Assembly: GCF_016907335.1 (NCBI RefSeq)
Contig: NZ_JAFBBT010000001.1
Coordinates: forward strand, 806,001-870,000
Direction of reading: 5' to 3'
DNA: 64,000 bases
From: Curtobacterium herbarum
GTDB lineage: Bacteria; Actinomycetota; Actinomycetes; Actinomycetales; Microbacteriaceae
Position numbers and translations under genes: made by a program. Of the stretch, positions 1-64,000 are shown piece after piece (position 1 is the stretch's first letter; each line of letters starts with the position of its first letter). Under the pieces are notes generated by a model. The model had not been told where the DNA came from, searched no databases, and saw nothing but the letters and a program-made list of their open reading frames with translations.

Positions 1-1
1 C

Positions 2-451
2 CGTGACGGCCGCCGTGTCGTCAGCGTCGCCATCGAGAAGGAACAGTCGGCCGTCCTCGCCGACAAGATCGACGAGCTCCTCGACGAGGTCGCCACGGTC
101 GAGGACAACCGCTTCAGCGTCCCGGACGCCGCACCCACCGAGCTGCGCGACGGCGACCCCCTCGACCAGCCCGTCGAGCCCGAGTTCCGCGCCGGCGCCC
201 TGAGCCTGGGCTTCGACCCGGCCACCGCGCAGGTCGTCATCGAGGCGTACCCGATCGAGGACGACGTCGAGGTGTTCACCGAACCGACCGGTGACGGCGA
301 CGAGGTCGAAGCGGTCGTCGAGCTGTCCGAGCCGAGCGAACTGCTGCAGGTGAAGATCCCGGTCGGCAGCGCCCGCGCCTTCGTCGAGCGCACGCGGGAG
401 GTCATCGCCGCCGGCCGACCGAACCCGCCCGAGCTCCCCGAGCTCGGATGA
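2..451 (+). CDS. DUF3090 family protein, 3' part
   Basis: This is the C-terminal 149 residues of a protein whose start lies left of the window. The reading frame opens at base 2 and ends at a TGA whose last bases form ATGA with the next start. The acidic, Glu/Asp-rich sequence ending in NPPELPELG fits the actinobacterial DUF3090 family. That family is characteristically encoded directly before a SCO1664-type kinase-like gene, exactly the arrangement seen here. The biochemical role of the family is not established; the 4-bp overlap implies translational coupling with the downstream gene. Confidence 0.8.
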   Translation, partial: RDGRRVVSVAIEKEQSAVLADKIDELLDEVATVEDNRFSVPDAAPTELRDGDPLDQPVEPEFRAGALSLGFDPATAQVVIEAYPIEDDVEVFTEPTGDGDEVEAVVELSEPSELLQVKIPVGSARAFVERTREVIAAGRPNPPELPELG

Positions 452-1251
452 CGCTCGGCCCTGACGCCGCCGGCGCCGCGGTGCCGAGCGCCCCGGGCGA
501 GCTCCGGATCACCGGACGCATCCGCGAGGCCTCGAACGCCACGTTCCTCGCCCGGCTCGACGGCGAGAACGTCGTCTACAAGCCGATCGAGGGCGAGAAG
601 CCGCTGTGGGACTTCCCCGACGGCACCCTCGCCGGGCGTGAGGTCTCCGCCTACCTGGTGTCCCAGGCGCTCGGGTGGGACGTCGTGCCCGAGACCTGGA
701 TCGGCGACGGCCCCTTCGGCCCCGGCATGGTGCAGCGGTGGCAGGACGTCGACCCCGAGCAGGACGCCGTCGACCTGGTCCCCGCCGATGACGCCGCCGC
801 CGCGGTCGCCGAGGGCACCGTCCGCGAGGTGCTCGACGCCGTGGACGAGAACGACCAGGCCGTGACCCTGGTGCACGAGGACTCGGTCGCCCTCCGGCGG
901 ATGGCGGTCTTCGACGTCGTCACGAACAACGCCGACCGCAAGGGCGGACACGTCCTGGCGATGGCCGACGGGCACCGGTACGGCGTCGACCACGGCCTGA
1001 CCTTCCACGTCGAGCACAAACTCCGGACCGTGCTCTGGGGCTGGATCGGCGAACCGCTCAGCGAGGACGAACTGGCCGGACTCCAGCGACTGTCCGAGGC
1101 GCTGCGTGGGGAGCTCGGCGAGACCCTGCGCGAGCACCTCACCGACGACGAGCTGTCGGCGCTCCGCGGGCGCTGTGCCGCGCTGGCCGCGGTCGCGACG
1201 TTCCCGCCGCCGGACGGCTACGGGCCGGCCGTGCCGTGGCCGGTCTTCTGA
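448..1251 (+). CDS. SCO1664-family protein (PI3/4-kinase-like fold)
   Basis: A 267-residue protein starting at the ATG that overlaps the preceding stop (ATGA). The centre carries a kinase-like catalytic loop, NNADRKGGH, around residues 160-168, and a metal-binding-type segment, YGVDHGLTF, around 178-186. Both are typical of the SCO1664 family, which is related to phosphatidylinositol 3/4-kinase and HipA-type folds. An upstream ATFLARL...VVYKP stretch around residues 31-46 looks like the nucleotide-binding strands and invariant Lys. The substrate is unknown. A strong hairpin follows the stop, so the DUF3090-SCO1664 pair probably forms the end of a transcription unit. Confidence 0.85.
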   Translation: MTLGPDAAGAAVPSAPGELRITGRIREASNATFLARLDGENVVYKPIEGEKPLWDFPDGTLAGREVSAYLVSQALGWDVVPETWIGDGPFGPGMVQRWQDVDPEQDAVDLVPADDAAAAVAEGTVREVLDAVDENDQAVTLVHEDSVALRRMAVFDVVTNNADRKGGHVLAMADGHRYGVDHGLTFHVEHKLRTVLWGWIGEPLSEDELAGLQRLSEALRGELGETLREHLTDDELSALRGRCAALAAVATFPPPDGYGPAVPWPVF

Positions 1252-1263
1252 CGCTGCGTCGCT

Positions 1264-1311
1264 GACGGACGGGAGGCGCGTACCGGGGCCGGTACGCGCC
1301 TCCCGTCCGTC
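1264..1311. terminator. Bidirectional terminator hairpin
   Basis: Two perfectly complementary 21-base arms flank a 6-base loop. The hairpin lies between the stop codons of two convergent genes, so it can terminate transcription from both sides. The arms contain the GGGAGGCGCG/CGCGCCTCCC core that recurs in other intergenic hairpins of the window. No long U-run follows, as is common in high-GC actinobacteria. Confidence 0.8.
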
Positions 1312-1321
1312 AGGTGACCGG

Positions 1322-3379
1322 TCAGCCGAAGCGGGTGAAGGCGCTGCCCCACAGGCCGTCGTCACCGGGGCCGCCGCCGAAGGCGGACCCGGAACCGCGT
1401 CGAGCACCGAGGTACGAGCCGACCACCGCGACCCCGAGGTCGTCGTTCTCCGGCGCCGTGACCGTGCCCTCGACGCGGCGGGCCATGCCGTCCACGAAGC
1501 GGGCGAGGCCCGGGTCGTCACCGAGCCGGAAGAACGTCGTCTTCGCGCCCAGGCGGTGGGCGTTCTCGAGCTCTCGGACGCTCAGCGCGATCGTCACCGG
1601 GTCCGGCGGGTAGCTGAAGTACACCTGCCCGTTCGGCTCGAGGTGCGACGTCGGCTCGCCGTCGGTGACGATGAGCAGCACCGGTTGGGCGTTCGGGTGC
1701 TTCCGGAAGTGCCGGTTCGCCAGGAGCAGGGCGTGGTGCAGGTTCGTGCCCTTGTCCCACATGGCGTCGAGGCCGACGAGCTGCTCGACGTCCATCACCT
1801 CGGCCTCGCGACCGAACGCGATGAGCTGCAGGTCGTCGCCACGGAACCGTGTCGAGATGAGTGTGTGCAGCGCCAGGGCCGTGCGCTTCATCGGGACCCA
1901 GCGGTCCTCCATCGCCATCGAGAACGACGTGTCGACGAGCAGTGCGACGACGGCCTGGGTGCGGGCCTCGGTCTCCTGCACCTCGACGTCCTCGATCTGC
2001 AGCCGCACGCCGGCTCCGGTCCGTGGGCCGTCCCCGGCGGTCCGGGTCAGCGCGTTCGTGATCGAGCGCGTGACGTCCCAGGGCTCGGTGTCGCCGAACT
2101 CCCACGGACGGGTCGACCCGGAGCGGTCCCCGGCCGCACCGGCACGGCGGAGGTCCCGCGCACCCTGCCGACCCGACATCCGCTCGGCGACGTCCTTGAG
2201 CAGGCTCTTGCCGAGCTGCCGCATCGCCTTCGGGGTCAGTCGGAGCTGCCCGTCGCTGCCGCGCTGCATCGCACCCGAGTTCCGCAGTGCCTTCTCGAGC
2301 TGCTGCAGGGTCCGGGCATCGACGGCCGCCTGGTCGCCGAGCTGTTGCGCCAGGGCGTCGAGGTCCAGGTCGTCGAGCTCGGACCCGGGGCCGACCTGGG
2401 CGAGCTGGTCGGCCAGGGCGTCGAGGTCCGCGATGTCCTGGAAGACCCCGGTGCCGTCGCCGAGCCCGAGTCCCTGCTCACCGTCCATGCCCTCGGAGCC
2501 GCCCCAGTCCTCGCCGGGACGGAGGGCTCGGAGGTTCTCGTCGAGCTGGGACAGCGCCCCCATCAGCGCGGGGGAGCCGAACGCCTGCTCGGCCAGGGCA
2601 TCGAGTTCGTCCCGCTGCTCCTGCGTCATCGAGTTCCGCATCCGCTGGGCCGCGGCGGCACGGGCCGCGAGGTCGTCGAGCAGTTCGTCGACGTTCTGCG
2701 GGTTCGACGGGAACTGGTCCCCGTGCTTCGCCATGAACTCGTCGAACTGTTCCTGGCTGTCCTCGCCCCGACGGTGGGCGTCGAGCAGCTCGTTGAGGTC
2801 CTGCATCATCTGCGCGACCGCGGCTCGGTCGTCGTCGGTGGCGTTCTCGAGCGCCTGCTTCATGCCCGCGAACCGCTGGTCGAGCATCTCGCGGCCGAGC
2901 AGGTCCTTGATCTGGTCGTACTTCTGGCGGGCCGTCGGGCTCTTCCAGTCGTAGCCGTTCAGCTCGCTGACCGCGGCGGCGGGCGAGGCGGGCAGGCTGT
3001 CGAGCTGCAGTTCGGCCAGTGCCCGGTCGCCGTCGTCCATCGCCGTGTCGCGGGCGAGCTGCCCGCGTTCGGCCAGGACGGCCTCGTCGAGGAGCTGCTT
3101 GATCTCCTGCAGGGTGCCGTCGAGGTTGTTCTTGCTCGTCAGCTCGCGGCGTTTCTCGGCGACGAGTCGGGCGAGGTCGTCGAGCCCGCGCTGCGACCGT
3201 CCACCGCGGCGGAGGAACTCCCGCATCGCACGCTCGGGCGACGTGCCGGCCATCACGTCCTGCCCGATGGCGTCGAGCGCCTCGGACAGGTCGGCGGGGG
3301 CGGCGAGGGGGTCCGGGCCGCCGTCGTACTTGCCGTACCGGCTGTCGCGGCTCAGTCGACGGTTCGGGCGGCTAGCCAC
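1322..3379 (-). CDS. VWA domain protein, partner of MoxR/ChlI-type ATPase
   Basis: A 685-residue protein with a GTG start. The N-terminal two thirds is helical and charged, rich in Asp/Glu/Arg/Gln. The C-terminal part has a von Willebrand factor A domain with a DxSxS metal-ion-dependent adhesion motif (LLVDTSFSM, near residue 482), as in the ChlD/CoxE class of co-chaperones. The upstream minus-strand gene encodes a ChlI/MoxR-like AAA ATPase. Such AAA-VWA pairs act as ATP-driven remodelling machines that insert cofactors into, or activate, client proteins. The client here is not evident from the neighbours. The two genes are separated by about 55 bp containing hexamer repeats. Confidence 0.9.
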   Translation of the reverse strand: MASRPNRRLSRDSRYGKYDGGPDPLAAPADLSEALDAIGQDVMAGTSPERAMREFLRRGGRSQRGLDDLARLVAEKRRELTSKNNLDGTLQEIKQLLDEAVLAERGQLARDTAMDDGDRALAELQLDSLPASPAAAVSELNGYDWKSPTARQKYDQIKDLLGREMLDQRFAGMKQALENATDDDRAAVAQMMQDLNELLDAHRRGEDSQEQFDEFMAKHGDQFPSNPQNVDELLDDLAARAAAAQRMRNSMTQEQRDELDALAEQAFGSPALMGALSQLDENLRALRPGEDWGGSEGMDGEQGLGLGDGTGVFQDIADLDALADQLAQVGPGSELDDLDLDALAQQLGDQAAVDARTLQQLEKALRNSGAMQRGSDGQLRLTPKAMRQLGKSLLKDVAERMSGRQGARDLRRAGAAGDRSGSTRPWEFGDTEPWDVTRSITNALTRTAGDGPRTGAGVRLQIEDVEVQETEARTQAVVALLVDTSFSMAMEDRWVPMKRTALALHTLISTRFRGDDLQLIAFGREAEVMDVEQLVGLDAMWDKGTNLHHALLLANRHFRKHPNAQPVLLIVTDGEPTSHLEPNGQVYFSYPPDPVTIALSVRELENAHRLGAKTTFFRLGDDPGLARFVDGMARRVEGTVTAPENDDLGVAVVGSYLGARRGSGSAFGGGPGDDGLWGSAFTRFG

Positions 3380-3393
3380 GGGTCACCCCTGTG

Positions 3394-3429
3394 GTGCCGG
3401 TGCCGGTGCGGGTGCCGGTATCGGTGTGC
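3394..3429. repeat. Hexanucleotide GTGCCG-type repeats
   Basis: Six imperfect copies of a GTGCCG-like hexamer fill the spacer between the AAA ATPase stop and the VWA start. They end 15 bases before the VWA GTG. Variation in copy number would change the spacing of the two cistrons. Confidence 0.6.
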
Positions 3430-3435
3430 ACGGCG

Positions 3436-4833
3436 TCACATCCCATACGCTGCTTCGCCCCCGCCGGACTCCTTGCTGATGCGGCGGGCGAGGAACAGCC
3501 CCTCGAGTGCGAGTTCGATCGCGCCCGCACGCTCGCCGTCGGACGTCGCGTCGAGGCGTTCGCAGACCTGGTCGTACAGGTCGGACTCGCCGAGCGACGG
3601 CAGCCCGGCGAGGAAGTCCCGCGCGCTGACCTGTTCGCCCGTCGTGACCATGGTGCCGCCCTCGAGCGCGTCGACGAGCACCCCGAAGTCCAGCCCGCGG
3701 AAGCGCGCGCGGACGGTCTCGGCCGTCGCGGTCCGGAGCAGGTGCTCGAGCACCTCGTCTGCGCGGTCCTCTTCACCCGACTCGAACTCGATCTTGCCGC
3801 CGAGGACGTCGACCGCGGTCTCGAGGTCGATCGGCCGGGCGACGGCGTCGGACTCACCCTGGCGGGCGGCGCGGTGCACGGCGGCGGCGGACACCGTCTC
3901 GGCGCCGGCGATCGAGAAGCGGGCGCTGACACCACTGCGCTGGTCGACGGCGCTCGACTCGCGGAGCGCACGGGTGAAGCGGGCCAGGATCTCGACGAGG
4001 GCGTCGGGCACCTCGGCCGTCAACTGCGCCTCTTGCCGGATGACGGCGATCTCGTCCGCGAGCTCGATCGGGTAGTGCGTGCGGATCTCGGCGCCGAAGC
4101 GGTCCTTCAGCGGGGTGATGATCCGGCCGCGGTTCGTGTAGTCCTCGGGGTTCGCACTCGCGACGACGAGCACGTCGAGCGGCAGACGCAGCACGTAGCC
4201 GCGGATCTGGACGTCGCGCTCCTCCATCACGTTGAGCATCGCGACCTGGATGCGTTCGGCCAGGTCGGGCAGTTCGTTGATCGCGACGATGCCCCGGTGG
4301 CCGCGGGGGATCAGGCCGAAGTGGATGGTCTCCGGGTCACCCAGGCTGCGGCCTTCGGCGACCTTCATCGGGTCGACGTCACCGATCAGGTCCGCGACGG
4401 ACGTGTCCGGCGTCGCGAGCTTCTCGACGTAGCGGTCGTCGCGGTGCACCCACGAGATCGGCAGCGCGTCGCCGAGCTCCTCGGCCCGGCGGATGCTCGC
4501 CGTGGTGATCGGTTCGTAGGGGTGCTCGCCGAGTTCGGAGCCGGTGATGACCGGCGTCCACTCGTCCATCAGACCGTTCAGGGTGCGGAGCAGTCGGGTC
4601 TTGCCCTGGCCGCGCTCACCGAGCAGGACGACGTCGTGCCCGGCGATCAGGGCACGTTCGAGCTGCGGGATGACGGTGGTCTGGAAGCCGTGCAGGCCGG
4701 GCCAGGGGTCGCGGCCCTCGCGGAGGGCGGTGAGCAGGTTGTCGCGGATCTCGGCGCGGACCGACTTCTGGACGTGCCCAGCAGCGCGGAGCTCGCCGAC
4801 CGTGGAGGTTGCAGGTCGGTTCACGGGCGCCAC
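3436..4833 (-). CDS. MoxR/magnesium-chelatase-I-like AAA ATPase
   Basis: A 465-residue AAA+ ATPase. Walker A is GERGQGKTR (about residues 72-80), followed by a Walker-B-like VAINELPDL strand and an asparagine-bearing sensor stretch (VVASANPEDYTNRG). I chose the GTG at 4833; a second GTG at 4824 and an in-frame ATG at 4872 are alternatives. The ATG would place the start inside the inverted repeat upstream and is less likely. Members of this class work with VWA proteins, and such a gene follows on the same strand. The inference is a two-component chaperone encoded by one operon. Confidence 0.9.
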   Translation of the reverse strand: MAPVNRPATSTVGELRAAGHVQKSVRAEIRDNLLTALREGRDPWPGLHGFQTTVIPQLERALIAGHDVVLLGERGQGKTRLLRTLNGLMDEWTPVITGSELGEHPYEPITTASIRRAEELGDALPISWVHRDDRYVEKLATPDTSVADLIGDVDPMKVAEGRSLGDPETIHFGLIPRGHRGIVAINELPDLAERIQVAMLNVMEERDVQIRGYVLRLPLDVLVVASANPEDYTNRGRIITPLKDRFGAEIRTHYPIELADEIAVIRQEAQLTAEVPDALVEILARFTRALRESSAVDQRSGVSARFSIAGAETVSAAAVHRAARQGESDAVARPIDLETAVDVLGGKIEFESGEEDRADEVLEHLLRTATAETVRARFRGLDFGVLVDALEGGTMVTTGEQVSARDFLAGLPSLGESDLYDQVCERLDATSDGERAGAIELALEGLFLARRISKESGGGEAAYGM

Positions 4834-4860
4834 GGTACGCCCGCCCACCGACGGCATCCT

Positions 4861-4932
4861 CGCAAAACGCAACGTTGGCGGCTGTGCGCAAGGCGATACC
4901 GCTGCGAGTCACCGCCGACGTTGCGTTTTGCG
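4861..4932. repeat. 21-bp inverted repeat, AT-rich arms
   Basis: Two 21-base arms (4861-4881 and 4912-4932) are complementary except at one position, with a 30-base spacer. The arms contain GCAAAACGCAACG, noticeably more AT-rich than the surrounding DNA. The element fills most of the gap between the MetE-like stop at 4939 and the AAA ATPase start at 4833. It could terminate the MetE-like transcript, lie in the 5' leader of the ATPase operon, or be a dispersed palindromic repeat. Confidence 0.7.
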
Positions 4933-4938
4933 GGAGCT

Positions 4939-6138
4939 CTACCCGAACAGGCGGCGGGACGCGATCTCGGCGCCCTCGACGAGCACGCCGAGCTTCGCCC
5001 ACGCGACGTCGGACGCCACGAACTCGTAGCTGGCGAAGGTGGCGAGCCCGCAGTCCGTGCCCGCGACGATGCGCGTCGGGTCGCCCACGGCCTCCGCCGC
5101 CTCGACGATGCGGTTCGCGACGAGCTGCGGGTGCTCCAGGTAGTTCGTCGTCACGTCGATGACCCCGGGCACCAGGACCGCGCCGTCCGGCAGCGGCAGG
5201 TCGCGGAACGCCGGGAACTCGTGCGCGTGCCGCGGGTTGCCGAACGGGATGCTGAACGACCCGACCTCGGCCCGGTACAGGTGCGGCAGCAGCACGTCGA
5301 CCGGCACGTCGTCCTGGTGCGGACCCTGCCAGTTGCCGTAGCAGACGTGCAGCCGGGTCTGCTCCTTCGGGATGTTCCGCAGCGCATGGTTGAGGGCGTC
5401 GACGTGCAGGTCGACCGCCGCCAGGAACTCGTCGAGCGAGGCGTCGCCGAAGTGGATCACACGTTCCATCGCCAGGTCCGGGGCGTCGAGCTGCAGGACG
5501 TGCCCGCGGGCGACGATCTCCTCGTACTCGACGCGGAGCTGCTCGGCGAGGGCGAAGACGTACTCGCGGTGGTCGGCGTAGTGCGGGTTCGCGTCGTCGA
5601 GCAGCAGCGTGGTCGCGACGATCCCGGGCGTCGCCGCCGAGAGGAACGTGCCGGCCGGGGTGCGTCCGGCAGCGGCGTTCCGGTCGAGCTCGCGGGTGAA
5701 GCCGTCGAGGTCCTCGCGGATGCCGGCGCGTTCCTCGTCGTACTGCAGCAGTCCCTGGGCCACCGGCGTGTCCCAGACGCGGGCGAACTCGGCGCCCTCG
5801 TCGATCTGTCGGGCCTGGAACGCCGCGTACTCCGGGAACTTCACCGAGTCGAGCGTCGGCTTGCGGTGGCCCGTCCCGCCGAACCCCGACAGGCGCTCGC
5901 GGATGTAGGTCGAGAAGCCGACGCGGGGGACCTCGCCGTCGTTGACGATGTCGATCCCGGCGTCGAGCTGCGCGTCGACGGTGCGCGCGAGGACCGCGGC
6001 GGTCTCCTCGCGGAGCGCCTGCTCGTCGAAGGGCTTGCCCTGGTCGCGGGCGACCAGGAGCGCGGTCAGCTCCGGCGTCCGGGGGAGCGACCCCGTGTGG
6101 GTCGTGAGGATGCGGTCGGTCGAGTTCTGCAGCGGCAC
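4939..6138 (-). CDS. Cobalamin-independent methionine synthase II-like protein
   Basis: A 399-residue protein of the MetE C-terminal/UROD-like TIM-barrel family. It begins at a GTG, giving MPLQNSTDRILTTHTGSLPR; the TTHTGSLPR signature is typical of this subfamily. Expected zinc-site elements are visible: a His/Cys pair in HVCYGN near the middle, and GTDCG near the C-terminus. The protein is about half the length of true MetE and lacks the N-terminal domain. It may therefore be a methyl- or alkyl-transfer enzyme rather than the main methionine synthase. It is transcribed away from the MFS transporter gene, with a shared upstream region. Confidence 0.85.
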   Translation of the reverse strand: MPLQNSTDRILTTHTGSLPRTPELTALLVARDQGKPFDEQALREETAAVLARTVDAQLDAGIDIVNDGEVPRVGFSTYIRERLSGFGGTGHRKPTLDSVKFPEYAAFQARQIDEGAEFARVWDTPVAQGLLQYDEERAGIREDLDGFTRELDRNAAAGRTPAGTFLSAATPGIVATTLLLDDANPHYADHREYVFALAEQLRVEYEEIVARGHVLQLDAPDLAMERVIHFGDASLDEFLAAVDLHVDALNHALRNIPKEQTRLHVCYGNWQGPHQDDVPVDVLLPHLYRAEVGSFSIPFGNPRHAHEFPAFRDLPLPDGAVLVPGVIDVTTNYLEHPQLVANRIVEAAEAVGDPTRIVAGTDCGLATFASYEFVASDVAWAKLGVLVEGAEIASRRLFG

Positions 6139-6307
6139 GCGACCACGGTACTGACTGGAGGCCCGTGGCGGGGCCGTCCCGCGCCTCCCGTCCGTCGGCC
6201 CCCCTGTTCCGGGCCGGTTCTCGCCGGCTCCGAACCTGGGCGGCGGCTGAGGCGTACGTTCCGATTCTGCGGCAGCCGAGGGCGCTCGCCGCGGAAGGAG
6301 CATGCGC

Positions 6308-7783
6308 ATGGCGAGCGCCAGCGGAACGCGAGACGGATCGGTGACGAGCCTGGTCCCGGCGAGGATGGACCGACTGCCGTGGACCCGGTTCCACTGGAGC
6401 GTCGTGGTCGGCCTGGGGGTGTCCTGGATCCTCGACGGCCTCGAGATCCAGATCGTGTCGAACGCCGGGTTCAAGGCGGACCTGGGCCTGAGCAACCAGG
6501 ACGTGGCGTCCCTCGGCAGCATCTACCTGGTCGGCCAGGTCGTCGGCGCCCTCGTCTTCGGGCGGTTGTCCGACAAGTTGGGTCGCCGCAAGCTGTTCAT
6601 CCTGACGCTCGCGATCTACCTGATCGGCTCCGGCGTCGCGGGCCTGGCGCAGGACTTCTGGTTCCTGGCGGTGTTCCGCTTCGTCGCCGGTCTCGGCATC
6701 GGCGGTGAGTACGCCGCGATCAACTCCGCGATCGACGAACTGATCCCGGCGAAGTACCGCGGGCACGTCGACATCGCGATCAACGGCACCTACTGGGGCG
6801 GTGCGGCACTCGGCGCGGCGGCGAACATCTACCTGCTCGACACGGCGAACTTCTCGGAGAGCATCGGGTGGCGCATCGGGTTCTTCCTCGGCCCGGTGCT
6901 CGGGATCGCGATCATCTTCCTGCGTCGGCACATCCCGGAGAGTCCGCGGTGGCTGATGACGCACGGCAAGGAGCAGGAGGCCGAGGACACCGTCGCCCGG
7001 ATCGAGGCGGAGGTCGAGAAGGAGTCCGGCACGAAGCTCGAGCCCGTGCCGCAGTCCAAGGCGCTGACGGTCACCCCGATGGACAACGTCGGGTTCCTGA
7101 CGATCGCCCGCGTGCTGCTCAAGCAGTACCCGACCCGCACACTGGTCGGCGCGACGATGATGATCACGCAGGCGTTCCTCTACAACGCGATCTTCTTCAC
7201 CTACGCGCTGGTCCTGACGAACTTCTTCGGGCTGAAGACCGCTGAGACGTCGATCTACTTCTTCCCGTTCGCGATCGGCAACCTGCTCGGCCCGATCATC
7301 CTCGGCCGCTTCTTCGACACCTGGGGTCGGCGGCAGATGATCTTCCTGACGTACCTGGTGTCCGGGCTCGTCCTCGCGACCTCGGCGTTCCTGTTCCGGG
7401 CGGACGCGATCAGCGCCGGTGTCCAGGTCGTGTTCTGGTGCATCTCGTTCTTCTTCGCGTCGGCCGGTGCCTCGAGCGCCTACCTGACCGTGAGCGAGAT
7501 CTTCCCGCTCGAGCTGCGGTCGCAGGCGATCTCGTACTTCTTCGCCCTGGCCCAGGTCTTCGGTGCCGTCGCCCCGCTCATCTACGGCGCGTTCATCGGC
7601 GACGGCTCGGACCGTGAACCGCTCTTCTGGGGGTACCTGCTGGGGTCGGCGGTGATGATCATCGGCGGGGTGGTCGCGTTGGTCTTCGGGGTCGATGCCG
7701 CCCGGAAGGGGCTCGAGGACATCACGCAGCCCCTGTCGGTGCTCACCGGCAAGGACAGCGCGGAGGGCAAGCGAAACTCCTGA
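6308..7783 (+). CDS. MFS transporter (metabolite/sugar porter type)
   Basis: A 491-residue inner-membrane protein with about 12 hydrophobic segments. The A-like loop GRLSDKLGRRK lies between helices 2 and 3, followed by RFVAGLGIGGEYAA and, after helix 6, RHIPESPRWL, all hallmarks of sugar/metabolite:H+ symporters. An ATG at 6302 is only one base from the GGAAGGAG ribosome site at 6293-6300. The ATG at 6308 has a normal 7-base spacing, so I start there. Substrate unknown. An imperfect hairpin lies about 35 bp after the stop. Confidence 0.9.
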   Translation: MASASGTRDGSVTSLVPARMDRLPWTRFHWSVVVGLGVSWILDGLEIQIVSNAGFKADLGLSNQDVASLGSIYLVGQVVGALVFGRLSDKLGRRKLFILTLAIYLIGSGVAGLAQDFWFLAVFRFVAGLGIGGEYAAINSAIDELIPAKYRGHVDIAINGTYWGGAALGAAANIYLLDTANFSESIGWRIGFFLGPVLGIAIIFLRRHIPESPRWLMTHGKEQEAEDTVARIEAEVEKESGTKLEPVPQSKALTVTPMDNVGFLTIARVLLKQYPTRTLVGATMMITQAFLYNAIFFTYALVLTNFFGLKTAETSIYFFPFAIGNLLGPIILGRFFDTWGRRQMIFLTYLVSGLVLATSAFLFRADAISAGVQVVFWCISFFFASAGASSAYLTVSEIFPLELRSQAISYFFALAQVFGAVAPLIYGAFIGDGSDREPLFWGYLLGSAVMIIGGVVALVFGVDAARKGLEDITQPLSVLTGKDSAEGKRNS

Positions 7784-7817
7784 TGCAACATGTTTAGCGG
7801 CTGGCGTCGCGTTCTGT

Positions 7818-7867
7818 GATCCTCGTGGCCACGGTCCCGTCCTGGAGGGCCGTGGTCACGGAGGATC
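7818..7867. terminator. Imperfect hairpin after MFS gene
   Basis: A GATCCTCGTGGCCACGG-like arm pairs with a near-complementary arm ending GGAGGATC, with one mismatch and one bulge. It lies 35 bp beyond the transporter stop, so it is a plausible terminator. Confidence 0.5.
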
Positions 7868-8008
7868 CGATGCACGACACCACCACACCGGCACCACACC
7901 GCCGGAGAGGACAGCGCGCTGTCCTCCACAGACGACAGACCGGCGCGGTTGTCCACCGGGCCGCCGACGCCCTCGGCCATCGGGGCCGCTGTGCATGACG
8001 GTGACCTG

Positions 8009-8734
8009 ATGACCGAACCCCTGCGTGTCGACAGCGACGTGCCCAGCAGTGCTGCCAGCGCTCCGGGCGCCCCGACTGCTGCCGGTGCCGGCGACCCGCT
8101 CGGCGTGCCGCGGAACCTGCTGCGCGACGCGGTGTTCGAGCGGATGCTGCGCAACATCCTGCGTGGCCACTACCGCCGTGGGCAGCGTCTGCGACTCGAC
8201 GCCCTGGCCGACGACATGCGGGTGTCCCGGACGCCGGTGCGCGAAGCCCTCGTCCCGCTCGAAGCCCTGCGGCTGGTCATCGTCCAGCGCTACGTCGGCG
8301 TCGTGATCGCCCCGTGGACGGTCGGGCAGATGGTCGAGCGCACCCGGATCGCGCAGTCGATGCTCGTCGATCCGCCGACCAGCTGCGCGCGGGCCGACGA
8401 GCCGTTCGACCCGTCCGTCCTGCGCGACTGCCTGTCCGAGGCCGGCGCGTTCGTCGAGCTCGCCGTCTGGGTGCTCCGGCGCTCGGGAGCCCCGGTCAGT
8501 GCGGACTGGCTGCGGTCACAGCAGACGGTGCTCGACGTCTTCCACACCGATGACATCGCCCGGGCGAACGGCATCGACGTCGCGGCGGACTGGACCCGGC
8601 GCATGCAGGTCGTCAAGGCCGCACGGAACGCCGCGCTCGCGGACGACGTCGCCCTGTGCGCCGTGCGGCTGACCGAGCTGTCCGAGCTGCTCATCGCGCT
8701 GCCCGAGCGGTTCCGCAGCGCCGAGACGGCCTGA
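8009..8734 (+). CDS. GntR-family transcriptional regulator
   Basis: A predicted 241-residue regulator. After an Ala/Pro-rich N-terminus of about 35 residues comes a winged helix (about 45-105) with DALADDMRVSRTPVREAL, the classic GntR recognition segment. The rest is helical and resembles a shortened FCD-type effector domain, but without the usual clear metal-ligand pattern. An in-frame upstream ATG at 7949 would add 20 residues; I prefer 8009 because conserved sequence begins well after it. Its target is unknown; the MFS gene directly upstream is the obvious candidate. Confidence 0.85.
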   Translation: MTEPLRVDSDVPSSAASAPGAPTAAGAGDPLGVPRNLLRDAVFERMLRNILRGHYRRGQRLRLDALADDMRVSRTPVREALVPLEALRLVIVQRYVGVVIAPWTVGQMVERTRIAQSMLVDPPTSCARADEPFDPSVLRDCLSEAGAFVELAVWVLRRSGAPVSADWLRSQQTVLDVFHTDDIARANGIDVAADWTRRMQVVKAARNAALADDVALCAVRLTELSELLIALPERFRSAETA

Positions 8735-9131
8735 CCGGTGCCGGGCCCTCAGGACCCCGGCGGCACCGCGGACGTCCCGGAACCAGGTCGCTCCCCGGGC
8801 GGGCACTGACGATCGGGGCGTCAGGCCCAGGCCACGGGGAGCGACATCTGGGTGGTGCACTGCGTGCTCTTGCTGGGTGCTGTGTCGCGGCGACGGGGGT
8901 GTGACGCCCCGGAATGTGATGCCACGTCAGGATCAGACTAGGCACCGGGGTACACAACAGCAACCCCTCATCGTCCCCAATTCGGGGGACCGGCCGATTC
9001 GATGCCGCACGCACGCGGTGAACCGGCCTGGCTGGTCCCCGGTCTGCGGTCCGCGGTCCGGGGCTGTGATCCGGTGGTCCGACCGGGTCGAGAGTCCGCC
9101 GGACCTCCTGTATGCTCGTCGTCGAACACCT
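8735..9131. other. Non-coding gap with tRNA-Ser promoter
   Basis: About 400 bp with no convincing gene on either strand. The right end holds a probable promoter for tRNA-Ser, with a TATGCT -10 box at about 9111-9116, 15 bp before the tRNA. The rest shows GC-rich short direct repeats (CTGCGGTCCGCGGTCCGG near 9043) and nothing else recognised. Confidence 0.5.
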
Positions 9132-9220
9132 GGAGACGTCGCATAGTCAGGCCGAGTGCACCACCCTGCTAAGGTGGAGTCCCCTCTAGGGGACCGAGGG
9201 TTCAAATCCCTCCGTCTCCG
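9132..9220 (+). tRNA. tRNA-Ser (anticodon GCT)
   Basis: A class II tRNA of 89 nt. The acceptor GGAGACG pairs with CGTCTCC. The D-arm is GCAT...GTGC. The anticodon stem CCACC/GGTGG encloses CTGCTAA, so the anticodon is GCT, reading AGC/AGU. The variable arm AGTCCCCTCTAGGGGACC is long, and the T-arm is GAGGG TTCAAAT CCCTC. CCA is not encoded. Confidence 0.97.
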
Positions 9221-9227
9221 CACTCCA

Positions 9228-9263
9228 CGAAACCCCGGTCCCGCTCAGCGGATCGGGGTTTCG
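9228..9263 (+). terminator. Terminator after tRNA-Ser
   Basis: The 14-base arms CGAAACCCCGGTCC and GGATCGGGGTTTCG pair with one mismatch around an 8-base loop, 7 bp after the tRNA. The hairpin is followed by TCGTC. Confidence 0.75.
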
Positions 9264-9346
9264 TCGTCTCGCTGGCAGTGCTCCCGGGCCGCCCACTCCG
9301 GGCGCACCGGGTCTCGGGCTGTCGCACGGGCTACGGTCATCGGGTG

Positions 9347-10375
9347 ATGCGACGGATGACGTCTGCCGCGGCGACCGTCGCGGTCGCCGCCCTGCTGCTC
9401 GCCGGGTGCAGCGCCGACCGCAACGCCGACGGCAAGGACGACGGGAACGGCGCGGGTAGCGGCATCGAGGGCTACGTCGAACCCGGTGGCGGCGCCGCCG
9501 AACGCGTCCGGACCGCGGTCGACCGCGGCGCCGACGTCATCGGCGTCGACGGGGCTGCACTCTCCGACGACGGCACGCACCTGCTGCCGACCTCCGGCGA
9601 CGTCGGGGAACTCGTCGGTGTGGCCGCGACGGCCGGAGCCCGGACCGAGGTGCTCTTCAGCAACTACTCCTCGAGCATCGGGGACTTCTCGCCCGAGGGC
9701 GCCACGGCCCTGTTGTCGTCGTCGGCCAACCGGGCCCGGGTCGTCGGGGAGCTCGTCGACCTGGCTGCGCGACTGGGGACCGACGGCGTGCAGATCGACC
9801 TCGAGTCGATGCGCTCCCAGGACCAGGCCGACCTGGTCGCCTTCGCCCGGGCGCTCCGCACGGCGGTCCGCGAGCGGCTCGGGGCGGACGCCGAGGTGTC
9901 CATCGCGATGATGTCCTCCACGGACCCGGCCGAGTACCGCTCGCGCGGCTACGACCTGGCCGGGCTCGCGCCGCACCTGGACCGGACCGTGCTGATGACC
10001 TACGACCAGCACGGGCCGTGGAGCGACGCCGGGACGATCGGGTCGCTGCCGTGGACACGGAAGGCACTCCGGACCGCGATCGCCGGCGGGCTGCCCGCGG
10101 ACCGCATCGACGTCGGCGTCGCGGGCTACGGCTACGCCTGGGGTCCCGGCGCGGACCCCGCCCCGATCCCGGCCGCCCGGGCGTCGCACCTGGCCGGCGA
10201 CCGTGCGGTGTGGTCGGACCGCACCGGGGAGTGGTCGGCGACGCTCGCGGACGGCCGGCAGCTGCACTGGTCGGACGAGCGGTCGTACGGTGTCCGACGC
10301 GACCTGGCCCGCGAACTCGGCGTGCACGGGGTCGCGATGTGGTCGCTCAACCTGTCCTCCCTGCCGGGGCGGTGA
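9347..10375 (+). CDS. GH18-like glycosyl hydrolase lipoprotein
   Basis: A 342-residue protein. A type II signal peptide with lipobox LLLAGC gives a membrane-anchored extracellular lipoprotein. The body is a GH18-type TIM barrel. The catalytic strand DGVQIDLES places D146, D151 and E153 as the DxxDxDxE motif. VLMTYDQHGPWSD matches the later MTYD strand of chitinase/spore-cortex-lytic (YaaH-like) members, and a final AMWSLN strand is also visible. The likely role is hydrolysis of beta-linked amino sugars such as peptidoglycan or chitin fragments. ATG 9347 is chosen; GTG 9344 is equally possible. Confidence 0.8.
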   Translation: MRRMTSAAATVAVAALLLAGCSADRNADGKDDGNGAGSGIEGYVEPGGGAAERVRTAVDRGADVIGVDGAALSDDGTHLLPTSGDVGELVGVAATAGARTEVLFSNYSSSIGDFSPEGATALLSSSANRARVVGELVDLAARLGTDGVQIDLESMRSQDQADLVAFARALRTAVRERLGADAEVSIAMMSSTDPAEYRSRGYDLAGLAPHLDRTVLMTYDQHGPWSDAGTIGSLPWTRKALRTAIAGGLPADRIDVGVAGYGYAWGPGADPAPIPAARASHLAGDRAVWSDRTGEWSATLADGRQLHWSDERSYGVRRDLARELGVHGVAMWSLNLSSLPGR

Positions 10376-10479
10376 CGGGCCTCCCGTCCGGACGACGCGT
10401 TCGGTGACGCATCCTCCGGTTGCGCTCACTCGGCCGTTGTAGCATCGCCGGACATCGACCCAGCGGCGAGGAGACCTGC

Positions 10480-11472
10480 GTGCCGGAGCTGACCCACCAC
10501 ACCGTCCCGATCGACCGGATCCAGGACGCGGGGGCGGCCGTCATGGCGTCGGTCGCGACCGTGGTGGACGGCAAGAGCGAGGCGATCCGCACCGCTCTCA
10601 CCGTGATGCTGGCGGAGGGGCACCTGCTCGTCGAGGACGTCCCCGGCGTCGGCAAGACCGTGCTCGCGAAGGCACTCGGGGCCTCGGTCGGCGGGTCCGT
10701 GAGCCGCATCCAGTTCACCTCGGACATGCTCCCCTCGGACGTCACCGGCGTGAACATCTACGACCAGTCGTCCGGCACCTTCCGGTTCTCGCCCGGGCCG
10801 GTGTTCGCGAACGTCGTGATCGGCGACGAGATCAACCGCACCAGCCCGAAGACCCAGTCGGCGCTGCTCGAGGCGATGGCGGAGTCGCAGGTCACGGTCG
10901 ACGGCGTGACCCGACCCCTCGAGTCCCCGTTCATGATCGTCGCGACGCAGAACCCGGTCGACATGGAGGGCACCTACCCCCTGCCGGAGGCGCAGCGCGA
11001 CCGCTTCATGGCGCGCATCGCGATGGGCTACCCGAGCCCCGGTGCCGAGCGGCGGATGCTCGCGGCCCGCGGTGGTCACGACCCGCTCGCCGACCTGCGT
11101 CCGGTCGTCGACGTCGACACGCTCCGCGCGATGATCGCGTCGGTCCGCACGGTGCACATCGCCGCGGACGTCGAGGCCTACATCGTCGAGCTCGTCCGTG
11201 CCACCCGCATGCACCCCGACCTGCTGCTCGGCGCGAGCCCGCGGGCGACCCTGCACCTGGCGCAGGCCGCCCGGGCGCACGCGGCGCTCCTCGGCCGGAG
11301 CTTTGTCACCCCGGACGACGTCGCCGCCCTGGCCCCGGTGGTCCTGGCACACCGGCTCGTCCCGGTGGCCCGCGGCCTCGGCGGCTCGGCGGAGGACACC
11401 GCCCGCGGGATCGTCGTCCGGATCGTCTCCGACACCGCGGTGCCGTTCACCGCGACCCCCGTCCGCTCCTGA
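10480..11472 (+). CDS. MoxR family AAA ATPase
   Basis: A 330-residue AAA+ ATPase starting at GTG 10480 after GGCGAGGAGA. Walker A is EDVPGVGKT, Walker B is VVIGDEINRTSPKTQSALLEAM, and sensor 1 is VATQNPVDMEG. All are close to the MoxR consensus. It is the first gene of a MoxR - DUF58 - transglutaminase operon, a common actinobacterial cell-envelope module. There the ATPase is thought to remodel its DUF58/VWA-like partner. The stop overlaps the next ATG (TGATG). Confidence 0.93.
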   Translation: MPELTHHTVPIDRIQDAGAAVMASVATVVDGKSEAIRTALTVMLAEGHLLVEDVPGVGKTVLAKALGASVGGSVSRIQFTSDMLPSDVTGVNIYDQSSGTFRFSPGPVFANVVIGDEINRTSPKTQSALLEAMAESQVTVDGVTRPLESPFMIVATQNPVDMEGTYPLPEAQRDRFMARIAMGYPSPGAERRMLAARGGHDPLADLRPVVDVDTLRAMIASVRTVHIAADVEAYIVELVRATRMHPDLLLGASPRATLHLAQAARAHAALLGRSFVTPDDVAALAPVVLAHRLVPVARGLGGSAEDTARGIVVRIVSDTAVPFTATPVRS

Positions 11473-12806
11473 TGGCCGACCAGCGCCCCGCCGTCCGACC
11501 GTTCGCGCTGCGCGCGGGCGCGGCCGGCTCGGCGCTGTCCCGGATCGGCCGTCGCGGGCTCGGCATGCTGCGCCGCACCCCGTTCCCCCGGCCGACGCTC
11601 CGGGGCTGGACGGTCCTCGCGGTCGGTCTCGGCCTGGTCGGCGGCGGCCTCGTCGCCTCGATGAGCGTCGCCGTGTCCGCGGGGCTCCTGCTCCTGGTGC
11701 TCGTCGTCTCGGGTGTCGTCACCGCACTGGCCGTGGCGGCGCCGCTCCGCGCCTCCCGGTCGGCACCGCGCGCGATCGTGCAGGTGGGGGAGGTCTACCG
11801 GGAACGCGTCACGCTCCGCGGGTCCGAGGTGCGGTTCGCGCCGCGGTCGACGCTGCTGGTCCGAGAGCAGCTCGACGACCTGTTCGTGAGCACGAACGAG
11901 GCCGCGTCGCTCATCACCATCGGACCGGGTGCCCCGCCGGCCGTGCTCGACGTCGAAGCCCTCGCGATCCAGCGGGGGAGGGCGTTCGTCGGCCCGGTCA
12001 CGGTCCGCGTCGAGGACCCGTTCGGCCTGCTCCGCATCGACCGTCCGGTCGTGCCGGCGGAGGAGGTCGTCGTGGTCCCCGGGACGACGCCGCTCGCCGC
12101 ACTCGACACCGGTGCGCTCGTCGGCGCGGTCTCCGCGGACGAGGGCCGGGTCGGTCAGGGCGGTTCCGCCGACGACAGTGAGCTCCGTCCCTACCGACCG
12201 GGCGACCCGATCCGTCGCGTGCACTGGGGGCAGAGCGCGAAGCGAGGCGTCCTGCACGTCCGCCAGACCACGCAGGCGCAGCCGCCGGAGGCCGTGGTCG
12301 CCCTGGACGTGCGCCGATCCTCGTACCAGCAGCTCGGCCGCGACGACCTGTCGGAACTGTCCGACCTCGGCGGCGACCAGGCCTTCGAGCACGCCGTCGT
12401 GGTGGCGGCCAGCGTCGCGCGGGCCCTGTCGGCACGCACCTCCCGGGTCGCGCTCGTCAGCGACGGCCCCGGCGGGGACGTCCGACACAGCGGCGACGCG
12501 GGCGGGCTGTCGGAGGTCCTCGTGGGGCTGGCCGACGTGCAGCCCCGCTCGGACGCCCGCGAACTGACCGACGTCCTGCACGAGGTGCGCGGCCGTGACG
12601 TGCACGGCATGACCGCCGTCGTCACCGGGCACTGCAGCGCGGAGGAGGCGGCCGAACTCGTCTCCACGACGAACGGGTCGAGCCGTGGTGTGCTCGTCAC
12701 CGTCGTCGCCCCGGACCCCGTCGTGCGCGGGATCATGGGCCGTGCCGGGTGGCGCGTGCTCGTGGTCCCGGTGCCCGGCACGACCACGAGCGGACACAGC
12801 CGATGA
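11472..12806 (+). CDS. DUF58 domain membrane protein
   Basis: A 444-residue protein with two N-terminal membrane helices (about 52-90), a beta-rich middle region, and the DUF58 signature ELRPYRPGDPIRRVHWGQSA around residues 237-256. DUF58 proteins are partners of MoxR ATPases, consistent with the gene order. The C-terminal residues TSGHSR are encoded by the first copy of a 32-bp tandem repeat. The TGA stop forms ATGA with the first of three ATGs in that repeat. Confidence 0.93.
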   Translation: MADQRPAVRPFALRAGAAGSALSRIGRRGLGMLRRTPFPRPTLRGWTVLAVGLGLVGGGLVASMSVAVSAGLLLLVLVVSGVVTALAVAAPLRASRSAPRAIVQVGEVYRERVTLRGSEVRFAPRSTLLVREQLDDLFVSTNEAASLITIGPGAPPAVLDVEALAIQRGRAFVGPVTVRVEDPFGLLRIDRPVVPAEEVVVVPGTTPLAALDTGALVGAVSADEGRVGQGGSADDSELRPYRPGDPIRRVHWGQSAKRGVLHVRQTTQAQPPEAVVALDVRRSSYQQLGRDDLSELSDLGGDQAFEHAVVVAASVARALSARTSRVALVSDGPGGDVRHSGDAGGLSEVLVGLADVQPRSDARELTDVLHEVRGRDVHGMTAVVTGHCSAEEAAELVSTTNGSSRGVLVTVVAPDPVVRGIMGRAGWRVLVVPVPGTTTSGHSR

Positions 12807-12838
12807 CCGCCACCAGCCCGAGCGGACACAGCCGATGA
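12803..12838 (+). CDS. Repeat-encoded minigene 1, MTATSPSGHSR
   Basis: Eleven codons plus stop. The ATG overlaps the DUF58 stop by ATGA, and the TGA overlaps the ATG at 12835 in the same way. It arises from the 32-bp triplication. Whether it is translated as a separate peptide is inferred only from the retained overlap geometry. Confidence 0.4.
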   Translation: MTATSPSGHSR

Positions 12839-12870
12839 CCGCCACCAGCCCGAGCGGACACAGCCGATGA
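12835..12870 (+). CDS. Repeat-encoded minigene 2, MTATSPSGHSR
   Basis: Second identical 11-codon ORF. It starts in the stop of minigene 1 and ends in an ATGA overlap with the transglutaminase start at 12867. Ribosomes terminating at DUF58 would need two extra terminate-reinitiate steps to reach the last gene. Alternatively, they could start directly at 12867. Confidence 0.4.
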   Translation: MTATSPSGHSR

Positions 12871-15206
12871 CCGCCACCAGCCCGAGTCGGCAGCGCGAGC
12901 ACGTCGACGTCCGCGAGGTCCTGGACCGTGACGACCGCAGCCCGGACAGCCCCGGCGCCTGGGTCGTCGCCCTCGCCCCGGTGCCCGTCCTGGTCGCCGC
13001 GCTCGCGATGCGGCCGCTCGTGCAGGGTGTCTCGTGGTGGCTGTCCGGCGTGGTCTTCACCGCCGTGCTCGTCGCCGTCGTGCTCGGCGTCCGGACGCGA
13101 CCGCGTGGTGTCCGGTTCGTGGCGCTCGTCGCCACGCTCGTGCTCGGCTCCTGCGCCGCCGCGCTCCTCAACGACACCGCACCGCTCGGGTGGCTCGACC
13201 GGAACGGCGCCCTCGGGCAGACGCTCGCGGCGATCCGCCTGAACCCGGCACCGCTGCCGCAGACCGACTCGATCCGCCTGATCGTGACGGTGGCGATCGC
13301 CTGGGTCGCGGGTGCCTCGCTGTTCCTGGCGGCCGTGGCCCCGACCGCCGCCCTGGCCGCCGCACCCGCGCTCGTGATCCTGCTGGTGCCGGGCATCATC
13401 ACCGGCGAGGCCCCGTCCGCGTGGCTGATCGCCGGCACCGCGCTGGCCTTCCTGGCGCTGCTGTGGACCTCGGTCCGACCGGTGCAACGGGTCTTCCCGG
13501 CGGCCGTCGTCGGCGCGATCGGCCTGGTCGTGGCGATCGGCCTGCCCGTCCTCGTGCCGATCAACGCCGGCTGGCTCTCCGGTGTGACCGGGGCGATCCA
13601 GTCGCCGATCCAACCCGGACGCCCGGGCACCCTGCTCGAACTCGGCCAGGACCTCCGCCGTCCGAACGAGCTCGAGGTGTTCCGCTACCGGTCCTCCGAC
13701 GGGCAGCCGGAGTACCTCAAGCTCGCGGACCTCGACGAGTTCGGCACCGGCGACTGGGTGCCGACCGTCACCGACGCCTCGACCTCGGACACCGCCGACC
13801 AGTCCCGACGGGTGGACGGCATCAACCCCCGGTTGGCGGACCGCGGGGACGTCACCGTCCAGATCACCGGGCTGTCGAGCAACTACCTGCCGGTGCCCGC
13901 CGGTGCGATGTCGGTCGAGTCGAAGTCGACGAACCTGGACCTCACCCAGTGGCGCTGGTCCGGCGACGCGAACACGGTGCGCTCGGCCGGTCCGGCGACC
14001 CGACGCGGCGCGGTCTACGAGGCGTACGGCGCCTCGGTCTCCGCGAACGCCTACCTGGACGCCATCGCCGCGTCCGGCCGGTTGTCCCAGGCGGACGGTC
14101 GCGGCTTCGTCGTGCCGTCCCGGGCGCAGCTCCGGACCGACACGGAACTGCCGAAGGACCTGCCGGCCGTGATCCGCACGACCGCGGCCCGGGTCGACGC
14201 CGGCGCGACCACCGACTACGCCCAGGCCCGGGCACTCGAGCGGTGGTTCCGCAGCGGCCTGTTCACCTACTCCGAGACGGCACCGGTCGAGCAGGGCTAC
14301 GACGGCGACAGCATGGACGTCGTCGCCCGGTTCCTGCAGGAGCGTTCCGGCTACTGCGTGCACTTCGCGTCCGCGATGGCCGTGATGGCCCGGACGCTCG
14401 GCATCCCGTCCCGCATCGCCGTCGGCTACCGCGCCGGTGCGAGCCGTGAGGACGGCCAGTACACGGTGTCGAACCGCCAGCTGCACTCGTGGCCGGAGCT
14501 CTACATCCGAGGCGCCGGCTGGGTGTCGTTCGAGCCGACGCCGGACTCCGACCAGGCCGCACAGCCGCAGCCCTCCGCCTCCGCCACCCCGGCTCCGGCC
14601 CCGACCGAGACGCCCCTGCCGGCCCCGGGGGAGACCGCCCCCTCGTCCGCCTCGGCGACCCCGACCCCGACGCCGACCGCCGCCGCTGCGGGCGGCAGCA
14701 GCACCGGCGGCGGCCCCGTCCCGTGGGGTGTGCTCGTCGGCGTGCTCGTCGCCCTGGCCGTGCTCGCCGCCCCGGGTGCGGTGCGGGCGACGCGACGGCA
14801 CCGACGACTGAGCGGGATCGCCGCCGGGCGACACCCGGCCGTCACCGCCTGGCGCGAGCTGCTCGACGACCTCGCCGACCACGGCTGCACACCGGGATCG
14901 GCTCCACCCGGGGACGCTGCGGCGGTCGCCCGGACGGCACGCGCCGACCTCGGTCGGCTCCGATCGGTCGTGCCGCCATCGGTGCTGCCGCACCTGCGGT
15001 CCGTGGTGGACGCCGTCGACCACGAGCGGTTCGCCGCCGACGGCCGTTCCGACACGCAGGCGCTCCTGCGGTCCGTCCAGGAGGCCCGCACCGCGTTGGA
15101 CGCCGCCGTGTCCGGTGGTCGTGTGGTCCGGTCCCGCCTGCTCCCGCCGAGCGTGCTGCCCTCGGGTCGTCCGTCCGACCGTCGGCCGGCGCCGGCGGCG
15201 GGCTGA
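12867..15206 (+). CDS. TgpA-like transglutaminase membrane protein
   Basis: A 779-residue protein. The N-terminal half carries about six membrane helices (30-250) and an extracytoplasmic region. The transglutaminase-like core has a catalytic Cys497 in RSGYCVHFAS, His540 in LHSWPELY, and Glu556 in FEPTP where Asp is the classical third residue. A Pro/Ala/Thr-rich linker (about 565-615) leads to another membrane helix and a cytosolic C-terminal domain. It completes the MoxR-DUF58-transglutaminase module, which probably acts on cell-envelope proteins. The chosen ATG is the last of three in the 32-bp repeats; earlier ones are out of frame. Confidence 0.93.
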   Translation: MTATSPSRQREHVDVREVLDRDDRSPDSPGAWVVALAPVPVLVAALAMRPLVQGVSWWLSGVVFTAVLVAVVLGVRTRPRGVRFVALVATLVLGSCAAALLNDTAPLGWLDRNGALGQTLAAIRLNPAPLPQTDSIRLIVTVAIAWVAGASLFLAAVAPTAALAAAPALVILLVPGIITGEAPSAWLIAGTALAFLALLWTSVRPVQRVFPAAVVGAIGLVVAIGLPVLVPINAGWLSGVTGAIQSPIQPGRPGTLLELGQDLRRPNELEVFRYRSSDGQPEYLKLADLDEFGTGDWVPTVTDASTSDTADQSRRVDGINPRLADRGDVTVQITGLSSNYLPVPAGAMSVESKSTNLDLTQWRWSGDANTVRSAGPATRRGAVYEAYGASVSANAYLDAIAASGRLSQADGRGFVVPSRAQLRTDTELPKDLPAVIRTTAARVDAGATTDYAQARALERWFRSGLFTYSETAPVEQGYDGDSMDVVARFLQERSGYCVHFASAMAVMARTLGIPSRIAVGYRAGASREDGQYTVSNRQLHSWPELYIRGAGWVSFEPTPDSDQAAQPQPSASATPAPAPTETPLPAPGETAPSSASATPTPTPTAAAAGGSSTGGGPVPWGVLVGVLVALAVLAAPGAVRATRRHRRLSGIAAGRHPAVTAWRELLDDLADHGCTPGSAPPGDAAAVARTARADLGRLRSVVPPSVLPHLRSVVDAVDHERFAADGRSDTQALLRSVQEARTALDAAVSGGRVVRSRLLPPSVLPSGRPSDRRPAPAAG

Positions 15207-15303
15207 CCCGGCCCCGGAGGCCGACCGACCGGCACCGCCCGACCCCTGCGCCGCGGGCCCCCGGCACCGCTGGGTCGCGCACCGTGCTGGCCCGGCCGGC
15301 CGG

Positions 15304-15942
15304 TCAGCGCGGCCGGAGCACCGCCTCCACCACGGTCGCGACCGCGTCGCCGGGGTGCATGCCGTCGAGGGCCGGTGCGTCGAACACCATGCCGGAGTTC
15401 GTGGCGATGAGGATCGTCGCGAAGGTGTCGAGCGGCATGCCGGGGTCGACCTCGGGGTGCGCGGCGAACCAGGTGTGGACGAGTTCGCGCACGCCGTCCT
15501 GCAGGGTGCGACGCTGGCGGACGAACTCCGGCATGAACTCCGGGTGCCGCATGGCGTAGGCACGCAGCTCGGAGAGCAGGGCGAACTGCGCGCTCTGGTC
15601 GTGCCGCCCGAAGGCCGCCCGGACGACGTCGCTGATGTCCGCGGCGCTGACGTCGAGCCCGATCAGCTCCTGCAGTGACGCGAGCACCATGCTCGTGGCG
15701 CGCTGCATGACCTGCGCGACCAGGTCCTCCTTCGAGGAGAAGTTCGAGTACACGGCGCCCTTGCTGAAGCCCGCGGCCGCGGCGACGGCGTCGAGCCGGG
15801 CTTCGTGCACGCCCTGTTCGGCGAAGACCCGGGAGCCGGCGGCGAGCAGACGCTCCCGGACCTCGGACCGTGGTGTCCGGGGGACCGGCGTGGTGCGGTC
15901 CTCCGATGTCCCCGGATCGACCGGGTCGGTTGCGTCGGTCAT
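15304..15942 (-). CDS. TetR family transcriptional regulator
   Basis: A 212-residue regulator with a disordered, Pro/Thr-rich first 25 residues. A TetR helix-turn-helix follows (about 27-75), containing FAEQGVHEARLDAVAAAAGFSKGAVYSNFSSKEDL, given here only as the segment running from about residue 39 to 73. The helical C-terminal domain is unlike its relatives and probably binds a small ligand. It is convergent with the transglutaminase gene, and no divergent partner is obvious. The target is unknown. Confidence 0.9.
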   Translation of the reverse strand: MTDATDPVDPGTSEDRTTPVPRTPRSEVRERLLAAGSRVFAEQGVHEARLDAVAAAAGFSKGAVYSNFSSKEDLVAQVMQRATSMVLASLQELIGLDVSAADISDVVRAAFGRHDQSAQFALLSELRAYAMRHPEFMPEFVRQRRTLQDGVRELVHTWFAAHPEVDPGMPLDTFATILIATNSGMVFDAPALDGMHPGDAVATVVEAVLRPR

Positions 15943-16257
15943 CGGAGGATCCTGTTCCGGGACTCTGCTGGTGCGGGTGGTGCTGGTGCGGGGTGTGCGG
16001 ATGACGCGTGTGCTCGTCGCGGCGGTGCCCGCGGCTGGGGCCGGTGCTCCCGCCGGCAGGCCCGGGGGACCGCACCGCGTGTCTGATCACGCGCGGAGCG
16101 GTGGCCCCTCGTGCCGGCACGGACGGTGCCTGCGCGCCCCACGACCGGACCGCCGTCTTCGGGTCACGTCGGTTCGTCGTCTCGGGGAGTGCAGCCGGGT
16201 CGATACCCGGCGGTCTCGAGTGTACGTCGTGTCTGCGGCGGGCGACAGGGCGGCGGC
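15943..16257. other. Gap upstream of tetR, no gene seen
   Basis: About 315 bp between the TetR start and the stop of the TRIC gene, both on the minus strand. It should contain the tetR promoter, but I see no clear -10/-35 or TetR palindrome. Two near-identical 15-bp CTGGTGCGGGTGGTG-like units lie at about 15967-15997. Confidence 0.4.
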
Positions 16258-17229
16258 TCAGTCCTCGTGGCGCTCCGCGGGATGTGGCGCGTCCGGGTCC
16301 GGGCGCAGCCCGCCGGTGCGCGGCCCCGCAACGCCGTTCGCCGCAGCGCCGTACCCCTCGGCGCCGTGCCCGTCGCCACCGTGCCCGTCGCCACCGTGCC
16401 CGCCGTCGCCGCGGCCCTCCCCGCGGAGCCCCTCGATCCGGATGCTGCCGGTGTGCAGCCCACCGGCGCCCGCGCGCTGCCCGGGCCGACGGAGCACCCG
16501 CGCACCGACCGGCCGGACCGGCCGCGGTGTCCGCCCGCGCCCACGGCCGCGTCCGAGCAGCGAGGCGAGCCGCGACTGCGGTTGCCAGTTGCGGCCGTTC
16601 GGCAGACCCCAGCCCCAGCGGACGGCGCCCCAGCGCAGCAGCAGCGAGAGCACGACGGCGGCGATGATGCCGATCGTCGGCGAGCCGAGTGCGGACGCAC
16701 CGACCATCACGACCGACGCGGCGACCGCGACCGAGGCGTAGAGGGCGTTGCCGCCGAACACCGCCGGCACGCGTCGGAGCAGCAGGTCACGCCCGACCCC
16801 GCCACCCACCGCGGTGATGGTGCCCATGATGATCGCGGCCGGCCACTCGAGCCCGGCGTCGAACGTGCGCTGCACCCCGACCACCGCCCAGAACCCGATG
16901 ACGGCGGCGTCGAGGAACGTGAACAGCCGGTCCCACCCGCGCTCGGAGAACGACACGAAGAACGCGACCAGCGCCCCGGCCACCGCGACCGGCACGTACA
17001 GCGGATCGGTGAGGGCGACCGGGGGACCGTTCTGCAGCAGGACGTCGCGGAGCATCCCGCCGCCGAGGCCCGAGACGAACCCCACCACCAGGAAGCCGAA
17101 CAGGTCGAAGTCCATCGACCGGGCGACCGCGCCACCGAGCAGTGCGGACGCGAAGACCCCGGCGAGGTCGAGCACGTTCGTCACGGCGGCGAGGCCGTCC
17201 ACGGTCAGCAGGTTCATGAGGACCATCAA
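16258..17229 (-). CDS. TRIC cation channel family membrane protein
   Basis: A 323-residue protein. The first 205 residues form the seven-helix duplicated fold of the TRIC (YadS/UPF0126) family. The two halves show the paired glycine-rich motifs GFVSGLGGGMLRDVLL and TAVGGGVGRDLLLRR. Prokaryotic TRIC proteins are homotrimeric monovalent-cation channels. A C-terminal extension of about 110 residues is Arg/Gly/His-rich and unusual for the family. It includes GDGHGGDGHG repeats encoded by 15-bp units near 16365-16410. Start codons at 17229, 17226 and 17217 are all plausible. Confidence 0.85.
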   Translation of the reverse strand: MMVLMNLLTVDGLAAVTNVLDLAGVFASALLGGAVARSMDFDLFGFLVVGFVSGLGGGMLRDVLLQNGPPVALTDPLYVPVAVAGALVAFFVSFSERGWDRLFTFLDAAVIGFWAVVGVQRTFDAGLEWPAAIIMGTITAVGGGVGRDLLLRRVPAVFGGNALYASVAVAASVVMVGASALGSPTIGIIAAVVLSLLLRWGAVRWGWGLPNGRNWQPQSRLASLLGRGRGRGRTPRPVRPVGARVLRRPGQRAGAGGLHTGSIRIEGLRGEGRGDGGHGGDGHGGDGHGAEGYGAAANGVAGPRTGGLRPDPDAPHPAERHED

Positions 17230-17265
17230 AGCGCACGCGTCTCCGGCTGGCGGTTCGCGCGCCGG

Positions 17266-17284
17266 TTAGGTTAGCCTCACCTTC
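17266..17284. promoter_or_regulatory. DtxR/IdeR-type iron box upstream of efeU
   Basis: TTAGGTTAGCCTCACCTTC closely matches the 19-bp DtxR/IdeR palindrome (TTAGGTTAGSCTAACCTAA). It ends three bases before the efeU ATG, so bound repressor would cover the promoter and start region. The transcript must be leaderless or nearly so if it starts here. This fits iron repression of the efeUOB operon. Confidence 0.85.
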
Positions 17285-17287
17285 GTC

Positions 17288-18889
17288 ATGCTCGCCACAC
17301 TCGTCATCGGTCTCCGCGAAGGCCTCGAAGCCACCCTGATCGTCGGGATCATCGCCGCGTTCCTCCGACGGAACCGCGTTCCCCTCGCCCCGATGTGGAC
17401 CGGGGTCGGCGTCGCCGTGCTCCTCAGCATCGCCGTCGGGCTCGGGCTGCAGGTCGTCGAGCAGGCGCTCCCGCAGGCGCAGCAGGAGGCGATGGAGGCC
17501 GTCATGGGCATCGTCGCCGTGGTCTTCGTCACCGGGATGATCGTCTGGATGCGGACCCACGCCCGCCACCTCAGCCGCGAGCTCGAGGCCAGCGCGTCCG
17601 CCGCCCTCGGCCGCGGCACCGCTTGGGCACTGGCCGGCATGGCCTTCCTCGCCGTCCTCAAGGAGGGCTTCGAGACCTCGGTCTTCCTCCTCGCCACCTT
17701 CCAGGCGTCGACCGACACCGGCCTCGCCGCCCTCGGCGCGGTGATCGGCATCGCCGGCGCGGTCGTCGTCGGGTACGGCATATACACCGGCGGTGTCCGG
17801 CTCGACCTGGCGAAGTTCTTCACCGGCACCGGCGTCTTCCTGGTCTTCGTCGCCGGCGGCCTGGTCCTGACCGTGCTCCGCCGGGCGCACGAGGCCGGCT
17901 GGGTCGTGATCGGTCAGCAGCGGACCGTCGACCTCAGCTGGCTCGCCCCGAACGGTTCGGTGCAGGGCGCCCTGGTCACCGGTGTGCTCGGCATCCCGCC
18001 GGACCCGCGGGTCGTCGAGGTGCTCGGCTGGGTCCTCTACGTCGTCCCCGTCCTGGCCCTGTCGCTCTGGCCGCGCCGGTGGAAGCCGTCGGCCGTCCGC
18101 GTCCCCGCCGTCCGCATCGCGGTCGCGTCCGGACTCGCGGTCGCCGCCCTCGCGCTCGCCGTCGCCGTCCCGGCCGGACACACCGACGTCCCCGCGACGA
18201 CCCGCGTCACCGGCGACGCCCGCTCCGTCACCGCACGGGTCTCCGGGGCCACGGCGACCCTGCGCGTCGTCGGCAGCAGCACCGGCAGCGCCGGCCGGGA
18301 GGCGCGCATCACCCTCCCCGCGGCGGCCCACCGCCGCGTCACGCGCGCCGGCACCACGACCGACCGCTGGCGGGTCACCTCCGACGGAGGGGCCGCCGAC
18401 CAGCCCGCCACCCTGACGCTCGACGACCTCGTGCAGCTGTTCGGCCGGATCCCGGTCGGCATCTCCCCGAGCAGCGCGCCCGGGCCGTACCGGGCCTCCT
18501 GGGTGACCCGCGACACCGTGACGCTGTGGAGTGTCGGCGGCGGCGTCGTGGACGCGAGCCGTGCGGAACGCTCGGTGCTCACGCTGACCGGTGGGGGCCT
18601 CCCGACCGCCCGGACTAGCACGCTCGACCGCACCGTCTGGGCCGTGCCGCGCGCCACCGTCGACCGGACGACCGCCGCCCTGGCGGCGGACCGGACCCAC
18701 ACCGCGGAGCTCGCCCTCTGGACCCGCTGGCTGCCCCTCGCGCTCGGCATCGCCGCCGCCGCGCAGGTGCTGCTCGCCCTCCGGGACCGCCGTCGCCTCG
18801 GCCTGCCCGACACGACCGTCCCCTCGACCACCCCCACCCGTGGCCCTCCCGTCACGGCGACCGCAAGGAGCACCGATGCCGTTCGGTAG
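17288..18889 (+). CDS. efeU: FTR1-family iron permease EfeU
   Basis: A 533-residue permease. The N-terminal 290 residues contain seven hydrophobic helices with two iron-binding REXXE-type motifs: R10EGLE14 and K125EGFE129, where Lys replaces Arg as in many actinobacterial members. The remaining C-terminal part is a long extracytoplasmic region closed by another membrane helix (about 480-500). It makes the protein nearly twice the length of E. coli EfeU. The protein moves iron across the membrane with EfeO and EfeB. The start lies four bases from the iron box, so translation is probably leaderless. Confidence 0.93.
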   Translation: MLATLVIGLREGLEATLIVGIIAAFLRRNRVPLAPMWTGVGVAVLLSIAVGLGLQVVEQALPQAQQEAMEAVMGIVAVVFVTGMIVWMRTHARHLSRELEASASAALGRGTAWALAGMAFLAVLKEGFETSVFLLATFQASTDTGLAALGAVIGIAGAVVVGYGIYTGGVRLDLAKFFTGTGVFLVFVAGGLVLTVLRRAHEAGWVVIGQQRTVDLSWLAPNGSVQGALVTGVLGIPPDPRVVEVLGWVLYVVPVLALSLWPRRWKPSAVRVPAVRIAVASGLAVAALALAVAVPAGHTDVPATTRVTGDARSVTARVSGATATLRVVGSSTGSAGREARITLPAAAHRRVTRAGTTTDRWRVTSDGGAADQPATLTLDDLVQLFGRIPVGISPSSAPGPYRASWVTRDTVTLWSVGGGVVDASRAERSVLTLTGGGLPTARTSTLDRTVWAVPRATVDRTTAALAADRTHTAELALWTRWLPLALGIAAAAQVLLALRDRRRLGLPDTTVPSTTPTRGPPVTATARSTDAVR

Positions 18890-20123
18890 AGCGACCACCG
18901 TCCGACCCCTGACCACGCGGGGGCGCCTCGTCACCCTCGGCGCGCTGGGCGCCGTCGCGGCACTGGCCCTCACCGGCTGCGCGAGCAACGGGACCGCCTC
19001 GGGTGACGCCACCGAGACCTCCGGCAAGGTGGCCCGGGTCACCGTCACCCTGACGAACGACGGTTCCGACCGCTGCGCCGTGAGCAGCAGCAAGGTCGGC
19101 GCCGGACCCGTGACCTTCACCGTGAAGAACGAGTCGTCGACCGCGATCACCGAGGTCGAGCTGCTGCAGGACCAGCGCATCCTCGGCGAGAAGGAGAACC
19201 TGGCGCCGGGACTCGACCCGGTCTCGTTCACCGCGACGCTCACCGGCGGGAAGTACCAGGTGTACTGCCCGGGTGCGGAGCACGAGCTCACCGGCCTGAC
19301 CGTGACCGGCTCGGTGAAGTCGACCGCGAACAGCAGCGCCGCGAGCCTGCTGCAGGACGGCACGAAGGGGTACGCCGAGTACGTCGACGGCCAGGTCACC
19401 GACATGGTGACCGCGGTCGACAAGCTCGAGAAGGACGTCGACGCCGGTCACCTGATGGCCGCGAAGACCGACTACGCGAACGCCCGACCGTACTACGAGC
19501 ACGTCGAGAGCGACGTCGACGGCTTCGTGAAGAAGGGCCACAAGGCGACGGACAACGCCGGCAACCTCGACTACCTCATCGACATGCGCGCCTCGAACGC
19601 CGACCCGGCCGTCGGCTGGAGCGGGTTCCACGCCGTCGAGCGCGACCTGTTCGCGACGGGTGCGATCACCGCCGACACCAAGCGGTACGCCGACGACCTC
19701 GCCACGAACGTGCACCTGCTCGCGAAGCTCGTGCCGACGCTGGAGTACAAGCCCGAGGACCTGGCCAACGGTGCCGCGGGCCTGCTCGAGGAGGTCCAGT
19801 CGAACAAGATCACCGGCGAGGAAGAGGCGTACAGCCACATCGACCTCGTCGACCTCGCCGCCAACGTCGAGGGTTCCCGCCAGGCCTTCGCGTACCTCAA
19901 GCCCGGACTGACGAAGGTCGACCCGGCGCTGACGAAGCAGATCGCCCAGCAGTTCGACGCCACGAACACGCTCATGGACAGCTTCCGGAACGCCGACGAC
20001 CTCGGCGGCTTCGACAGCTGGGACGCCTCCACCCGGGCCGCGCACGCGAACGCGATCTCGCAGCAGGTCCAGGCACTGCAGGACCCGCTGTCCCGCCTGG
20101 CCGAGAAGGTCGCCACCGCGTGA
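18876..20123 (+). CDS. efeO: Iron uptake lipoprotein EfeO
   Basis: A 415-residue lipoprotein whose ATG lies inside the end of efeU (14-base overlap), after AAGGAG. A signal peptide with lipobox LALTGC is followed by a cupredoxin-like domain (about 45-150; the VYCPGAEHEL segment carries the Cys-His copper-type ligands). An M75 peptidase-like helical domain comes next, with the HxxE motif HAVE in GFHAVERDLF. EfeO binds iron outside the membrane and hands it to EfeU. Confidence 0.95.
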   Translation: MPFGRATTVRPLTTRGRLVTLGALGAVAALALTGCASNGTASGDATETSGKVARVTVTLTNDGSDRCAVSSSKVGAGPVTFTVKNESSTAITEVELLQDQRILGEKENLAPGLDPVSFTATLTGGKYQVYCPGAEHELTGLTVTGSVKSTANSSAASLLQDGTKGYAEYVDGQVTDMVTAVDKLEKDVDAGHLMAAKTDYANARPYYEHVESDVDGFVKKGHKATDNAGNLDYLIDMRASNADPAVGWSGFHAVERDLFATGAITADTKRYADDLATNVHLLAKLVPTLEYKPEDLANGAAGLLEEVQSNKITGEEEAYSHIDLVDLAANVEGSRQAFAYLKPGLTKVDPALTKQIAQQFDATNTLMDSFRNADDLGGFDSWDASTRAAHANAISQQVQALQDPLSRLAEKVATA

Positions 20124-21427
20124 ACGACCGCGACGACCGCGACGACCGGAACCCCGGAGAGGACCAGGCCCGGGGAGTCTCCCGCCGGGGCCTGCTCGGC
20201 GCCGGCCTTGCGGTCGCCGGAGCCGGTGTCGGCGCGGCCGCAGGGATCGCCGGGTCCGCGGTGGCGAGCGGGGTCGACCCGTTCACCGCGGCGGCGAACG
20301 GCGACGAGTCCGTCGACACGTCCCGCAGCCACCCGTTCTACGCGACGACGGCCGGTGCACCGCAGGGCGGGATCCGGACCGACCCGCAGCGGCACTGCGT
20401 GTTCATGACCTTCGACCTGACCCTCGGAACCGCGACCGAGCTGCAGGTGCTGCTCGCCCGCTGGTCGGCCGCGATCGCGCAGCTGCAGGCCGGGGAGACC
20501 ATCGGCAGCGTCGAACCCGCGCACGGGGACGGCGTCGGCGCGGACACCGGCGAGGCGCTCGACCTCGGGCCCGCGTCCCTCACCGTCACGGTCGGCCTCG
20601 GCCCCGGGGTCTTCGACGAGCGCTTCGGCCTGGCCGGCAAGCGTCCGGCGGACCTGGCCGAACTGCCGTCGCTGCCGAGCGACCGGTTCGAGTCCGGGCT
20701 GACCGGTGGCGACCTGTCCCTGCAGGCCTGCGCCGACGACCCGCAGGTGGCGTACCACGCGGTCCGTGACCTGGCCCGGATGGCCCGGGGGAGCGCGACC
20801 GTGAAGTGGACCGTCCTGGGCTTCGGTCGGGCCTCGGCCGGGCCGACCCAGGCGACCCCGCGGAACCTCATGGGCTTCAAGGACGGCACCCGCAACATCA
20901 CCACCGACGCCGACCACGACCGCTTCGTGTGGCTCGACGAGGACGCCGACTGGATGGCCGGCGGCACCTACCAGGTGGTCCGGAAGATCCGGATGAACCT
21001 GGAGATCTGGGACGCCGACGTCGTCAGCGACCAGCAGCGGGTGTTCGGGCGGACGAAGGTCAGCGGCGCGCCGCTCTCCGGCGGCCAGGAGCACACCACT
21101 CCGGACTTCCACGCAACCGCGCACGGAGCGCCCGCGATCGACCCCCGCTCGCACGTCGCCCTCGCCGCACACGAGGCGAACGGTGGCGTGAAGATCCTGC
21201 GCCGCGGCTACAACTACACGGACGGGCTCAACCAGTACGGGCAGCTCGACGCCGGACTGCTGTTCGTGGCGTACATGAACGACCCGGACCACTTCACGCG
21301 GCTGCAGCGGAAGCTCGGCGCGTCGGACCGGCTCAACGAGTACATCGCGCACATCGGGTCGGCGGTCTTCGCGGTCCCGCCGGCACCCCGCAAGGGTTCG
21401 TACATCGGCGAGCAGCTCTTCCGCTGA
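20120..21427 (+). CDS. efeB: Deferrochelatase/DyP-type peroxidase EfeB
   Basis: A 435-residue, Tat-exported haem peroxidase. It starts at a GTG forming GTGA with the efeO stop. A twin-arginine signal (SRRGLLGAGLAVAGAG) is preceded by a charged Asp/Arg N-terminus. The DyP signature GFKDGTRN and the distal Asp/Arg region are present; the later segment AAHEANGGVKILRRGYNYTD carries the likely proximal haem His. EfeB oxidises ferrous iron or haem for EfeUO uptake. A perfect hairpin follows. Confidence 0.95.
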   Translation: MNDRDDRDDRNPGEDQARGVSRRGLLGAGLAVAGAGVGAAAGIAGSAVASGVDPFTAAANGDESVDTSRSHPFYATTAGAPQGGIRTDPQRHCVFMTFDLTLGTATELQVLLARWSAAIAQLQAGETIGSVEPAHGDGVGADTGEALDLGPASLTVTVGLGPGVFDERFGLAGKRPADLAELPSLPSDRFESGLTGGDLSLQACADDPQVAYHAVRDLARMARGSATVKWTVLGFGRASAGPTQATPRNLMGFKDGTRNITTDADHDRFVWLDEDADWMAGGTYQVVRKIRMNLEIWDADVVSDQQRVFGRTKVSGAPLSGGQEHTTPDFHATAHGAPAIDPRSHVALAAHEANGGVKILRRGYNYTDGLNQYGQLDAGLLFVAYMNDPDHFTRLQRKLGASDRLNEYIAHIGSAVFAVPPAPRKGSYIGEQLFR

Positions 21428-21461
21428 CCCCGGCCGCGCCGGGAACGCCCGGAACTGAGAG

Positions 21462-21500
21462 GGGTGTCCTCCGCCGTTTCCCTGGAGGCGGAGGACACCC
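21462..21500 (+). terminator. efeUOB terminator
   Basis: Perfect 14-bp arms, GGGTGTCCTCCGCC and GGCGGAGGACACCC, with an 11-base loop, located 35 bp after the efeB stop. Confidence 0.85.
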
Positions 21501-21667
21501 GCGCCGCGGGGTCCGATCGGGCGGAACCACCGTCCGGCGACCCGGCACGACGCATCGCGCGTGGCGACGGATGCAGCGTACCGCGGTGACGTGCGGAAAC
21601 CGACCGCGCTGACCGCGCGAGACCGACGGATCCGGGGGACGGGCCTCCCGGCCGCCGGCCCACGCGG

Positions 21668-21703
21668 GACGGGCCCGCCCACCGGTCGGTGGACGGGCCC
21701 GTC
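21668..21703 (-). terminator. Terminator of 5'-nucleotidase gene
   Basis: A GACGGGCCCGCCCACCG arm pairs with its near-complement (one mismatch), 34 bp beyond the minus-strand stop at 21738. Confidence 0.7.
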
Positions 21704-21737
21704 GACTGCGTCGTGGCCGGGAGGCGCGTCAGCCCTC

Positions 21738-24149
21738 CTAGCGCTCGCTCACGTCGTGCGCGTCACGCTTCCGGCGGACCACCAGCAGTGCGGTCAGTCC
21801 GGCCAGGAGCAGCAGCCCGGCCGCGACGGCCGGAGCGGCGAGCTCGGCACCCGTGTAGGCGAGGGCACCGCCGTCGGTGGCGTCGATCCCGCCGCCGGCG
21901 ATCGGCACGACACCGGTGCCGGTGCCGCCGAGTCCGGCATCACCGGGGGTCCCGCCGGGGACGGGGGTCGGCGTCGGGTCGGAGCCGTCGGTGGGGGCGC
22001 CCGGATCGGTTCCGGGGTCCGTACCGGGGTCGGCGGCGACCGCGAGCGGGATGGTCACGGCGAGGGTGATCCGCTGCCCGTTCGGCAGCGTGACGACGAG
22101 CGGCTCGTCCGAGGTCTCGACGGCCGTCGCGGCCAGGCGCGAGGTGGCCGGCGTCGGGTCCGCGGGCTGGGCGACGCCCGGCTCGGGGACCGTGAACGTC
22201 AACGACGCACGACCCTGCTCGTCGGTCTTGTCGACCACGGTGGTGTCGACCGGGCTGGTGGCGAGCACCTGGTCGCCGGCGGAGACCGAGACGTCGCCGC
22301 TCTGGTCGCCGGCGTTGCTGAACACCAGTGAGGACAGGTCGACCGTCACGTCGTCACCCGGCTGGAAGCCGCCCTCGGGGACCGGCGTCGTGCGGACACC
22401 GATCGAGCGCTGGTCGATCGGCACCGTCACCTCGGGGTGGGCACGGAAGTACTCGACCTGTGCCTCGAGGTCGACCTTGCCGCTGTCCTGCTTGACGGTG
22501 GCCTGCTTGAACGCGGCGAAGTTGTCGCCGCCGCCCGCGAGGAACGAGTTGACGGTCACCTTGTAGGTGGTCGTCGCGCCGACAGCCTCACCGTCCAGCG
22601 TCATCGACGTGATGCGGGAGCCGGCGGCGGCCTGGGGGTCGTACGTGGAGGCGAAGCCGTCCGAGGCGCCGAGCTTGAGGAACGGACGGGACGCGGTCGA
22701 CGGCTGCCACTGCTGTTCGAGTGCCTGGCGGATCTGGTCACCCGTGAGGTCGAGGACGACCAGGGTGTTCGCGAACGACTGGACCACCGCCGCCTCCTTG
22801 TACGTCACCGGGCCGGCTGCCATGTCCGCGCGGAGTCCGCCCGAGTTCATGAACGCGATCTGCGAACCCTGTCGATCGGTCGCTTCCCGCTGGACCTCGG
22901 CGACGAAGTTGCCGAGCGTGGACTCGCCACCCCGGTTCTCCGAGCCGTCGGTCTGGACGGCGCGCCGCATGTCGCGGTCGATGGTGCCGAGTTCGACCGC
23001 CCCCTGCACGTCCGCTTCGGCGACCGCTGCGTCGACGGTCTGCTGGACGCCGGCGTCCGGCGTGAAGGTGCCGTCGACGAGGCGGACGTTCTCGGCGAGG
23101 CTCGGGGTGACCGTGCCGTCCGCGGCGACCGTGAGCTGCACGTGTCCGAGGTTGAACCCGTAGGAGCCGGTCTGGATCACCGGACGCGGGGTCGTGCCGC
23201 CGTCGGGGACGACCGAGTGCACGTAGGTCTGGTGGGTGTGCGCGGACAGGATCGCCGAGACCTTCGGCGTGACACCGTGCACGGCTCGAGCGAAGTCGGA
23301 GCCGTTGTCCAGGTCGCCGGCAGCCGCGGACTCCGCTCCGTCGTGGACGAGGAGCACGAGCACGTCTGCTTCGCCGTTGGTGTCGTCTCCGTCGGTCAGG
23401 TCGTCGGCGACGCTGTTGACCTCGGTGGTGATGTCGCCCATCTCGAGTCCGGCGATGCCGTCCGGGCTGACGAGCCCCTGCTTGACGAGGTCGACCGTGG
23501 CACCGATGAACCCGACGCGCTTCCCGCTGATCTCCTGGATCGAGTACGGGTCGAAGGCAGGCTCGCCGGTGGCGCTGTCCAGGATGTTGGCCGAGATGTA
23601 GTCCCACTTGGCGTTGCGGGCGCCGTCCGGCCCGATCACGCGGTCTCGGAGGTCGTCCTGGCCCTTGTCGAGCTCGTGGTTGCCGATCGCGCTGACGCTG
23701 AGGTCCATCTGGTTGAGGACGTCGATGGTCGGCTGGTCCTGCTGGATGAAGGACTCGAACGTCGACCCGCCGATGTTGTCACCCGAGCTGACGAAGGCGG
23801 ACGTCGAGGGGTCCGGCCCGCGGAGCTGGTCGAGTGCGCCGGCGAGGGTGGCCGCACCGGCGGCGTCCCCGTCGCGAGGGGTCGGCTTGCCCGCGGTCTG
23901 CGAGATCGACCGCGTGATCCGGCCGTGGAAGTCGTTGACGTCGTACAGGTCGATCGTCGTGTCACCGGCTGCCGCTGCCGCTGCCGCTGCCGCTGCGGTG
24001 GCGGCCGGCGTGGTGGTGGCCGGCGTCTCGGCGGCAGAGGCGGTGGTCGGTGCGCCGAGGGCGACGAGGACCCCGGCGGTGGCGAGGGCGGTGCCGGCGA
24101 CGATGCCGCGCCTCCGCCTGGTGGTCTCGGGGGTGTGGGACGGGCTCAT
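21738..24149 (-). CDS. Sortase-anchored bifunctional 5'-nucleotidase/metallophosphoesterase
   Basis: An 803-residue exported protein. The signal peptide is followed by a run of Ala encoded by GCCGCT repeats near 23968-24000. The calcineurin-like domain (about 60-370) has DVNDFHGR, GNHELDKG and SAHTHQ metal motifs. The 5'-nucleotidase C-terminal substrate domain follows, with FMNSGGLRADM. A Pro/Thr-rich spacer leads to LAYTG (codons at 21849-21863), a hydrophobic helix and an RRKRD tail: an LAxTG signal for class E sortase. It probably releases phosphate from extracellular nucleotides at the cell wall. I start at ATG 24149, just before the signal peptide; an ATG at 24233 is less likely. Confidence 0.93.
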   Translation of the reverse strand: MSPSHTPETTRRRRGIVAGTALATAGVLVALGAPTTASAAETPATTTPAATAAAAAAAAAAGDTTIDLYDVNDFHGRITRSISQTAGKPTPRDGDAAGAATLAGALDQLRGPDPSTSAFVSSGDNIGGSTFESFIQQDQPTIDVLNQMDLSVSAIGNHELDKGQDDLRDRVIGPDGARNAKWDYISANILDSATGEPAFDPYSIQEISGKRVGFIGATVDLVKQGLVSPDGIAGLEMGDITTEVNSVADDLTDGDDTNGEADVLVLLVHDGAESAAAGDLDNGSDFARAVHGVTPKVSAILSAHTHQTYVHSVVPDGGTTPRPVIQTGSYGFNLGHVQLTVAADGTVTPSLAENVRLVDGTFTPDAGVQQTVDAAVAEADVQGAVELGTIDRDMRRAVQTDGSENRGGESTLGNFVAEVQREATDRQGSQIAFMNSGGLRADMAAGPVTYKEAAVVQSFANTLVVLDLTGDQIRQALEQQWQPSTASRPFLKLGASDGFASTYDPQAAAGSRITSMTLDGEAVGATTTYKVTVNSFLAGGGDNFAAFKQATVKQDSGKVDLEAQVEYFRAHPEVTVPIDQRSIGVRTTPVPEGGFQPGDDVTVDLSSLVFSNAGDQSGDVSVSAGDQVLATSPVDTTVVDKTDEQGRASLTFTVPEPGVAQPADPTPATSRLAATAVETSDEPLVVTLPNGQRITLAVTIPLAVAADPGTDPGTDPGAPTDGSDPTPTPVPGGTPGDAGLGGTGTGVVPIAGGGIDATDGGALAYTGAELAAPAVAAGLLLLAGLTALLVVRRKRDAHDVSER

Positions 24150-24301
24150 CGGTGTGAGGACTCCTGGTGTGGTGGTTCCGCCCCCGGACGGGGGACGCGA
24201 CCTGCCGAACCTACGAGGATCCACAGGCGACACGCCAGACCAGGGTCGGCGGCGTCACATGATGTTCAACTGGCCGTGACGCCACCGTCCCACGAACCCG
24301 G

Positions 24302-26116
24302 TCAGTCGCGGCCGAACGCACCCTTCGCCCGCTCGACGACCTCGGCGGCCATCGCCTTCGCGGAGTCCTTCACGACGTCGAACTCCACCGGGTCGCCCTT
24401 CAGCAGGCTCTTCGCGGTGTTCATCGCGTACTCGGCGGTGATGTGCGGCGGCAGCGGCGGCACGCTCCGGCTGACGTACGCGTCGATGAGCGTGACGCCC
24501 TGGTGCGCGAAGGCCCGCTCGACGGCGGCGTCCACCTCGTCGTCGCTGTGCACCGCGATGCCCTGGAACCCGAGCAGTTCGGCGTACCCGGCGTAGTCCA
24601 TCGTCTCGACGTCCTGCGAGCCGCGCCACATCGGGTTGCCGTCCTCGGTGCGCATCTCCCACGAGACCTGGCCCAGGTCGTCGTTGTGCATCACCACGAT
24701 GACGAGCTGCTTGTCCTGCCAGCGGTCCATGTACTTCTTCACCGTGATGAGCTCGTTCATGCCGAGCATCTGGAAGGCACCGTCACCGATCGTGCACACC
24801 GCCGGCCGGTCCGGGAACGCGAACTTCGCGGTGACGGCGTACGGCATCGCCGCGAGCATCGTCGCCAGTCGGCCGGACATGTCGCCGTGCATGCCGCGAC
24901 GCAGTCGGATGTGGTGGCCGTACCAGTCCGCCGTGGTGCCGGCGTCGCAGGTGACCGTGACGCCCTCGGGCAGCCGCTCGTTGACGGCGCGGACGACCCG
25001 GCGCGGGTTGACCCCGTCGCTGTACGCGACCTCGGCCTGGCGGCCCATCTCGGCCTCCCACTCACGCATCTCCTCGGCCAGCTGCTCCTGCCAGCCCAGG
25101 TCGTCCTTCTGCTCGAGCAGCGGCAGAAGGGCGTCGAGCGTCGCACCGACGTCGCCCCACATGTTGAGCTCGTTCGGGTACCGCAGGCCCAGCTGCTCGG
25201 GCTTGATGTCGACCTGGATGCCGCGGGCCTGCCCGACCTTCGGCAGGTACTCGCCGTAGGGGTAGTTCGTGCCGAGGAGCACGATCGTGTCGCACTCCTT
25301 GATCTGGGTCAGGCTCGGGCGCGACCCGAGCAGACCGACCTGCTGCGTGTGGAACGGCACGTCCGAGGGCACGACGTCCTTGCCGCGCAGCGCGGTGATG
25401 ATCCCGGCGCCGGCCTTCCCGGCGGCGGCGAGCACCTGGTCCGTGGCACCGCGTGCTCCCGCGCCGACCAGGAACGTGACCTTCTCGCCGGCGTTGATGA
25501 TGTCCGCCATCTTCCGGATGTCCTCAGCCGGCGGCGTGATCCGGGTCGAGGCCGGGACGTCGCTCGACCGCGAGACCCAGTGCTCGGCGCCGGGCTCCGA
25601 CCAGGGCATCGCCTGCACGTCGTGGGGGAGCACGACCACGGCCGGCTGCTTCCGGAGCATCGCGGTGCGGAAGGCGGTGTCGATGACGACCCCGGCGGCG
25701 TCCGGCGTCGTGATGGTCTGCACGTAGCAGGCGACGTCGGCGAAGACCCGCTCCAGGTTCGACTCCTGCTGCGTGAACGTCCCGACGGCGGCCAGGCCCT
25801 GCTGCCCGACGATCGCAACGACGGGCTGGTTGTCCATCTGCGCGTCGTACAGGCCGTTGAGCATGTGGAAGGCGCCGGGGCTCGACGTGGCGATGCAGAC
25901 GCCGACCTCGCCGGTGAACTTCGCGTGCGCGGTCGCCATCAGCGCCGCGATCTCCTCGTGCGTCGGCCGGATGTACTCGACACCCTCGCCCGCACGGTCG
26001 GCCTTGCCGAGGGCGCCGTCGAACTCGCCGATGCCGTCACCCGGGTAGCCGTAGACGCGCGTGACGCCCCATGCCTTGATGCGGTCGAGGACGAATTCGC
26101 TGACGTTCTGGCTCAT
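24302..26116 (-). CDS. Thiamine-diphosphate enzyme, pyruvate oxidase/dehydrogenase (PoxB-like)
   Basis: A 604-residue member of the acetohydroxyacid synthase/pyruvate oxidase superfamily. The N-terminal pyrimidine-binding domain has the catalytic Glu in RPTHEEIAAL. The central domain resembles the FAD/Rossmann domain. The C-terminal PP domain has GDGAFQMLGMNEL followed by HNDDLG, the ThDP-Mg motif. It most resembles cytochrome-linked or oxygen-dependent pyruvate oxidases that make acetate (or acetyl-phosphate) and CO2. No E. coli PoxB-type C-terminal membrane-binding helix is evident, so the electron acceptor is unclear. Confidence 0.87.
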   Translation of the reverse strand: MSQNVSEFVLDRIKAWGVTRVYGYPGDGIGEFDGALGKADRAGEGVEYIRPTHEEIAALMATAHAKFTGEVGVCIATSSPGAFHMLNGLYDAQMDNQPVVAIVGQQGLAAVGTFTQQESNLERVFADVACYVQTITTPDAAGVVIDTAFRTAMLRKQPAVVVLPHDVQAMPWSEPGAEHWVSRSSDVPASTRITPPAEDIRKMADIINAGEKVTFLVGAGARGATDQVLAAAGKAGAGIITALRGKDVVPSDVPFHTQQVGLLGSRPSLTQIKECDTIVLLGTNYPYGEYLPKVGQARGIQVDIKPEQLGLRYPNELNMWGDVGATLDALLPLLEQKDDLGWQEQLAEEMREWEAEMGRQAEVAYSDGVNPRRVVRAVNERLPEGVTVTCDAGTTADWYGHHIRLRRGMHGDMSGRLATMLAAMPYAVTAKFAFPDRPAVCTIGDGAFQMLGMNELITVKKYMDRWQDKQLVIVVMHNDDLGQVSWEMRTEDGNPMWRGSQDVETMDYAGYAELLGFQGIAVHSDDEVDAAVERAFAHQGVTLIDAYVSRSVPPLPPHITAEYAMNTAKSLLKGDPVEFDVVKDSAKAMAAEVVERAKGAFGRD

Positions 26117-26171
26117 GCGTCCAGGGTGCTCCGGAGCGCCCTCAGGATTCCCAGCACCGCGGCGTCTGCAC

Positions 26172-27095
26172 CTACTCGACCGCGATGAGCGGCCGGAGCG
26201 TCCGGTGTGCGATCCGGAGGCCCTCCAACACCTTCTCGTCCTCCCCGCCCCAGAGCGGGTCCTCGTGCTCGACGCTCAGCGTGCCGTCGAAGCCCGCCTC
26301 GTACAGCCGGTCGACCACGTGCGGCCAGTCCACGACCCCGCGACCCGGTACGCGGAACCGCCACCAGCCCATGTCCCACGGGTCGTCGCCCTTGTCGACC
26401 TTGCCGAAGAAGCCGTACCGGTTGCGGTGCTCCGGGAACAGCTCGAGGTCCTTCGCCTGCGCGTGCACGATGTGCTCGGCGAACGGCAGGATCGTCTCGA
26501 CCGGGTCGATGCCGATCCACGTCAGGTGCGACGGGTCCCAGTTCAGGCCGAAGCCGAGCCCGGTCACCCACTCCCAGAGCTCCGGCGAGTACGCGATGTT
26601 GCCCGGGTAGCCGTCCGGGTGCCAGCCCTCCATGACGCAGTTCTCGATGATCAGGCGGACCCCGCGCTCCCCGGCGTAGTCGAGCAGCTCGGGCAGGACC
26701 CGGTCGCCCTCGGCCATGTTCTCGCGGACGCTCTTGGTGTTGTCGCGGCCGATGAACGTGCCGACGTAGGGGATCCCGAGGCGCTGTGCGGCGTCGACCG
26801 CGTGCTTGAGGTGCGTGCGGACCTCGTCGCGCCGGGCCGGGTCCTGGTGCAGGTTGTTCTCGTAGTACGCCAGCGCGGAGATCTCGAGCCCGGTGCGGTC
26901 GAGCAGCTCCCGCGTCGCCTGGACGTCCTCGTCGGTGAGGGTCGACACGGGCAGGTGCGCCGCCTCGAAGTCGCGGCCGCCGGTGTCGGGCCAGACGGCG
27001 ACCTCGAGCCGTTCGTAGCCCTGCCCGCTCGCGAAGTCCGCGATGCGGCCGAGGTCCCACCCGGGGAGACAGGCGGTCAGCATGCCGAGCTTCAT
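26172..27095 (-). CDS. Sugar phosphate isomerase/epimerase (xylose-isomerase-like TIM barrel)
   Basis: A 307-residue AP-endonuclease-2-type TIM barrel. Metal and catalytic residues fit the family: E in IENCVMEGW, D/H in GLNWDPSHL, H in HAQAKDLE, and a terminal E in LSVEHEDP. Its ATG forms ATGA with the stop of the preceding Gfo/Idh/MocA gene. Such pairs usually act together in inositol or rare-sugar catabolism. The specific sugar is not evident, and no transporter is adjacent. Confidence 0.9.
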   Translation of the reverse strand: MKLGMLTACLPGWDLGRIADFASGQGYERLEVAVWPDTGGRDFEAAHLPVSTLTDEDVQATRELLDRTGLEISALAYYENNLHQDPARRDEVRTHLKHAVDAAQRLGIPYVGTFIGRDNTKSVRENMAEGDRVLPELLDYAGERGVRLIIENCVMEGWHPDGYPGNIAYSPELWEWVTGLGFGLNWDPSHLTWIGIDPVETILPFAEHIVHAQAKDLELFPEHRNRYGFFGKVDKGDDPWDMGWWRFRVPGRGVVDWPHVVDRLYEAGFDGTLSVEHEDPLWGGEDEKVLEGLRIAHRTLRPLIAVE

Positions 27096-28309
27096 CGGAT
27101 CTCCCTCCAGGCGCGGTCGCCGGCGCTGGCGACCACGGTGTCGATGATGCGTGCCGACCGGGCGCCGTCCGCGAAGGTCGGCAGCCCCTCGGGTGCGGTG
27201 CCCGTCGTGACGGCCGTGTAGGTGTCGGCGACGAACGCGGCGAAGGCGTCGACGTAGCCCTGCGGGTGTCCGGACGGCACGACCGCCAGTCGGCGCTGGT
27301 CGGGGGAGCCCTGGGACGGGTCGCGGACGACGATCTGCGCCCCGGTCTCGTTGCCGAACCAGGCGGACTCGGGCTGCTCCTGGTCGAAGGCCGCGGAACC
27401 GAGCATGCCGTCCACCTCGAACCAGAGCCGGTTCTTCCGGCCGGCCGAGACCTGCGAGATGACGACGTTGCCGATCCGGCCGCTGCCGGTGCGGAACGTC
27501 GCGACCGCGGTGTCCTCGGTGGTGACCTCGGCGCGCTCGCCGGCGTCGGCGATCGGGTCCGGGTCCGGGGTGCCGGAGAACGACGGCCCGGAGGCTGCGG
27601 GTCGGGTCGGGTGGACGATGTCGGTGACGGCGCTGACCGAGTCGAACTGCTCGCCGGTGACGAACTCGACCAGGTCGCACCAGTGCGAGCCGATGTCCGC
27701 GAAGGCCCGCGACTGTCCGCCCGCGCCGGAGTCGACCCGCCACGAGGACGCATCCGAGTCGAGCATCCAGTCCTGCAGGTAGTGACCGTGCACGGCGAGC
27801 AGTCGGCCGAGCTGGCCGTCGGCGATGCGGGAGCGGATCTCGCGGACCATCGGGTGGTACCGGTAGACGAAGGGCACGCTCGCCACGACACCGGCCTCGG
27901 CAGCGGCCCGTTCGAGCTCGTCGGCCTGCTCGGCGGACACCGCCAGGGGCTTCTCGCACACGACGTTGATCCCGGCGCGGATCACCGCGAGGGCCTGCGG
28001 GTGGTGCTGGTCGTTCGGCGTGCAGATGTGCACGACGTCCGGGCGGTCGGCGATCACGGCGTCCAGGTCGGCGTACCCGTGCTCCAGGCCGAGCTGCTGG
28101 GCGACCTGCTCCGAGCGCTCCCGGTTCCGGCCGAGGACCCCGACCACGTCGGCACCGGCGGCACGCGCAGCCCGGACGTGCACCGCGGCGATCATGCCGG
28201 TGCCGACGACCGCGACCCGGAGCCGTCCGCCCTGCGGTGTCGTCGCCCGTGGTGGACCGGCCAGCTGCTGTCCCACACCGGGTGCGTGGACGTTGCCCTC
28301 TGTCGTCAT
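27092..28309 (-). CDS. Gfo/Idh/MocA family NAD(P)-dependent oxidoreductase
   Basis: A 405-residue dehydrogenase. The Rossmann start VAVVGTGMIAAVHVRA lies at about residue 31, preceded by a short flexible N-terminus. The diagnostic EKPLA motif (VVCEKPLAV) is around residue 120, and the alpha/beta C-terminal substrate domain follows. It is coupled by a 4-bp overlap to the sugar isomerase gene. The upstream ATG context includes GGGAGCACC. Likely substrate: a polyol or sugar. Confidence 0.9.
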   Translation of the reverse strand: MTTEGNVHAPGVGQQLAGPPRATTPQGGRLRVAVVGTGMIAAVHVRAARAAGADVVGVLGRNRERSEQVAQQLGLEHGYADLDAVIADRPDVVHICTPNDQHHPQALAVIRAGINVVCEKPLAVSAEQADELERAAAEAGVVASVPFVYRYHPMVREIRSRIADGQLGRLLAVHGHYLQDWMLDSDASSWRVDSGAGGQSRAFADIGSHWCDLVEFVTGEQFDSVSAVTDIVHPTRPAASGPSFSGTPDPDPIADAGERAEVTTEDTAVATFRTGSGRIGNVVISQVSAGRKNRLWFEVDGMLGSAAFDQEQPESAWFGNETGAQIVVRDPSQGSPDQRRLAVVPSGHPQGYVDAFAAFVADTYTAVTTGTAPEGLPTFADGARSARIIDTVVASAGDRAWREIR

Positions 28310-28412
28310 GGTGCTCCCTCGCGCCGTGTCGACGCTCCCGCGCGTCCACACCGCCACCACCGTAGCGCCGCGGACCGGCCCCGTTCGGGATCCGATGAGT
28401 ACGGTCTGGGGC

Positions 28413-29834
28413 ATGGCGAGCCTCCAGACCACACTGCTCATCCTCGGAGCCAGCGGCGACCTGTCCAAGCGGCTGCTGCTGCCCGGCCTCGCGACGCTCC
28501 TCGACGTCAAGGAGGACTGGGAGATCCAGCTCGTCGGCGCCGGTGTGGAGGACCTCTCGGACGCCGAGTGGAAGCAGCTGGTGCACGACGCGTTCGAGAA
28601 CGCACAGGCGTCGAAGAACGAGGAGGACGAGGGCGCGACCGGCGAGACGGCGCTGTCCCCGCGCCTCCAGGCCGTGGTCGACGCATCCTCGTACCGCAAG
28701 GCCGACGTCACGTCCCCGGACGACCTGACGACCCTGCTCGGGGACTGCCGCTTCGACCCGGCGATCTACTTCGCCCTGCCGCCCGCGGTGACCGAGAAGA
28801 GCTGCGAGCAGCTGGCGAAGCTGGACCTGCCGGCACACACCCGGCTCGCCCTCGAGAAGCCGTTCGGCACCGACGCCGCGAGCGCAGAGCACCTCAACGA
28901 CCTGCTGCACTCGTTCCTGCCGGAGTCGCGGATCCACCGTGTCGACCACTTCCTCGGTCGGTCCACGGTGCTCAACCTGCTCGGCCTGCGCTTCGCGAAC
29001 CGCATCATCGAACCCCTGCTGTCCTCCCAGCACGTCGAGCGCGTCGACATCGTCTACGACGAGACCCTCGGACTGGAGGGACGTGCCCGCTACTACGACA
29101 AGGCCGGCGCCCTGGTCGACATGATCCAGAGCCACCTGCTGCAGGTGATGGCGGTCGTCGCGATGGAGGCGCCCGCATCGATCGACGCGGAGGACCTCCG
29201 GACGCAGAAGGAGCTCGTCCTCCGCGCCGTCCGCCCGTGGGGTGGGGACCCGCTCACGGCGGGCAAGCGCGCCCGGTACACGGCCGGCACGGTGGGGGAC
29301 CGCTCGATGCCGTCGTACGTCGACGAGGACGGGGTGGACCCGTCGCTCGGCACCGAGACCCTGGCGCAGCTGAAGCTCGAGGTCGCGAACTGGCGCTGGG
29401 CCGGGGTGCCGTTCACCCTGCGCTCCGGCAAGGCCCTCGGCAAGCAGCGCCGCGAGATCCTCATCACGTTCAAGGACTCGCCGCACGTGCCCGACGGCCT
29501 GACCGGGGCGCACAAGCCGGACCGCCTGTGCATCTGGATCGCGCCGGACGAGATGCAGCTCGAGCTCAACGTCAACGGCCCGGGCGACCCGTACACGATC
29601 GACCACACCGCGCTCGAGGTGACGTTCAACCCCGGTCGGCTCAGTGCCTACGGGGAGGTGCTCGCCGGGGTGCTCGAGGGCGACGCGACCCTGTCCGTCC
29701 GCGGTGACAGCGCCGTGCAGGGGTGGAAGGTCGTCGAGCCGTTCCTGCAGCTCTGGCGCTCCGGCAAGGCCCCGCTCGACGACTACGCGGCCGGGTCGGG
29801 TGGGCCGGAGGACTGGGACAACGTCGACTCGTGA
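28413..29834 (+). CDS. zwf: Glucose-6-phosphate dehydrogenase
   Basis: A 473-residue enzyme that oxidises glucose-6-phosphate to 6-phosphogluconolactone with NADP+. The N-terminal dinucleotide motif is ILGASGDLSKR, and the substrate-binding lysine lies in ALEKPFG. The active-site block RVDHFLGRSTVLNLL is present, with the family's conserved His. Start ATG 28413 is chosen; ATG 28395 would add six residues. No other pentose-phosphate gene adjoins it, so this may be a second, stand-alone copy. Confidence 0.9.
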   Translation: MASLQTTLLILGASGDLSKRLLLPGLATLLDVKEDWEIQLVGAGVEDLSDAEWKQLVHDAFENAQASKNEEDEGATGETALSPRLQAVVDASSYRKADVTSPDDLTTLLGDCRFDPAIYFALPPAVTEKSCEQLAKLDLPAHTRLALEKPFGTDAASAEHLNDLLHSFLPESRIHRVDHFLGRSTVLNLLGLRFANRIIEPLLSSQHVERVDIVYDETLGLEGRARYYDKAGALVDMIQSHLLQVMAVVAMEAPASIDAEDLRTQKELVLRAVRPWGGDPLTAGKRARYTAGTVGDRSMPSYVDEDGVDPSLGTETLAQLKLEVANWRWAGVPFTLRSGKALGKQRREILITFKDSPHVPDGLTGAHKPDRLCIWIAPDEMQLELNVNGPGDPYTIDHTALEVTFNPGRLSAYGEVLAGVLEGDATLSVRGDSAVQGWKVVEPFLQLWRSGKAPLDDYAAGSGGPEDWDNVDS

Positions 29835-29845
29835 CAGCGCCTCGT

Positions 29846-29867
29846 GACACCGCCTCGTCGCGGTGTC
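29846..29867. terminator. Short hairpin after zwf
   Basis: The 8-bp stem GACACCGC/GCGGTGTC with a 6-base loop lies 12 bp after the zwf stop. It is weak, and also lies 32 bp before the next gene. Confidence 0.4.
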
Positions 29868-29898
29868 TCGTAGCGGGGCAGGCGTAGCGTTCGGAGAC

Positions 29899-30684
29899 GT
29901 GACCACGACAGACGACGTCCTGCAGACCGTTCCCGAACCCGCCGGTGCCGACATCCGTGTCGAGACCGTCCACTACGACTCCGAGGGCACCGACCTCGAA
30001 GGGGTCCTGGCCAAGGACGCAGCCATCGCCGGTCCGCGCCCGGCCGTCCTCGTCATCCACGACTGGCACGGGGTGAACGAGCACGTCGAGGCACGCGTGA
30101 CGATGCTCGCGCGCCTGGGCTACGTGGCCTTCGGCGCCGACGTCTACGGCGCCGGCGTCCGCCCGGGCGACGACACCGCCGCCGAGGTGGCCGGTCGTTT
30201 CTACGGCGACAACGCCCTGTTCCGCACCCGCCTGCTCGCCGGACTCGACCGCCTGCTCGCCGACCCCGACGTCGACGCGTCGAAGGTCGTCGTGATGGGC
30301 TACTGCTTCGGCGGATCGGGTGCGCTCGAGCTCGCCCGCACCGGTGCCGATCTGGTCGGGGCGGTCTCGTTCCACGGCGGCCTCATCGCGCACGACCCCT
30401 CGGACGCGGACCAGATCCGCGCGAAGCTCCTGGTCCTCACCGGCGGTGCGGACCCGGTCGTGCCGGACGAGGCCGTGCACGCCTGGCAGGACGAGATGCG
30501 TGGGGTGTCGCACGTCGACTGGCAGGTCGTCACCTACGCGGACGCCATGCACGCCTTCGCCGTCCCGGGCACCGACGCACCGGACCACGGTGCGCAGTAC
30601 CAGGAGCGTGCCGACCGTCGTTCGTGGCAGGCGCTGCAGGTGTTCCTCGCCGAGGTGTTCGACCAGGAGCCGACCGTCGCCTGA
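29899..30684 (+). CDS. Dienelactone hydrolase family protein
   Basis: A 261-residue alpha/beta-hydrolase. The oxyanion/first strand is VLVIHDWHGVN. The nucleophile elbow is GYCFGGSG, with Cys as in dienelactone hydrolases. The Asp (LTGGADPVVP) and His (DAMHAFAVPG) complete a Cys-Asp-His triad. It probably hydrolyses lactone or ester substrates; no aromatic degradation genes adjoin it. Start GTG 29899 is chosen, as the in-frame codons upstream precede no conserved sequence. Confidence 0.88.
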   Translation: MTTTDDVLQTVPEPAGADIRVETVHYDSEGTDLEGVLAKDAAIAGPRPAVLVIHDWHGVNEHVEARVTMLARLGYVAFGADVYGAGVRPGDDTAAEVAGRFYGDNALFRTRLLAGLDRLLADPDVDASKVVVMGYCFGGSGALELARTGADLVGAVSFHGGLIAHDPSDADQIRAKLLVLTGGADPVVPDEAVHAWQDEMRGVSHVDWQVVTYADAMHAFAVPGTDAPDHGAQYQERADRRSWQALQVFLAEVFDQEPTVA

Positions 30685-30724
30685 ACCGAGCGACACGCCG
30701 GAGGGTCGGGCTCGGTCCCGTCGA

Positions 30725-30754
30725 TTGGCGCTGTGAGCGGAGCTGTTGTAGAGT
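30725..30754 (+). promoter_or_regulatory. Promoter of tRNA-Arg
   Basis: TTGGCG (30725-30730) and TAGAGT (30749-30754), separated by 18 bp, lie 23 bp upstream of the tRNA 5' end, matching a sigma-70-type promoter. Confidence 0.6.
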
Positions 30755-30777
30755 CTTCCACGGCTCGTAAGGGCCAC

Positions 30778-30850
30778 GCGCTCGTAGCTCAATGGATAGA
30801 GCATCTGACTACGGATCAGAAGGTTGGGGGTTCGAGTCCCTTCGAGCGCA
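30778..30850 (+). tRNA. tRNA-Arg (anticodon ACG)
   Basis: A 73-nt tRNA. The acceptor GCGCTCG pairs with CGAGCGC. The anticodon stem TCTGA/TCAGA encloses CTACGGA, giving ACG. The T-loop is TTCGAGT, and CCA is not encoded. The accessory region begins directly downstream, so this gene is a likely integration site. Confidence 0.97.
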
Positions 30851-30867
30851 CAGCACCAGAGCACCAC

Positions 30868-30898
30868 GAAGGCCCCGGAGATCGTCTCCGGGGCCTTC
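30868..30898 (+). terminator. Terminator after tRNA-Arg
   Basis: Perfect 14-bp arms, GAAGGCCCCGGAGA and TCTCCGGGGCCTTC, with a 3-base loop, followed by GTCGTT. Confidence 0.9.
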
Positions 30899-30909
30899 GT
30901 CGTTCCCGG

Positions 30910-31224
30910 GTGGCGGGCCGCATACCGGCACGCCGCGTCGGCACGACCTGGGTGATCGAGGACGGAGGGCGGCACGAGGTGTCCCGCGCTCCGCGCCCGA
31001 TGGGTGTCAAGATGCGTGCGCTGCTGCTCCGTGCCCTGCGCGATCAGAGCGTGGTCGGACTCACCGGCGCGGATCGGATCCGGGTCGCACGGCACCTGGC
31101 TGCCCTCCGCACCGCCGAAGATCCGGCGTCGCTCCTCCGCGCCTGGTTCCGCGGCGACGTCCCCACGGGATGGTCGCCGGGCGAGTTGATGGTCAGCCAG
31201 GCTCACGAGGGGCGGCACGCCTGA
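30910..31224 (+). pseudogene. 5'-truncated HTH (excisionase-type) gene
   Basis: The open frame of 104 codons begins at GTG 30910, just after the tRNA-Arg terminator. Its first residues, VAGRIPARRVGTTWVIED, match the second half of the excisionase/MerR-like HTH_17 fold. The first helix and recognition turn expected before it are missing, replaced by the tRNA locus. The rest is a helical, Arg-rich domain. The product lies four bases before a HipB-like gene, so it probably once belonged to the same toxin-antitoxin-like unit. Truncation at integration or excision is inferred. Confidence 0.6.
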
Positions 31225-31228
31225 GCGC

Positions 31229-31435
31229 TTGGCCCGTGCGATCATCGACGAGCGGCTGATCCGACAGCTCTCGCGCGTCGAACTCGCGGCCTGCGCCGGC
31301 GTCACACCGGACGTGGTGGCCGATCTCGAACGAGGGCGCCCGGGCGTCGGCCTCTACGCGATCCGGAGCGTCCTCCGAGCGCTCGACGTCGAGCCGCTCG
31401 CCCTGCCGCCGGTCACCACGGAGGCGGGCCGATGA
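31229..31435 (+). CDS. HipB-like XRE-family regulator
   Basis: A 68-residue helix-turn-helix protein with a TTG start. LSRVELAACAGVTPDVVADLERG is the HTH segment (about residues 14-36), followed by the final helix typical of small XRE antitoxins. Its stop overlaps the ATG of a HipA-like stump (ATGA), the normal hipBA arrangement. With HipA destroyed it is an orphan antitoxin-like gene. Confidence 0.7.
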   Translation: MARAIIDERLIRQLSRVELAACAGVTPDVVADLERGRPGVGLYAIRSVLRALDVEPLALPPVTTEAGR

Positions 31436-31590
31436 GCAGCAGGGGACCTGGCGTCCTCGCCGCGTGGCTGGAAGGCCTTTACGTCGGGGAGTTCGCTCGC
31501 TCAGAACACGGCAACGTCTCATCTCGTCACGCCCCCGATGCACATCGGGTGCGTTCGTCCCCTCCTGGAGGATTTCGCACTCGACATTGA
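31432..31590 (+). pseudogene. HipA toxin remnant (N-terminal stump)
   Basis: A 52-codon frame beginning MSSRGPGVLAAWLEGLYVGE. This fits the HipA N-subdomain 1 opening (V.AAW.EG..VGE.......G). Intact HipA kinases have about 400 residues; here the frame ends at TGA 31588 and the kinase core is absent. The ATGA overlap with the HipB-like gene is retained. It is followed directly by relaxase remnants, suggesting a deletion joined the two. Confidence 0.65.
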
Positions 31591-31643
31591 CGGAGCGCGC
31601 GCCGTGCATACAGATTCTCGGCCTCCTGACTTGGGTTTCGCTA

Positions 31644-32530
31644 TGGTCGGCTGATGGCGACCGGTTCACCTGGAAGGACACGCACCTCCAGACGGAGGCG
31701 GACCGCCTCGCACGCCGCGTCGCGCAGGTCACTGGGCAAGGACTCCAGTCACTCGCTGACGACGTCACCATGGCCGGCGCGCGACGTTCCGTGTTGTTGA
31801 CACCGCCGGAGCTCAACCCCGTCCCGGCGCAGCTGCGACACGACACGGGGGAGAGCGTCTTTCGGGTGCACCGCGCGGAGCAGTACACGTCCGCGAAGAC
31901 TCTCCGCCTCGAAAAAGTCGTCCTCGACGCCGCTCGTACCGTGGGTGGTTTCCGCATGTCGGACGCTGACTTCGACGCGGCGATCGCACGCTTCAACGCA
32001 CGCGCCGTCGCCGACGGCGGCCACGAACTCAACGGCGGCCAGCTCAAGCTCGCCCACCGGTTCGCGAACGGTGGACACCGCATCGCCGTGCTCTTCCCGG
32101 TATGAACCCCGCCGGCACCGGGAAGGGCACCGCGATGCGGGCCACGATCTACGCCGTCGAAGAAGGCGGCGGCAGGGTCCTCGCAATCGGCCCAACCGGG
32201 AAGGCCGAGCAGGTCCTCGGCCGAGAACTGGACACCGACTCCGATACCGCGCACATGCTCCTGCAGGCGCACGCCACGGGAAACGCACCGTGCAGCCCGT
32301 CCTCGACCGGTACCGCATCGATCACAACACGCTCCTGCTGATCGACGAGGCATCGATGGCGGGGACCCCCGAGTTCGGCCGGCTGCTGGCCCTTGCGGAC
32401 AAGCACGGCGCTGCGTCGCCTGCGCGGCGACCCAGCCCAGCTCGGCTCCATCGGCGCCAGCTGAGTCCTGCGGCTGCTGGACCGTGAGACCGGTGTGGCG
32501 CCTGACACAACGGTCCACAACACACACTGA
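31644..32530 (+). pseudogene. MobF/TraA-type relaxase-helicase remnant, frameshifted
   Basis: Four frame segments together read as the RecD-like helicase half of a TrwC/TraA (MobF) relaxase. Segment 1 (about 31644-32105) ends near ANGGHRIAV. Segment 2 (32102-32290) has Walker A NPAGTGKGTAM and GKAEQVLGREL. Segment 3 (about 32292-32410) has Walker B LLLIDEASMAG. Segment 4 (about 32410-32530) reads LRRLRGDPAQLGSIGAS, then an in-frame TGA, then VLRLLDRETGVA. At least three frameshifts and one nonsense codon break the gene, and the N-terminal relaxase domain is gone. It marks a former conjugative element. Confidence 0.8.
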
Positions 32531-32907
32531 CGCTGCCCAGCCGTCGACCGACCGCACCGCGTCCGCGGACGCATCCGAGCGCGTCGCCGGCGAGCCCGCG
32601 GCGTTCGCTCAGGCAACGGTCCATTGGATCCTCCGGCGGCCACTCCCACCGCGGAACCCATCGAGGAGACGGCACCCAACGCGCACAAGGCCATCCGCCG
32701 GATGGCCAACGCCCCGGATGGCCTCGTAGACGCCCTCCCCGACGCCGGGCTGCCGCCGCGGCACAATCTGCGCATGAGGGCGCGCAACAGACCGAGGCCA
32801 CGAAGCGGAACACGTACGACCAGTCCGGCCCCCGCCAGGATCAGAGCGGCCCGCATCGCCACATGTAGCTCAGAGCTCGTCACAGGCTTGTCGAGGAAAC
32901 TGGAGCC
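32531..32907 (+). other. Decayed sequence, no intact gene
   Basis: No frame looks like a whole protein. A stretch near 32750-32865 can be read as an Ala/Gln-rich tail ending DQSGPHRHM, which may be the C-terminus of the relaxase pseudogene. Another frame starts MRPVWRLTQ but lacks family features. I treat it as continued decay of the mobile element. Confidence 0.4.
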
Positions 32908-33183
32908 ATGAGCGCATGGGTGAAACTCAGCACGACGACCGGACCACAGATGGTGAACCTCGACCGCTTCGACCAGGTCTGGGTAGAGAAGGCGGGCCTT
33001 CCTAGCGACGACTACGAGCTGCATGTCCGCAGCGCCGAAGCGGGCACCAAGCGATTCTTCTTTGCCCCTGCGGACGCCACCGATGAGCAACTCGCCCAGC
33101 GGTGGCGGCTGCTCGCCGGCGTCGCGGGGATCCCGTCCTTCGGACAAGCGCCCCTGTTCCCTAAGCAGGCTACTGACCGGTAG
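32908..33183 (+). CDS. Small hypothetical island protein
   Basis: A 91-residue protein with an intact frame and a GGAG site just before the ATG. It is a compact alpha/beta sequence (VKLSTTTGPQMVNLDRFDQVWVE pattern over residues 5-27), followed by an acidic linker and a short helix with QRWRLLAGVAG. No family recognised. Composition and codon use look normal, so it may still be functional within a decayed element. Confidence 0.6.
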   Translation: MSAWVKLSTTTGPQMVNLDRFDQVWVEKAGLPSDDYELHVRSAEAGTKRFFFAPADATDEQLAQRWRLLAGVAGIPSFGQAPLFPKQATDR

Positions 33184-33200
33184 TCCCGCTTCTAGCAGGA

Positions 33201-34004
33201 CTACCGGTACTCGACCGATCCGTCAACGAGCTGGGGGGTCTGGCCCTTTGAGGCCGCCTGCAGCGCCTCGGCGATCGACTGGTTCAGCTTCGGCAATCCG
33301 GTGTTGATCTCACCTCGCGTCGCACCGACAGCCCACGCGAACCCGCGGATAAGGTTCGTGACCAGCTGCGCGATGTCTACCATCGAGTTCTTCTCCAAGA
33401 ACTTGATACCGACCTCGTCTGCCGAGCCCACCGGATGCACCTTGTACTCCATCGTTTCGCCGCTGCCGAACGGGAACCGCAGAACTCCACCGTGCTTACG
33501 CACCCTGTCCTCGTCGGCAATCCTGCCAACGACCGGCATCACACCCCGATCTTCTCGGATCTCTTTGAACTGGGAAGCGGTCGCATCCAAGAAGGTGTCG
33601 CCGGCGAGGAGGCCCACGTGGCCTGCAACCATGTCGTCAACAACCCGGGGCTCTGGCGAACCGTAGGAGACACCGGCCGACGGTATCGCTACTTCAATGG
33701 CGACCAGGTCCGCCTGAACGCCGAAGGACTGCAACGCGGCCACGAGGACCATGCTCGCCACCAGGCATTGATTCGCGTTACGGTGCGGCGCTTGCGCAAG
33801 ATACCAGGCCGCCATCCCGAGATAGGGCAACCGGTCGGCGGGCATCACGGTGAGTAGGCCTTCGAGTTGCTTTTCGTCGACGGCAAGCGCCCCCGGGCTG
33901 AATCGCGGGGCTGCGGCTTTCGCTTTGCGCTGCTCAACAGCGGGCGAAGGGCCTGTGGTCCCCGCGGCCCGACGTTCTGCCTTTTGCCTACTTGCCTTTC
34001 CCAT
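33201..34004 (-). CDS. Hypothetical protein with possible Cys-His-Asp site
   Basis: A 267-residue protein starting MGKASRQKAERR, an N-terminus common among small basic-headed (SEC-C-like) actinobacterial proteins. AGGGGG lies five bases before ATG 34004; an ATG at 34037 is less well placed. The middle contains NQC80LVAS, GH129VGLL and FLD140ATASQF. The order Cys...His...Asp, with HV-LL-G-FLDAT spacing, resembles papain/transglutaminase-like folds. That is an inference from pattern only. A C-terminal helix follows. Function unknown; it lies in the tRNA-Arg island. Confidence 0.65.
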   Translation of the reverse strand: MGKASRQKAERRAAGTTGPSPAVEQRKAKAAAPRFSPGALAVDEKQLEGLLTVMPADRLPYLGMAAWYLAQAPHRNANQCLVASMVLVAALQSFGVQADLVAIEVAIPSAGVSYGSPEPRVVDDMVAGHVGLLAGDTFLDATASQFKEIREDRGVMPVVGRIADEDRVRKHGGVLRFPFGSGETMEYKVHPVGSADEVGIKFLEKNSMVDIAQLVTNLIRGFAWAVGATRGEINTGLPKLNQSIAEALQAASKGQTPQLVDGSVEYR

Positions 34005-34056
34005 CGCATCCCCCTGATTGACGCTGCTGCTACTCATCGAACAGCGTATCGACCAA

Positions 34057-34290
34057 TCAGCCCGTTAGGACCTGGATCGGTTCCCTCACCGTGTCCTGGC
34101 TGAGGGCACGCACCGATGCTTCTGCGGCACGCTCCAGATGACCAGACGTATCGTCGGTGGTGACCACGCTGCGGTTTCGAACAAGCAGCTTCCCGTCCAC
34201 GTCGAGAGGGCCCCACGGACGGCGGGACGATCGTACCGATGACGGCGGCCGCGACGAGAGCCGCGGTGATGCCGATGTTCTGCTTCGTTC
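34057..34290 (-). pseudogene. Decayed small membrane protein gene
   Basis: Two minus-strand frames join across an indel near 34205. The upstream one reads TKQNIGITAALVAAAVIGTI (one membrane helix) and PPSVGP. The downstream one reads LDVDGKLLVRNRSVV...LTG and ends at TGA 34057-34059. An early stop (MRR then TGA) also interrupts the start. Together they suggest a lost single-pass membrane protein of about 75 residues. Confidence 0.5.
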
Positions 34291-34311
34291 AGCGTCTCAT
34301 TGAGAGCACCC

Positions 34312-34560
34312 TTACCGGTCAGTGCCGTCGTGTTCCTGCGGAGCAGTGACGTCGCGCAGGATCTGTCGAACGCGGACGGTGAGAGGCCGGCTTCCTGCGC
34401 CACCCGGTGGTGGCCGACGTCGAGTGCTGCTTCCTCGATCGCGAGGTCTCGGCCCTTCCGTGCTGCCTAGTACGCGGCGACGGTCCGGTGGTCCTCGTCG
34501 ATACCGCCGGTTACCGCGCCGGCAATCTTCTTCACGACGCTCACCAGACCCTTACCGTCA
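34312..34560 (-). pseudogene. Decayed small HTH protein gene
   Basis: The minus strand reads VKKIAGAVTGGIDEDHRTVAAY, then a TAG stop, then AARKGRDLAIEEAALDVGHHRVAQEAGL. It then needs a frameshift to continue as TVRVRQILRD...TDR with a TAA at 34312-34314. The HHRVAQEAGL...VRQIL part is a helix-turn-helix. One nonsense change and one indel inactivate it. It lies next to the decayed membrane-protein gene on the same strand. Confidence 0.5.
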
Positions 34561-34653
34561 TCGGCTGCCCAGCGCCGCGGCAGGACACCAGGAACGAGCT
34601 CACGGCCACCGGGTACGGCGGGCCTTGAGCGGCGTGCAGCCACTGCTCTGCCC

Positions 34654-35082
34654 ATGGCGCGGCGGAAGCAGAAGGTGCGACGGGAGGAACGTCGTGCGCG
34701 GGCCGAGGTCGAACGTGTGGTCGCCGATCAGGAGCGGGGAGCGTACAGAGCACCCGACCGGCGAGACTGCTCACCTCGGGCGTGGTACCAGAGTGTCGAC
34801 GACGCGGACACCAGCCGGATGGATCACCGATTGTTCCGGTCCGCAGGACAGCTCGTGGACTTCGCGATCCTCGTGCTCTCGCTCGACATCGACGGGACCT
34901 GGATCGAACGCGCACGTGCGGACTGCTGTCATGGGCATGTTCACCTGCACCACGTCACCGGCGAGGTGCAGAGCATCGGACCATTGCACAACGAGGATGA
35001 CGTCGCTCGGCTCTTCGACACCGCGTCCGCGCTCGTGACCAAGTACGCGATTACACTGCGGGACACGAAAGGGAAAGAGTGA
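34654..35082 (+). CDS. Hypothetical protein, first of a coupled pair
   Basis: A 142-residue protein. A very basic N-terminus (MARRKQKVRREERRARAEVE) is followed by a more ordered domain from residue 60, with FRSAGQLVDFAILVLSLDIDG, RADCCHGHVHLHH and HNEDDVARLFDTA. Clustered Cys/His (CCHGHVHLHH) could bind metal. No family is confidently recognised, although the pattern resembles small DUF7718-like phage/island proteins. No clear ribosome site precedes the ATG. Its stop overlaps the next start. Confidence 0.6.
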   Translation: MARRKQKVRREERRARAEVERVVADQERGAYRAPDRRDCSPRAWYQSVDDADTSRMDHRLFRSAGQLVDFAILVLSLDIDGTWIERARADCCHGHVHLHHVTGEVQSIGPLHNEDDVARLFDTASALVTKYAITLRDTKGKE

Positions 35083-35513
35083 GCGCGATGACCGACCTCG
35101 ATGCATTCAGACGTGAGATCGATCGCTCCTTGGCGATCGGTGATCTCGCGGACGTCGACCTCGACGTCGTGGACGTGGACGGGCGCTCTCCCGTCGTCGT
35201 CGCGCTCGAGGACGAGCGCCTGCCGGTCCTGCTCCGTCGCGTCGAAGCAGTCGGAGGCTACGCCAACGTGTTCGTCAAGACGCAGGCTGGTGTCCGTCGA
35301 GTGGCGGTCGTGGACATCGATGGTGCCCTCGACGTCCGGTCGGCTGATGACATGCGGGCGACCGACGAGCAGCCCAGTGCCGAGTGTTCTGTCGGCACCT
35401 TCGTGGACTACCTCGCGGCGCACACCGGCGGGGTCGTTCTCCCGGCGCGACTCGCAACGGCGGCACGGGGCCCGCTGCCTGCGCGGCAGGTGGACATCGT
35501 CACGGCTGGCTGA
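35079..35513 (+). CDS. Hypothetical protein, second of a coupled pair
   Basis: A 144-residue protein whose GTG forms GTGA with the preceding stop; an ATG at 35088 is an alternative. It is acidic, Val/Asp-rich, with beta-strand-like repeats (LADVDLDVVDVDG, RRVAVVDIDGALDV) and no signal or membrane segment. No family recognised. The tight coupling implies it works with the basic, Cys/His-rich upstream protein. Confidence 0.6.
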   Translation: MSAMTDLDAFRREIDRSLAIGDLADVDLDVVDVDGRSPVVVALEDERLPVLLRRVEAVGGYANVFVKTQAGVRRVAVVDIDGALDVRSADDMRATDEQPSAECSVGTFVDYLAAHTGGVVLPARLATAARGPLPARQVDIVTAG

Positions 35514-35636
35514 GGAGGGAGCAGTCGGATCTGGCCGGAGGTTCTCGATCATCCGGGCGGCTCTCCGCGACACGGCGCTTCCAGGTCGGGGCGTCGACGA
35601 GGGCCGGTGCGGCAGACCCGGCAGACTCGGCAGTCC

Positions 35637-36239
35637 TCAGCCCGGCCACACCTCGCTCCGCCACACCCCACAGGCGTCCCGCTCGTACGCCAGCCGGTTG
35701 CTCGGCCCGTCCGCCGCCCCGGTCCAGAACAGCATCCGCAGCGGCGTCAGGGCGAACCCGCCCCAGGTCGGCGGTGGCGACAGCGGAGCGTCACCGTGCT
35801 CCCGCTCGAACGCCGCCCACCGGACCCGGCGGTCCGCCTCGGGCGCGACCGCCAGGTCGGTGTCGTTGAGCCAGGCGAGCACCTGCAGGTACCGGGAGCG
35901 CGCGTCGTAGGCGATCCGGGCCTCCCGGTCGGTGACCGGTGCGACGTCTCCGGTGACGGTGAGCTGGCGGGCGACGTCCGGCCAGTGGATCGTGACGGAG
36001 GCCCGTGGCACGGCCGCCAGTTCGGCCGCCTTCCGGCTGCGGGTGTCGGTGTGGAAGTGCAGCCGCTGCCCGTCGAACGCGGACAGCAGGACCGTCCGCG
36101 CCGACGGGTAGCCGTCGAGGCCGATGGTGGCGAGCGTCATCGTCGGGGTGACGCCCGACCAGGTCGCCGGCAGCCACGACGCGGCCAGCGCGAGCGGGTC
36201 GGGTGCGCCCGACACCGCGCCCGTCACCGCGCTCGTCAC
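35637..36239 (-). CDS. Pyridoxamine 5'-phosphate oxidase (PdxH) family flavoprotein
   Basis: A 200-residue FMN split-barrel protein. TLATIGLDGYPSARTVLL and LHFHTDTRSRKAAELA match the FMN-binding strands of PdxH, and the tail PLRMLFWTGAADGPSNRLAY matches the dimerisation/PLP end. It lacks the usual SxQS motif (YDARSRYLQVLAW here), so it may not be the housekeeping PdxH. Its GTG forms GTGA with the creatininase stop, placing it last in a catabolic operon. Confidence 0.8.
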   Translation of the reverse strand: MTSAVTGAVSGAPDPLALAASWLPATWSGVTPTMTLATIGLDGYPSARTVLLSAFDGQRLHFHTDTRSRKAAELAAVPRASVTIHWPDVARQLTVTGDVAPVTDREARIAYDARSRYLQVLAWLNDTDLAVAPEADRRVRWAAFEREHGDAPLSPPPTWGGFALTPLRMLFWTGAADGPSNRLAYERDACGVWRSEVWPG

Positions 36240-37036
36240 CGCGGTCCGGCGGGGTCGAACCGGGCGATCTCGTGCAGGGATGCCACCGCCTCGGCGAGCG
36301 AGTGCTCCCACAGTGCGGCCCCGTACGAGCGGGAGGCGCGACTCGCGTCCCCGACGACGCCGGCCGGCCCGAAGTCGTTCGAGAGCCACCCGAAGGACAC
36401 CGGTCCGCCGTTGAAGGCGATCTTCTCGAAGTCCGCCAGGTGGTCCGGCACCCACCGTTCGGCGAGGCGCATGTCGACCAGGTCCGGCCGGAGGTGCAGG
36501 ATCATCGACGTCTCGGCCGCCCCGCCGTGGATGCCGAGGCCGCGTTCGTCGGCGTCCTCGCCGTCCGGCCCGGGCACGCGGGCCAGGGTCGGCATGAGGA
36601 ACGTCTTCAGTCCGGTCTGCTTCCGGATCTCGCGGAGGGCGACCTGCAGCAGCGCCACGTTGCCGCCGTGTCCGTTCGCGAACACCAGGGTGCCGGCACC
36701 GGTCAGGGCGACGGCCCGGCCGATCTGCACCACGGTGTCGAACATCGTGTCGGCGTCGAGCCACACGGTGCCGGGTGCCCAGCTGTGCTCGTCGGACTTC
36801 GTGAACGCCAGGGTGGGGAGCTGCCAGACGTCGAGCCCCTCGGCCGCGGCCTGCTCGACCGCTGCGCCGCCGATGTGGTCGGCGAGCAGGAAGTCGGTCA
36901 GCAACGGCAGGTGCGGGCCGTGGTGCTCGATCGCGCCGGTGGGCTGGACGACGATCGTGTCGGCGGTGAAGCCGGCGGCGACGGCCGGGCCGGAGAGCTC
37001 GGCGAGCTTCCGCGAGCTCGTCGTGCCCGCGCTCAC
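36236..37036 (-). CDS. Creatininase family amidohydrolase
   Basis: A 266-residue protein with the family's metal ligands: E and H in GAIEHHGPHLPLLTD, ANGHGGN, and the HGGAAETSMI segment. Members hydrolyse cyclic amides or formamides (creatinine, FAPy-type formamidopyrimidines). GTG 37036 overlaps the FAD oxidase stop. The substrate is unknown; location among deaminases and an ABC importer suggests ring-opening or deformylation of a nitrogen heterocycle. Confidence 0.88.
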   Translation of the reverse strand: MSAGTTSSRKLAELSGPAVAAGFTADTIVVQPTGAIEHHGPHLPLLTDFLLADHIGGAAVEQAAAEGLDVWQLPTLAFTKSDEHSWAPGTVWLDADTMFDTVVQIGRAVALTGAGTLVFANGHGGNVALLQVALREIRKQTGLKTFLMPTLARVPGPDGEDADERGLGIHGGAAETSMILHLRPDLVDMRLAERWVPDHLADFEKIAFNGGPVSFGWLSNDFGPAGVVGDASRASRSYGAALWEHSLAEAVASLHEIARFDPAGPR

Positions 37037-38427
37037 TTGCCGAACCCGGGGACGGCGGGCTGCGCGGACGCGGTGGAGCCGCCGGAGTGCACCAACGCCG
37101 GGTCGATGACGTGCCCCGGGTTGAGCAGCCCGTCCGGGTCGGTCTGCTGCTTCAGCGCGAGCAGTTCCTCGACCCCGTGGTCGACGTAGTACTGGTGCGG
37201 GCTGTGCACCCGGACGCCCAGGTCGCGGAGGACCGGGTAACCGGCGTAGACGTCCTCCGCCCCGGTGTAGGGCGCTGTGAGCATGCCGATCGGGCCGACG
37301 TGCGCCGCCTCGATGTGCAGCATCCCGCCCGGGTACGCGGCCTCGACCTCGGCGATCCGGTCGATCAGCGCCTCGCCGCCGACCTCGACGTGGAAGTACT
37401 CGGTGTCGGGGGTGTTCCGCTTCAGCCACCAGATCGGGTGGTTGTAGGACAGCATCGACACCTTCGTGGTCTGCTGCAGGCCCTCGCGGACGTCCTCGAC
37501 GGTGCCACCGGCCAGGCCGATCAGGTCGCGGGCCTCGTCGAGCGTGTCGGCGTCGATGATGCCGCGGAGGCTCGCACGGCCGGCGACGATCGCGGCGTCG
37601 GTCGGCAGGGTGGCGGCGACCTCGGCGCGGTCGGCGCTCACCAGGCGCGGCACCGGGTCCAGCCCGCGCAGGGTGCGGACGGCCGCGAGGGCCTGCTCGA
37701 AGCTCGGGAAGGACGCGTACACGGCCCGCCAGTCCTGCAGCGGTTCGAGCCGGACGGTCGCGCGGGCGATGACGCCGGCGGTGCCGTACGTGTGCACGAA
37801 GGGCTGTGCGGCGTCGCCCTCGACGTGGTGCAGGCCGGGCTCGCCGGGCAGCGCGATGTCGAGCGCGGTCACGAAGCCCTGCCAGTTCGACCCGTGCGCG
37901 ATCGACCCGGTGCCGCCGGAGCCACCGGACAGGAACCCGCCGATCGTCGACTGCGCGGTGGACGGGTACATCCAGAGCTGCTGGCCGGCCGTCGCTGCCG
38001 CCTGCTCGAGGGCGACCATCGAGGTGCCGGACTCGGCGGTGATCCAGCCGTCGCCGACCTCGACGACCGCGCGGGCCCGGGAGGTGTCGAGGACCAGGCC
38101 ACCGTGCAGCGGGATGCCCTGGCCGTAGTTGCCGGTGCCCTTGCCCCGGGTGGTGACGGGGACGCCGTGTCGGACGGCCGCGTGCAGGGTCGCCGCGATC
38201 TCGTCGGCGGACGCGGGGGATGCGACGAGGTCCGCCAGTCCGAGCGGCAGCTGCTCGCTGAGGATCGGGCTCATCGTGGCCTCGTCGACCGAGGCGCGTT
38301 CGCGGGTGCGCTGGTCCGCGCTGACCCCACGCTCGCCGAGCAGGTCGACGAGTTCGGCGCGGAGGGCCTCGAGTGCGGCGGGCGGGACGGGGGCGGTGGG
38401 CACGGCGGTGGGGGTGACGGTGGTCAT
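37033..38427 (-). CDS. FAD-linked oxidase (GlcD/vanillyl-alcohol-oxidase type)
   Basis: A 464-residue flavoenzyme. The FAD-binding PCMH domain (about 60-240) contains VTTRGKGTGNYGQGIPLHGG and GSGGTGSIAHGSNWQGFV. The C-terminal oxidase domain ends with the typical DPDGLLNPGHVI. It probably oxidises a hydroxy or amino group using oxygen or another acceptor. It is coupled to the creatininase gene. A hairpin separates it from the transporter genes upstream, so it may have its own promoter. Confidence 0.88.
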   Translation of the reverse strand: MTTVTPTAVPTAPVPPAALEALRAELVDLLGERGVSADQRTRERASVDEATMSPILSEQLPLGLADLVASPASADEIAATLHAAVRHGVPVTTRGKGTGNYGQGIPLHGGLVLDTSRARAVVEVGDGWITAESGTSMVALEQAAATAGQQLWMYPSTAQSTIGGFLSGGSGGTGSIAHGSNWQGFVTALDIALPGEPGLHHVEGDAAQPFVHTYGTAGVIARATVRLEPLQDWRAVYASFPSFEQALAAVRTLRGLDPVPRLVSADRAEVAATLPTDAAIVAGRASLRGIIDADTLDEARDLIGLAGGTVEDVREGLQQTTKVSMLSYNHPIWWLKRNTPDTEYFHVEVGGEALIDRIAEVEAAYPGGMLHIEAAHVGPIGMLTAPYTGAEDVYAGYPVLRDLGVRVHSPHQYYVDHGVEELLALKQQTDPDGLLNPGHVIDPALVHSGGSTASAQPAVPGFGK

Positions 38428-38461
38428 GCGGGCTCCTGCTGCGTGGGAGGTGGGGAGACGG

Positions 38462-38505
38462 CGGACGGGAGGCCCGAAGCGGTGGTGCACCGCGCCTCCC
38501 GTCCG
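38462..38505. terminator. Intergenic GGGAGGC hairpin
   Basis: Arms of 12 bp (CGGACGGGAGGC and GCCTCCCGTCCG) enclose a 20-base loop between the substrate-binding protein stop and the FAD oxidase start. It could attenuate or terminate the transporter transcript. Confidence 0.65.
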
Positions 38506-38535
38506 GTGGGTGGTCGGCTCAGCCGACCGGCGCGC

Positions 38536-39729
38536 TCAGAAGCCGAGCGAGACCTTCTTGTCCAGGAACTCGTTCGTGTACAGGTCGGAGGCCTGCAGGC
38601 CGGACTTCACGTCGCCGCCGTCGCCGGCGAAGACCGGGGTGGCCTTCTCGATGAAGTCGGTGACGCGCTGCTCGTCGAGGTCCCCGACGTAGCCGTTGTC
38701 ACCGTCGGTCGCGATGCCGAGCGACTTCATCTGCTTCGCGGCGAACGCACCGACCTTCGAGTCGTACGTCCAGCCGTTGTTGTACTGCTGCACGAGCTGG
38801 GTGATCAGGTCGTTCGTGGCGCCGGGGGACTTCAGGTAGTCGACGTCCGCCTGCTGCATCACGGGGACGAGCTGCTTCAGGCACGGCGACAGCTTCGACA
38901 GCTCACCGGTGCGGACCGACATCGTCTCGGGGTACGGGTTCCAGCCGGTGCTCGAGACGAGCTTGTACGCGACCTTCTTGCCCCACGCCGCGACCTGGTG
39001 CTGGTAGATGTACGGCTCGGCGGTGGCGAAGCCCTGCTGCGCGTCCTTGCCGCCCGCGGAGACGAACTTCGCCGGGGTGCCGTCGTAGCTGCCGTCGAGG
39101 ATGCTCTTCGGCAGGATGCCCGCCGACTCCAGGTACGACATGTACGAGGCGCCGTTGAAGTACCGGACGACACCCTTCTTCTTCTCGAGCTGCTTGCCGA
39201 GGTCCTTGATGCTGTCGACGTCCTTGTACTTCGACGGGTCGTACATGATCACGAACGGGGACTGGTCGTTCTCGGCGAACACCGCGGTGGTGGGCAGCTT
39301 GCCGGAGAACTGGACGGCCTCGTCGGTGGAGACGTAGCCGAGGGTGATCGACTTGTCCTGGTACATCTGCGAGCTGACCTTCGAGTAGCCGATGGCCGGG
39401 CCGCCGGCACGGATCTCGAGCTTCACCCCGGTCGGCTTGCCGTTCGCGTACAGGTCGCCGGTGACGGTCTTGCCGGAGGCGTCGACCGTCGGGTTCGGGC
39501 CGAGCATCTGGTACAGGTGGCCGTGCTCGCCCTCCGGGTTCCAGTCGGTCTGGACGACGACGGTCGCGGGGCAGGTGCCGGACAGGTCGACCTTCGGGCC
39601 GGTCGCCGTGGCGGTGCTGGCGGCCGTCGTGCTGCTGCCGCTCGCCGAGCCGCTCGCGCAGCCGGTGAGGGCGATCGCGGTGACGGTGAGGGCGGCGGTG
39701 ACAGCGCCGAGTCGGGTGGTGGTGCGCAT
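38536..39729 (-). CDS. ABC transporter substrate-binding lipoprotein (SsuA/THI5-like)
   Basis: A 397-residue lipoprotein with lipobox IALTGC. The Asp-Trp-(N/x)-Pro opening QTDWNPEGEHGH is typical of NMT1/THI5 proteins that bind sulfonates, thiamine pyrimidines or related aromatics. The C-terminal TGWNPYPETMSV...MQQADVDYL is also family-like. It delivers ligand to the permease/ATPase encoded upstream on the same strand. The ligand is probably the heterocycle processed by the surrounding amidohydrolases. Confidence 0.88.
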   Translation of the reverse strand: MRTTTRLGAVTAALTVTAIALTGCASGSASGSSTTAASTATATGPKVDLSGTCPATVVVQTDWNPEGEHGHLYQMLGPNPTVDASGKTVTGDLYANGKPTGVKLEIRAGGPAIGYSKVSSQMYQDKSITLGYVSTDEAVQFSGKLPTTAVFAENDQSPFVIMYDPSKYKDVDSIKDLGKQLEKKKGVVRYFNGASYMSYLESAGILPKSILDGSYDGTPAKFVSAGGKDAQQGFATAEPYIYQHQVAAWGKKVAYKLVSSTGWNPYPETMSVRTGELSKLSPCLKQLVPVMQQADVDYLKSPGATNDLITQLVQQYNNGWTYDSKVGAFAAKQMKSLGIATDGDNGYVGDLDEQRVTDFIEKATPVFAGDGGDVKSGLQASDLYTNEFLDKKVSLGF

Positions 39730-39827
39730 GGAGGCTCCGTTCGTGGTGCGGGTCTCGTGGTGCTGGGGGTGGGTGCTGTGGGAAGGGAGGAGTGGGAGCG
39801 GCCGGGCGGCGTCGCCCGGCGAAGGCG

Positions 39828-40697
39828 TCAGCCGAAGTCGTGCCAGCGGCCGACGGCCAGGCGACCGAGCAGACCGAAGACCAGGAACACCACGACGCCG
39901 TAGAGCGAGGCGATGATGATGGTCGCGTAGAGCTCGGGTCCCATCAGCCGGGACGCCGTTACCTGGATCAGGACGCCGAGGCCGGGGTTGCCGCGCTGGA
40001 AGAACTGGTCGCCGACGATCGCACCGATCACCGACAGGCCGGCCGAGGTGCGCAGACCGACGAAGATCGACGGCAGCGCCGCGGGGACCTGCAGCTTCAC
40101 GAGTCGGGCGAGGCGGCTGGCGCGCTGCAGTCGGAAGAGCTCGTGCTGCGCCCGGTCGGCCGACTGCAGCCCGAACAGGGTGTTCGACACCATCGGGAAC
40201 AGGGCGATCATCACCGTGACGATGACCCGGCTGGTGAACTCGTAGCCGAACAGGGCACCGATGAGCGGCACGAGCGCCAGGATCGGCACGCACTGCAGGA
40301 CCACCGCGTAGGGGTAGAGGGAGTTCTCGAGCCACTTCGCCTGCGCCATCGCCATCGCCCAGAGGACGCCGATGACGATCGCGAACCCCAGCCCGGTCAG
40401 CGACACGACGGTGGTCCGCCCGAGCGCCGTCCACAGGTCGTGGCCGAACGTCGAGGGTGCGCCGTCCATGCCGGTCGGGGCGACGATGGCCGTGAGGACC
40501 AGGTGCGGGTACGGCACGAGGAACGCCAGGCTCCGGACGTGGTCGTAGTAGGCGGCCGCGGCGTACCAGAGCGCGACCAGCACGGCGAGGACGACGACGG
40601 GCTGCCACCAGGTGACCGACCGGCGGGTGCGGGTCGAGGACCGACGGGCGGCGTTGCGTGCGGTGCGGGCCTCCGTGACCTCCTGCAGCGTGACCAT
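39828..40697 (-). CDS. ABC transporter permease (SsuC-like)
   Basis: A 289-residue inner-membrane protein with six hydrophobic helices. The EAA-type loop, after a conserved stretch with LQRASRLARLVKLQVPAALP, contacts the ATPase. The ATG overlaps the ATPase stop (TGATG), and the substrate-binding protein follows. The family imports sulfonates, nitrate, taurine or pyrimidine precursors. Confidence 0.9.
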   Translation of the reverse strand: MVTLQEVTEARTARNAARRSSTRTRRSVTWWQPVVVLAVLVALWYAAAAYYDHVRSLAFLVPYPHLVLTAIVAPTGMDGAPSTFGHDLWTALGRTTVVSLTGLGFAIVIGVLWAMAMAQAKWLENSLYPYAVVLQCVPILALVPLIGALFGYEFTSRVIVTVMIALFPMVSNTLFGLQSADRAQHELFRLQRASRLARLVKLQVPAALPSIFVGLRTSAGLSVIGAIVGDQFFQRGNPGLGVLIQVTASRLMGPELYATIIIASLYGVVVFLVFGLLGRLAVGRWHDFG

Positions 40698-41464
40698 CAG
40701 CGGTGTCCTTCCCGGAGTGCGTGCGAGACCTCGCCGACCAGTTCGGCGAACTCGGGGGTGAAGCGGATGTCCGGGTCGCGGGGCATCGGGAACGGCACGT
40801 CGAACCGGCCGACGATGCTGCCCGGTCGGCCGGACATGACGATGACCTCGGTGGACAGGTAGACGGCCTCGGACACCGAGTGGGTGATGAACAGGCCGGC
40901 GAACTGCTGCTCCACGAACAGCCGCAGCAGTTCGTCGTTGAGGCGCTCGCGGGTGATCTCGTCGAGGGCACCGAACGGCTCGTCGAACAGGAACAGCTCC
41001 GGGTCGAGGGTCAGCGACCGGGCGAGCGAGACGCGCATCCGCATGCCGCCGGAGAGCTGCTTCGGCAGGTTCGCCTCGAAGCCGTCCAGGCCGACCAGGT
41101 CGATCGCGTGCTTCGCCTTCGCGGCCCGTTCGGCCTTGGGGACGTGCCCGAGTTCGGCGAGCAGTTCGACGTTCCCCTGCACGCTCCGCCACGGCAGCAG
41201 GGTGGCGTCCTGGAAGACGTAGCCGATCCGGTCGGCGGCGACCCCGGCGGTGCCGTCGGAGGCGGTCTCGAGCCCCGAGGCGATCCGGAGCAGCGTCGAC
41301 TTGCCGCAGCCGGACGGGCCGACGACCGAGACGAACTGGCCGCGGTCGACGGTCAGGTCGACGCCCTGCAGGGCGACGGTGCCGTTCGGGAACGTCATCT
41401 CGACGTTCCGGAAGTCGAGCAGCGTGTCCGTCGCGGTGACGGGGGCTGGTGCGGTGGTGGTCAC
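40697..41464 (-). CDS. ABC transporter ATP-binding protein (SsuB-like)
   Basis: A 255-residue ATPase. Walker A is GPSGCGKST, the Q-loop is YVFQDATLLPW, the signature is LSGGMRMRV, Walker B is LFLFDEPFGALD, and the switch His is ITHSV. The FQDATLLPWR motif is typical of the nitrate/sulfonate/taurine group. GTG 41464 is chosen after GAGGTAG. It follows the amidohydrolase gene by 35 bp, so both are probably co-transcribed. Confidence 0.92.
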   Translation of the reverse strand: MTTTAPAPVTATDTLLDFRNVEMTFPNGTVALQGVDLTVDRGQFVSVVGPSGCGKSTLLRIASGLETASDGTAGVAADRIGYVFQDATLLPWRSVQGNVELLAELGHVPKAERAAKAKHAIDLVGLDGFEANLPKQLSGGMRMRVSLARSLTLDPELFLFDEPFGALDEITRERLNDELLRLFVEQQFAGLFITHSVSEAVYLSTEVIVMSGRPGSIVGRFDVPFPMPRDPDIRFTPEFAELVGEVSHALREGHR

Positions 41465-41499
41465 GGCTACCTCGTGTTCTCGTGCATGGTCGTGCGCGG

Positions 41500-42789
41500 T
41501 CAGGGAACGGGGACGGTCGCGGGCTCGGGCACCGAGGCCCTGGCCCGTGCGGGGGCGGCGACGGTGCGGTGCACCTCGGTGCGGGCGACGAGTCGCCCGC
41601 GGGACAGGACGATGCGGTCGGCGGGTGCGTTCGCGACGGCGTCGGTGACGCTGGTCGCGGCGATCGCGAGCAGGTCGGCGCGCGCGCCGACGACGGGGCC
41701 GGCGGCCGGGAGGCCCATCACGCTCCGGGCGGTGTCGCTCACCATCGCGTACGCCTGGTCCGGCGTCAGGTGGCCCGCGGTCACGAGCAGCGACGCGGTC
41801 TCGAGGGCGTCGCTCCGGCCGACCGGGTTGAACGGGTCGCGGACGTTGTCGGCGCCGGCCGCCACCCGGACGCCGGCGTCGAGGAGTGCCTGGATCGCGG
41901 TGAGCCCACGCGGTGTCGACACCCGGTGCTGCCAGCCCTGCAGGTACAGGTTCGTGATCGGCAGCGTGATGACGCCGAGGTCCGCTGCGGCGACGTCGGC
42001 CACCACCCGGGCCAGGCGCTCCGGGTCCATCGTGCCGAGGCGGACGCAGTGCCCGGCGGAGTACTGGCGGTCGCGCGGCCAGTCGCGGACGGCCCGGGCG
42101 TAGTGGTCGAGGGTGACCGGCCCGTCGAGGCTCTCGTCGGCGTGCAGGTCGACCCCGAGGCCGCGGCGCCGGGCGATGGCGAGCAGCCGGTCGACGTCGG
42201 CCAGCGGGTCCTCGGCGAGGTGCGGGGCGCCGCCGACCAGGTCCACGCCGAGGTCCAGGACCGCCTCGACGTGGGCGTCGGGGGCGAGCGGTCCGGCCAG
42301 TGCGACGAGCTCGATGTCCATCAGGTGGGCGAGCTCGTCCCGGACCTGCACGAGGGCCCGGGCGCCGCGGACGGCCTCGGCGACGGTGCCGGTCCCACCG
42401 TGGCTGAGGACGTCGACGTGGGTGCGGACCGCGGTGGTGCCGGCGGCCAGCAGCGCGAGGGCCGCGGTCCGGGCCCGGTCGGCGATCTCGTCGACGGACA
42501 TCGTCGTGGCGTACGCGGCCCACGCGGCGATGGCCGAGCCGAGGTCCCCGAGCGGCGGGTCGATCCGGTCGGCGCTGAGCGCCTTGTCGAGGTGTGCGTG
42601 CGGTTCGGCCGGGGCGGTCAGGAGCAGGCGGCCGTCGAGCTCGAGCGTGCTCGCGGACGGGGCTCGGAGCATGCCGGCGGGGGCGACCTCGGTCACGGTG
42701 TCATCGGTCAGAGCGACGTCGACGAGACGGCCGTCGGCCAGGAGCGCAGTCCGCAGGAGGGCGATCGGGCGGGGCAGTGACGAGTCCAT
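41500..42789 (-). CDS. Amidohydrolase, cytosine deaminase (CodA)-like
   Basis: A 429-residue metal-dependent deaminase. CodA-type ligands are all present: EPHAHLDK (HxH), GVDLHADESLD (His plus catalytic Glu), GHCVRLG, and GADNVRDPFNPVG (Asp). The order and spacing match cytosine/isocytosine deaminases rather than dihydropyrimidinases. First gene of the minus-strand operon with the ABC importer. A 19-bp palindrome lies 26 bp upstream of its start. Confidence 0.9.
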   Translation of the reverse strand: MDSSLPRPIALLRTALLADGRLVDVALTDDTVTEVAPAGMLRAPSASTLELDGRLLLTAPAEPHAHLDKALSADRIDPPLGDLGSAIAAWAAYATTMSVDEIADRARTAALALLAAGTTAVRTHVDVLSHGGTGTVAEAVRGARALVQVRDELAHLMDIELVALAGPLAPDAHVEAVLDLGVDLVGGAPHLAEDPLADVDRLLAIARRRGLGVDLHADESLDGPVTLDHYARAVRDWPRDRQYSAGHCVRLGTMDPERLARVVADVAAADLGVITLPITNLYLQGWQHRVSTPRGLTAIQALLDAGVRVAAGADNVRDPFNPVGRSDALETASLLVTAGHLTPDQAYAMVSDTARSVMGLPAAGPVVGARADLLAIAATSVTDAVANAPADRIVLSRGRLVARTEVHRTVAAPARARASVPEPATVPVP

Positions 42790-42814
42790 GGAGCCCTCTC
42801 GATCGTGTGTGACA

Positions 42815-42833
42815 ATGTTGATCGCATCAACAT
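42815..42833. promoter_or_regulatory. Operator-like palindrome, divergent promoter region
   Basis: ATGTTGAT-CGC-ATCAACAT is a perfect 8-bp inverted repeat with a 3-base centre. It lies between the minus-strand deaminase start (42789) and the plus-strand XRE-cupin regulator (42944). It is a likely binding site for that regulator, controlling both directions. Confidence 0.7.
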
Positions 42834-42943
42834 CCTCGATGCTAGGTGGGCCGTGTTTCCCACCCGTTTCGCTCCGGTTGCCGACTGTGACGAGATGGCG
42901 TGCACGGAACGCCGGCAACGGACCGGACCACGATCGGAGCGCG

Positions 42944-43576
42944 ATGCACACCGAACTCCTGCCCGAGCGCGACCTGCCCACGGCCGACCGGGTCGTCGAC
43001 GAACAGGCTCGTCTCGTCGGCGAGCACATCCGGGCGCTCCGCCGTTCCGCGCGGCTGACGCTCGTGCAGCTCGCCGAACGGACCGGGCTGTCGCACCCGT
43101 TCCTCAGCCAGGCGGAGCGCGGGCACTCCCGGGCGAGCATGGTGTCGCTCGAGAAGATCGCCGCCGCGCTCGACACCACGCAGGTCGCACTCCTCGCCGC
43201 CGGGGCCCCGGTCCGTGACGAGCCCGACGACCGGGGGCCCGAGGTGCTCCGCTCCGGCGAGGGTGCCCGCGGGCCGTTCTCCAGCGGCGAGGCACGGCTG
43301 CTCGTGCACGCCGGCCCGCACGCCTTCGAGCCGCTCGAGTGGAAGGGTGACAACACCGAACCGGGGGAGTACTTCGAGCACCGCGAGGACGAGTTCCTCA
43401 CCGTGCTCGCCGGCGACGTCCTGCTCGACCTCCGCGGCCAGGACGTCGTCCGGCTCGGACCCGGCGACTCGGCGTACTACCGCGGTGGCACCGGGCACCG
43501 CTGGTGCAGTGCCGACGGCAGCGCCTTCCACATGATCGTCGTCAAGGAGACCCCGCGGGCCGGAGCGGCATCGTGA
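42944..43576 (+). CDS. XRE-cupin transcriptional regulator
   Basis: A 210-residue regulator. The N-terminal XRE helix-turn-helix (about 28-82) contains LTLVQLAERTGLSHPFLSQ. The C-terminal cupin (about 135-200) contains EYFEHREDEFLTVLAGDVLL and RGGTGHRW. Cupin regulators of this type sense small metabolites and control neighbouring catabolic genes. It is divergent from the deaminase-transporter operon with a palindrome between. It is also coupled by GTGA to the reductase gene. Confidence 0.9.
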   Translation: MHTELLPERDLPTADRVVDEQARLVGEHIRALRRSARLTLVQLAERTGLSHPFLSQAERGHSRASMVSLEKIAAALDTTQVALLAAGAPVRDEPDDRGPEVLRSGEGARGPFSSGEARLLVHAGPHAFEPLEWKGDNTEPGEYFEHREDEFLTVLAGDVLLDLRGQDVVRLGPGDSAYYRGGTGHRWCSADGSAFHMIVVKETPRAGAAS

Positions 43577-44616
43577 GCGGGCCCGGCATCACGAACGGTG
43601 CTGGGTTCACGAACGGCGCTGGGTTCACGAACGGCGCTGGGTTCACGAACGGCGCCGCGTTCACGAACGGCACGGAGGCCCGGCACCGGATGCGCGTCGC
43701 CGACCGACAGCGGGTGGCCGAGGACGTCGTCACGCTCGACCTCGCCCTCGTCGACGGTGCTCCCTTGCCCGACTGGGAGCCCGGCGCCCACGTGGACCTC
43801 GAGGTCACGCCCGGCACCGAACGCCAGTACTCGCTCGTCACCACCACCCCGGACGGGCACTGGCGGGTGGCGGTCCTCCGCGAAGCCGCCGGTCGGGGCG
43901 GGTCCGTCGCCGTGCACGACACCCTGCGCACCGGCGACGAGGTCCTGGTCGGTGGCCCGCGCAACCACTTCGGCTTCGACCCCGACCGCCCCGCGGTCTT
44001 CGTCGCCGGTGGCATCGGGATCACCCCGATCCGCGCGATGATCGCCGCCGCCGAGGCAGCCGGTACCCCGTGGGAGCTGCACTACGCCGGGCGCTCCCGC
44101 GACCGGATGGCGTTCGCTGACGAGCTCCTGGCCGCGCACCCCGACCGGGTCGACCTCGCCGCGGCCGACGAGGCACCCCGGTTGAACGTGGTCGGGCTGC
44201 TCGCCGAACCACGGGACGCCGTCGTCTACTGCTGCGGTCCGCGCGGCCTCATGGACGCCGTCGAAGCCGCCGCCGCGCACTGGCCGGCCGGCAGCGTCCG
44301 GGTCGAGCGCTTCGAGCCCGCCGCCGCCGTGGACGCGCCCGGGGAGTCGTTCGAGGTCGAGCTCACCCTGACCGGGACGACCGTCACCGTCCCCGCCGAC
44401 CGGACCCTGCTCGAGGTCGCGGAGGAGGCCGGGGCCTTCGTCCTGTCGTCCTGCCGCGAGGGCACCTGCGGCACGTGCGAGACCCCCGTCCTCGAGGGTG
44501 CCGTCGAGCACCGGGACACCGTGCTCAGCCCCGCCGAGCAGGCCGACGACCGCACCATGATGGTCTGCGTCTCCCGCGCTGCTGCCGGCTGCCCGCGACT
44601 GGTGCTCGAGCTCTGA
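43573..44616 (+). CDS. Phthalate-dioxygenase-type reductase (FMN/2Fe-2S)
   Basis: A 347-residue electron-transfer protein. Flavin domain: RQYSLV. NAD domain: FVAGGIGITPIRAMI and YCCGPRGLMDAV. The C-terminal plant-type ferredoxin has ligands C294, C299, C302 and C332 (Cx4Cx2Cx29C). This layout is that of vanillate O-demethylase and phthalate dioxygenase reductases, which feed Rieske oxygenases. No oxygenase gene lies in the window. Residues 5-34 are five 18-bp-encoded GFTNGA-like hexapeptides, absent from normal members. A downstream ATG at 43690 is a possible true start. Confidence 0.88.
   Translation: MSGPGITNGAGFTNGAGFTNGAGFTNGAAFTNGTEARHRMRVADRQRVAEDVVTLDLALVDGAPLPDWEPGAHVDLEVTPGTERQYSLVTTTPDGHWRVAVLREAAGRGGSVAVHDTLRTGDEVLVGGPRNHFGFDPDRPAVFVAGGIGITPIRAMIAAAEAAGTPWELHYAGRSRDRMAFADELLAAHPDRVDLAAADEAPRLNVVGLLAEPRDAVVYCCGPRGLMDAVEAAAAHWPAGSVRVERFEPAAAVDAPGESFEVELTLTGTTVTVPADRTLLEVAEEAGAFVLSSCREGTCGTCETPVLEGAVEHRDTVLSPAEQADDRTMMVCVSRAAAGCPRLVLEL
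43585..43674 (+). repeat. Five 18-bp in-frame repeats
   Basis: Five 18-bp units encode GITNGA, GFTNGA, GFTNGA, GFTNGA and AFTNGT at the reductase N-terminus. Units 2 and 3 are identical at base level and unit 4 differs by one base, so expansion is probably recent. Confidence 0.95.
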
Positions 44617-44633
44617 CCCGCCGTCGGCCGGAC

Positions 44634-46031
44634 CTACGGCCGCTCGGTGTCGTCGAGGGGGCCGCCGGTCAGCGCCGACAGGCGCTCCAGCCCAGCCTGC
44701 TCGACGAGCTGGCGAGCCAGCGGACGGGCGCGAGCCACCGCCTCCCGGACGTCGACGCGGGTGACCTCGAAGTCGGCCAGGCTCAGCTCGCCGTCGACCC
44801 AGACGTCCTTGACCTCGCGGCTGCCGGCGACGAACACGACCGCCTGGAACGGGTCGTGGACGTTCGCGAGCGTCGGGCTCTCCCCGTCGAACACGACCAC
44901 GTCCGCGCGCTTGCCCGGCTCCAGCGAACCGATCTCCGTCTCCATCCGCAGGGCGCGGGCACCGCCGATCGTGCCCATCTCGAACGCCTCCCGGGCGCTC
45001 ATCGCGGTCGCCTGCAGATCGCGGATGCGGGCCAGGATCGCCGCGGTCTTCATCGCCTGCAGGAAGTCCTGCGAGTCGTTCGACGCCGGCCCGTCGACGC
45101 CGATGCCGACCGGGATCCCGAGGGCCCGCAGCTCCGCCACCGGTGCGATGCCGCTCGCCAGGATGCCGTTCGCCACCGGGTTGTGCGCGACGCCGACGCC
45201 GTTCGCCGCGTAGGTCTCGCGGTCCTGACGGTCCATCCAGACGCTGTGGGCGGCGATCACCGGCACGCGGAACATGCCCGTCGCCTCGGCGTGCCCGACG
45301 ACGGTCCTGCCGGTGCGCTGGCGGGCGGCGGTGACCTCCTCGCGGACCTCGTGCACGTGCACGTGGATGCCGTGGCCGCCGTTCACCGCGTAGTCGATGT
45401 GCTCCTGCCACGCGGCGTCCGAGTACCGGCCGATCGAGGACATGCCGACCCGGAACGTGCTGTAGCGGCTGGCGTCGGCCGCCTCGCGCAGAGCGTCGAA
45501 CTCCGCCAGGATCGGGGCCGGGCCGAAGCCGCGGTCGACGTCCCCGGAGCCGAACGACACGACGCCGCGGAGGCCGAGCTCCTCGAGCGCCTGGACGACA
45601 CCCGGGGTCGCCGGCTCGTCCGCGATCGGGTCCGAGCAGAACATGTCGTTCGCCGTCGTCACCCCGCTCCGGAGCATCTGGATGCCCTGCAGCATGGTGC
45701 CCGCGTACGCCTTGTCCCGCGTCATCACCGGGTTGACGTGCGAGATCAGGGCGTTCAGCCACTCCCACAGCGTGTACTGCGAGCCGATGCCCGTGATGAG
45801 GCCCTCGCTGAAGTGCCCGTGCGTGTTGACGAAGCCCGGGGTGACGATGTCGTTCGCCCCGCCGCGGACCGTCGCGTCCGGGTTCGCTGCCGACAGCTCG
45901 GCGAACGTGCCGACCGCGGCGACCCGGTCCCCGTCGAGCAGCACCGCGCCGTCCCGGATCGCGGACGGGGTGGAGGAGGCGTCGGGGGCGGCGGTCAGCA
46001 CCCACCCGCCGCGGATCAGGGTGTGGGTCAT
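44634..46031 (-). CDS. SsnA/TrzN-type amidohydrolase
   Basis: A 465-residue metal-dependent hydrolase of the chlorohydrolase/guanine-deaminase group. Ligands look complete: NTHGHFSEG (HxH), HVHVHEVREE, VIAAHSVWM, and GVDGPASND. Substrates in the family include aminated purines, pterins and s-triazines. It converges on the reductase gene and is divergent from a second amidohydrolase. The shared upstream region of 124 bp holds an inverted repeat. Confidence 0.88.
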   Translation of the reverse strand: MTHTLIRGGWVLTAAPDASSTPSAIRDGAVLLDGDRVAAVGTFAELSAANPDATVRGGANDIVTPGFVNTHGHFSEGLITGIGSQYTLWEWLNALISHVNPVMTRDKAYAGTMLQGIQMLRSGVTTANDMFCSDPIADEPATPGVVQALEELGLRGVVSFGSGDVDRGFGPAPILAEFDALREAADASRYSTFRVGMSSIGRYSDAAWQEHIDYAVNGGHGIHVHVHEVREEVTAARQRTGRTVVGHAEATGMFRVPVIAAHSVWMDRQDRETYAANGVGVAHNPVANGILASGIAPVAELRALGIPVGIGVDGPASNDSQDFLQAMKTAAILARIRDLQATAMSAREAFEMGTIGGARALRMETEIGSLEPGKRADVVVFDGESPTLANVHDPFQAVVFVAGSREVKDVWVDGELSLADFEVTRVDVREAVARARPLARQLVEQAGLERLSALTGGPLDDTERP

Positions 46032-46056
46032 GTCCGGGACCCTAGGGACCCCGTGT

Positions 46057-46088
46057 TTCGCGGGTGTTCCCGGCCGGTTTCCCGCGAA
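46057..46088. promoter_or_regulatory. Possible operator between divergent amidohydrolases
   Basis: TTCGCGGG (46057-46064) and CCCGCGAA (46081-46088) form an inverted repeat with a 16-base spacer in the divergent promoter region. The plus-strand gene also has TACAAA 7 bp before its ATG, suggesting a leaderless transcript. Confidence 0.4.
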
Positions 46089-46155
46089 CGCGGGGCGTCC
46101 CTCCCGGAACGTCCGGCGTCACGAGACCGAAACAGCACCCTGCTACAAACTCCCC

Positions 46156-47454
46156 ATGCTGACCGTCACCGGTGCCCTCCGTGTCCTCGTCGACCCCCGC
46201 ACCGAACGTGACGGCGACGTGGTCGTCGACGACGGCAGCACTGACGCGACCACCCTCGACGCCTCCGGCTGCGTCGTCACCGCCGGACTCGTCAACGCCC
46301 ACCACCACCTGCTGCAGACCGCGTTCCGGACGCTCCCGGGCACGCGCGGAGTGCCGATGGCGGACTGGCTGCCCACGATGGCGCAGGCCTACGCGGAAGC
46401 GGGGCACGACCCCGAGCTCTACCGGGCGGCCGCTGCGGTCGGAGCCGCGGAGGGCCTCCTGTCCGGCGTCACGACCATCGCCGACCACCACCTGAACTGG
46501 CCGACCGACGCGAGCACCGTCGAGACCGTCGCGCTCGCCGCGGCGACCGTGGAGGCCGTGCGCGGACTCGGCGGTCGGCTCGTCTTCGTCCGGGGGAGCG
46601 CGCGCGACGACCCGTCGCAGGCAGCGGCATCGGCCGATGCGATCGTCCGGGCGCTGCTGCACGAGGACGCCGTCGGCGGCACCGACCCGGACGGCCGGCT
46701 GCAGATCGCGGTCGGGCCGGCCGGCGTGCACTCCGACGGCGAGGCCACCTTCCGGGCGCTCGGCGAGGTCGCCGCCGAGCACGGCCTCCGTCGGCGGACG
46801 CAGGCGAACGAGCAGGTCGACACCGCCATCGCGTTGGAGCGGTACGGTCGCCGGCCGCTCGACCTCCTCGAGGCGTGGGGGTGGCTCGCGCCGGACGTGA
46901 CCGTCGCGCACCTCTGCGACGTCACGGACGAGGAGATCGGGCGCCTCGCTGCCGCCGGGGCCACCGCGACCCACGCCCCGGGCTGCGACGTGCCGATGGG
47001 GTGGGGCATCGCACCCGTCGCCCGGCTCGCCGCCGCGGGTGTGCCGGTCGGGCTCGGCACCAGCGGCGGTGGCAGCAACGACGCCGGACACCTGCTCGCC
47101 GACGCGCGACTCGCGATGCAGGTGTCCGCGCTCGTCGGACCGCAGCTGCCGGCGCGCCAGGTGCTCGGCATGGCGACCGAGGGCTCCGCGGTCGGGCTCG
47201 GGCGGCCCGGACTCGGGCACCTCGGGGCCGGCTCGGCGGGTGACCTGTGCGTGTGGGACGTGTCCGGGGTCGCGGACGCCGGGGTGGCGGACCCGGTCGC
47301 CGGGCTGCTCTGGGCGTCGCCGGGGCGGCGGCCGAAGCACGTCGTCGTCGGTGGGCGCGTCGTGGTGCGGGACGGGAGGCTCGTCACGGCCGACGAGGGC
47401 GAGCTGGCGGCCCGGCTGCGGGAGCGCCTGGCGCGGGGGCGCGCGCGTCCGTGA
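46156..47454 (+). CDS. 8-oxoguanine-deaminase-like amidohydrolase lacking metal ligands
   Basis: A 432-residue protein of the 8-oxoguanine deaminase/SsnA group. The first metal pair (H49, H51 in NAHHHLLQ) and the barrel His in VAHLCD are present. The strand normally reading HTHxxE is RTQANEQ, and the usual GTDG aspartate is Ser303 in GTSGGGSND. Two expected metal-site elements are therefore changed, so activity is uncertain. The last codons and the stop lie within 19-bp tandem repeats. A TACAAA box 7 bp before the ATG suggests leaderless expression. Confidence 0.82.
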   Translation: MLTVTGALRVLVDPRTERDGDVVVDDGSTDATTLDASGCVVTAGLVNAHHHLLQTAFRTLPGTRGVPMADWLPTMAQAYAEAGHDPELYRAAAAVGAAEGLLSGVTTIADHHLNWPTDASTVETVALAAATVEAVRGLGGRLVFVRGSARDDPSQAAASADAIVRALLHEDAVGGTDPDGRLQIAVGPAGVHSDGEATFRALGEVAAEHGLRRRTQANEQVDTAIALERYGRRPLDLLEAWGWLAPDVTVAHLCDVTDEEIGRLAAAGATATHAPGCDVPMGWGIAPVARLAAAGVPVGLGTSGGGSNDAGHLLADARLAMQVSALVGPQLPARQVLGMATEGSAVGLGRPGLGHLGAGSAGDLCVWDVSGVADAGVADPVAGLLWASPGRRPKHVVVGGRVVVRDGRLVTADEGELAARLRERLARGRARP

Positions 47455-47555
47455 GACGCGCGCGTCTCCGTGAGGCGTCCGTCGCCGTGAGACGCCCCCG
47501 TCTCCGTGCGACGCCCCCGTCTCCGTGGGACGCCGCCGTCTCCGTGGGACGCCCC
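47442..47555. repeat. Six 19-bp tandem repeats at gene end
   Basis: Six units of 19 bp, consensus CGTCTCCGTGNGACGCCCC, with further decayed sequence to about 47575. The first unit contains the stop codon of the amidohydrolase gene. Each unit is itself partly palindromic (GCGTC...GACGC), so the RNA could fold into alternative hairpins. Confidence 0.9.
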
Positions 47556-47681
47556 GCTTGTGCTCAGACGCCGCCGGATTCCACGGCGTCTCGGGATCGT
47601 GAGGGCGTCGAGCACTGACGGGCGTGTCTCGACGCGGGCCCGGCCGCCGGGGTACGGTTCGCAGAACGAGGGAGGACCGTC

Positions 47682-47828
47682 ATGCGGATCCTGGGGAACG
47701 TGGTTCGCGGGTTGCTGTTCGCCCTCGAATCGGTGGCGAAGACGATCGGCGCGATGTCCGGAGCGCACACGCACGACCTGGACGGTCAGCGGAAGCTCTA
47801 CGAACAGCGGCCCGACTACCGCCCCTGA
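47682..47828 (+). CDS. Small conserved-looking 48-residue protein
   Basis: MRILGNVVRGLLFALESVAK opens a 48-residue frame preceded by GGGAGGA seven bases upstream, a strong ribosome site. An amphipathic or hydrophobic helix (1-27) is followed by a hydrophilic tail (HTHDLDGQRKLYEQRPDYRP). No family recognised. It is too good a ribosome site and frame to dismiss. Confidence 0.65.
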   Translation: MRILGNVVRGLLFALESVAKTIGAMSGAHTHDLDGQRKLYEQRPDYRP

Positions 47829-47840
47829 CCGGCGGTCGGT

Positions 47841-47896
47841 GCGCGTAGCTCAGTGCGCGTAGCTCAGTGCGCGCGGCTCAGTGCGCGCGGTTGAGC
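47841..47896. repeat. Four 14-bp tandem repeats over a stop codon
   Basis: Units GCGCGTAGCTCAGT (twice, identical), GCGCGCGGCTCAGT, then a degenerate fourth. The third and fourth cover the 3' end of the minus-strand PLDc_N gene. Each CTCA provides a TGA on the minus strand. Confidence 0.9.
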
Positions 47897-48102
47897 CGGT
47901 CGGCGAGACGTCCGAGCGCCCAGTTCAGCAGGAAGCCCAGCGCGCCCAGCACCGGGAGCGCGATGACGACGACGGTCCAGACGATCTTCGCCAGTTGCGA
48001 GCGGGTCCGGTCGCGCCAGAGCACGACCAGCGCTCCGACCTCGATCAGCACGATCACGAGCAGGACGGCGACGTGCCCGCCGCCGAATACTCCCTGGAGC
48101 AC
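47878..48102 (-). CDS. PLDc_N-domain small membrane protein
   Basis: A 74-residue protein with two membrane helices: VAVLLVIVLIEVGALVVLW, and VWTVVVIALPVLGALGFLLNWALG (the segment running to about residue 62). A charged RDRTRSQLAK loop joins them. The second helix is the PLDc_N (cardiolipin-synthase N-terminal) signature found in many stand-alone actinobacterial proteins. GTG 48102 follows GGTGGGGAC; an upstream start at 48186 would add an unlikely polar stretch. The stop lies in 14-bp repeats. Confidence 0.75.
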   Translation of the reverse strand: MLQGVFGGGHVAVLLVIVLIEVGALVVLWRDRTRSQLAKIVWTVVVIALPVLGALGFLLNWALGRLADRLNRAH

Positions 48103-48200
48103 GTCCCCACCTTCCCCGGAGCACGCGGTCGCACCCCTTTCGCGGAGTGTAGCGGCGTCGTGGTGCCGGCCCGCGCCTCCCGGCACGGCGGCACCCGCGA

Positions 48201-48776
48201 TCAGGGCGCGGCGACGACGGACGCCTGGAGCGCGCGGATCGTGACGGCGAGGCCACCGGAGGCCAACAGGCCGGACCCGAGCGGCCCGGACGAGTCGGTC
48301 CCGAGCAGGGGGAGTCGGCGCAGTGCGCGTCCGACCTCAGCGCTCATGCTCCCGATCTGCCAGCGGAGTTCGTCCGCACCCGATCCGGAGTACCCGAGCC
48401 CGGCTGCACGCACCGCGTAGGCAGCGGCGCCGAGCGCATGGGCGCCCATGTGGGCGACACCCGATGCCTGGCCGGCGGCGAACCCGGCCGCTCGTGCTGC
48501 CGGGTCACGCACGGCAGAGGCGGCGCGACCGGTCTCGAAGCGCCGGCGGATCATCTCTGCTGCGTCGATCTCCCCGCGGGCGAAGGCCCGCGTCCGCACG
48601 ATGCCGTCACGGGGCCGGCCGTCACGGGGCCGGCCGTCACGGGGCCGGCCGTCACGGGGTCGGCCGTCCTCGGGGGCGTGGCGCTCGAACAGCGGGAGGA
48701 CCCGCTCGGCGCAGTCCGCGGCCCACGCGGCGAGGACCCGGCGGTCGGTGAGGTCCAGTGTCTGCGGCGAGGCCAT
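48201..48776 (-). CDS. Imm-5-like putative immunity protein
   Basis: A 191-residue, all-helical, Ala-rich protein. It resembles Imm-5-like immunity proteins: VLAAWAADCAERVLPLFE at the N-terminus, then RPRD, a basic RAFARGEI helix, and AARAAGFAAGQASGVAHMGAHALGAAAYAV. No toxin gene adjoins it. Residues 38-57 are four GRPRD copies encoded by 15-bp tandem repeats, where relatives have one RPR element. ATG 48776 is chosen; ATG 48800 is possible. Confidence 0.65.
   Translation of the reverse strand: MASPQTLDLTDRRVLAAWAADCAERVLPLFERHAPEDGRPRDGRPRDGRPRDGRPRDGIVRTRAFARGEIDAAEMIRRRFETGRAASAVRDPAARAAGFAAGQASGVAHMGAHALGAAAYAVRAAGLGYSGSGADELRWQIGSMSAEVGRALRRLPLLGTDSSGPLGSGLLASGGLAVTIRALQASVVAAP
48606..48665 (-). 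repeat. Four 15-bp in-frame repeats
   Basis: Four GTCACGGGGCCGGCC units (three identical, one with a single change) encode GRPRD on the minus strand inside the Imm-5-like gene. Confidence 0.95.
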
Positions 48777-48813
48777 GCCAGCACCTTCGCACAGTGGCAC
48801 GGCGGCGGGAACG

Positions 48814-48852
48814 CGAGAACGCCGCCCCGGTGGTGCCGGGGCGGCGTTCTCG
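48814..48852 (-). terminator. Terminator of secreted-protein gene
   Basis: Perfect 17-bp arms with a 5-base loop, 31 bp after the stop of the minus-strand gene at 48884 and upstream of the Imm-5-like start. Confidence 0.9.
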
Positions 48853-48883
48853 TGGTGCTGGTGCGTCTGGTGACGCGTGGGTG

Positions 48884-49567
48884 TTACTTGATCTGGGCGG
48901 TGATGGTGGCGGTGCCGACGAGCAGGCCGCCCTTGACGGCGTCGGTCTTGAAGGTGCTGTTGAGCAGCTTCGCGGCGTCGTCGGAGATGTGCACGGTGGT
49001 GCCGGTGAGGATGGCGTTGTCGCCCTCGAGCTGCAGCGGCTTGAGCGTGCCACCGTGGAGCGAGAAGAGGTAGGCGTTGGAGACGGCGACCTTGCCGTTG
49101 ACGAGGACGTCACCGGAGAGCTTCGAGGAGCCCGGGTTCACGACGAAGTTCTCGAGCGTGACGGTGGTGTCGCCGGCCTTGAGGGTCAGGCCGGAGTCGT
49201 CGTGGTTCAGCAGGCCCTGCACGTAGGGGCGGTACTTGCCGTCCGGGCTCCAGTAGGTGACCGAGCCGGAGGTGATCGGGAACGACACGGCGCCGTCGGC
49301 GAGCTTGGCGTTGCCGGAGACACCCGGGGTCAGCTTCAGCGAGGTGAGGGCGTCGGTGAAGCCCTTGTCGAGTGCGACGGAGGTGTTGCCGCCGAGGACC
49401 TCGGGGACCGAGGCGACCGGTGCGGGGATCTTCGACGCGGAGCTGGAGGAGACGGTGTGCACGGTCGGGGTGGACGCGTTGGCTGCGGTGATGCCGAAGC
49501 CGGCACCGCCCAGGACGATCGCGCCGGCGGTGGCGAGGGTGATCGTGTTCTTCAGGGACTTGCGCAT
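48884..49567 (-). CDS. Secreted beta-rich protein of unknown function
   Basis: A 227-residue exported protein. The signal peptide is MRKSLKNTITLATAGAIVLG, with likely cleavage after ANA. The mature part has beta-strand-rich repeats: SVTYWSPDGKYRPYVQGLL, VTLENFVVNPGSSKLSGDV and LEGDNAILTGTTVHISDDAA. This resembles a widespread secreted actinobacterial family of unknown function. It has no anchor or lipobox. AAAGGAATG precedes the ATG. It is divergent from mntP across 349 bp. Confidence 0.75.
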   Translation of the reverse strand: MRKSLKNTITLATAGAIVLGGAGFGITAANASTPTVHTVSSSSASKIPAPVASVPEVLGGNTSVALDKGFTDALTSLKLTPGVSGNAKLADGAVSFPITSGSVTYWSPDGKYRPYVQGLLNHDDSGLTLKAGDTTVTLENFVVNPGSSKLSGDVLVNGKVAVSNAYLFSLHGGTLKPLQLEGDNAILTGTTVHISDDAAKLLNSTFKTDAVKGGLLVGTATITAQIK

Positions 49568-49916
49568 GTCTTCATTCCTTTGCTTGAACGCGCTCGGCGC
49601 GGTTGGTGACAGCGCGCCGAACACACCCCTGCGACGGGGTGGAGAACCAGCGGTGAGCTGCTGGTGAGCGCTTGCGGGTGTTTCCCGGCTTGTGACAGTG
49701 ATTCGGGGCCGGTCGCGAACCGGTTTGGGTCGGTTTGTCCTCGTTACCGTTCTGTGACACACCGGGTTCTCGGGGCGGGCCATCGAACACGCGAATTCGT
49801 CGCCCCGAATCCCTCTGATCAGGCCTTTTTCGCTCTGCAAGCCACTCGCGACATGGCAGGATCGACGAGTTCCGAGACGACGGCGTCTCCGTTGTCATCT
49901 CGAAAGGCGTCACCCC
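49568..49916. other. Divergent promoter region, secreted gene / mntP
   Basis: A 349-bp gap with both 5' regions. It is more AT-rich than average near 49725-49830 (TTTGGGTCGGTTTGTCC, CCTTTTTCGC). No clear MntR or DtxR box was found, and no yybP-ykoY manganese riboswitch pattern. Confidence 0.4.
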
Positions 49917-50486
49917 ATGTCGTTCTGGGCTCTCTTCCTCATCGCGCTCGGCGTCTCAGCCGACGCCTTCGCCGTCGCGCTCGGCAAGGGCCTGCACATG
50001 AAGCGGTTCAACGTCCGGCAGGCCGTGGTGATCTCGGTCGTCTTCGGTCTCTTCCAGGCGCTGATGCCGCTGCTCGGTTGGCTGCTCGGGACGACGTTCG
50101 CCCGGGCGATCGCCGACTACGACCACTGGGTGGCGTTCGGGCTGCTCGCGCTCGTCGGCGGCAAGATGCTCTGGGAAGCGTTCAGCAAGCACGAGGACAC
50201 CGACGAGGACACCGACCGGCTGCGCATCCGCGAGCTGCTGGTGCTGGCGATCGCGACGAGCATCGACGCCCTCGCGGTCGGCATCACGCTGGCGTTCCTG
50301 CCGGTGTCGATCGGATGGGCTGTCCTGCTCATCGGCATCACGACCGCGGTCCTGAGCTTCGTCGGCGTGGCAGTCGGTCGTCGGGTCGGCGCTCGCTTCG
50401 GCAAGCCCGCCGAGATCGCCGGCGGTGTGGTGCTCATCCTCATCGGCGTGCAGATCGTCCTCGAGCACACCGGCGTGCTCGGCTGA
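49917..50486 (+). CDS. mntP: Manganese efflux pump MntP
   Basis: A 189-residue, six-helix membrane protein (UPF0059). The paired acidic motifs are visible: GVSADAFAVALGKGLHM in the first half and ATSIDALAVGITLAF in the second, with the DxxA signature in each. It exports Mn2+ to limit toxicity. The ATG follows AAAGGCG. It is a stand-alone gene. Confidence 0.92.
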   Translation: MSFWALFLIALGVSADAFAVALGKGLHMKRFNVRQAVVISVVFGLFQALMPLLGWLLGTTFARAIADYDHWVAFGLLALVGGKMLWEAFSKHEDTDEDTDRLRIRELLVLAIATSIDALAVGITLAFLPVSIGWAVLLIGITTAVLSFVGVAVGRRVGARFGKPAEIAGGVVLILIGVQIVLEHTGVLG

Positions 50487-50573
50487 CACCGTCGACCAAC
50501 GGTCATCGGACGGCTCGGGCGGCGATCCACCCGCGATCGGACTGGCTCTGCCTGTCCGTGCGAGGATCAGGCC

Positions 50574-51017
50574 GTGACTCGTGGGGACAGCGACGGAAGC
50601 GGACGCACCGGGACAGGGCCGTGGCCGCATGCGCTGCTGGCAGCTGCAGTCGGCGCCGTCGCAGCCCAGTTCACCCACGGCGGTGCCGTCGCCGTTCTGC
50701 TGACGGGCTTGCCGGGCTTGCTGGTGCTCGTGATGGTCACGGTGATGACCGGAGGCGCCCTCGCTGTGTGCGCGGTCCTCGGTACAGGAGCGCGGAGGTT
50801 CGCGTGGCTCGGAACCACGGCGCTTCTCGTGGTCCCCGCGGTACTCGTCGTCGACGCCGTCCTCTTCATGCGAGCCGGACCGAGCGGTTCCCCCGACGGT
50901 GGCTTCTCAACGGCGCCGCTGCTGTGGGTGATCGGCGCGGTGCTCGCGGCTGTCCCCGCTCTGCTGGTGCATGTGACCCGTCCCGACGGAGCCTCCGACG
51001 GTCGGGGCTGGCCCTGA
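50574..51017 (+). CDS. Hypothetical four-helix membrane protein
   Basis: A 147-residue protein with a GTG start. A short hydrophilic N-terminus is followed by four hydrophobic segments (about 20-45, 48-70, 75-100, 115-135). No motif recognised. A second small membrane protein gene follows 24 bp later, so the two may share a transcript. Confidence 0.55.
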   Translation: MTRGDSDGSGRTGTGPWPHALLAAAVGAVAAQFTHGGAVAVLLTGLPGLLVLVMVTVMTGGALAVCAVLGTGARRFAWLGTTALLVVPAVLVVDAVLFMRAGPSGSPDGGFSTAPLLWVIGAVLAAVPALLVHVTRPDGASDGRGWP

Positions 51018-51040
51018 GTTCACCAGGCTGCGAGTCTGAC

Positions 51041-51310
51041 GTGGTGCCCTCGCGCCAGAAGAAGTTGCCGCGCATCGGAGCGGTCCGAGCTCGAGCGACA
51101 GCACTCTGGTGGCGACTCAACGATGCTGCGGCGACGCTCTACGTCGGAGCCGCTTCCCTGATCGGATTCGAGGCCCTGGCGCTCGTGCTCGGTTTCACGA
51201 CTGCCTGGCCGATCTTCATCCCCGTCGCTGTCGGCCTCCTCGGCGTGATCTACGTCTGCCGACGCTGGCTCAAGGTCGCGCTCGGAAGCCTGCGCCGTCG
51301 GCGCCGTTAG
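51041..51310 (+). CDS. Small hypothetical membrane protein
   Basis: An 89-residue protein starting at GTG 51041. A basic, Arg/Lys-rich N-terminus (PSRQKKLPRIGAVRARATAL) is followed by two close membrane helices and an arginine tail (SLRRRRR). No family recognised. Start and expression are uncertain. Confidence 0.5.
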   Translation: MVPSRQKKLPRIGAVRARATALWWRLNDAAATLYVGAASLIGFEALALVLGFTTAWPIFIPVAVGLLGVIYVCRRWLKVALGSLRRRRR

Positions 51311-51490
51311 CTCCCGGCTCGGGTTCTGAAGAGTCGACCGGCGCACGGGCAGGCGCAAGCGGGACTCCTGCGGCCGGCGTGGTCCGCCCTCGCGGGAGGA
51401 ACGATCGGTGCGAGACCGTACGGGCGAGGCGCGAGGTGTCGAGCAACGCGCTGACCGAACGTCAGACGGCTCAACGGGTACTCACAGCGA

Positions 51491-52483
51491 CTACCGCCAG
51501 ACCACAGATGGTTCGAGCAGGTGGTGGCCGGCTGGGGCTGGCAGGACGGCGTGCCCAGTGGAACCGAGGAGGACATCCACGACAGCGCGAGCGGCTTCGA
51601 CGAGGGGCTGCGCGACGCTGGGGATCCCGAGGGCGCCGGCGACGGGGGTGTCGTCGTAACCGACGACCGGAACTGCGGCTGGGAGAGCCATACGGGCCCC
51701 GAGAGCGAGCGTGTCGCTGGCACAGACGACCGCCTCGAAGGTGACACCGGCAGAGAGTGCCGTGCGGACGGCCGCGGCGGCAGCGTCGACATCGTCTTCG
51801 ACTGCGAGTTCGAGGTCGTCGTGGGGTGTTCCGGCTGCGTCCATCGCTTCAACCCACCCTTGACGGCGTTCGTCGTCCTGCCCGAACCGGGTCGGCCACC
51901 CGAGGTAGCCGACCCGTTGGGTTCCGGCCGCGAGGAAGTGCTGCGTGGCGCCGCGGACACCAGCGCGACCGTCGATGTCGACCCAGGGATAGGAATCCCA
52001 CGCATCCAGCGGGACGCCCCAAGGACGCCCGAAGGAAACGAACGGCACGTTGCGGTCGTGCAGCCACGAAAGTCGGGGGTCGTTCTCGGCAGTCGCGGTG
52101 ATCACGAATCCGTCCGCGTCCGCGCCTTCGATCAGAGCTTCGATCTGTGCGATCTCGTCTTCAGGGGAGTCTGCCGTGAAGAGCAGGACTCGGAATCTGC
52201 GAGCGTCGGCTGCTTCGACGAGCGCGTGCAGGAACCGGTCGAGGACGACGCCGGAGATTCCGTTCTGTTCATGGTCGAGGCGGATCCCGAGGGTGGAGCT
52301 GCGCTGTGTGCGGAGTCGACGGGCGGCAGCGTTCGGCCGGTAGCCGAGCTCGGCGATGGCGCGCTCGACGCGCTCCCTGGTGGCCGGTCGGACGATGTCC
52401 GGGCTGTTCAGCACGTTGGAGACCGTCTGACGTGACACCTGGGCAGCGGTGGCGACGTCGACGACGGTGGGGGTGCGCTGCAT
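51491..52483 (-). CDS. LacI-family transcriptional regulator
   Basis: A 330-residue repressor. N-terminal HTH: VVDVATAAQVSRQTVSNVLN. Hinge: ELGYRPNAAARRLR. A periplasmic-binding-protein-like effector domain follows. It is divergent from an oligosaccharide ABC operon, with a perfect 29-bp palindrome between the two starts. The inducer is probably the imported sugar. Confidence 0.93.
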   Translation of the reverse strand: MQRTPTVVDVATAAQVSRQTVSNVLNSPDIVRPATRERVERAIAELGYRPNAAARRLRTQRSSTLGIRLDHEQNGISGVVLDRFLHALVEAADARRFRVLLFTADSPEDEIAQIEALIEGADADGFVITATAENDPRLSWLHDRNVPFVSFGRPWGVPLDAWDSYPWVDIDGRAGVRGATQHFLAAGTQRVGYLGWPTRFGQDDERRQGWVEAMDAAGTPHDDLELAVEDDVDAAAAAVRTALSAGVTFEAVVCASDTLALGARMALPAAVPVVGYDDTPVAGALGIPSVAQPLVEAARAVVDVLLGSTGHAVLPAPAGHHLLEPSVVWR

Positions 52484-52521
52484 GGCTTCACCGTAGTGCC
52501 GACTTCGTGTATCTTGTGACC

Positions 52522-52550
52522 ACTTGATCGTTCCAATTGAACGATCAAGT
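52522..52550. promoter_or_regulatory. LacI-type operator
   Basis: ACTTGATCGTTC and GAACGATCAAGT form perfect 12-bp arms around CAATT. The site lies 38 bp from the lacI-type start and 29 bp from the ABC operon start, so one site can control both directions. Confidence 0.9.
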
Positions 52551-52579
52551 TTCCAGCACCGCTCGAAGAGGAGTACCCG

Positions 52580-53833
52580 ATGCAACGACGCATGCCGCGC
52601 ATGCTGGCCGTGGGCGCGATCGCGCTGACCGCCGCCCTGTCCCTCACCGCCTGCGGAGGATCCGGGTTCTCCCAGCCCAGCTCCAGCGACGGCAAGCTGA
52701 CCTCGAGCAGCAGCAAGCTCAATGTCTTGATCGCTTCCTCCGGCGACGCGGAGGCATCCGCGGTCAAGCAAGCGGTGTCGAGCTGGTCGGAGAAGTCCGG
52801 GACAGGCGCGAGCGTGCAGGTCGCGAGTGACCTCGACCAGCAGATGAGCCAGGGCTTCGCGTCGGGCAAGCCCGCTGACGTCTTCTACGCCTCGTCCGCG
52901 CAGATGACCGGCTGGGCGAAGAACGGCTCCCTCTTGCCCTACGGCGACCAGCTGAGCAACAAGGGGGACTTCTACCCGACGCTGAAGCAGTCGTTCACCT
53001 ACGACGGCAAGTTCTACTGCGCGCCCAAGGACTTCTCCACCCTCGCGCTGTTCATCAACACTGCCGACTGGAAGGCCGCGGGCCTGACCGACAGCGACGT
53101 CCCGAAGACGTGGGACGAGCTGTCGTCCGTAGCGAAGAAGCTCACTCAGGATGGCCACGTGGGCCTGGCGATGAGCCCGCAGTACGAGCGGATCGGCGCG
53201 TTCATGGCGCAGGCTGGCGGCGAGCTGACCAACACCGACCAGACGAAGGCGACTGTTGACTCCGATGCGAACGCGAAGGCGTTCAACTACGTCAAGGGTC
53301 TGCTGAAGGACGGTTCGACGAAGTTCTCCAGCGACCTAGGCGAGGGCTGGGGCGGCGACGCGTTCGGCAAGGGCAAGTCGGCGATGACCATCGAGGGCAA
53401 CTGGCTCACCGGCGCGATGAAGTCCAGCTACCCGAACGTCGGCTACAAGGTCGTCGAGCTGCCCGCAGGCCCCTCTGGCGCCGGCACGCTGCAGTTCACG
53501 AACTGCTGGGGCATCGCGAAGGCGTCCAAGAACCAGGCCGCCGCGCTGAAGCTCGTCGAGCAGCTCACCTCCGCTGACCAGCAGCTGACCTTCGCGAAGG
53601 AGTTCGGTGTGATGCCGAGCGTCCAGTCCGCGGCCAGCAAGTGGAAGCAGGAGTACCCGCAGTACGCCGCGTTCCTCGACGAGGTCGACTCCGCCAAGGG
53701 TGTGCCGAACAAGCCGGGCACCGCTGACGTGATCACCGACTTCGACTCGAAGATCCCGGCGCTGGCGTCCACGGACGTGCAGACCCTGCTCGAGGGGGCG
53801 CAGAAGAACCTGGCCGCCGCCCTCAAGCAGTAA
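52580..53833 (+). CDS. Sugar ABC transporter substrate-binding lipoprotein
   Basis: A 417-residue lipoprotein with lipobox LSLTAC. The rest is a bacterial extracellular solute-binding protein family 1 (MalE-like), with FASGKPADVFYASSAQM and KGKSAMTIEGNWL. GAGGAG lies before the ATG. It captures an oligosaccharide for the permeases that follow. Confidence 0.93.
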   Translation: MQRRMPRMLAVGAIALTAALSLTACGGSGFSQPSSSDGKLTSSSSKLNVLIASSGDAEASAVKQAVSSWSEKSGTGASVQVASDLDQQMSQGFASGKPADVFYASSAQMTGWAKNGSLLPYGDQLSNKGDFYPTLKQSFTYDGKFYCAPKDFSTLALFINTADWKAAGLTDSDVPKTWDELSSVAKKLTQDGHVGLAMSPQYERIGAFMAQAGGELTNTDQTKATVDSDANAKAFNYVKGLLKDGSTKFSSDLGEGWGGDAFGKGKSAMTIEGNWLTGAMKSSYPNVGYKVVELPAGPSGAGTLQFTNCWGIAKASKNQAAALKLVEQLTSADQQLTFAKEFGVMPSVQSAASKWKQEYPQYAAFLDEVDSAKGVPNKPGTADVITDFDSKIPALASTDVQTLLEGAQKNLAAALKQ

Positions 53834-53863
53834 CTCACCCGAGCAGCAACGGAAGGCTCACCC

Positions 53864-55018
53864 ATGAGCGCAAGCACCACGGCACCCGCCACCCCGCGAC
53901 GGCCACGAACCGGGCCGGACGGGCCGAAGCGTCGCCGCGGCGGGGCAGGACGAGCAGAAGCCATCGCCGGATGGGTGTTCACCGCACCCACCCTCGTGAT
54001 CCTCGGCGTCTTCCTCGCCGTGCCCGTGCTGATGGCGCTCTGGGTGAGCCTGTCCGACTGGCAGGGAGTCGGCAGCCCGTTCGGGGCCGGCGTCTCGTTC
54101 GTCGGTGGGAAGAACTACGAGCAGCTCCTCTCCGGCGGCTCGCTGATCGAGCAGCAGTTCGGCACGTCGCTGCGCAACAACCTCTGGTACGTCGTCTTCG
54201 TCGTCCCGATCCAGACCGCCGTCGCCCTGGGCCTGGCGCTCCTGGTGAACCGGCAGGTCATCCGCGGCCGTGGTTTCTTCCGTACCGCGTTCTACTTCCC
54301 GTCGGTCACCTCGTCGGTGGCGATCACCGTGCTGTGGCTCTTCTTGTTCTCCTCCACCGGAGCGGTGAACAAGATCCTCGCCCTGGTCGGCATCGCCGGC
54401 CCGAACTGGTTCAACGAGCCCACCGGCCTGTTCACGGCGATCGGGCACGGCCTCGGCATCCAGCAGGGCCCGGCACTGCTGACCGACCACACCATGCTCG
54501 GCATCTCCTACTGGGAGTGGCTCTCCGGCCCGTCGGTGGCGATGTGTGCGTACATCATCATGGCGATCTTCACCACGTCCGGAACGTTCATGCTGCTGTT
54601 CATCGCCGCGCTGCAGAACCTCTCCGGCGACATCGACGAAGCTGCGATGCTCGACGGTGCCGGGTCCTGGAGCCGTTTCTGGCTCGTCACCCTCCCGCAG
54701 CTGCGAACGACGCTCTTCACCGTCCTCACGCTCGGCCTCATCGGCACGTGGCAGGTGTTCGACCAGATCTACACCGGTACCAAGGGTGCGCCGGCGAACA
54801 CCACACTGACCCCCGCCTACCTGTCCTACCAAGCGTCGTTCAACGACCAGCAGTGGGGTGTGGGCGCATCGATCGCGTTCATCCTGTTCGGGATCATCGT
54901 CGTCCTCACCCTCCTGCAACGACTGATCCTGCGTGACCGGAAGGTCTCCCGCCGCCGCATGCGGTGGATCGAGAACGTCCGTCCCGCCGCGGCCGCCACG
55001 AAGGAGCAGCAGCGATGA
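53864..55018 (+). CDS. Sugar ABC transporter permease (MalF/UgpA type)
   Basis: A 384-residue permease with six membrane helices after a basic, Pro/Arg-rich cytosolic N-terminus. The EAA loop is DIDEAAMLDGAGSWSRFWLVTLP. No ATPase gene is present in the operon, so a shared MsiK-type ATPase encoded elsewhere probably energises it. It is coupled to the second permease. Confidence 0.92.
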   Translation: MSASTTAPATPRRPRTGPDGPKRRRGGAGRAEAIAGWVFTAPTLVILGVFLAVPVLMALWVSLSDWQGVGSPFGAGVSFVGGKNYEQLLSGGSLIEQQFGTSLRNNLWYVVFVVPIQTAVALGLALLVNRQVIRGRGFFRTAFYFPSVTSSVAITVLWLFLFSSTGAVNKILALVGIAGPNWFNEPTGLFTAIGHGLGIQQGPALLTDHTMLGISYWEWLSGPSVAMCAYIIMAIFTTSGTFMLLFIAALQNLSGDIDEAAMLDGAGSWSRFWLVTLPQLRTTLFTVLTLGLIGTWQVFDQIYTGTKGAPANTTLTPAYLSYQASFNDQQWGVGASIAFILFGIIVVLTLLQRLILRDRKVSRRRMRWIENVRPAAAATKEQQR

Positions 55019-55932
55019 CCGCCAGCACCCCCGCGGCCGCCGCGCAAGCGGGCGTCGCCATCAACCCGCGAGGCACGTCGGAACCGAAGCGCCGCCGGAA
55101 GCTGCCGCCGTCGGCGGTCCTCGGCAAGATCACCCTCTACGTCGTCCTGACCGTCATCGCGCTGGTCTACCTGCTGCCGTTCTTCGTCGACATCGTCAAC
55201 TCCTTCAAGACCGACGAAGACGCATCCCTCAACCCGCTCTCGCTGCCGGCGACGTGGACCACCGCTGCGTTCACGACCCTGTTCAACAACTCGGACTTCC
55301 CGACCTGGCTGAAGAACTCCTTCATCGTCGCGTTCTTCGTCACCCTCGGCCGGATCTTCTTCGACTCCCTCGCCGGCTACGCGCTCGCCCGCCTCCGGTT
55401 CCGCGGTCGCGGCGTCGTCTTCGGCGCCGTCGTCGCAGTCATGGCAGTCCCGAGCGTCGTACTGCTCATCCCGAAGTTCCTCGTCATCAACCAGCTCGGC
55501 ATCTACGACTCCTACGCCGGCATGATCATCCCCCTGCTCGTCGACGCTGCAGGCGTGTTCATCATGAAGAACTTCTTCGAGTCCATCCCCGTCAGCGTCG
55601 AGGAACAAGCCCGCATCGACGGTGCCGGCACGTTCCGCACCTTCTGGTCCATCGTGCTGCCGATGGCCCGCCCCGCAGTGGTGACCATCACGATCCTGTC
55701 CTTCCAGGGCTCGTGGAACGAGCTGTCGCAGTTCATCGTCTCGAGCTCCTCACCAGAACTGACGACGCTCACCAAGGGCGTCGCGGGCCTCGCTTCTGGG
55801 CAGCTCAGTGCCGGGAACCAGTTCCCCATCAAGCTCGCCGCCGCATTCGTGATGACGATCCCCGTCGCGATCGCGTTCTTCGTCTTCCAGCGCCGGATCA
55901 TGAACTCCAGCGACGGAGCCGTGAAGGAGTGA
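55015..55932 (+). CDS. Sugar ABC transporter permease (MalG/UgpE type)
   Basis: A 305-residue permease with six helices. EAA loop: SVEEQARIDGAGTFRTFWSI. The ATG forms ATGA with the preceding stop, after AAGGAG. It pairs with the MalF-type protein. Confidence 0.93.
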   Translation: MTASTPAAAAQAGVAINPRGTSEPKRRRKLPPSAVLGKITLYVVLTVIALVYLLPFFVDIVNSFKTDEDASLNPLSLPATWTTAAFTTLFNNSDFPTWLKNSFIVAFFVTLGRIFFDSLAGYALARLRFRGRGVVFGAVVAVMAVPSVVLLIPKFLVINQLGIYDSYAGMIIPLLVDAAGVFIMKNFFESIPVSVEEQARIDGAGTFRTFWSIVLPMARPAVVTITILSFQGSWNELSQFIVSSSSPELTTLTKGVAGLASGQLSAGNQFPIKLAAAFVMTIPVAIAFFVFQRRIMNSSDGAVKE

Positions 55933-55982
55933 CCCTCCACCACCGGCACCACTGACCACCCACCACACGAAAGCTTCCGTCG

Positions 55983-57893
55983 ATGACGCTTGTGAATCCT
56001 CCCGCACCCGCCCCGACCACCCCGAGCTCCGCACCCAAGCAGCCGCTCCTGCACGATGCGCTCGTCACCCTCACCGCCCCCACCCATGTCTGGGCTGCCC
56101 CGGATGGCAGTATCGGCAGCTTCCCGGTGCAGGGCTACTGGACCGGCGACCAGCGCATCGTCTCCGCCATCCGCACCACGGTGGCAGGCACTGACGTCGA
56201 GCACATCGCCACCGCACGTCGCGACGGCGCACACACCCGCTGCACCGCGCTCCTCCGCGGCCTCGACGCTCCCGGCGCCGATCCCGACACCCGGCTCGAC
56301 CACGACCGCAGCACCCGCACGGACGGCATCGACGAGCAGTACACCGTCACCACCCGGCAGACCAGCCCGGTCGACGTCACGCTGACGATCCGGATCACCA
56401 CCGACGCCACCGGCATGGACGCCATCAAGAGCGGTGCCGCACCGACGGGCGCGCAGCCGGACACAACCCCGACCGGAGCGACATGGTGCTCGGACCTGAC
56501 CACGGTCACCCTCACCGCGCCCGGAGCCGTCATCACCATCGACGCCACGGACGTCGTCGTGACCTGGACCGACACCGCCACCGCGGGGCGCCCGGCAGTC
56601 TTCAGGTACACCGTGACGAGCACGACCGACGACACCGTCGTCGAAGGTGTCACCGCTGCGCGCCCCTGGACCACGCCGACCGGCGTCGCGGACCACCGCC
56701 TCCAGGCCTGGCTCGAGCAGGCATCCACCGACCTCGACAACCTCCGCATGCGCCTCACCGGCGGGCAGGACGAGTTCCTCGCAGCCGGCGCACCCTGGTT
56801 CTTCACCCTCTTCGGGCGGGACTCGATCTGGGCGGCACGGTTCCTGCTCCCCGTCACCACAGAGCTCGCTGCATCCACGCTCCGCGTGCTCGCCTCACTG
56901 CAGGGAACGAAGGTCGATCCGGTCACCGCGGAGCAGCCGGGCAAGATCATGCACGAGATCCGCTCAGAGTCCCTCGCGATCGACAACGACGAGCTCACCC
57001 TGTCCCCGCTGTACTACGGCACCATCGACGCGACCCCGCTGTGGATCTGTCTGCTCCACGACGCTTGGCGCGCCGGCATGCCGGAGGAGGAAGTACGCGC
57101 GCTGGTCCCGGCCCTCGAACAGGCGCTGGCGTGGATGCGCGACTACGGCGACTCCGACGGCGACGGTTTCCTCGAGTACGTCGACGAGTCCGGCCGTGGC
57201 CTTGCGAACCAAGGGTGGAAGGACTCCGGCGACAGTGTCCAGTGGCACGACGGCAGCCTCGCTGACGGGCCGATCGCGCTCTGCGAAGTGCAGGCCTACG
57301 CCTACGAAGCAGCCGTCCACGGCGCAGACATCCTCGACGCTCTCGACCGCGACGGTGGCGACGCGTGGCGCAGCTGGGCAGCGACGCTGCAGACGAAGTT
57401 CCGCGACCAGTTCTGGCTGGCCGACAGCATCAGCGCGTACCCGGCCATCGCCCTCGACGTCCACAAGCGGCCCGTCGACACCGTCACCAGCAACATCGGC
57501 CACCTCGTCGGCACCGGCTTGCTCTCCGCCGACGAGGAGCGCACCATCGCCGATCGGCTCGTCGCTCCCGACATGGCAAGCGGTTTCGGTCTCCGCACCC
57601 TCTCGACGACCGCCGGTGGGTTCTGGCCGCTGAGCTACCACGGCGGCAGCGTCTGGACCCACGACACCGCCATCGCCATCGACGGCCTCACGCGCGCCGG
57701 CCTCACTGACCAGGCCCGCACGCTCGCCGAGGGCCTCCTCCGCGCCGCAGTCACCTTCGACTACCGGATGCCGGAGCTGCACTCCGGCGACGACGCCGCC
57801 GACGTCATCGCGCCCGTACCGTACCCGGCCGCATGCCGGCCCCAGGCATGGAGCGCCGCGTCAGCGTTCCCCGTCTGGGTTGCGCTGCGCTGA
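55983..57893 (+). CDS. Glycogen-debranching-type amylo-alpha-1,6-glucosidase family protein
   Basis: A 636-residue cytosolic protein without a signal. The N-terminal debranching-enzyme domain (about 20-220) is followed by a six-hairpin-type catalytic domain with WFFTLFGRDSIWAARFLLP and NQGWKDSGDSVQWHDGSLA. It probably hydrolyses the sugar imported by the preceding ABC system, releasing glucose or another monosaccharide. It follows the permease by about 50 bp in the same transcript. Confidence 0.88.
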   Translation: MTLVNPPAPAPTTPSSAPKQPLLHDALVTLTAPTHVWAAPDGSIGSFPVQGYWTGDQRIVSAIRTTVAGTDVEHIATARRDGAHTRCTALLRGLDAPGADPDTRLDHDRSTRTDGIDEQYTVTTRQTSPVDVTLTIRITTDATGMDAIKSGAAPTGAQPDTTPTGATWCSDLTTVTLTAPGAVITIDATDVVVTWTDTATAGRPAVFRYTVTSTTDDTVVEGVTAARPWTTPTGVADHRLQAWLEQASTDLDNLRMRLTGGQDEFLAAGAPWFFTLFGRDSIWAARFLLPVTTELAASTLRVLASLQGTKVDPVTAEQPGKIMHEIRSESLAIDNDELTLSPLYYGTIDATPLWICLLHDAWRAGMPEEEVRALVPALEQALAWMRDYGDSDGDGFLEYVDESGRGLANQGWKDSGDSVQWHDGSLADGPIALCEVQAYAYEAAVHGADILDALDRDGGDAWRSWAATLQTKFRDQFWLADSISAYPAIALDVHKRPVDTVTSNIGHLVGTGLLSADEERTIADRLVAPDMASGFGLRTLSTTAGGFWPLSYHGGSVWTHDTAIAIDGLTRAGLTDQARTLAEGLLRAAVTFDYRMPELHSGDDAADVIAPVPYPAACRPQAWSAASAFPVWVALR

Positions 57894-58198
57894 TAGACGA
57901 GCGCGAGATGGTGCACAACATGGAGGGGCCGCGCACCAGGTCACCTGGGTCACCGGACCCAACGCCGGGTACGGCTACCGCGGGACGCGCGCCGGTACGA
58001 GCGGGCTGAGCCCCGAGTCGATCGGAACGGTCATCGCCACGACGGTGGGGCTGGACATCCGTGCCTTCCCGGCGGCGATCGATCCCGCACCCCGCTTCCT
58101 CCGCGAGACCGACCGAGCGGATCCGGCCGGTCCGGTCCGGACCAGCCGGGAGGCGCGGTGCGGGTCGGACCCGCACCGCGCCTCCCGGCCCGGTCGCG
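57894..58198. other. Gap with possible gene remnant and a long hairpin
   Basis: About 305 bp between the debranching-type gene and the next minus-strand stop. Plus-strand 57925-58095 can be read as HQVTWVTGPNAGYGYRGTRA...LSPESIG...FPAAIDPA. This looks protein-like but has no clean start, and its frame runs on into a hairpin, so it is probably a remnant. The right end holds a strong hairpin. Confidence 0.4.
58146..58188 (-). terminator. Perfect 21-bp hairpin, 1-base loop
   Basis: Perfectly complementary 21-base arms with a single central base, 11 bp beyond the minus-strand stop at 58199. It contains the GGGAGGCGCGG core. In RNA the loop would be 3 nt or more after opening one pair. Confidence 0.85.
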
Positions 58199-58825
58199 TC
58201 AGGAACCTGACGTCGGTGCGTCGCTCGGTGCGTCGCTCGGGGCACCGGTGGGGGCGTCAGCCGGGGCGGGCGGGGTCGGCGCCGAGCCGTCCGTCGCCGG
58301 GGGAGTCGGCGCCTTGCCGTCGCCCTTCGGCGGCGTCGGCACCTTCCCGTCTGCCTTCGGTGCTGCTCCGTCGGGACCGCACGTGGCGGCTCCGCCGGCC
58401 GGACCGGCTCCGGGCCCGGCTGCCGGACCACCGGCGGGGCCACCTGCCGGGCCGCCGGCTGCACCACCGGCTGCGCCCGGACCGGCGGGCGCACCGCTCG
58501 GCGCTCCCGTCGGCGCACCGGTGGGCGCCCCGGACGGTGCTCCGCTCGGCGCCCCGGTCGGCGCGGTGACGCTGCTGTTCCCACCGTCACCCGGACCGGC
58601 AGCCATCGCCGCGGTGACGCCGACCCCGCCGAGGACGAGGGTGGCGGCGACCGCGGCACCGATGCCGGCGCGGCGGGCGAAGCGTCGTCGTCCGGCGGTG
58701 CGGTCGGCTGCGGGTGCTGTGGTGGGCGCCGCGGCGAAGTGGTCCACGGGGTACTGCTCCGTGGGCTGGTCGTTCCGGTTGCGGTTGCGGTCGTTCTGGT
58801 CGTCGGGCTGGTTGCTCTGGTGCAT
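58199..58825 (-). CDS. Pro/Ala/Gly-rich exported protein
   Basis: A 208-residue protein. A polar N-terminus of about 58 residues (Asn/Asp/Arg/Gln-rich) precedes one membrane helix (AGIGAAVAATLVLGGVGVTAA). The C-terminal half is low complexity: GAPSGAPTGAP and GGPAGGP repeats, then K/P/T-rich GDGKAPTPP units. It probably projects outside the membrane. It is divergent from a two-component system that may regulate it. Confidence 0.75.
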   Translation of the reverse strand: MHQSNQPDDQNDRNRNRNDQPTEQYPVDHFAAAPTTAPAADRTAGRRRFARRAGIGAAVAATLVLGGVGVTAAMAAGPGDGGNSSVTAPTGAPSGAPSGAPTGAPTGAPSGAPAGPGAAGGAAGGPAGGPAGGPAAGPGAGPAGGAATCGPDGAAPKADGKVPTPPKGDGKAPTPPATDGSAPTPPAPADAPTGAPSDAPSDAPTSGS

Positions 58826-58969
58826 CGGGGTGCTCCTCGTGGTCGTGACGAACCCGTCCGGCTCGCTGTGGACCACGCTGGAAGTCGTGTCTGAAGCAGA
58901 ACTGAAGCACAGGCGTTGCCCAGGTCGTTCCATGCTCCTTGCTCGCAGTGGACGCCTACGGTTCCCGGC

Positions 58970-59653
58970 GTGACCCTCCCCGCCCGCATCCTCGTCGTCG
59001 ACGACGACGAGTCCATCCGCACCGCCGTCGCCTCGAGCCTCCGCGCCGAGGGGTTTGCCGTGCGCACCGCCGGCGACGGCGACACCCTCGTCGACGACCT
59101 GGCCTCCGGGCGCCCCGACCTGGTGGTGCTGGACTGGATGCTGCCCGGTGCGAGCGGCATCGTGCTGGCTGCCCGCGTGCGGTCGGTGTCGGACGCGGCC
59201 GTGGTGATGATGACGGCGCGGGACGAACTCGAGGACCGACTCCGCGGGTTCGCCGAGGGGGCCGACGACTACGTGGTGAAGCCGTTCGCGATGGCGGAGC
59301 TCGTGGCCCGGGTCACCGCGGTCCTGCGGCGGCGCGGGCGGATCCCGTCCGTGGTCGAGGTCGGCGACCTGGTCGTCGACCCGGACGGCGCGACCGCCCG
59401 CCGCGGTGGTGCGCTGCTCGACCTGACCGCGACCGAGTTCCGGCTGCTCTGCTTCCTGGCCGAGGGTCGTGGCCGGACGCTGTCGAAGGCGCAGATCCTG
59501 ACGCAGGTGTGGGGGTACGACGACATCGACCCGAACATCGTCGAGGTGCACCTCAGTGCACTGCGGCGGAAGATGGAGGCGCACGGCCCACGCCTCATCC
59601 ACACGATCCGCGGGCTGGGCTACCGGATGAGCGCCGAGCGGGTCGCCGCGTGA
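58970..59653 (+). CDS. OmpR-family response regulator
   Basis: A 227-residue regulator. Receiver: acidic pocket DDDES, phosphoacceptor Asp55 in VVLDWMLPG, Lys in VVKPFA. The C-terminal winged helix contains TATEFRLLCFLAEGRGRTLS. GTG 58970 is chosen. The stop overlaps the histidine kinase start (GTGA). Divergent from the Pro-rich exported-protein gene. Confidence 0.95.
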   Translation: MTLPARILVVDDDESIRTAVASSLRAEGFAVRTAGDGDTLVDDLASGRPDLVVLDWMLPGASGIVLAARVRSVSDAAVVMMTARDELEDRLRGFAEGADDYVVKPFAMAELVARVTAVLRRRGRIPSVVEVGDLVVDPDGATARRGGALLDLTATEFRLLCFLAEGRGRTLSKAQILTQVWGYDDIDPNIVEVHLSALRRKMEAHGPRLIHTIRGLGYRMSAERVAA

Positions 59654-61230
59654 GCCGCCGCCGGGTCGTGGTCAGTCACAGCACGCAACCGGCTGTGACA
59701 GCCGCGCCGCCCGCACTCCGCACCACGTCCCTCCGCCTGCGGACCGTCGTGGCGATCGTGGTGCTCCTGGCCGTCCTGCTGGGCGGGCTGTGCGTCGCGG
59801 TGCAGGTCCTGCTCGGTGATCAGCTCCGCGCGCAGACCGTCGACCGGCTGCGGGACCGGGCGTCCGCGGCGGCGGCCCTCGTCGGGACGGTCGACGCCGA
59901 CGACCTCGCCGACCGGCTGTCCATGCAGGGGTTGTCCGTCCGCATCGTGCAGCCCGACGGTGCCGAGGTGCAGGCCGGCCCGTCGCCCGAGCAGCTCCGC
60001 GCCGGACCACCCGACCCGGGGAGCCTGCCCGCGCCGGGGTCGGGCCCGGGGGCAGCTGCTGGCGGCACCGGCACCGGCACAGGCACGGGCCGCACCACGA
60101 CCGGCAGTGCGGACGGCGCGTCCGTGGTGTCCTCGACGACCTCCGAGGACGACGGTGTCCTGACCCTTCGGTCGCGGCTCGACGACGGCACGGTCCTGAC
60201 CCTGACGACCGGCACGCGCGACGTCCAGTCCACCCTGTCGACACTCGGCTGGGTGATGGGCGCCGCGTCCGCCGGGTTCCTCGTCGTCGCCGTCGTCGGT
60301 GTCACCCTCGTTGTTCGCCGGGCGCTCCGACCACTCGACGTCGTGACGTCGACCGCGATGTCGATCGCCGGGGGTGACCGTGGCCGACGCCTCCGCCCGC
60401 ACCGGAACGACACCGAGATCGGCCGCGTCGCGACCGCCCTCGACACCATGCTCGACGCCGTTGAGGGTGCGGAGGACTCCGCCGTCCAGGCCGAGCTGCG
60501 CCTCCGGGCGTTCCTGTCCGACGCCGCGCACGAACTCCGCACCCCGGTCGCCGGGGTCCGGGCGGCCGCGGAGACGCTGATCCGCGCGGGCGTGCAGGGC
60601 GGGCAGCAGGAGCAGCTCGCGGTGCACGTCGTGCGACAGGCGGGGCGCGCCTCCCGGCTCGTCGACGACATGCTCACGATGGCGCGGCTGGATCGTGGGA
60701 TCGAACTCGACCGCCGACCGGTGGACCTGGCCGCGTTCCTGACGGCTGAGGCAGAACGGCTGGTCCTGCGGCTGCCGTCGGTGCGCCTCGACGTGCGGGT
60801 GCCGGACCATCCGGTGCCGGCCTTGCTCGACGCGGACCGGATCGCCCAGGTGCTCGGCAACCTCGCCGACAACGCCGCCCGGGCGACCGGCGGTGACGGC
60901 CACCTGCTGCTGACGCTCCTGGCTGCCGCCGGTGCGGACACCGCGGTGGTCCGGCTGGAGGACGACGGCGTCGGCATCCCGCTCGCGGACCGGGAGCGCG
61001 TCTTCGACCGACTCGTCCGCTTGGACGACGGACGCGAGGACCGGAGCGGCGGCGCCGGGCTCGGCCTGCCGATCGCGCGCGGGATCGCGCGTGCGTCCGG
61101 CGGCGAGCTGGTCGCGGCCGACCCGCTCGTCCTGGACGGCGCGGCGTTCGTGCTCACCCTGCCCGTGTCCGGCTCGGGCAGTCCGGTACCGGACCACGGC
61201 CGGGAGGCGCGACTCACCCCCGTCGGCTGA
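59650..61230 (+). CDS. Sensor histidine kinase
   Basis: A 526-residue membrane kinase. Two helices (about 30-55 and 198-222) bracket an extracytoplasmic sensor with a Gly/Thr-rich stretch. A HAMP domain precedes the H-box with His294 (DAAHELRTPVAG). The N-box NLADNAARAT, G1 DDGVGIP and G2 GGAGLGL follow. It is the partner of the upstream response regulator. Confidence 0.95.
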   Translation: MSRRRVVVSHSTQPAVTAAPPALRTTSLRLRTVVAIVVLLAVLLGGLCVAVQVLLGDQLRAQTVDRLRDRASAAAALVGTVDADDLADRLSMQGLSVRIVQPDGAEVQAGPSPEQLRAGPPDPGSLPAPGSGPGAAAGGTGTGTGTGRTTTGSADGASVVSSTTSEDDGVLTLRSRLDDGTVLTLTTGTRDVQSTLSTLGWVMGAASAGFLVVAVVGVTLVVRRALRPLDVVTSTAMSIAGGDRGRRLRPHRNDTEIGRVATALDTMLDAVEGAEDSAVQAELRLRAFLSDAAHELRTPVAGVRAAAETLIRAGVQGGQQEQLAVHVVRQAGRASRLVDDMLTMARLDRGIELDRRPVDLAAFLTAEAERLVLRLPSVRLDVRVPDHPVPALLDADRIAQVLGNLADNAARATGGDGHLLLTLLAAAGADTAVVRLEDDGVGIPLADRERVFDRLVRLDDGREDRSGGAGLGLPIARGIARASGGELVAADPLVLDGAAFVLTLPVSGSGSPVPDHGREARLTPVG

Positions 61231-61295
61231 GGTCCCGTCGCGTGGTGCGGTCGCGTGACGCCCCCTCGGGTGCGTCCGCTCGGTACCCTCGTCCG

Positions 61296-61772
61296 GTGCA
61301 GGACGACGCCCCGCAGGTCATCGCGTCGACCGTCGACGCCCCGTGGCTGCCGCCGGGCGGTGTCGCGGACGTCGTCCTCGGCGGCCCCGTGCTCGGTCCA
61401 ACCGGGCTGGTCCGCCTGCTGCTGACCGACGGCCACCGCGTCTTCTGCACACGTCGCGACGGGTCCGGCAAGCTCGACCTGCCGACGGCGCGCGTCGGTC
61501 CGGACGACCACGACGGTGTGCTCGCCATCGCGGCACTCACCCGTCACGTGGTCGGTGGTCCCGTGCCGCTCCGGTACGTCGGGGCCGTGCGCAACACGGT
61601 CAGGGTGCCGACACCGGAGTACGAGTGGCCGACACCGGTCGCTGCCTTCGCGGTCTGGACGGCCGTGGCCCGTCCCGTCGTCCCGGGCGAGTGGGTCGAC
61701 GGCGGGACCGGGTCCGTGCTGGCCGAGCGGCACTGGTTCCCGCTGCTCGGGCGGCTGTCGGCCGGTCCCTGA
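61296..61772 (+). CDS. Nudix-like domain protein
   Basis: A 158-residue protein with a GTG start. The pattern (LLLTDGHRVFCTRRDGSGKLDLP; ...VPTPEYEWPTPVAAFAVW) resembles a Nudix fold, but the canonical GX5EX7REUXEEXGU box is not visible. It is therefore probably a non-catalytic or divergent member. Convergent with XdhC. Confidence 0.6.
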   Translation: MQDDAPQVIASTVDAPWLPPGGVADVVLGGPVLGPTGLVRLLLTDGHRVFCTRRDGSGKLDLPTARVGPDDHDGVLAIAALTRHVVGGPVPLRYVGAVRNTVRVPTPEYEWPTPVAAFAVWTAVARPVVPGEWVDGGTGSVLAERHWFPLLGRLSAGP

Positions 61773-61787
61773 GCACGCGGTCGTGGC

Positions 61788-62777
61788 TCAGCGGGCGGCG
61801 ACCGCCCGCCGGTGCACCGGTCCGCTGCCGTCGACGAGCGCGCCGCCCGAGGCACCGCGGCGGACCGCCACCACCTCGGCCATGATCGACAGCGCCATCT
61901 CGGCGGGCGTCTCAGCGCCGATGTCGAGGCCGATCGGGGACCGCAGCCGCTCGGTGCCGGGCGTCCCGAGCTCCCGCAGCACCGACAGCCGCCGCTCGTG
62001 CGTCGCCCGGGACCCCATCGCCCCGACGTACCCGGCACCACGACGGAGCGCCAGGTCGAGCACCTCGGCGTCGAACCGCTCGTCGTGGGTGAGCACGATG
62101 ACGACGGTGTCCGGCCCGATCGCGGTGTCGGCGAGGACCCGCGGCGGCCACCCGACGACCCGCTCCTGCGCCGCCGGGAACCGCTGGTCGGTGAGGAACA
62201 CCGGCCGCGGGTCGACGACGGTCACCGCGTAGCCGAGCATCGCCGCGGTGTTCGTGACGGCGACGGCGAACTCGACCGCGCCGACGACGATGCACCGTGC
62301 CCGTCCGCCGGCGTACTCGGTGAAGACGCGGGTCCGGCAGCCGTCCGACGCCGTCACCACGGTGCCGAGCGAGGCCGCGTCGAGCGACAGGGCGAGCGAC
62401 GTCGGCGTCCCGGCAGCGGCGGCGCGGAGCGCGTCGACGACGACGGCGTCGGTCGGCAGGACGCGGCGCACGAGGACCTCGACCCGGCCCCCGCACCGGA
62501 GACCCGGCGCCCAGTCGGCCAGCGGGTCGGAGGGGTCCTCGAACCCGAACCGCTCCAGGACCGGGACGCCGGTCGCCATGACCTGTTCGGCGGTGTCGTA
62601 CAGCGCCCCCTCGACGCACCCGCCGGAGATCGTGCCGACGACCTCACCGCCGGGCAGCACGGCCATCGAGGTGCCGGTGCCGCTCGGCGCGCTGCCCTGC
62701 ACGTCGACGGCGGTCGCGACGACGATCGGGTCGCCGCCGTCGAGCACGGCCAGGAGGCGCGGTGCCAGTTCGAACAT
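61788..62777 (-). CDS. XdhC/CoxI family molybdenum-cofactor maturation protein
   Basis: A 329-residue chaperone. N-terminal XdhC domain: VDVQGSAPSGTGTSMAVL and GTISGGCVEGAL. C-terminal Rossmann domain: VVGAVEFAVAVTNTAAMLGY and GSRATHERRL. XdhC binds and sulfurates the molybdenum cofactor for xanthine dehydrogenase. Its ATG overlaps the stop of the large-subunit gene (TGATG). Confidence 0.92.
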   Translation of the reverse strand: MFELAPRLLAVLDGGDPIVVATAVDVQGSAPSGTGTSMAVLPGGEVVGTISGGCVEGALYDTAEQVMATGVPVLERFGFEDPSDPLADWAPGLRCGGRVEVLVRRVLPTDAVVVDALRAAAAGTPTSLALSLDAASLGTVVTASDGCRTRVFTEYAGGRARCIVVGAVEFAVAVTNTAAMLGYAVTVVDPRPVFLTDQRFPAAQERVVGWPPRVLADTAIGPDTVVIVLTHDERFDAEVLDLALRRGAGYVGAMGSRATHERRLSVLRELGTPGTERLRSPIGLDIGAETPAEMALSIMAEVVAVRRGASGGALVDGSGPVHRRAVAAR

Positions 62778-64000
62778 CAGGCACCTCCGGCGTCGGTCGC
62801 GTCCGTCAGCAGCGCCCACACCCGGTCGCGGGTCATCGGCAGGCGGTACGGCCGGATGCCGATCGCGTCGCGGACGGCGTTGGCGACGGCCGGGGCGACG
62901 GGGTTGTAGGGCGCCTCGCTCATCGACTTCGCGCCGAGGGGTCCGAGCGGGTCGTGTGTCTCGGCGAACAGCACCCGGGTGCGCGGCACGTCGGAGATCT
63001 TCGGCACCCGGTAGGAGCGGAAGGCGTCGGTGGTGACCCGGCCGGTGTCGTCGAGCACGACTTCCTCGTAGAGCGTCGACCCGATCGCCTGTGCGGCACC
63101 GCCCTCGACCTGGCCGCGGAGCTGTTCGGGGTTGAGGACGGTGCCGGCGTCGACGGCCTGCACGCTCTGCAGGATGCGGACCTCGCCGGTCGGTCGGTGC
63201 ACCGCGACCCGGGCGCCGTGCACCGTGAACGCGAGGGAGCGCGGGGTGCCGTCGTGGCTGGCGTGGGCGACGAGCGGCCCCTCGGCCAGCAGTTCGGCGT
63301 GTCCGACGAGTTCGTCGCCGACGCGGACGCCCTCGGGCTCGACGGTGACCGCGGGACCGAGCACCCCGGAGGCGGTGCGTGGCGTGCGGGCTGCGACGAG
63401 TGCCAGGGCCCGGGCGGTCAGGTCGTCGCGGAGTGCCTGCGCGGCCGCGTACAGGGCACGGCCGGCGACGACGACCCCGGCGGACCCGAACGCCCCGGTG
63501 TCGTGGTGGGTGGCGTCGGTGTCGGACTGGTGCACGTCGACCCGGTCGGGCGTGGTGCCGAGTGCGGTGGCGACGAGCTGCGTGTGCACGGTGGTGGTGC
63601 CGTTGCCGAACTCGGCGGTGCCGACGCCGATCCGGTACCGGCCGCCGGACACCAGCTCGACCCAGGTGTGTGCGTGGTGGCCGCGGGGCGGCATGGTGGC
63701 GATGGCCGCGAGCGCGACACCGGTGCCGAACGCCCAGTCGGCAGAATCGTCCACCACCGGCCCGTCCATCCGCGGCACCTCGGGCAGCGGGCCGGCCAGG
63801 GCGTCCTCGACCAGGTCCAGGCACTGGTCGAGCCCGTAGCTGCCCTCCCACTGCAGGTCGCTCTGCTCGTGCGGGTCGGTGACGACGAGTGGGTCACCCG
63901 GCACGACGACGTTCCGCCGCCGGAGGTCGACCGGGTCGATGTCCAGCTCCCGGGCCAGGTCGTCCATCGCCGACTCGATCGCGAACACCACCTGCCCGAG
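62777..64000 (-). CDS. Xanthine dehydrogenase molybdenum-binding subunit, C-terminal part
   Basis: The visible 407 residues are the C-terminal part of a molybdopterin-binding large subunit; the gene continues beyond the right edge. GNGTTTVHTQLVA and AFGSAGVVVAGRALY match the Moco-binding domain. The segment NPVAPAVANAVRDAIGIRPYRLPMT near the C-terminal end matches the family's conserved terminal block. With XdhC it indicates hypoxanthine/xanthine oxidation. Confidence 0.9.
   Translation of the reverse strand, partial: LGQVVFAIESAMDDLARELDIDPVDLRRRNVVVPGDPLVVTDPHEQSDLQWEGSYGLDQCLDLVEDALAGPLPEVPRMDGPVVDDSADWAFGTGVALAAIATMPPRGHHAHTWVELVSGGRYRIGVGTAEFGNGTTTVHTQLVATALGTTPDRVDVHQSDTDATHHDTGAFGSAGVVVAGRALYAAAQALRDDLTARALALVAARTPRTASGVLGPAVTVEPEGVRVGDELVGHAELLAEGPLVAHASHDGTPRSLAFTVHGARVAVHRPTGEVRILQSVQAVDAGTVLNPEQLRGQVEGGAAQAIGSTLYEEVVLDDTGRVTTDAFRSYRVPKISDVPRTRVLFAETHDPLGPLGAKSMSEAPYNPVAPAVANAVRDAIGIRPYRLPMTRDRVWALLTDATDAGGA

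Follow-up and report, generated by a model that had tools for sequence, protein, structure and literature searches.

Tandem stop-start overlaps between a DUF58 gene and a TgpA-like transglutaminase gene in Curtobacterium herbarum

The DUF58/TgpA junction

The window, a 64,000-nucleotide stretch of the Curtobacterium herbarum genome (G000), carries an operon in which a MoxR-type AAA ATPase gene precedes a DUF58 gene and a gene encoding a TgpA-like transglutaminase (Table 1). The longest ORF of the MoxR-type gene opens at position 10420. The DUF58 and TgpA genes meet in a tandem array of a 32-bp unit (12787-12882). The presence of three perfect copies, reported in an earlier note made from the sequence, was confirmed by TRF (period 32 bp, 3.1 copies, 100% match, 12787-12886) and by a search for the unit allowing up to three mismatches, which found three copies in the window and none in each of 100 shuffled sequences.

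The array contains, in order, the DUF58 stop, two identical minigenes encoding the peptide MTATSPSGHSR, and the TgpA start, and all joints are 4-nt ATGA overlaps. The DUF58 stop codon TGA occupies 12804-12806, and the first minigene opens at ATG 12803. ATGA recurs at 12835 and 12867, which gives the repeat ORF a coupling geometry of -4 nt to the flanking gene. The arithmetic proposed in the note, according to which the unit length equals a 36-nt minigene minus the 4-nt overlap (32 = 36 - 4) and reproduces ATGA at every step, is correct in the sequence. The peptide joins the head of TgpA to the tail of DUF58, as expected from a duplication. Between 12807 and 12981, no alternative ATG, GTG or TTG lies in the TgpA frame, the next downstream being GTG 12981.

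Table 1 Features of the DUF58/TgpA junction and of the flanking genes.
Feature	Coordinates	Strand	Evidence
MoxR-type AAA ATPase gene, upstream in operon	10480..11472	+	PF07726, PF17863; start from home-made gene finder
DUF58 gene, upstream partner of the junction	11472..12806	+	PF01882, 34.9 bits, cut-off 23.4
Repeat unit 1, with DUF58 stop and minigene 1 start	12787..12818	+	TRF, unit search
Repeat unit 2	12819..12850	+	TRF, unit search
Repeat unit 3, followed by a 4-nt partial copy, CGAG, to 12886	12851..12882	+	TRF, unit search
Weak Shine-Dalgarno-like GGA, 8 nt 5' of ATG 12803	12792..12794	+	sequence; duplex energy
Equivalent GGA copies in units 2 and 3	12824-12826 and 12856-12858	+	sequence; duplex energy
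Minigene 1, MTATSPSGHSR and stop; overlaps DUF58 and minigene 2 by 4 nt each	12803..12838	+	sequence
Minigene 2, MTATSPSGHSR and stop; overlaps minigene 1 and TgpA by 4 nt each	12835..12870	+	sequence
TgpA-like transglutaminase gene, downstream partner	12867..15206	+	PF11992 (TgpA_N), PF01841 (Transglut_core); start-codon scan

The junction in related species

The same junction was surveyed in 66 genomes of the genus, one per species. G049, in which the contig ends one base past the DUF58 stop, was excluded from the tally and from the tree. DUF58 leads directly into TgpA in 58 of the 65 readable junctions and through linker minigenes in seven, and no junction is broken. In all 65, the DUF58 stop is TGA, the chain ends in the TgpA frame, and all joints, including those formed through links, are 4-nt overlaps. 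The seven linker species carry 32-80 nt of extra DNA at the junction, and the chain is intact in each. Six have one link and one, the window genome, has two.

The sister species G044 features one link, MTATSPSGHTR, and two units carrying substitutions of their own. Diverged links of 11 or 12 codons are found in a group of four species: MTAPRTDGHRR in G001, inside which the repeat measures 26 nt, MTAVTTADGRRR in G040, MTADPTAGGQRR in G045 and MTADPTADGQHA in G035. Link lengths of 32 and 35 nt differ by three bases, and the frame is therefore kept. G023, distant in the tree, has a 27-codon link built from repeats of about 20 nt, which suggests an independent origin; if G023 is counted, links would have arisen at least twice in the genus. 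In the tree, built from the two flanking proteins and not from whole genomes, links occur in G000 and G044 and in the G001, G040, G045 and G035 group, and G036 and G020, which have no link, lie between. Links common to related species are non-independent observations. Given these variants among relatives, the junction appears to expand and contract with the relay unbroken. The prediction that copy number may change without breaking the operon is thus borne out, as zero, one or two links are found among related species and the chain is intact in 65/65.

In a survey of the family, TgpA_N matches were obtained in 254 of 299 genomes, and the 30 loci returned were read downstream of a DUF58-like stop. 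This stop opens directly into a long ORF, which was taken irrespective of its identity as TgpA, in nine loci; one reading extends past the end of the locus, 18 lack a start that overlaps the stop, and two (L127 and L143) begin ORFs 48 and 53 codons long, of which only that of L143 leads into a long ORF. Links of 11-12 codons were not seen in these 30 loci.

Origin of the array and chance expectation

In one-unit relatives (L003 and L004, from the two species adjoining the window pair), the tetramer GAGC occurs twice, exactly 32 nt apart, spanning the junction. Slippage at this microhomology would explain the 32-nt length of the unit. The ancestor would have had a single junction with GAGC on either side; mispairing between the two tetramers would have copied 32 nt, one ATGA included, and the array would be the stop-start overlap of DUF58 and TgpA, duplicated in tandem by slippage. 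When the duplicated length across an NTGA overlap is 2 mod 3, the stop-start coupling is automatically duplicated with it. As this holds for 32 nt, an added copy reads as ATG plus ten codons, closed by a TGA that overlaps the next ATG, and each extra copy would automatically become a link in a termination-reinitiation relay. Copies would be cheaply gained, lost and homogenised. Diverged copies would be difficult to remove, since TgpA would be uncoupled by a frameshift.

Tandem duplications were found over seven of 395 gene stops in the sample; three are of 2 mod 3 length, including the DUF58/TgpA locus, three of 1 mod 3 and one of 0 mod 3. At 332 control points inside genes, four duplications were found, all 0 mod 3. 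A mod-3 bias of the duplications over gene stops was not seen with these 395 stops and 332 points. All three length classes occur over stops, and the length class at DUF58/TgpA need not, therefore, have been selected.

Chance expectation was estimated on 464 kb of the genome (the window plus 400 kb), in which genes were called by a home-made codon-usage finder. This sample includes 113 same-strand gene pairs separated by gaps of 15-150 nt. When gaps were shuffled, 3.67 chains of at least one link were expected vs five observed, and 0.17 chains of at least two links vs two observed. One-link chains are near chance, and a single linker alone is hence weak evidence. Chance alone was rejected for the two-link array but not for single links. 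The two longer chains are the DUF58/TgpA locus and an array of 17-nt units elsewhere; removal of the former leaves one chain vs at most 0.17 expected. Beyond the three at the junction, no unit copy within seven mismatches was found in the 464 kb. A 301-base query matched, in the whole genome, the junction locus and, weakly, one sequence outside the unit, and no dispersed family was detected.

The 17-nt array, located at 67.8 kb in G000, consists of GTGA units at a gene end and has a geometry like that of the DUF58/TgpA junction. The start of the next gene lies 143 nt further on, with a ribosome site of its own, AGGAAG. All 20 loci returned by a search were read; 11 are close (87% or more) and nine are relatives at 27-35%. 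Among the close loci, G000 has three GTGA units and G044 has two; no repeat is present in the nine others, of which three end in TAG.

Translation of TgpA and rival explanations

A ribosome leaving DUF58 would restart at ATG 12803, make MTATSPSGHSR and stop, and would then restart twice more, at 12835 and, to enter TgpA, at 12867. The preserved feature would be the unbroken chain of overlaps, the peptides having no role of their own. The putative stop-start coupling is read here from geometry. For reinitiation in two E. coli pairs, 15 nt at the end of the upstream gene were enough, and coupling was nearly abolished by a distance of about 20 nt in six pairs tested (PMC10666635). Studies cited in a review report coupling across longer spacers (PMC12548453), so that a spacer need not uncouple. 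De novo initiation of 10-30% was described for one of two downstream genes tested in E. coli (PMC10666635); TgpA may also start de novo, which counts against a relay.

All three starts have a Shine-Dalgarno duplex energy of -5.2 kcal/mol. At the TgpA start of the window clade it ranges from -5.0 to -5.8, towards the weak extreme of the genus, and the 58 direct junctions, G036 and G020 included, have a median of -6.7 (range -11.5 to -5.0). In folds predicted with one to four units, the TgpA ATG is unpaired at 0.30, 0.06, 0.29 and 0.29, and the GGA region of TgpA at 0.19, 0.46, 0.27 and 0.33. An RNA-structure switch was rejected, as folding shows no trend.

The array is best read, and we think probably so, as a set of links of a termination-reinitiation relay that arose by slippage and are nearly neutral. 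This reading builds on the observed geometry, the microhomology in relatives, the species distribution and the drift of the peptides, and supposes that links are translated, that ribosomes reinitiate, that slippage was the process and that added links are nearly neutral. Alternatively, the spacer might be irrelevant, with TgpA starting alone at ATG 12867 and the repeats being neutral filler with chance frames. Chains with at least one link indeed number close to the shuffled expectation, and the GGA 8 nt before ATG in each unit could recruit ribosomes. Filler of this kind is nonetheless unlikely, given that a chain-breaking spacer occurs in 0/65 species although seven have extra DNA, that two-link chains exceed expectation even without the DUF58/TgpA locus, and that the Shine-Dalgarno sequence of TgpA is among the weaker ones of the genus. 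A function of the peptides themselves, as small proteins or as regulatory leader peptides, is very improbable. Seven of the 65 species do have a linker ORF, but 58 lack one, the peptides are only 11-12 residues long in six of the seven, and that of G000 is built as a duplication would build it. Links of G040, G045 and G035 share 7-9 of 12 residues vs 91-92% residue identity in the flanking genes, and 12 of their 13 pairwise codon differences are nonsynonymous. No conserved amino acid sequence was found in these three links, the shortness of which makes the test weak. A functional peptide was judged unlikely, as the peptide drifts while the geometry stays.

Short perfect repeats may invite misassembly, and the third copy is seen in the window assembly alone. 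Yet an artefact is hardly credible: the genome is a single contig, 99.99% complete, and substitutions set apart the two units of the sister genome. The latter also disposes, for the array as such, of the case that the note named as refuting, a single copy elsewhere and an artefact here. The array spans 96 bp, less than the usual read length. The note had also suggested a tunable or phase-variable control of TgpA. If so, unit number would be selected, each stop-start step lowering or otherwise changing TgpA relative to DUF58, which we find doubtful; that slippage supplies heritable variation within a population is no less doubtful. The copies are perfect, and hence recent or homogenised; their number differs among close species (two links in G000, one in G044, none in G036 and G020), and links may have had more than one origin. 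Control by copy number is nonetheless unsupported. The three starts are equal in Shine-Dalgarno energy, predicted folding follows no trend with unit number, and the 17-nt array differs between the same two species despite the own ribosome site of the next gene. Moreover, 58 species do without a link, and the comparison covers one genome per species.

Relation to known systems and implications

A literature search on tandem stop-start arrays within operons and on the DUF58/TgpA locus returned MIRU as the only precedent. MIRUs, as described in PMC12548453, are short, apparently mobile repeats of many mycobacteria, located at gene starts, with an ORF coupled at -4 nt, a coupling thought to permit insertion with minimal effect on the gene. 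The senX3-regX3 MIRU has 77-bp units, two in BCG Pasteur and three in BCG Danish (PMC9392950). The Curtobacterium repeat ORF lies likewise at -4 nt to the flanking gene, but its unit is a 32-bp copy of the local junction, with no further copy within seven mismatches in the 464 kb. Unit number at senX3-regX3 varies between the two BCG strains, and that of the Curtobacterium junction differs between species. Termination-reinitiation (TeRe) coupling at NTGA overlaps has the same 4-nt overlap geometry (PMC6728339, PMC10666635), but it usually involves one overlap and two full genes, whereas here two minigenes string three overlaps together. A coupled gene can receive its ribosomes from a short ORF upstream of it (PMC12548453). 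Passing the ribosome on would similarly be the sole role of a minigene, which, being fed by the upstream gene, would be a relay link rather than an entry point. Perfect tandem units can change in number, as in VNTR phase variation. The units at DUF58/TgpA are also perfect and in tandem, but a change in their number preserves each coupling rather than switching a frame off.

A broader proposal, to which we give little weight, is that NTGA overlaps are self-templating, operons gaining, counting and losing relay steps by slippage, with unit number setting the DUF58:transglutaminase ratio as a heritable rheostat. If this were true, a diverged link would be locked in, and dispensable small ORFs would become necessary operon parts. 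The junction offers a natural series at one locus, with zero, one and two links in close relatives, in which the cost per termination-reinitiation step is measurable. A length of 2 mod 3 across an NTGA overlap would provide a simple rule for the birth of tiny ORFs in operons. If links are translated yet their peptides are inert, caution would be warranted in the annotation of small proteins.

Minigenes at the DUF58–TgpA junction

In the Curtobacterium herbarum genome (G000), a single contig of 3.5 Mb, genes for a MoxR ATPase, a DUF58 protein and a TgpA-like transglutaminase (TgpA) are consecutive on the + strand. The geometry described in the earlier note, namely three 32-bp units with ATGA overlaps, is borne out, and an ATGA overlap is found in the sequence at every step from DUF58 through the two minigenes to TgpA (12803, 12835 and 12867). 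The TgpA frame contains no ATG, GTG or TTG other than that at 12867 between 12807 and 12981. No further copy of the 32-bp unit, allowing up to 7 mismatches, is present in 464 kb of G000.

Features of the junction and other near-perfect short tandem repeats in the window
Feature	Position	Detail
Three perfect 32-bp units	12787-12882	between DUF58 and TgpA
Partial unit copy	to 12886	4 nt, end of array
DUF58 stop	12804-12806	TGA
Minigene 1	opens 12803	ATG; MTATSPSGHSR
Minigene 2	opens 12835	ATG; MTATSPSGHSR
TgpA-like transglutaminase start	12867	ATG
Other tandem repeat	43589-43671	18 bp x 4.6
Other tandem repeat	48603-48668	15 bp x 4.4

Chance expectation was assessed in this 464 kb sample (the window plus four 100 kb blocks), in which genes were called by a simple gene finder. 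Among 278 same-strand neighbour pairs, 60 feature a 4-nt overlap and 9 are connected by a chain of ORFs of at most 60 codons. A gap of 15-150 nt separates the genes in 113 same-strand pairs, where 5 chains were observed vs 3.67 expected from shuffled gaps. Chains of at least two links number 2 vs 0.17 expected, and correspond to the studied locus, which was picked beforehand, and to a 17-nt array elsewhere in G000. Hence, a single link is ordinary in such a GC-rich genome, whereas two links are not.

Variation across the genus

The genus search found a match in 66 of 66 genomes, and 50 loci were obtained from a scan of genome contigs. The tally covers 65 readable junctions, G049 being left out because a contig end cuts its junction. 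All 65 DUF58 genes end in TGA. The frame that opens on this stop continues into TgpA without a link in 58 genomes and via links in 7. The earlier note had proposed comparing unit number across the genus; link count varies, and the chain is broken in none of the 65 genomes. In two loci, L072 and L043 (CP121450), the TgpA frame stops after 294 codons, perhaps through a frameshift or sequencing error; the genome of L072 (G010) has an estimated completeness of 65%. The Curtobacterium sp. Leaf261 junction (L117, as in L040) carries an independent array of units of about 20 nt, which reads as one 27-codon linker containing an in-frame ATG.

Links found in the seven genomes
Genome	Link
G000	two, both MTATSPSGHSR
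G044 (sister species)	MTATSPSGHTR
G001	MTAPRTDGHRR
G040	MTAVTTADGRRR
G045	MTADPTAGGQRR
G035	MTADPTADGQHA
G023	27-codon ORF built from about 20-nt repeats

In a tree of DUF58 plus TgpA (65 genomes, 847 columns, LG+F+R4), the sisters G000 and G044 are joined by G036, then by G020, and then by the group G001/G040/G045/G035, with support of 95 to 100 for the splits of this clade. G036 and G020 are link-free. Within this clade, there were either two link origins or one origin followed by two deletions; the G023 link is a further separate origin. In L003 and L004, whose junctions match those of G036 and G020, GAGC occurs on both sides of the junction at a spacing of exactly 32 nt, and the unit length is therefore the one expected from mispairing at this tetramer. 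In G001, a 26-nt stretch that differs from the G000 unit is repeated exactly at 32-nt spacing, which points to a renewed round of duplication or to homogenisation.

The links of G040, G045 and G035 have 7 to 9 of 12 residues in common, the genes being 91 to 92% identical, and of the 13 codon differences counted pairwise between these links, 12 are nonsynonymous. The link peptide is thus without visible selection, as far as the small sample of twelve codons goes. A GGA is located 8 nt 5' of the TgpA start in 6 of 6 link-bearing species of the clade. The duplex energy at this start ranges from -5.0 to -5.8 in the eight species of this clade; across the genus, the 58 junctions without a link have a median of -6.7.

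A length rule for duplicated overlaps

What a tandem duplication over an NTGA overlap yields follows arithmetically from its length L: a coupled minigene for 2 mod 3, and a second protein with a longer N-terminus for 0 mod 3, whereas for 1 mod 3 coupling is in general lost. All link lengths (32 or 35 nt, and 80 nt in G023) are 2 mod 3. Since the two G000 links add up to 64 nt, which is 1 mod 3, it is each overlap that is kept, not the summed length. Right after the overlap, the TgpA N-terminus of G024, G025 and G029 (L087, L101 and L081) features in-frame growth of a glycine-rich repeat. Such growth is to the 0 mod 3 class what the linkers are to the 2 mod 3 class.

Tandem duplications occur at 7 of 395 gene stops in the G000 sample (three 2 mod 3, three 1 mod 3, one 0 mod 3) and at 4 of 332 control points inside genes, all 0 mod 3. 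Given the 3/3/1 split, gene-end duplications in general show no 2 mod 3 preference.

Known systems and possible roles

MIRUs are described as short, apparently mobile repeats that contain an ORF; where they insert, a -4 nt spacing couples this ORF to the neighbouring gene (PMC12548453). The 77-bp units of senX3-regX3 reportedly number two or three, depending on the BCG strain (PMC9392950). Judged from its sequence, the G000 array would work as a MIRU array does, with an ORF in the repeat joined at -4 nt. In contrast to MIRUs, it shows no dispersal as far as tested, and is a local junction copy. Searches of open-licence papers turned up no account of this locus.

The second array, 17-nt GTGA units at an ABC permease gene end (G000:C1 about 67,840-67,900; L152 about 7840-7900), numbers three units in G000 against two in G044 (L170), and is absent from the nine other close relatives read at that locus. 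The gene that follows carries an AGGAAG site of its own. An array that varies before such a gene suggests that arrays of this kind can be gained and lost without having a role. The idea that unit number provides tunable or phase-variable control of TgpA is not supported by these observations.

A role in preserving coupling would depend on the cost of spacing. Of 14 tested gene pairs whose stop and start overlap, 13 are reported to be strictly coupled (PMC6728339). In six pairs, a distance of about 20 nt is reported to nearly abolish coupling (PMC10666635), and for reinitiation as little as the final 15 nt of the upstream gene can be enough (PMC10666635, section 7). The spacer penalty is debated, because longer spacers are still coupled in other studies, according to a review (PMC12548453). 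We infer that ribosomes travel along the minigene chain to TgpA. If the penalty is severe, an untranslated insert of 32 or 64 nt would uncouple TgpA, and the minigenes would prevent this uncoupling.
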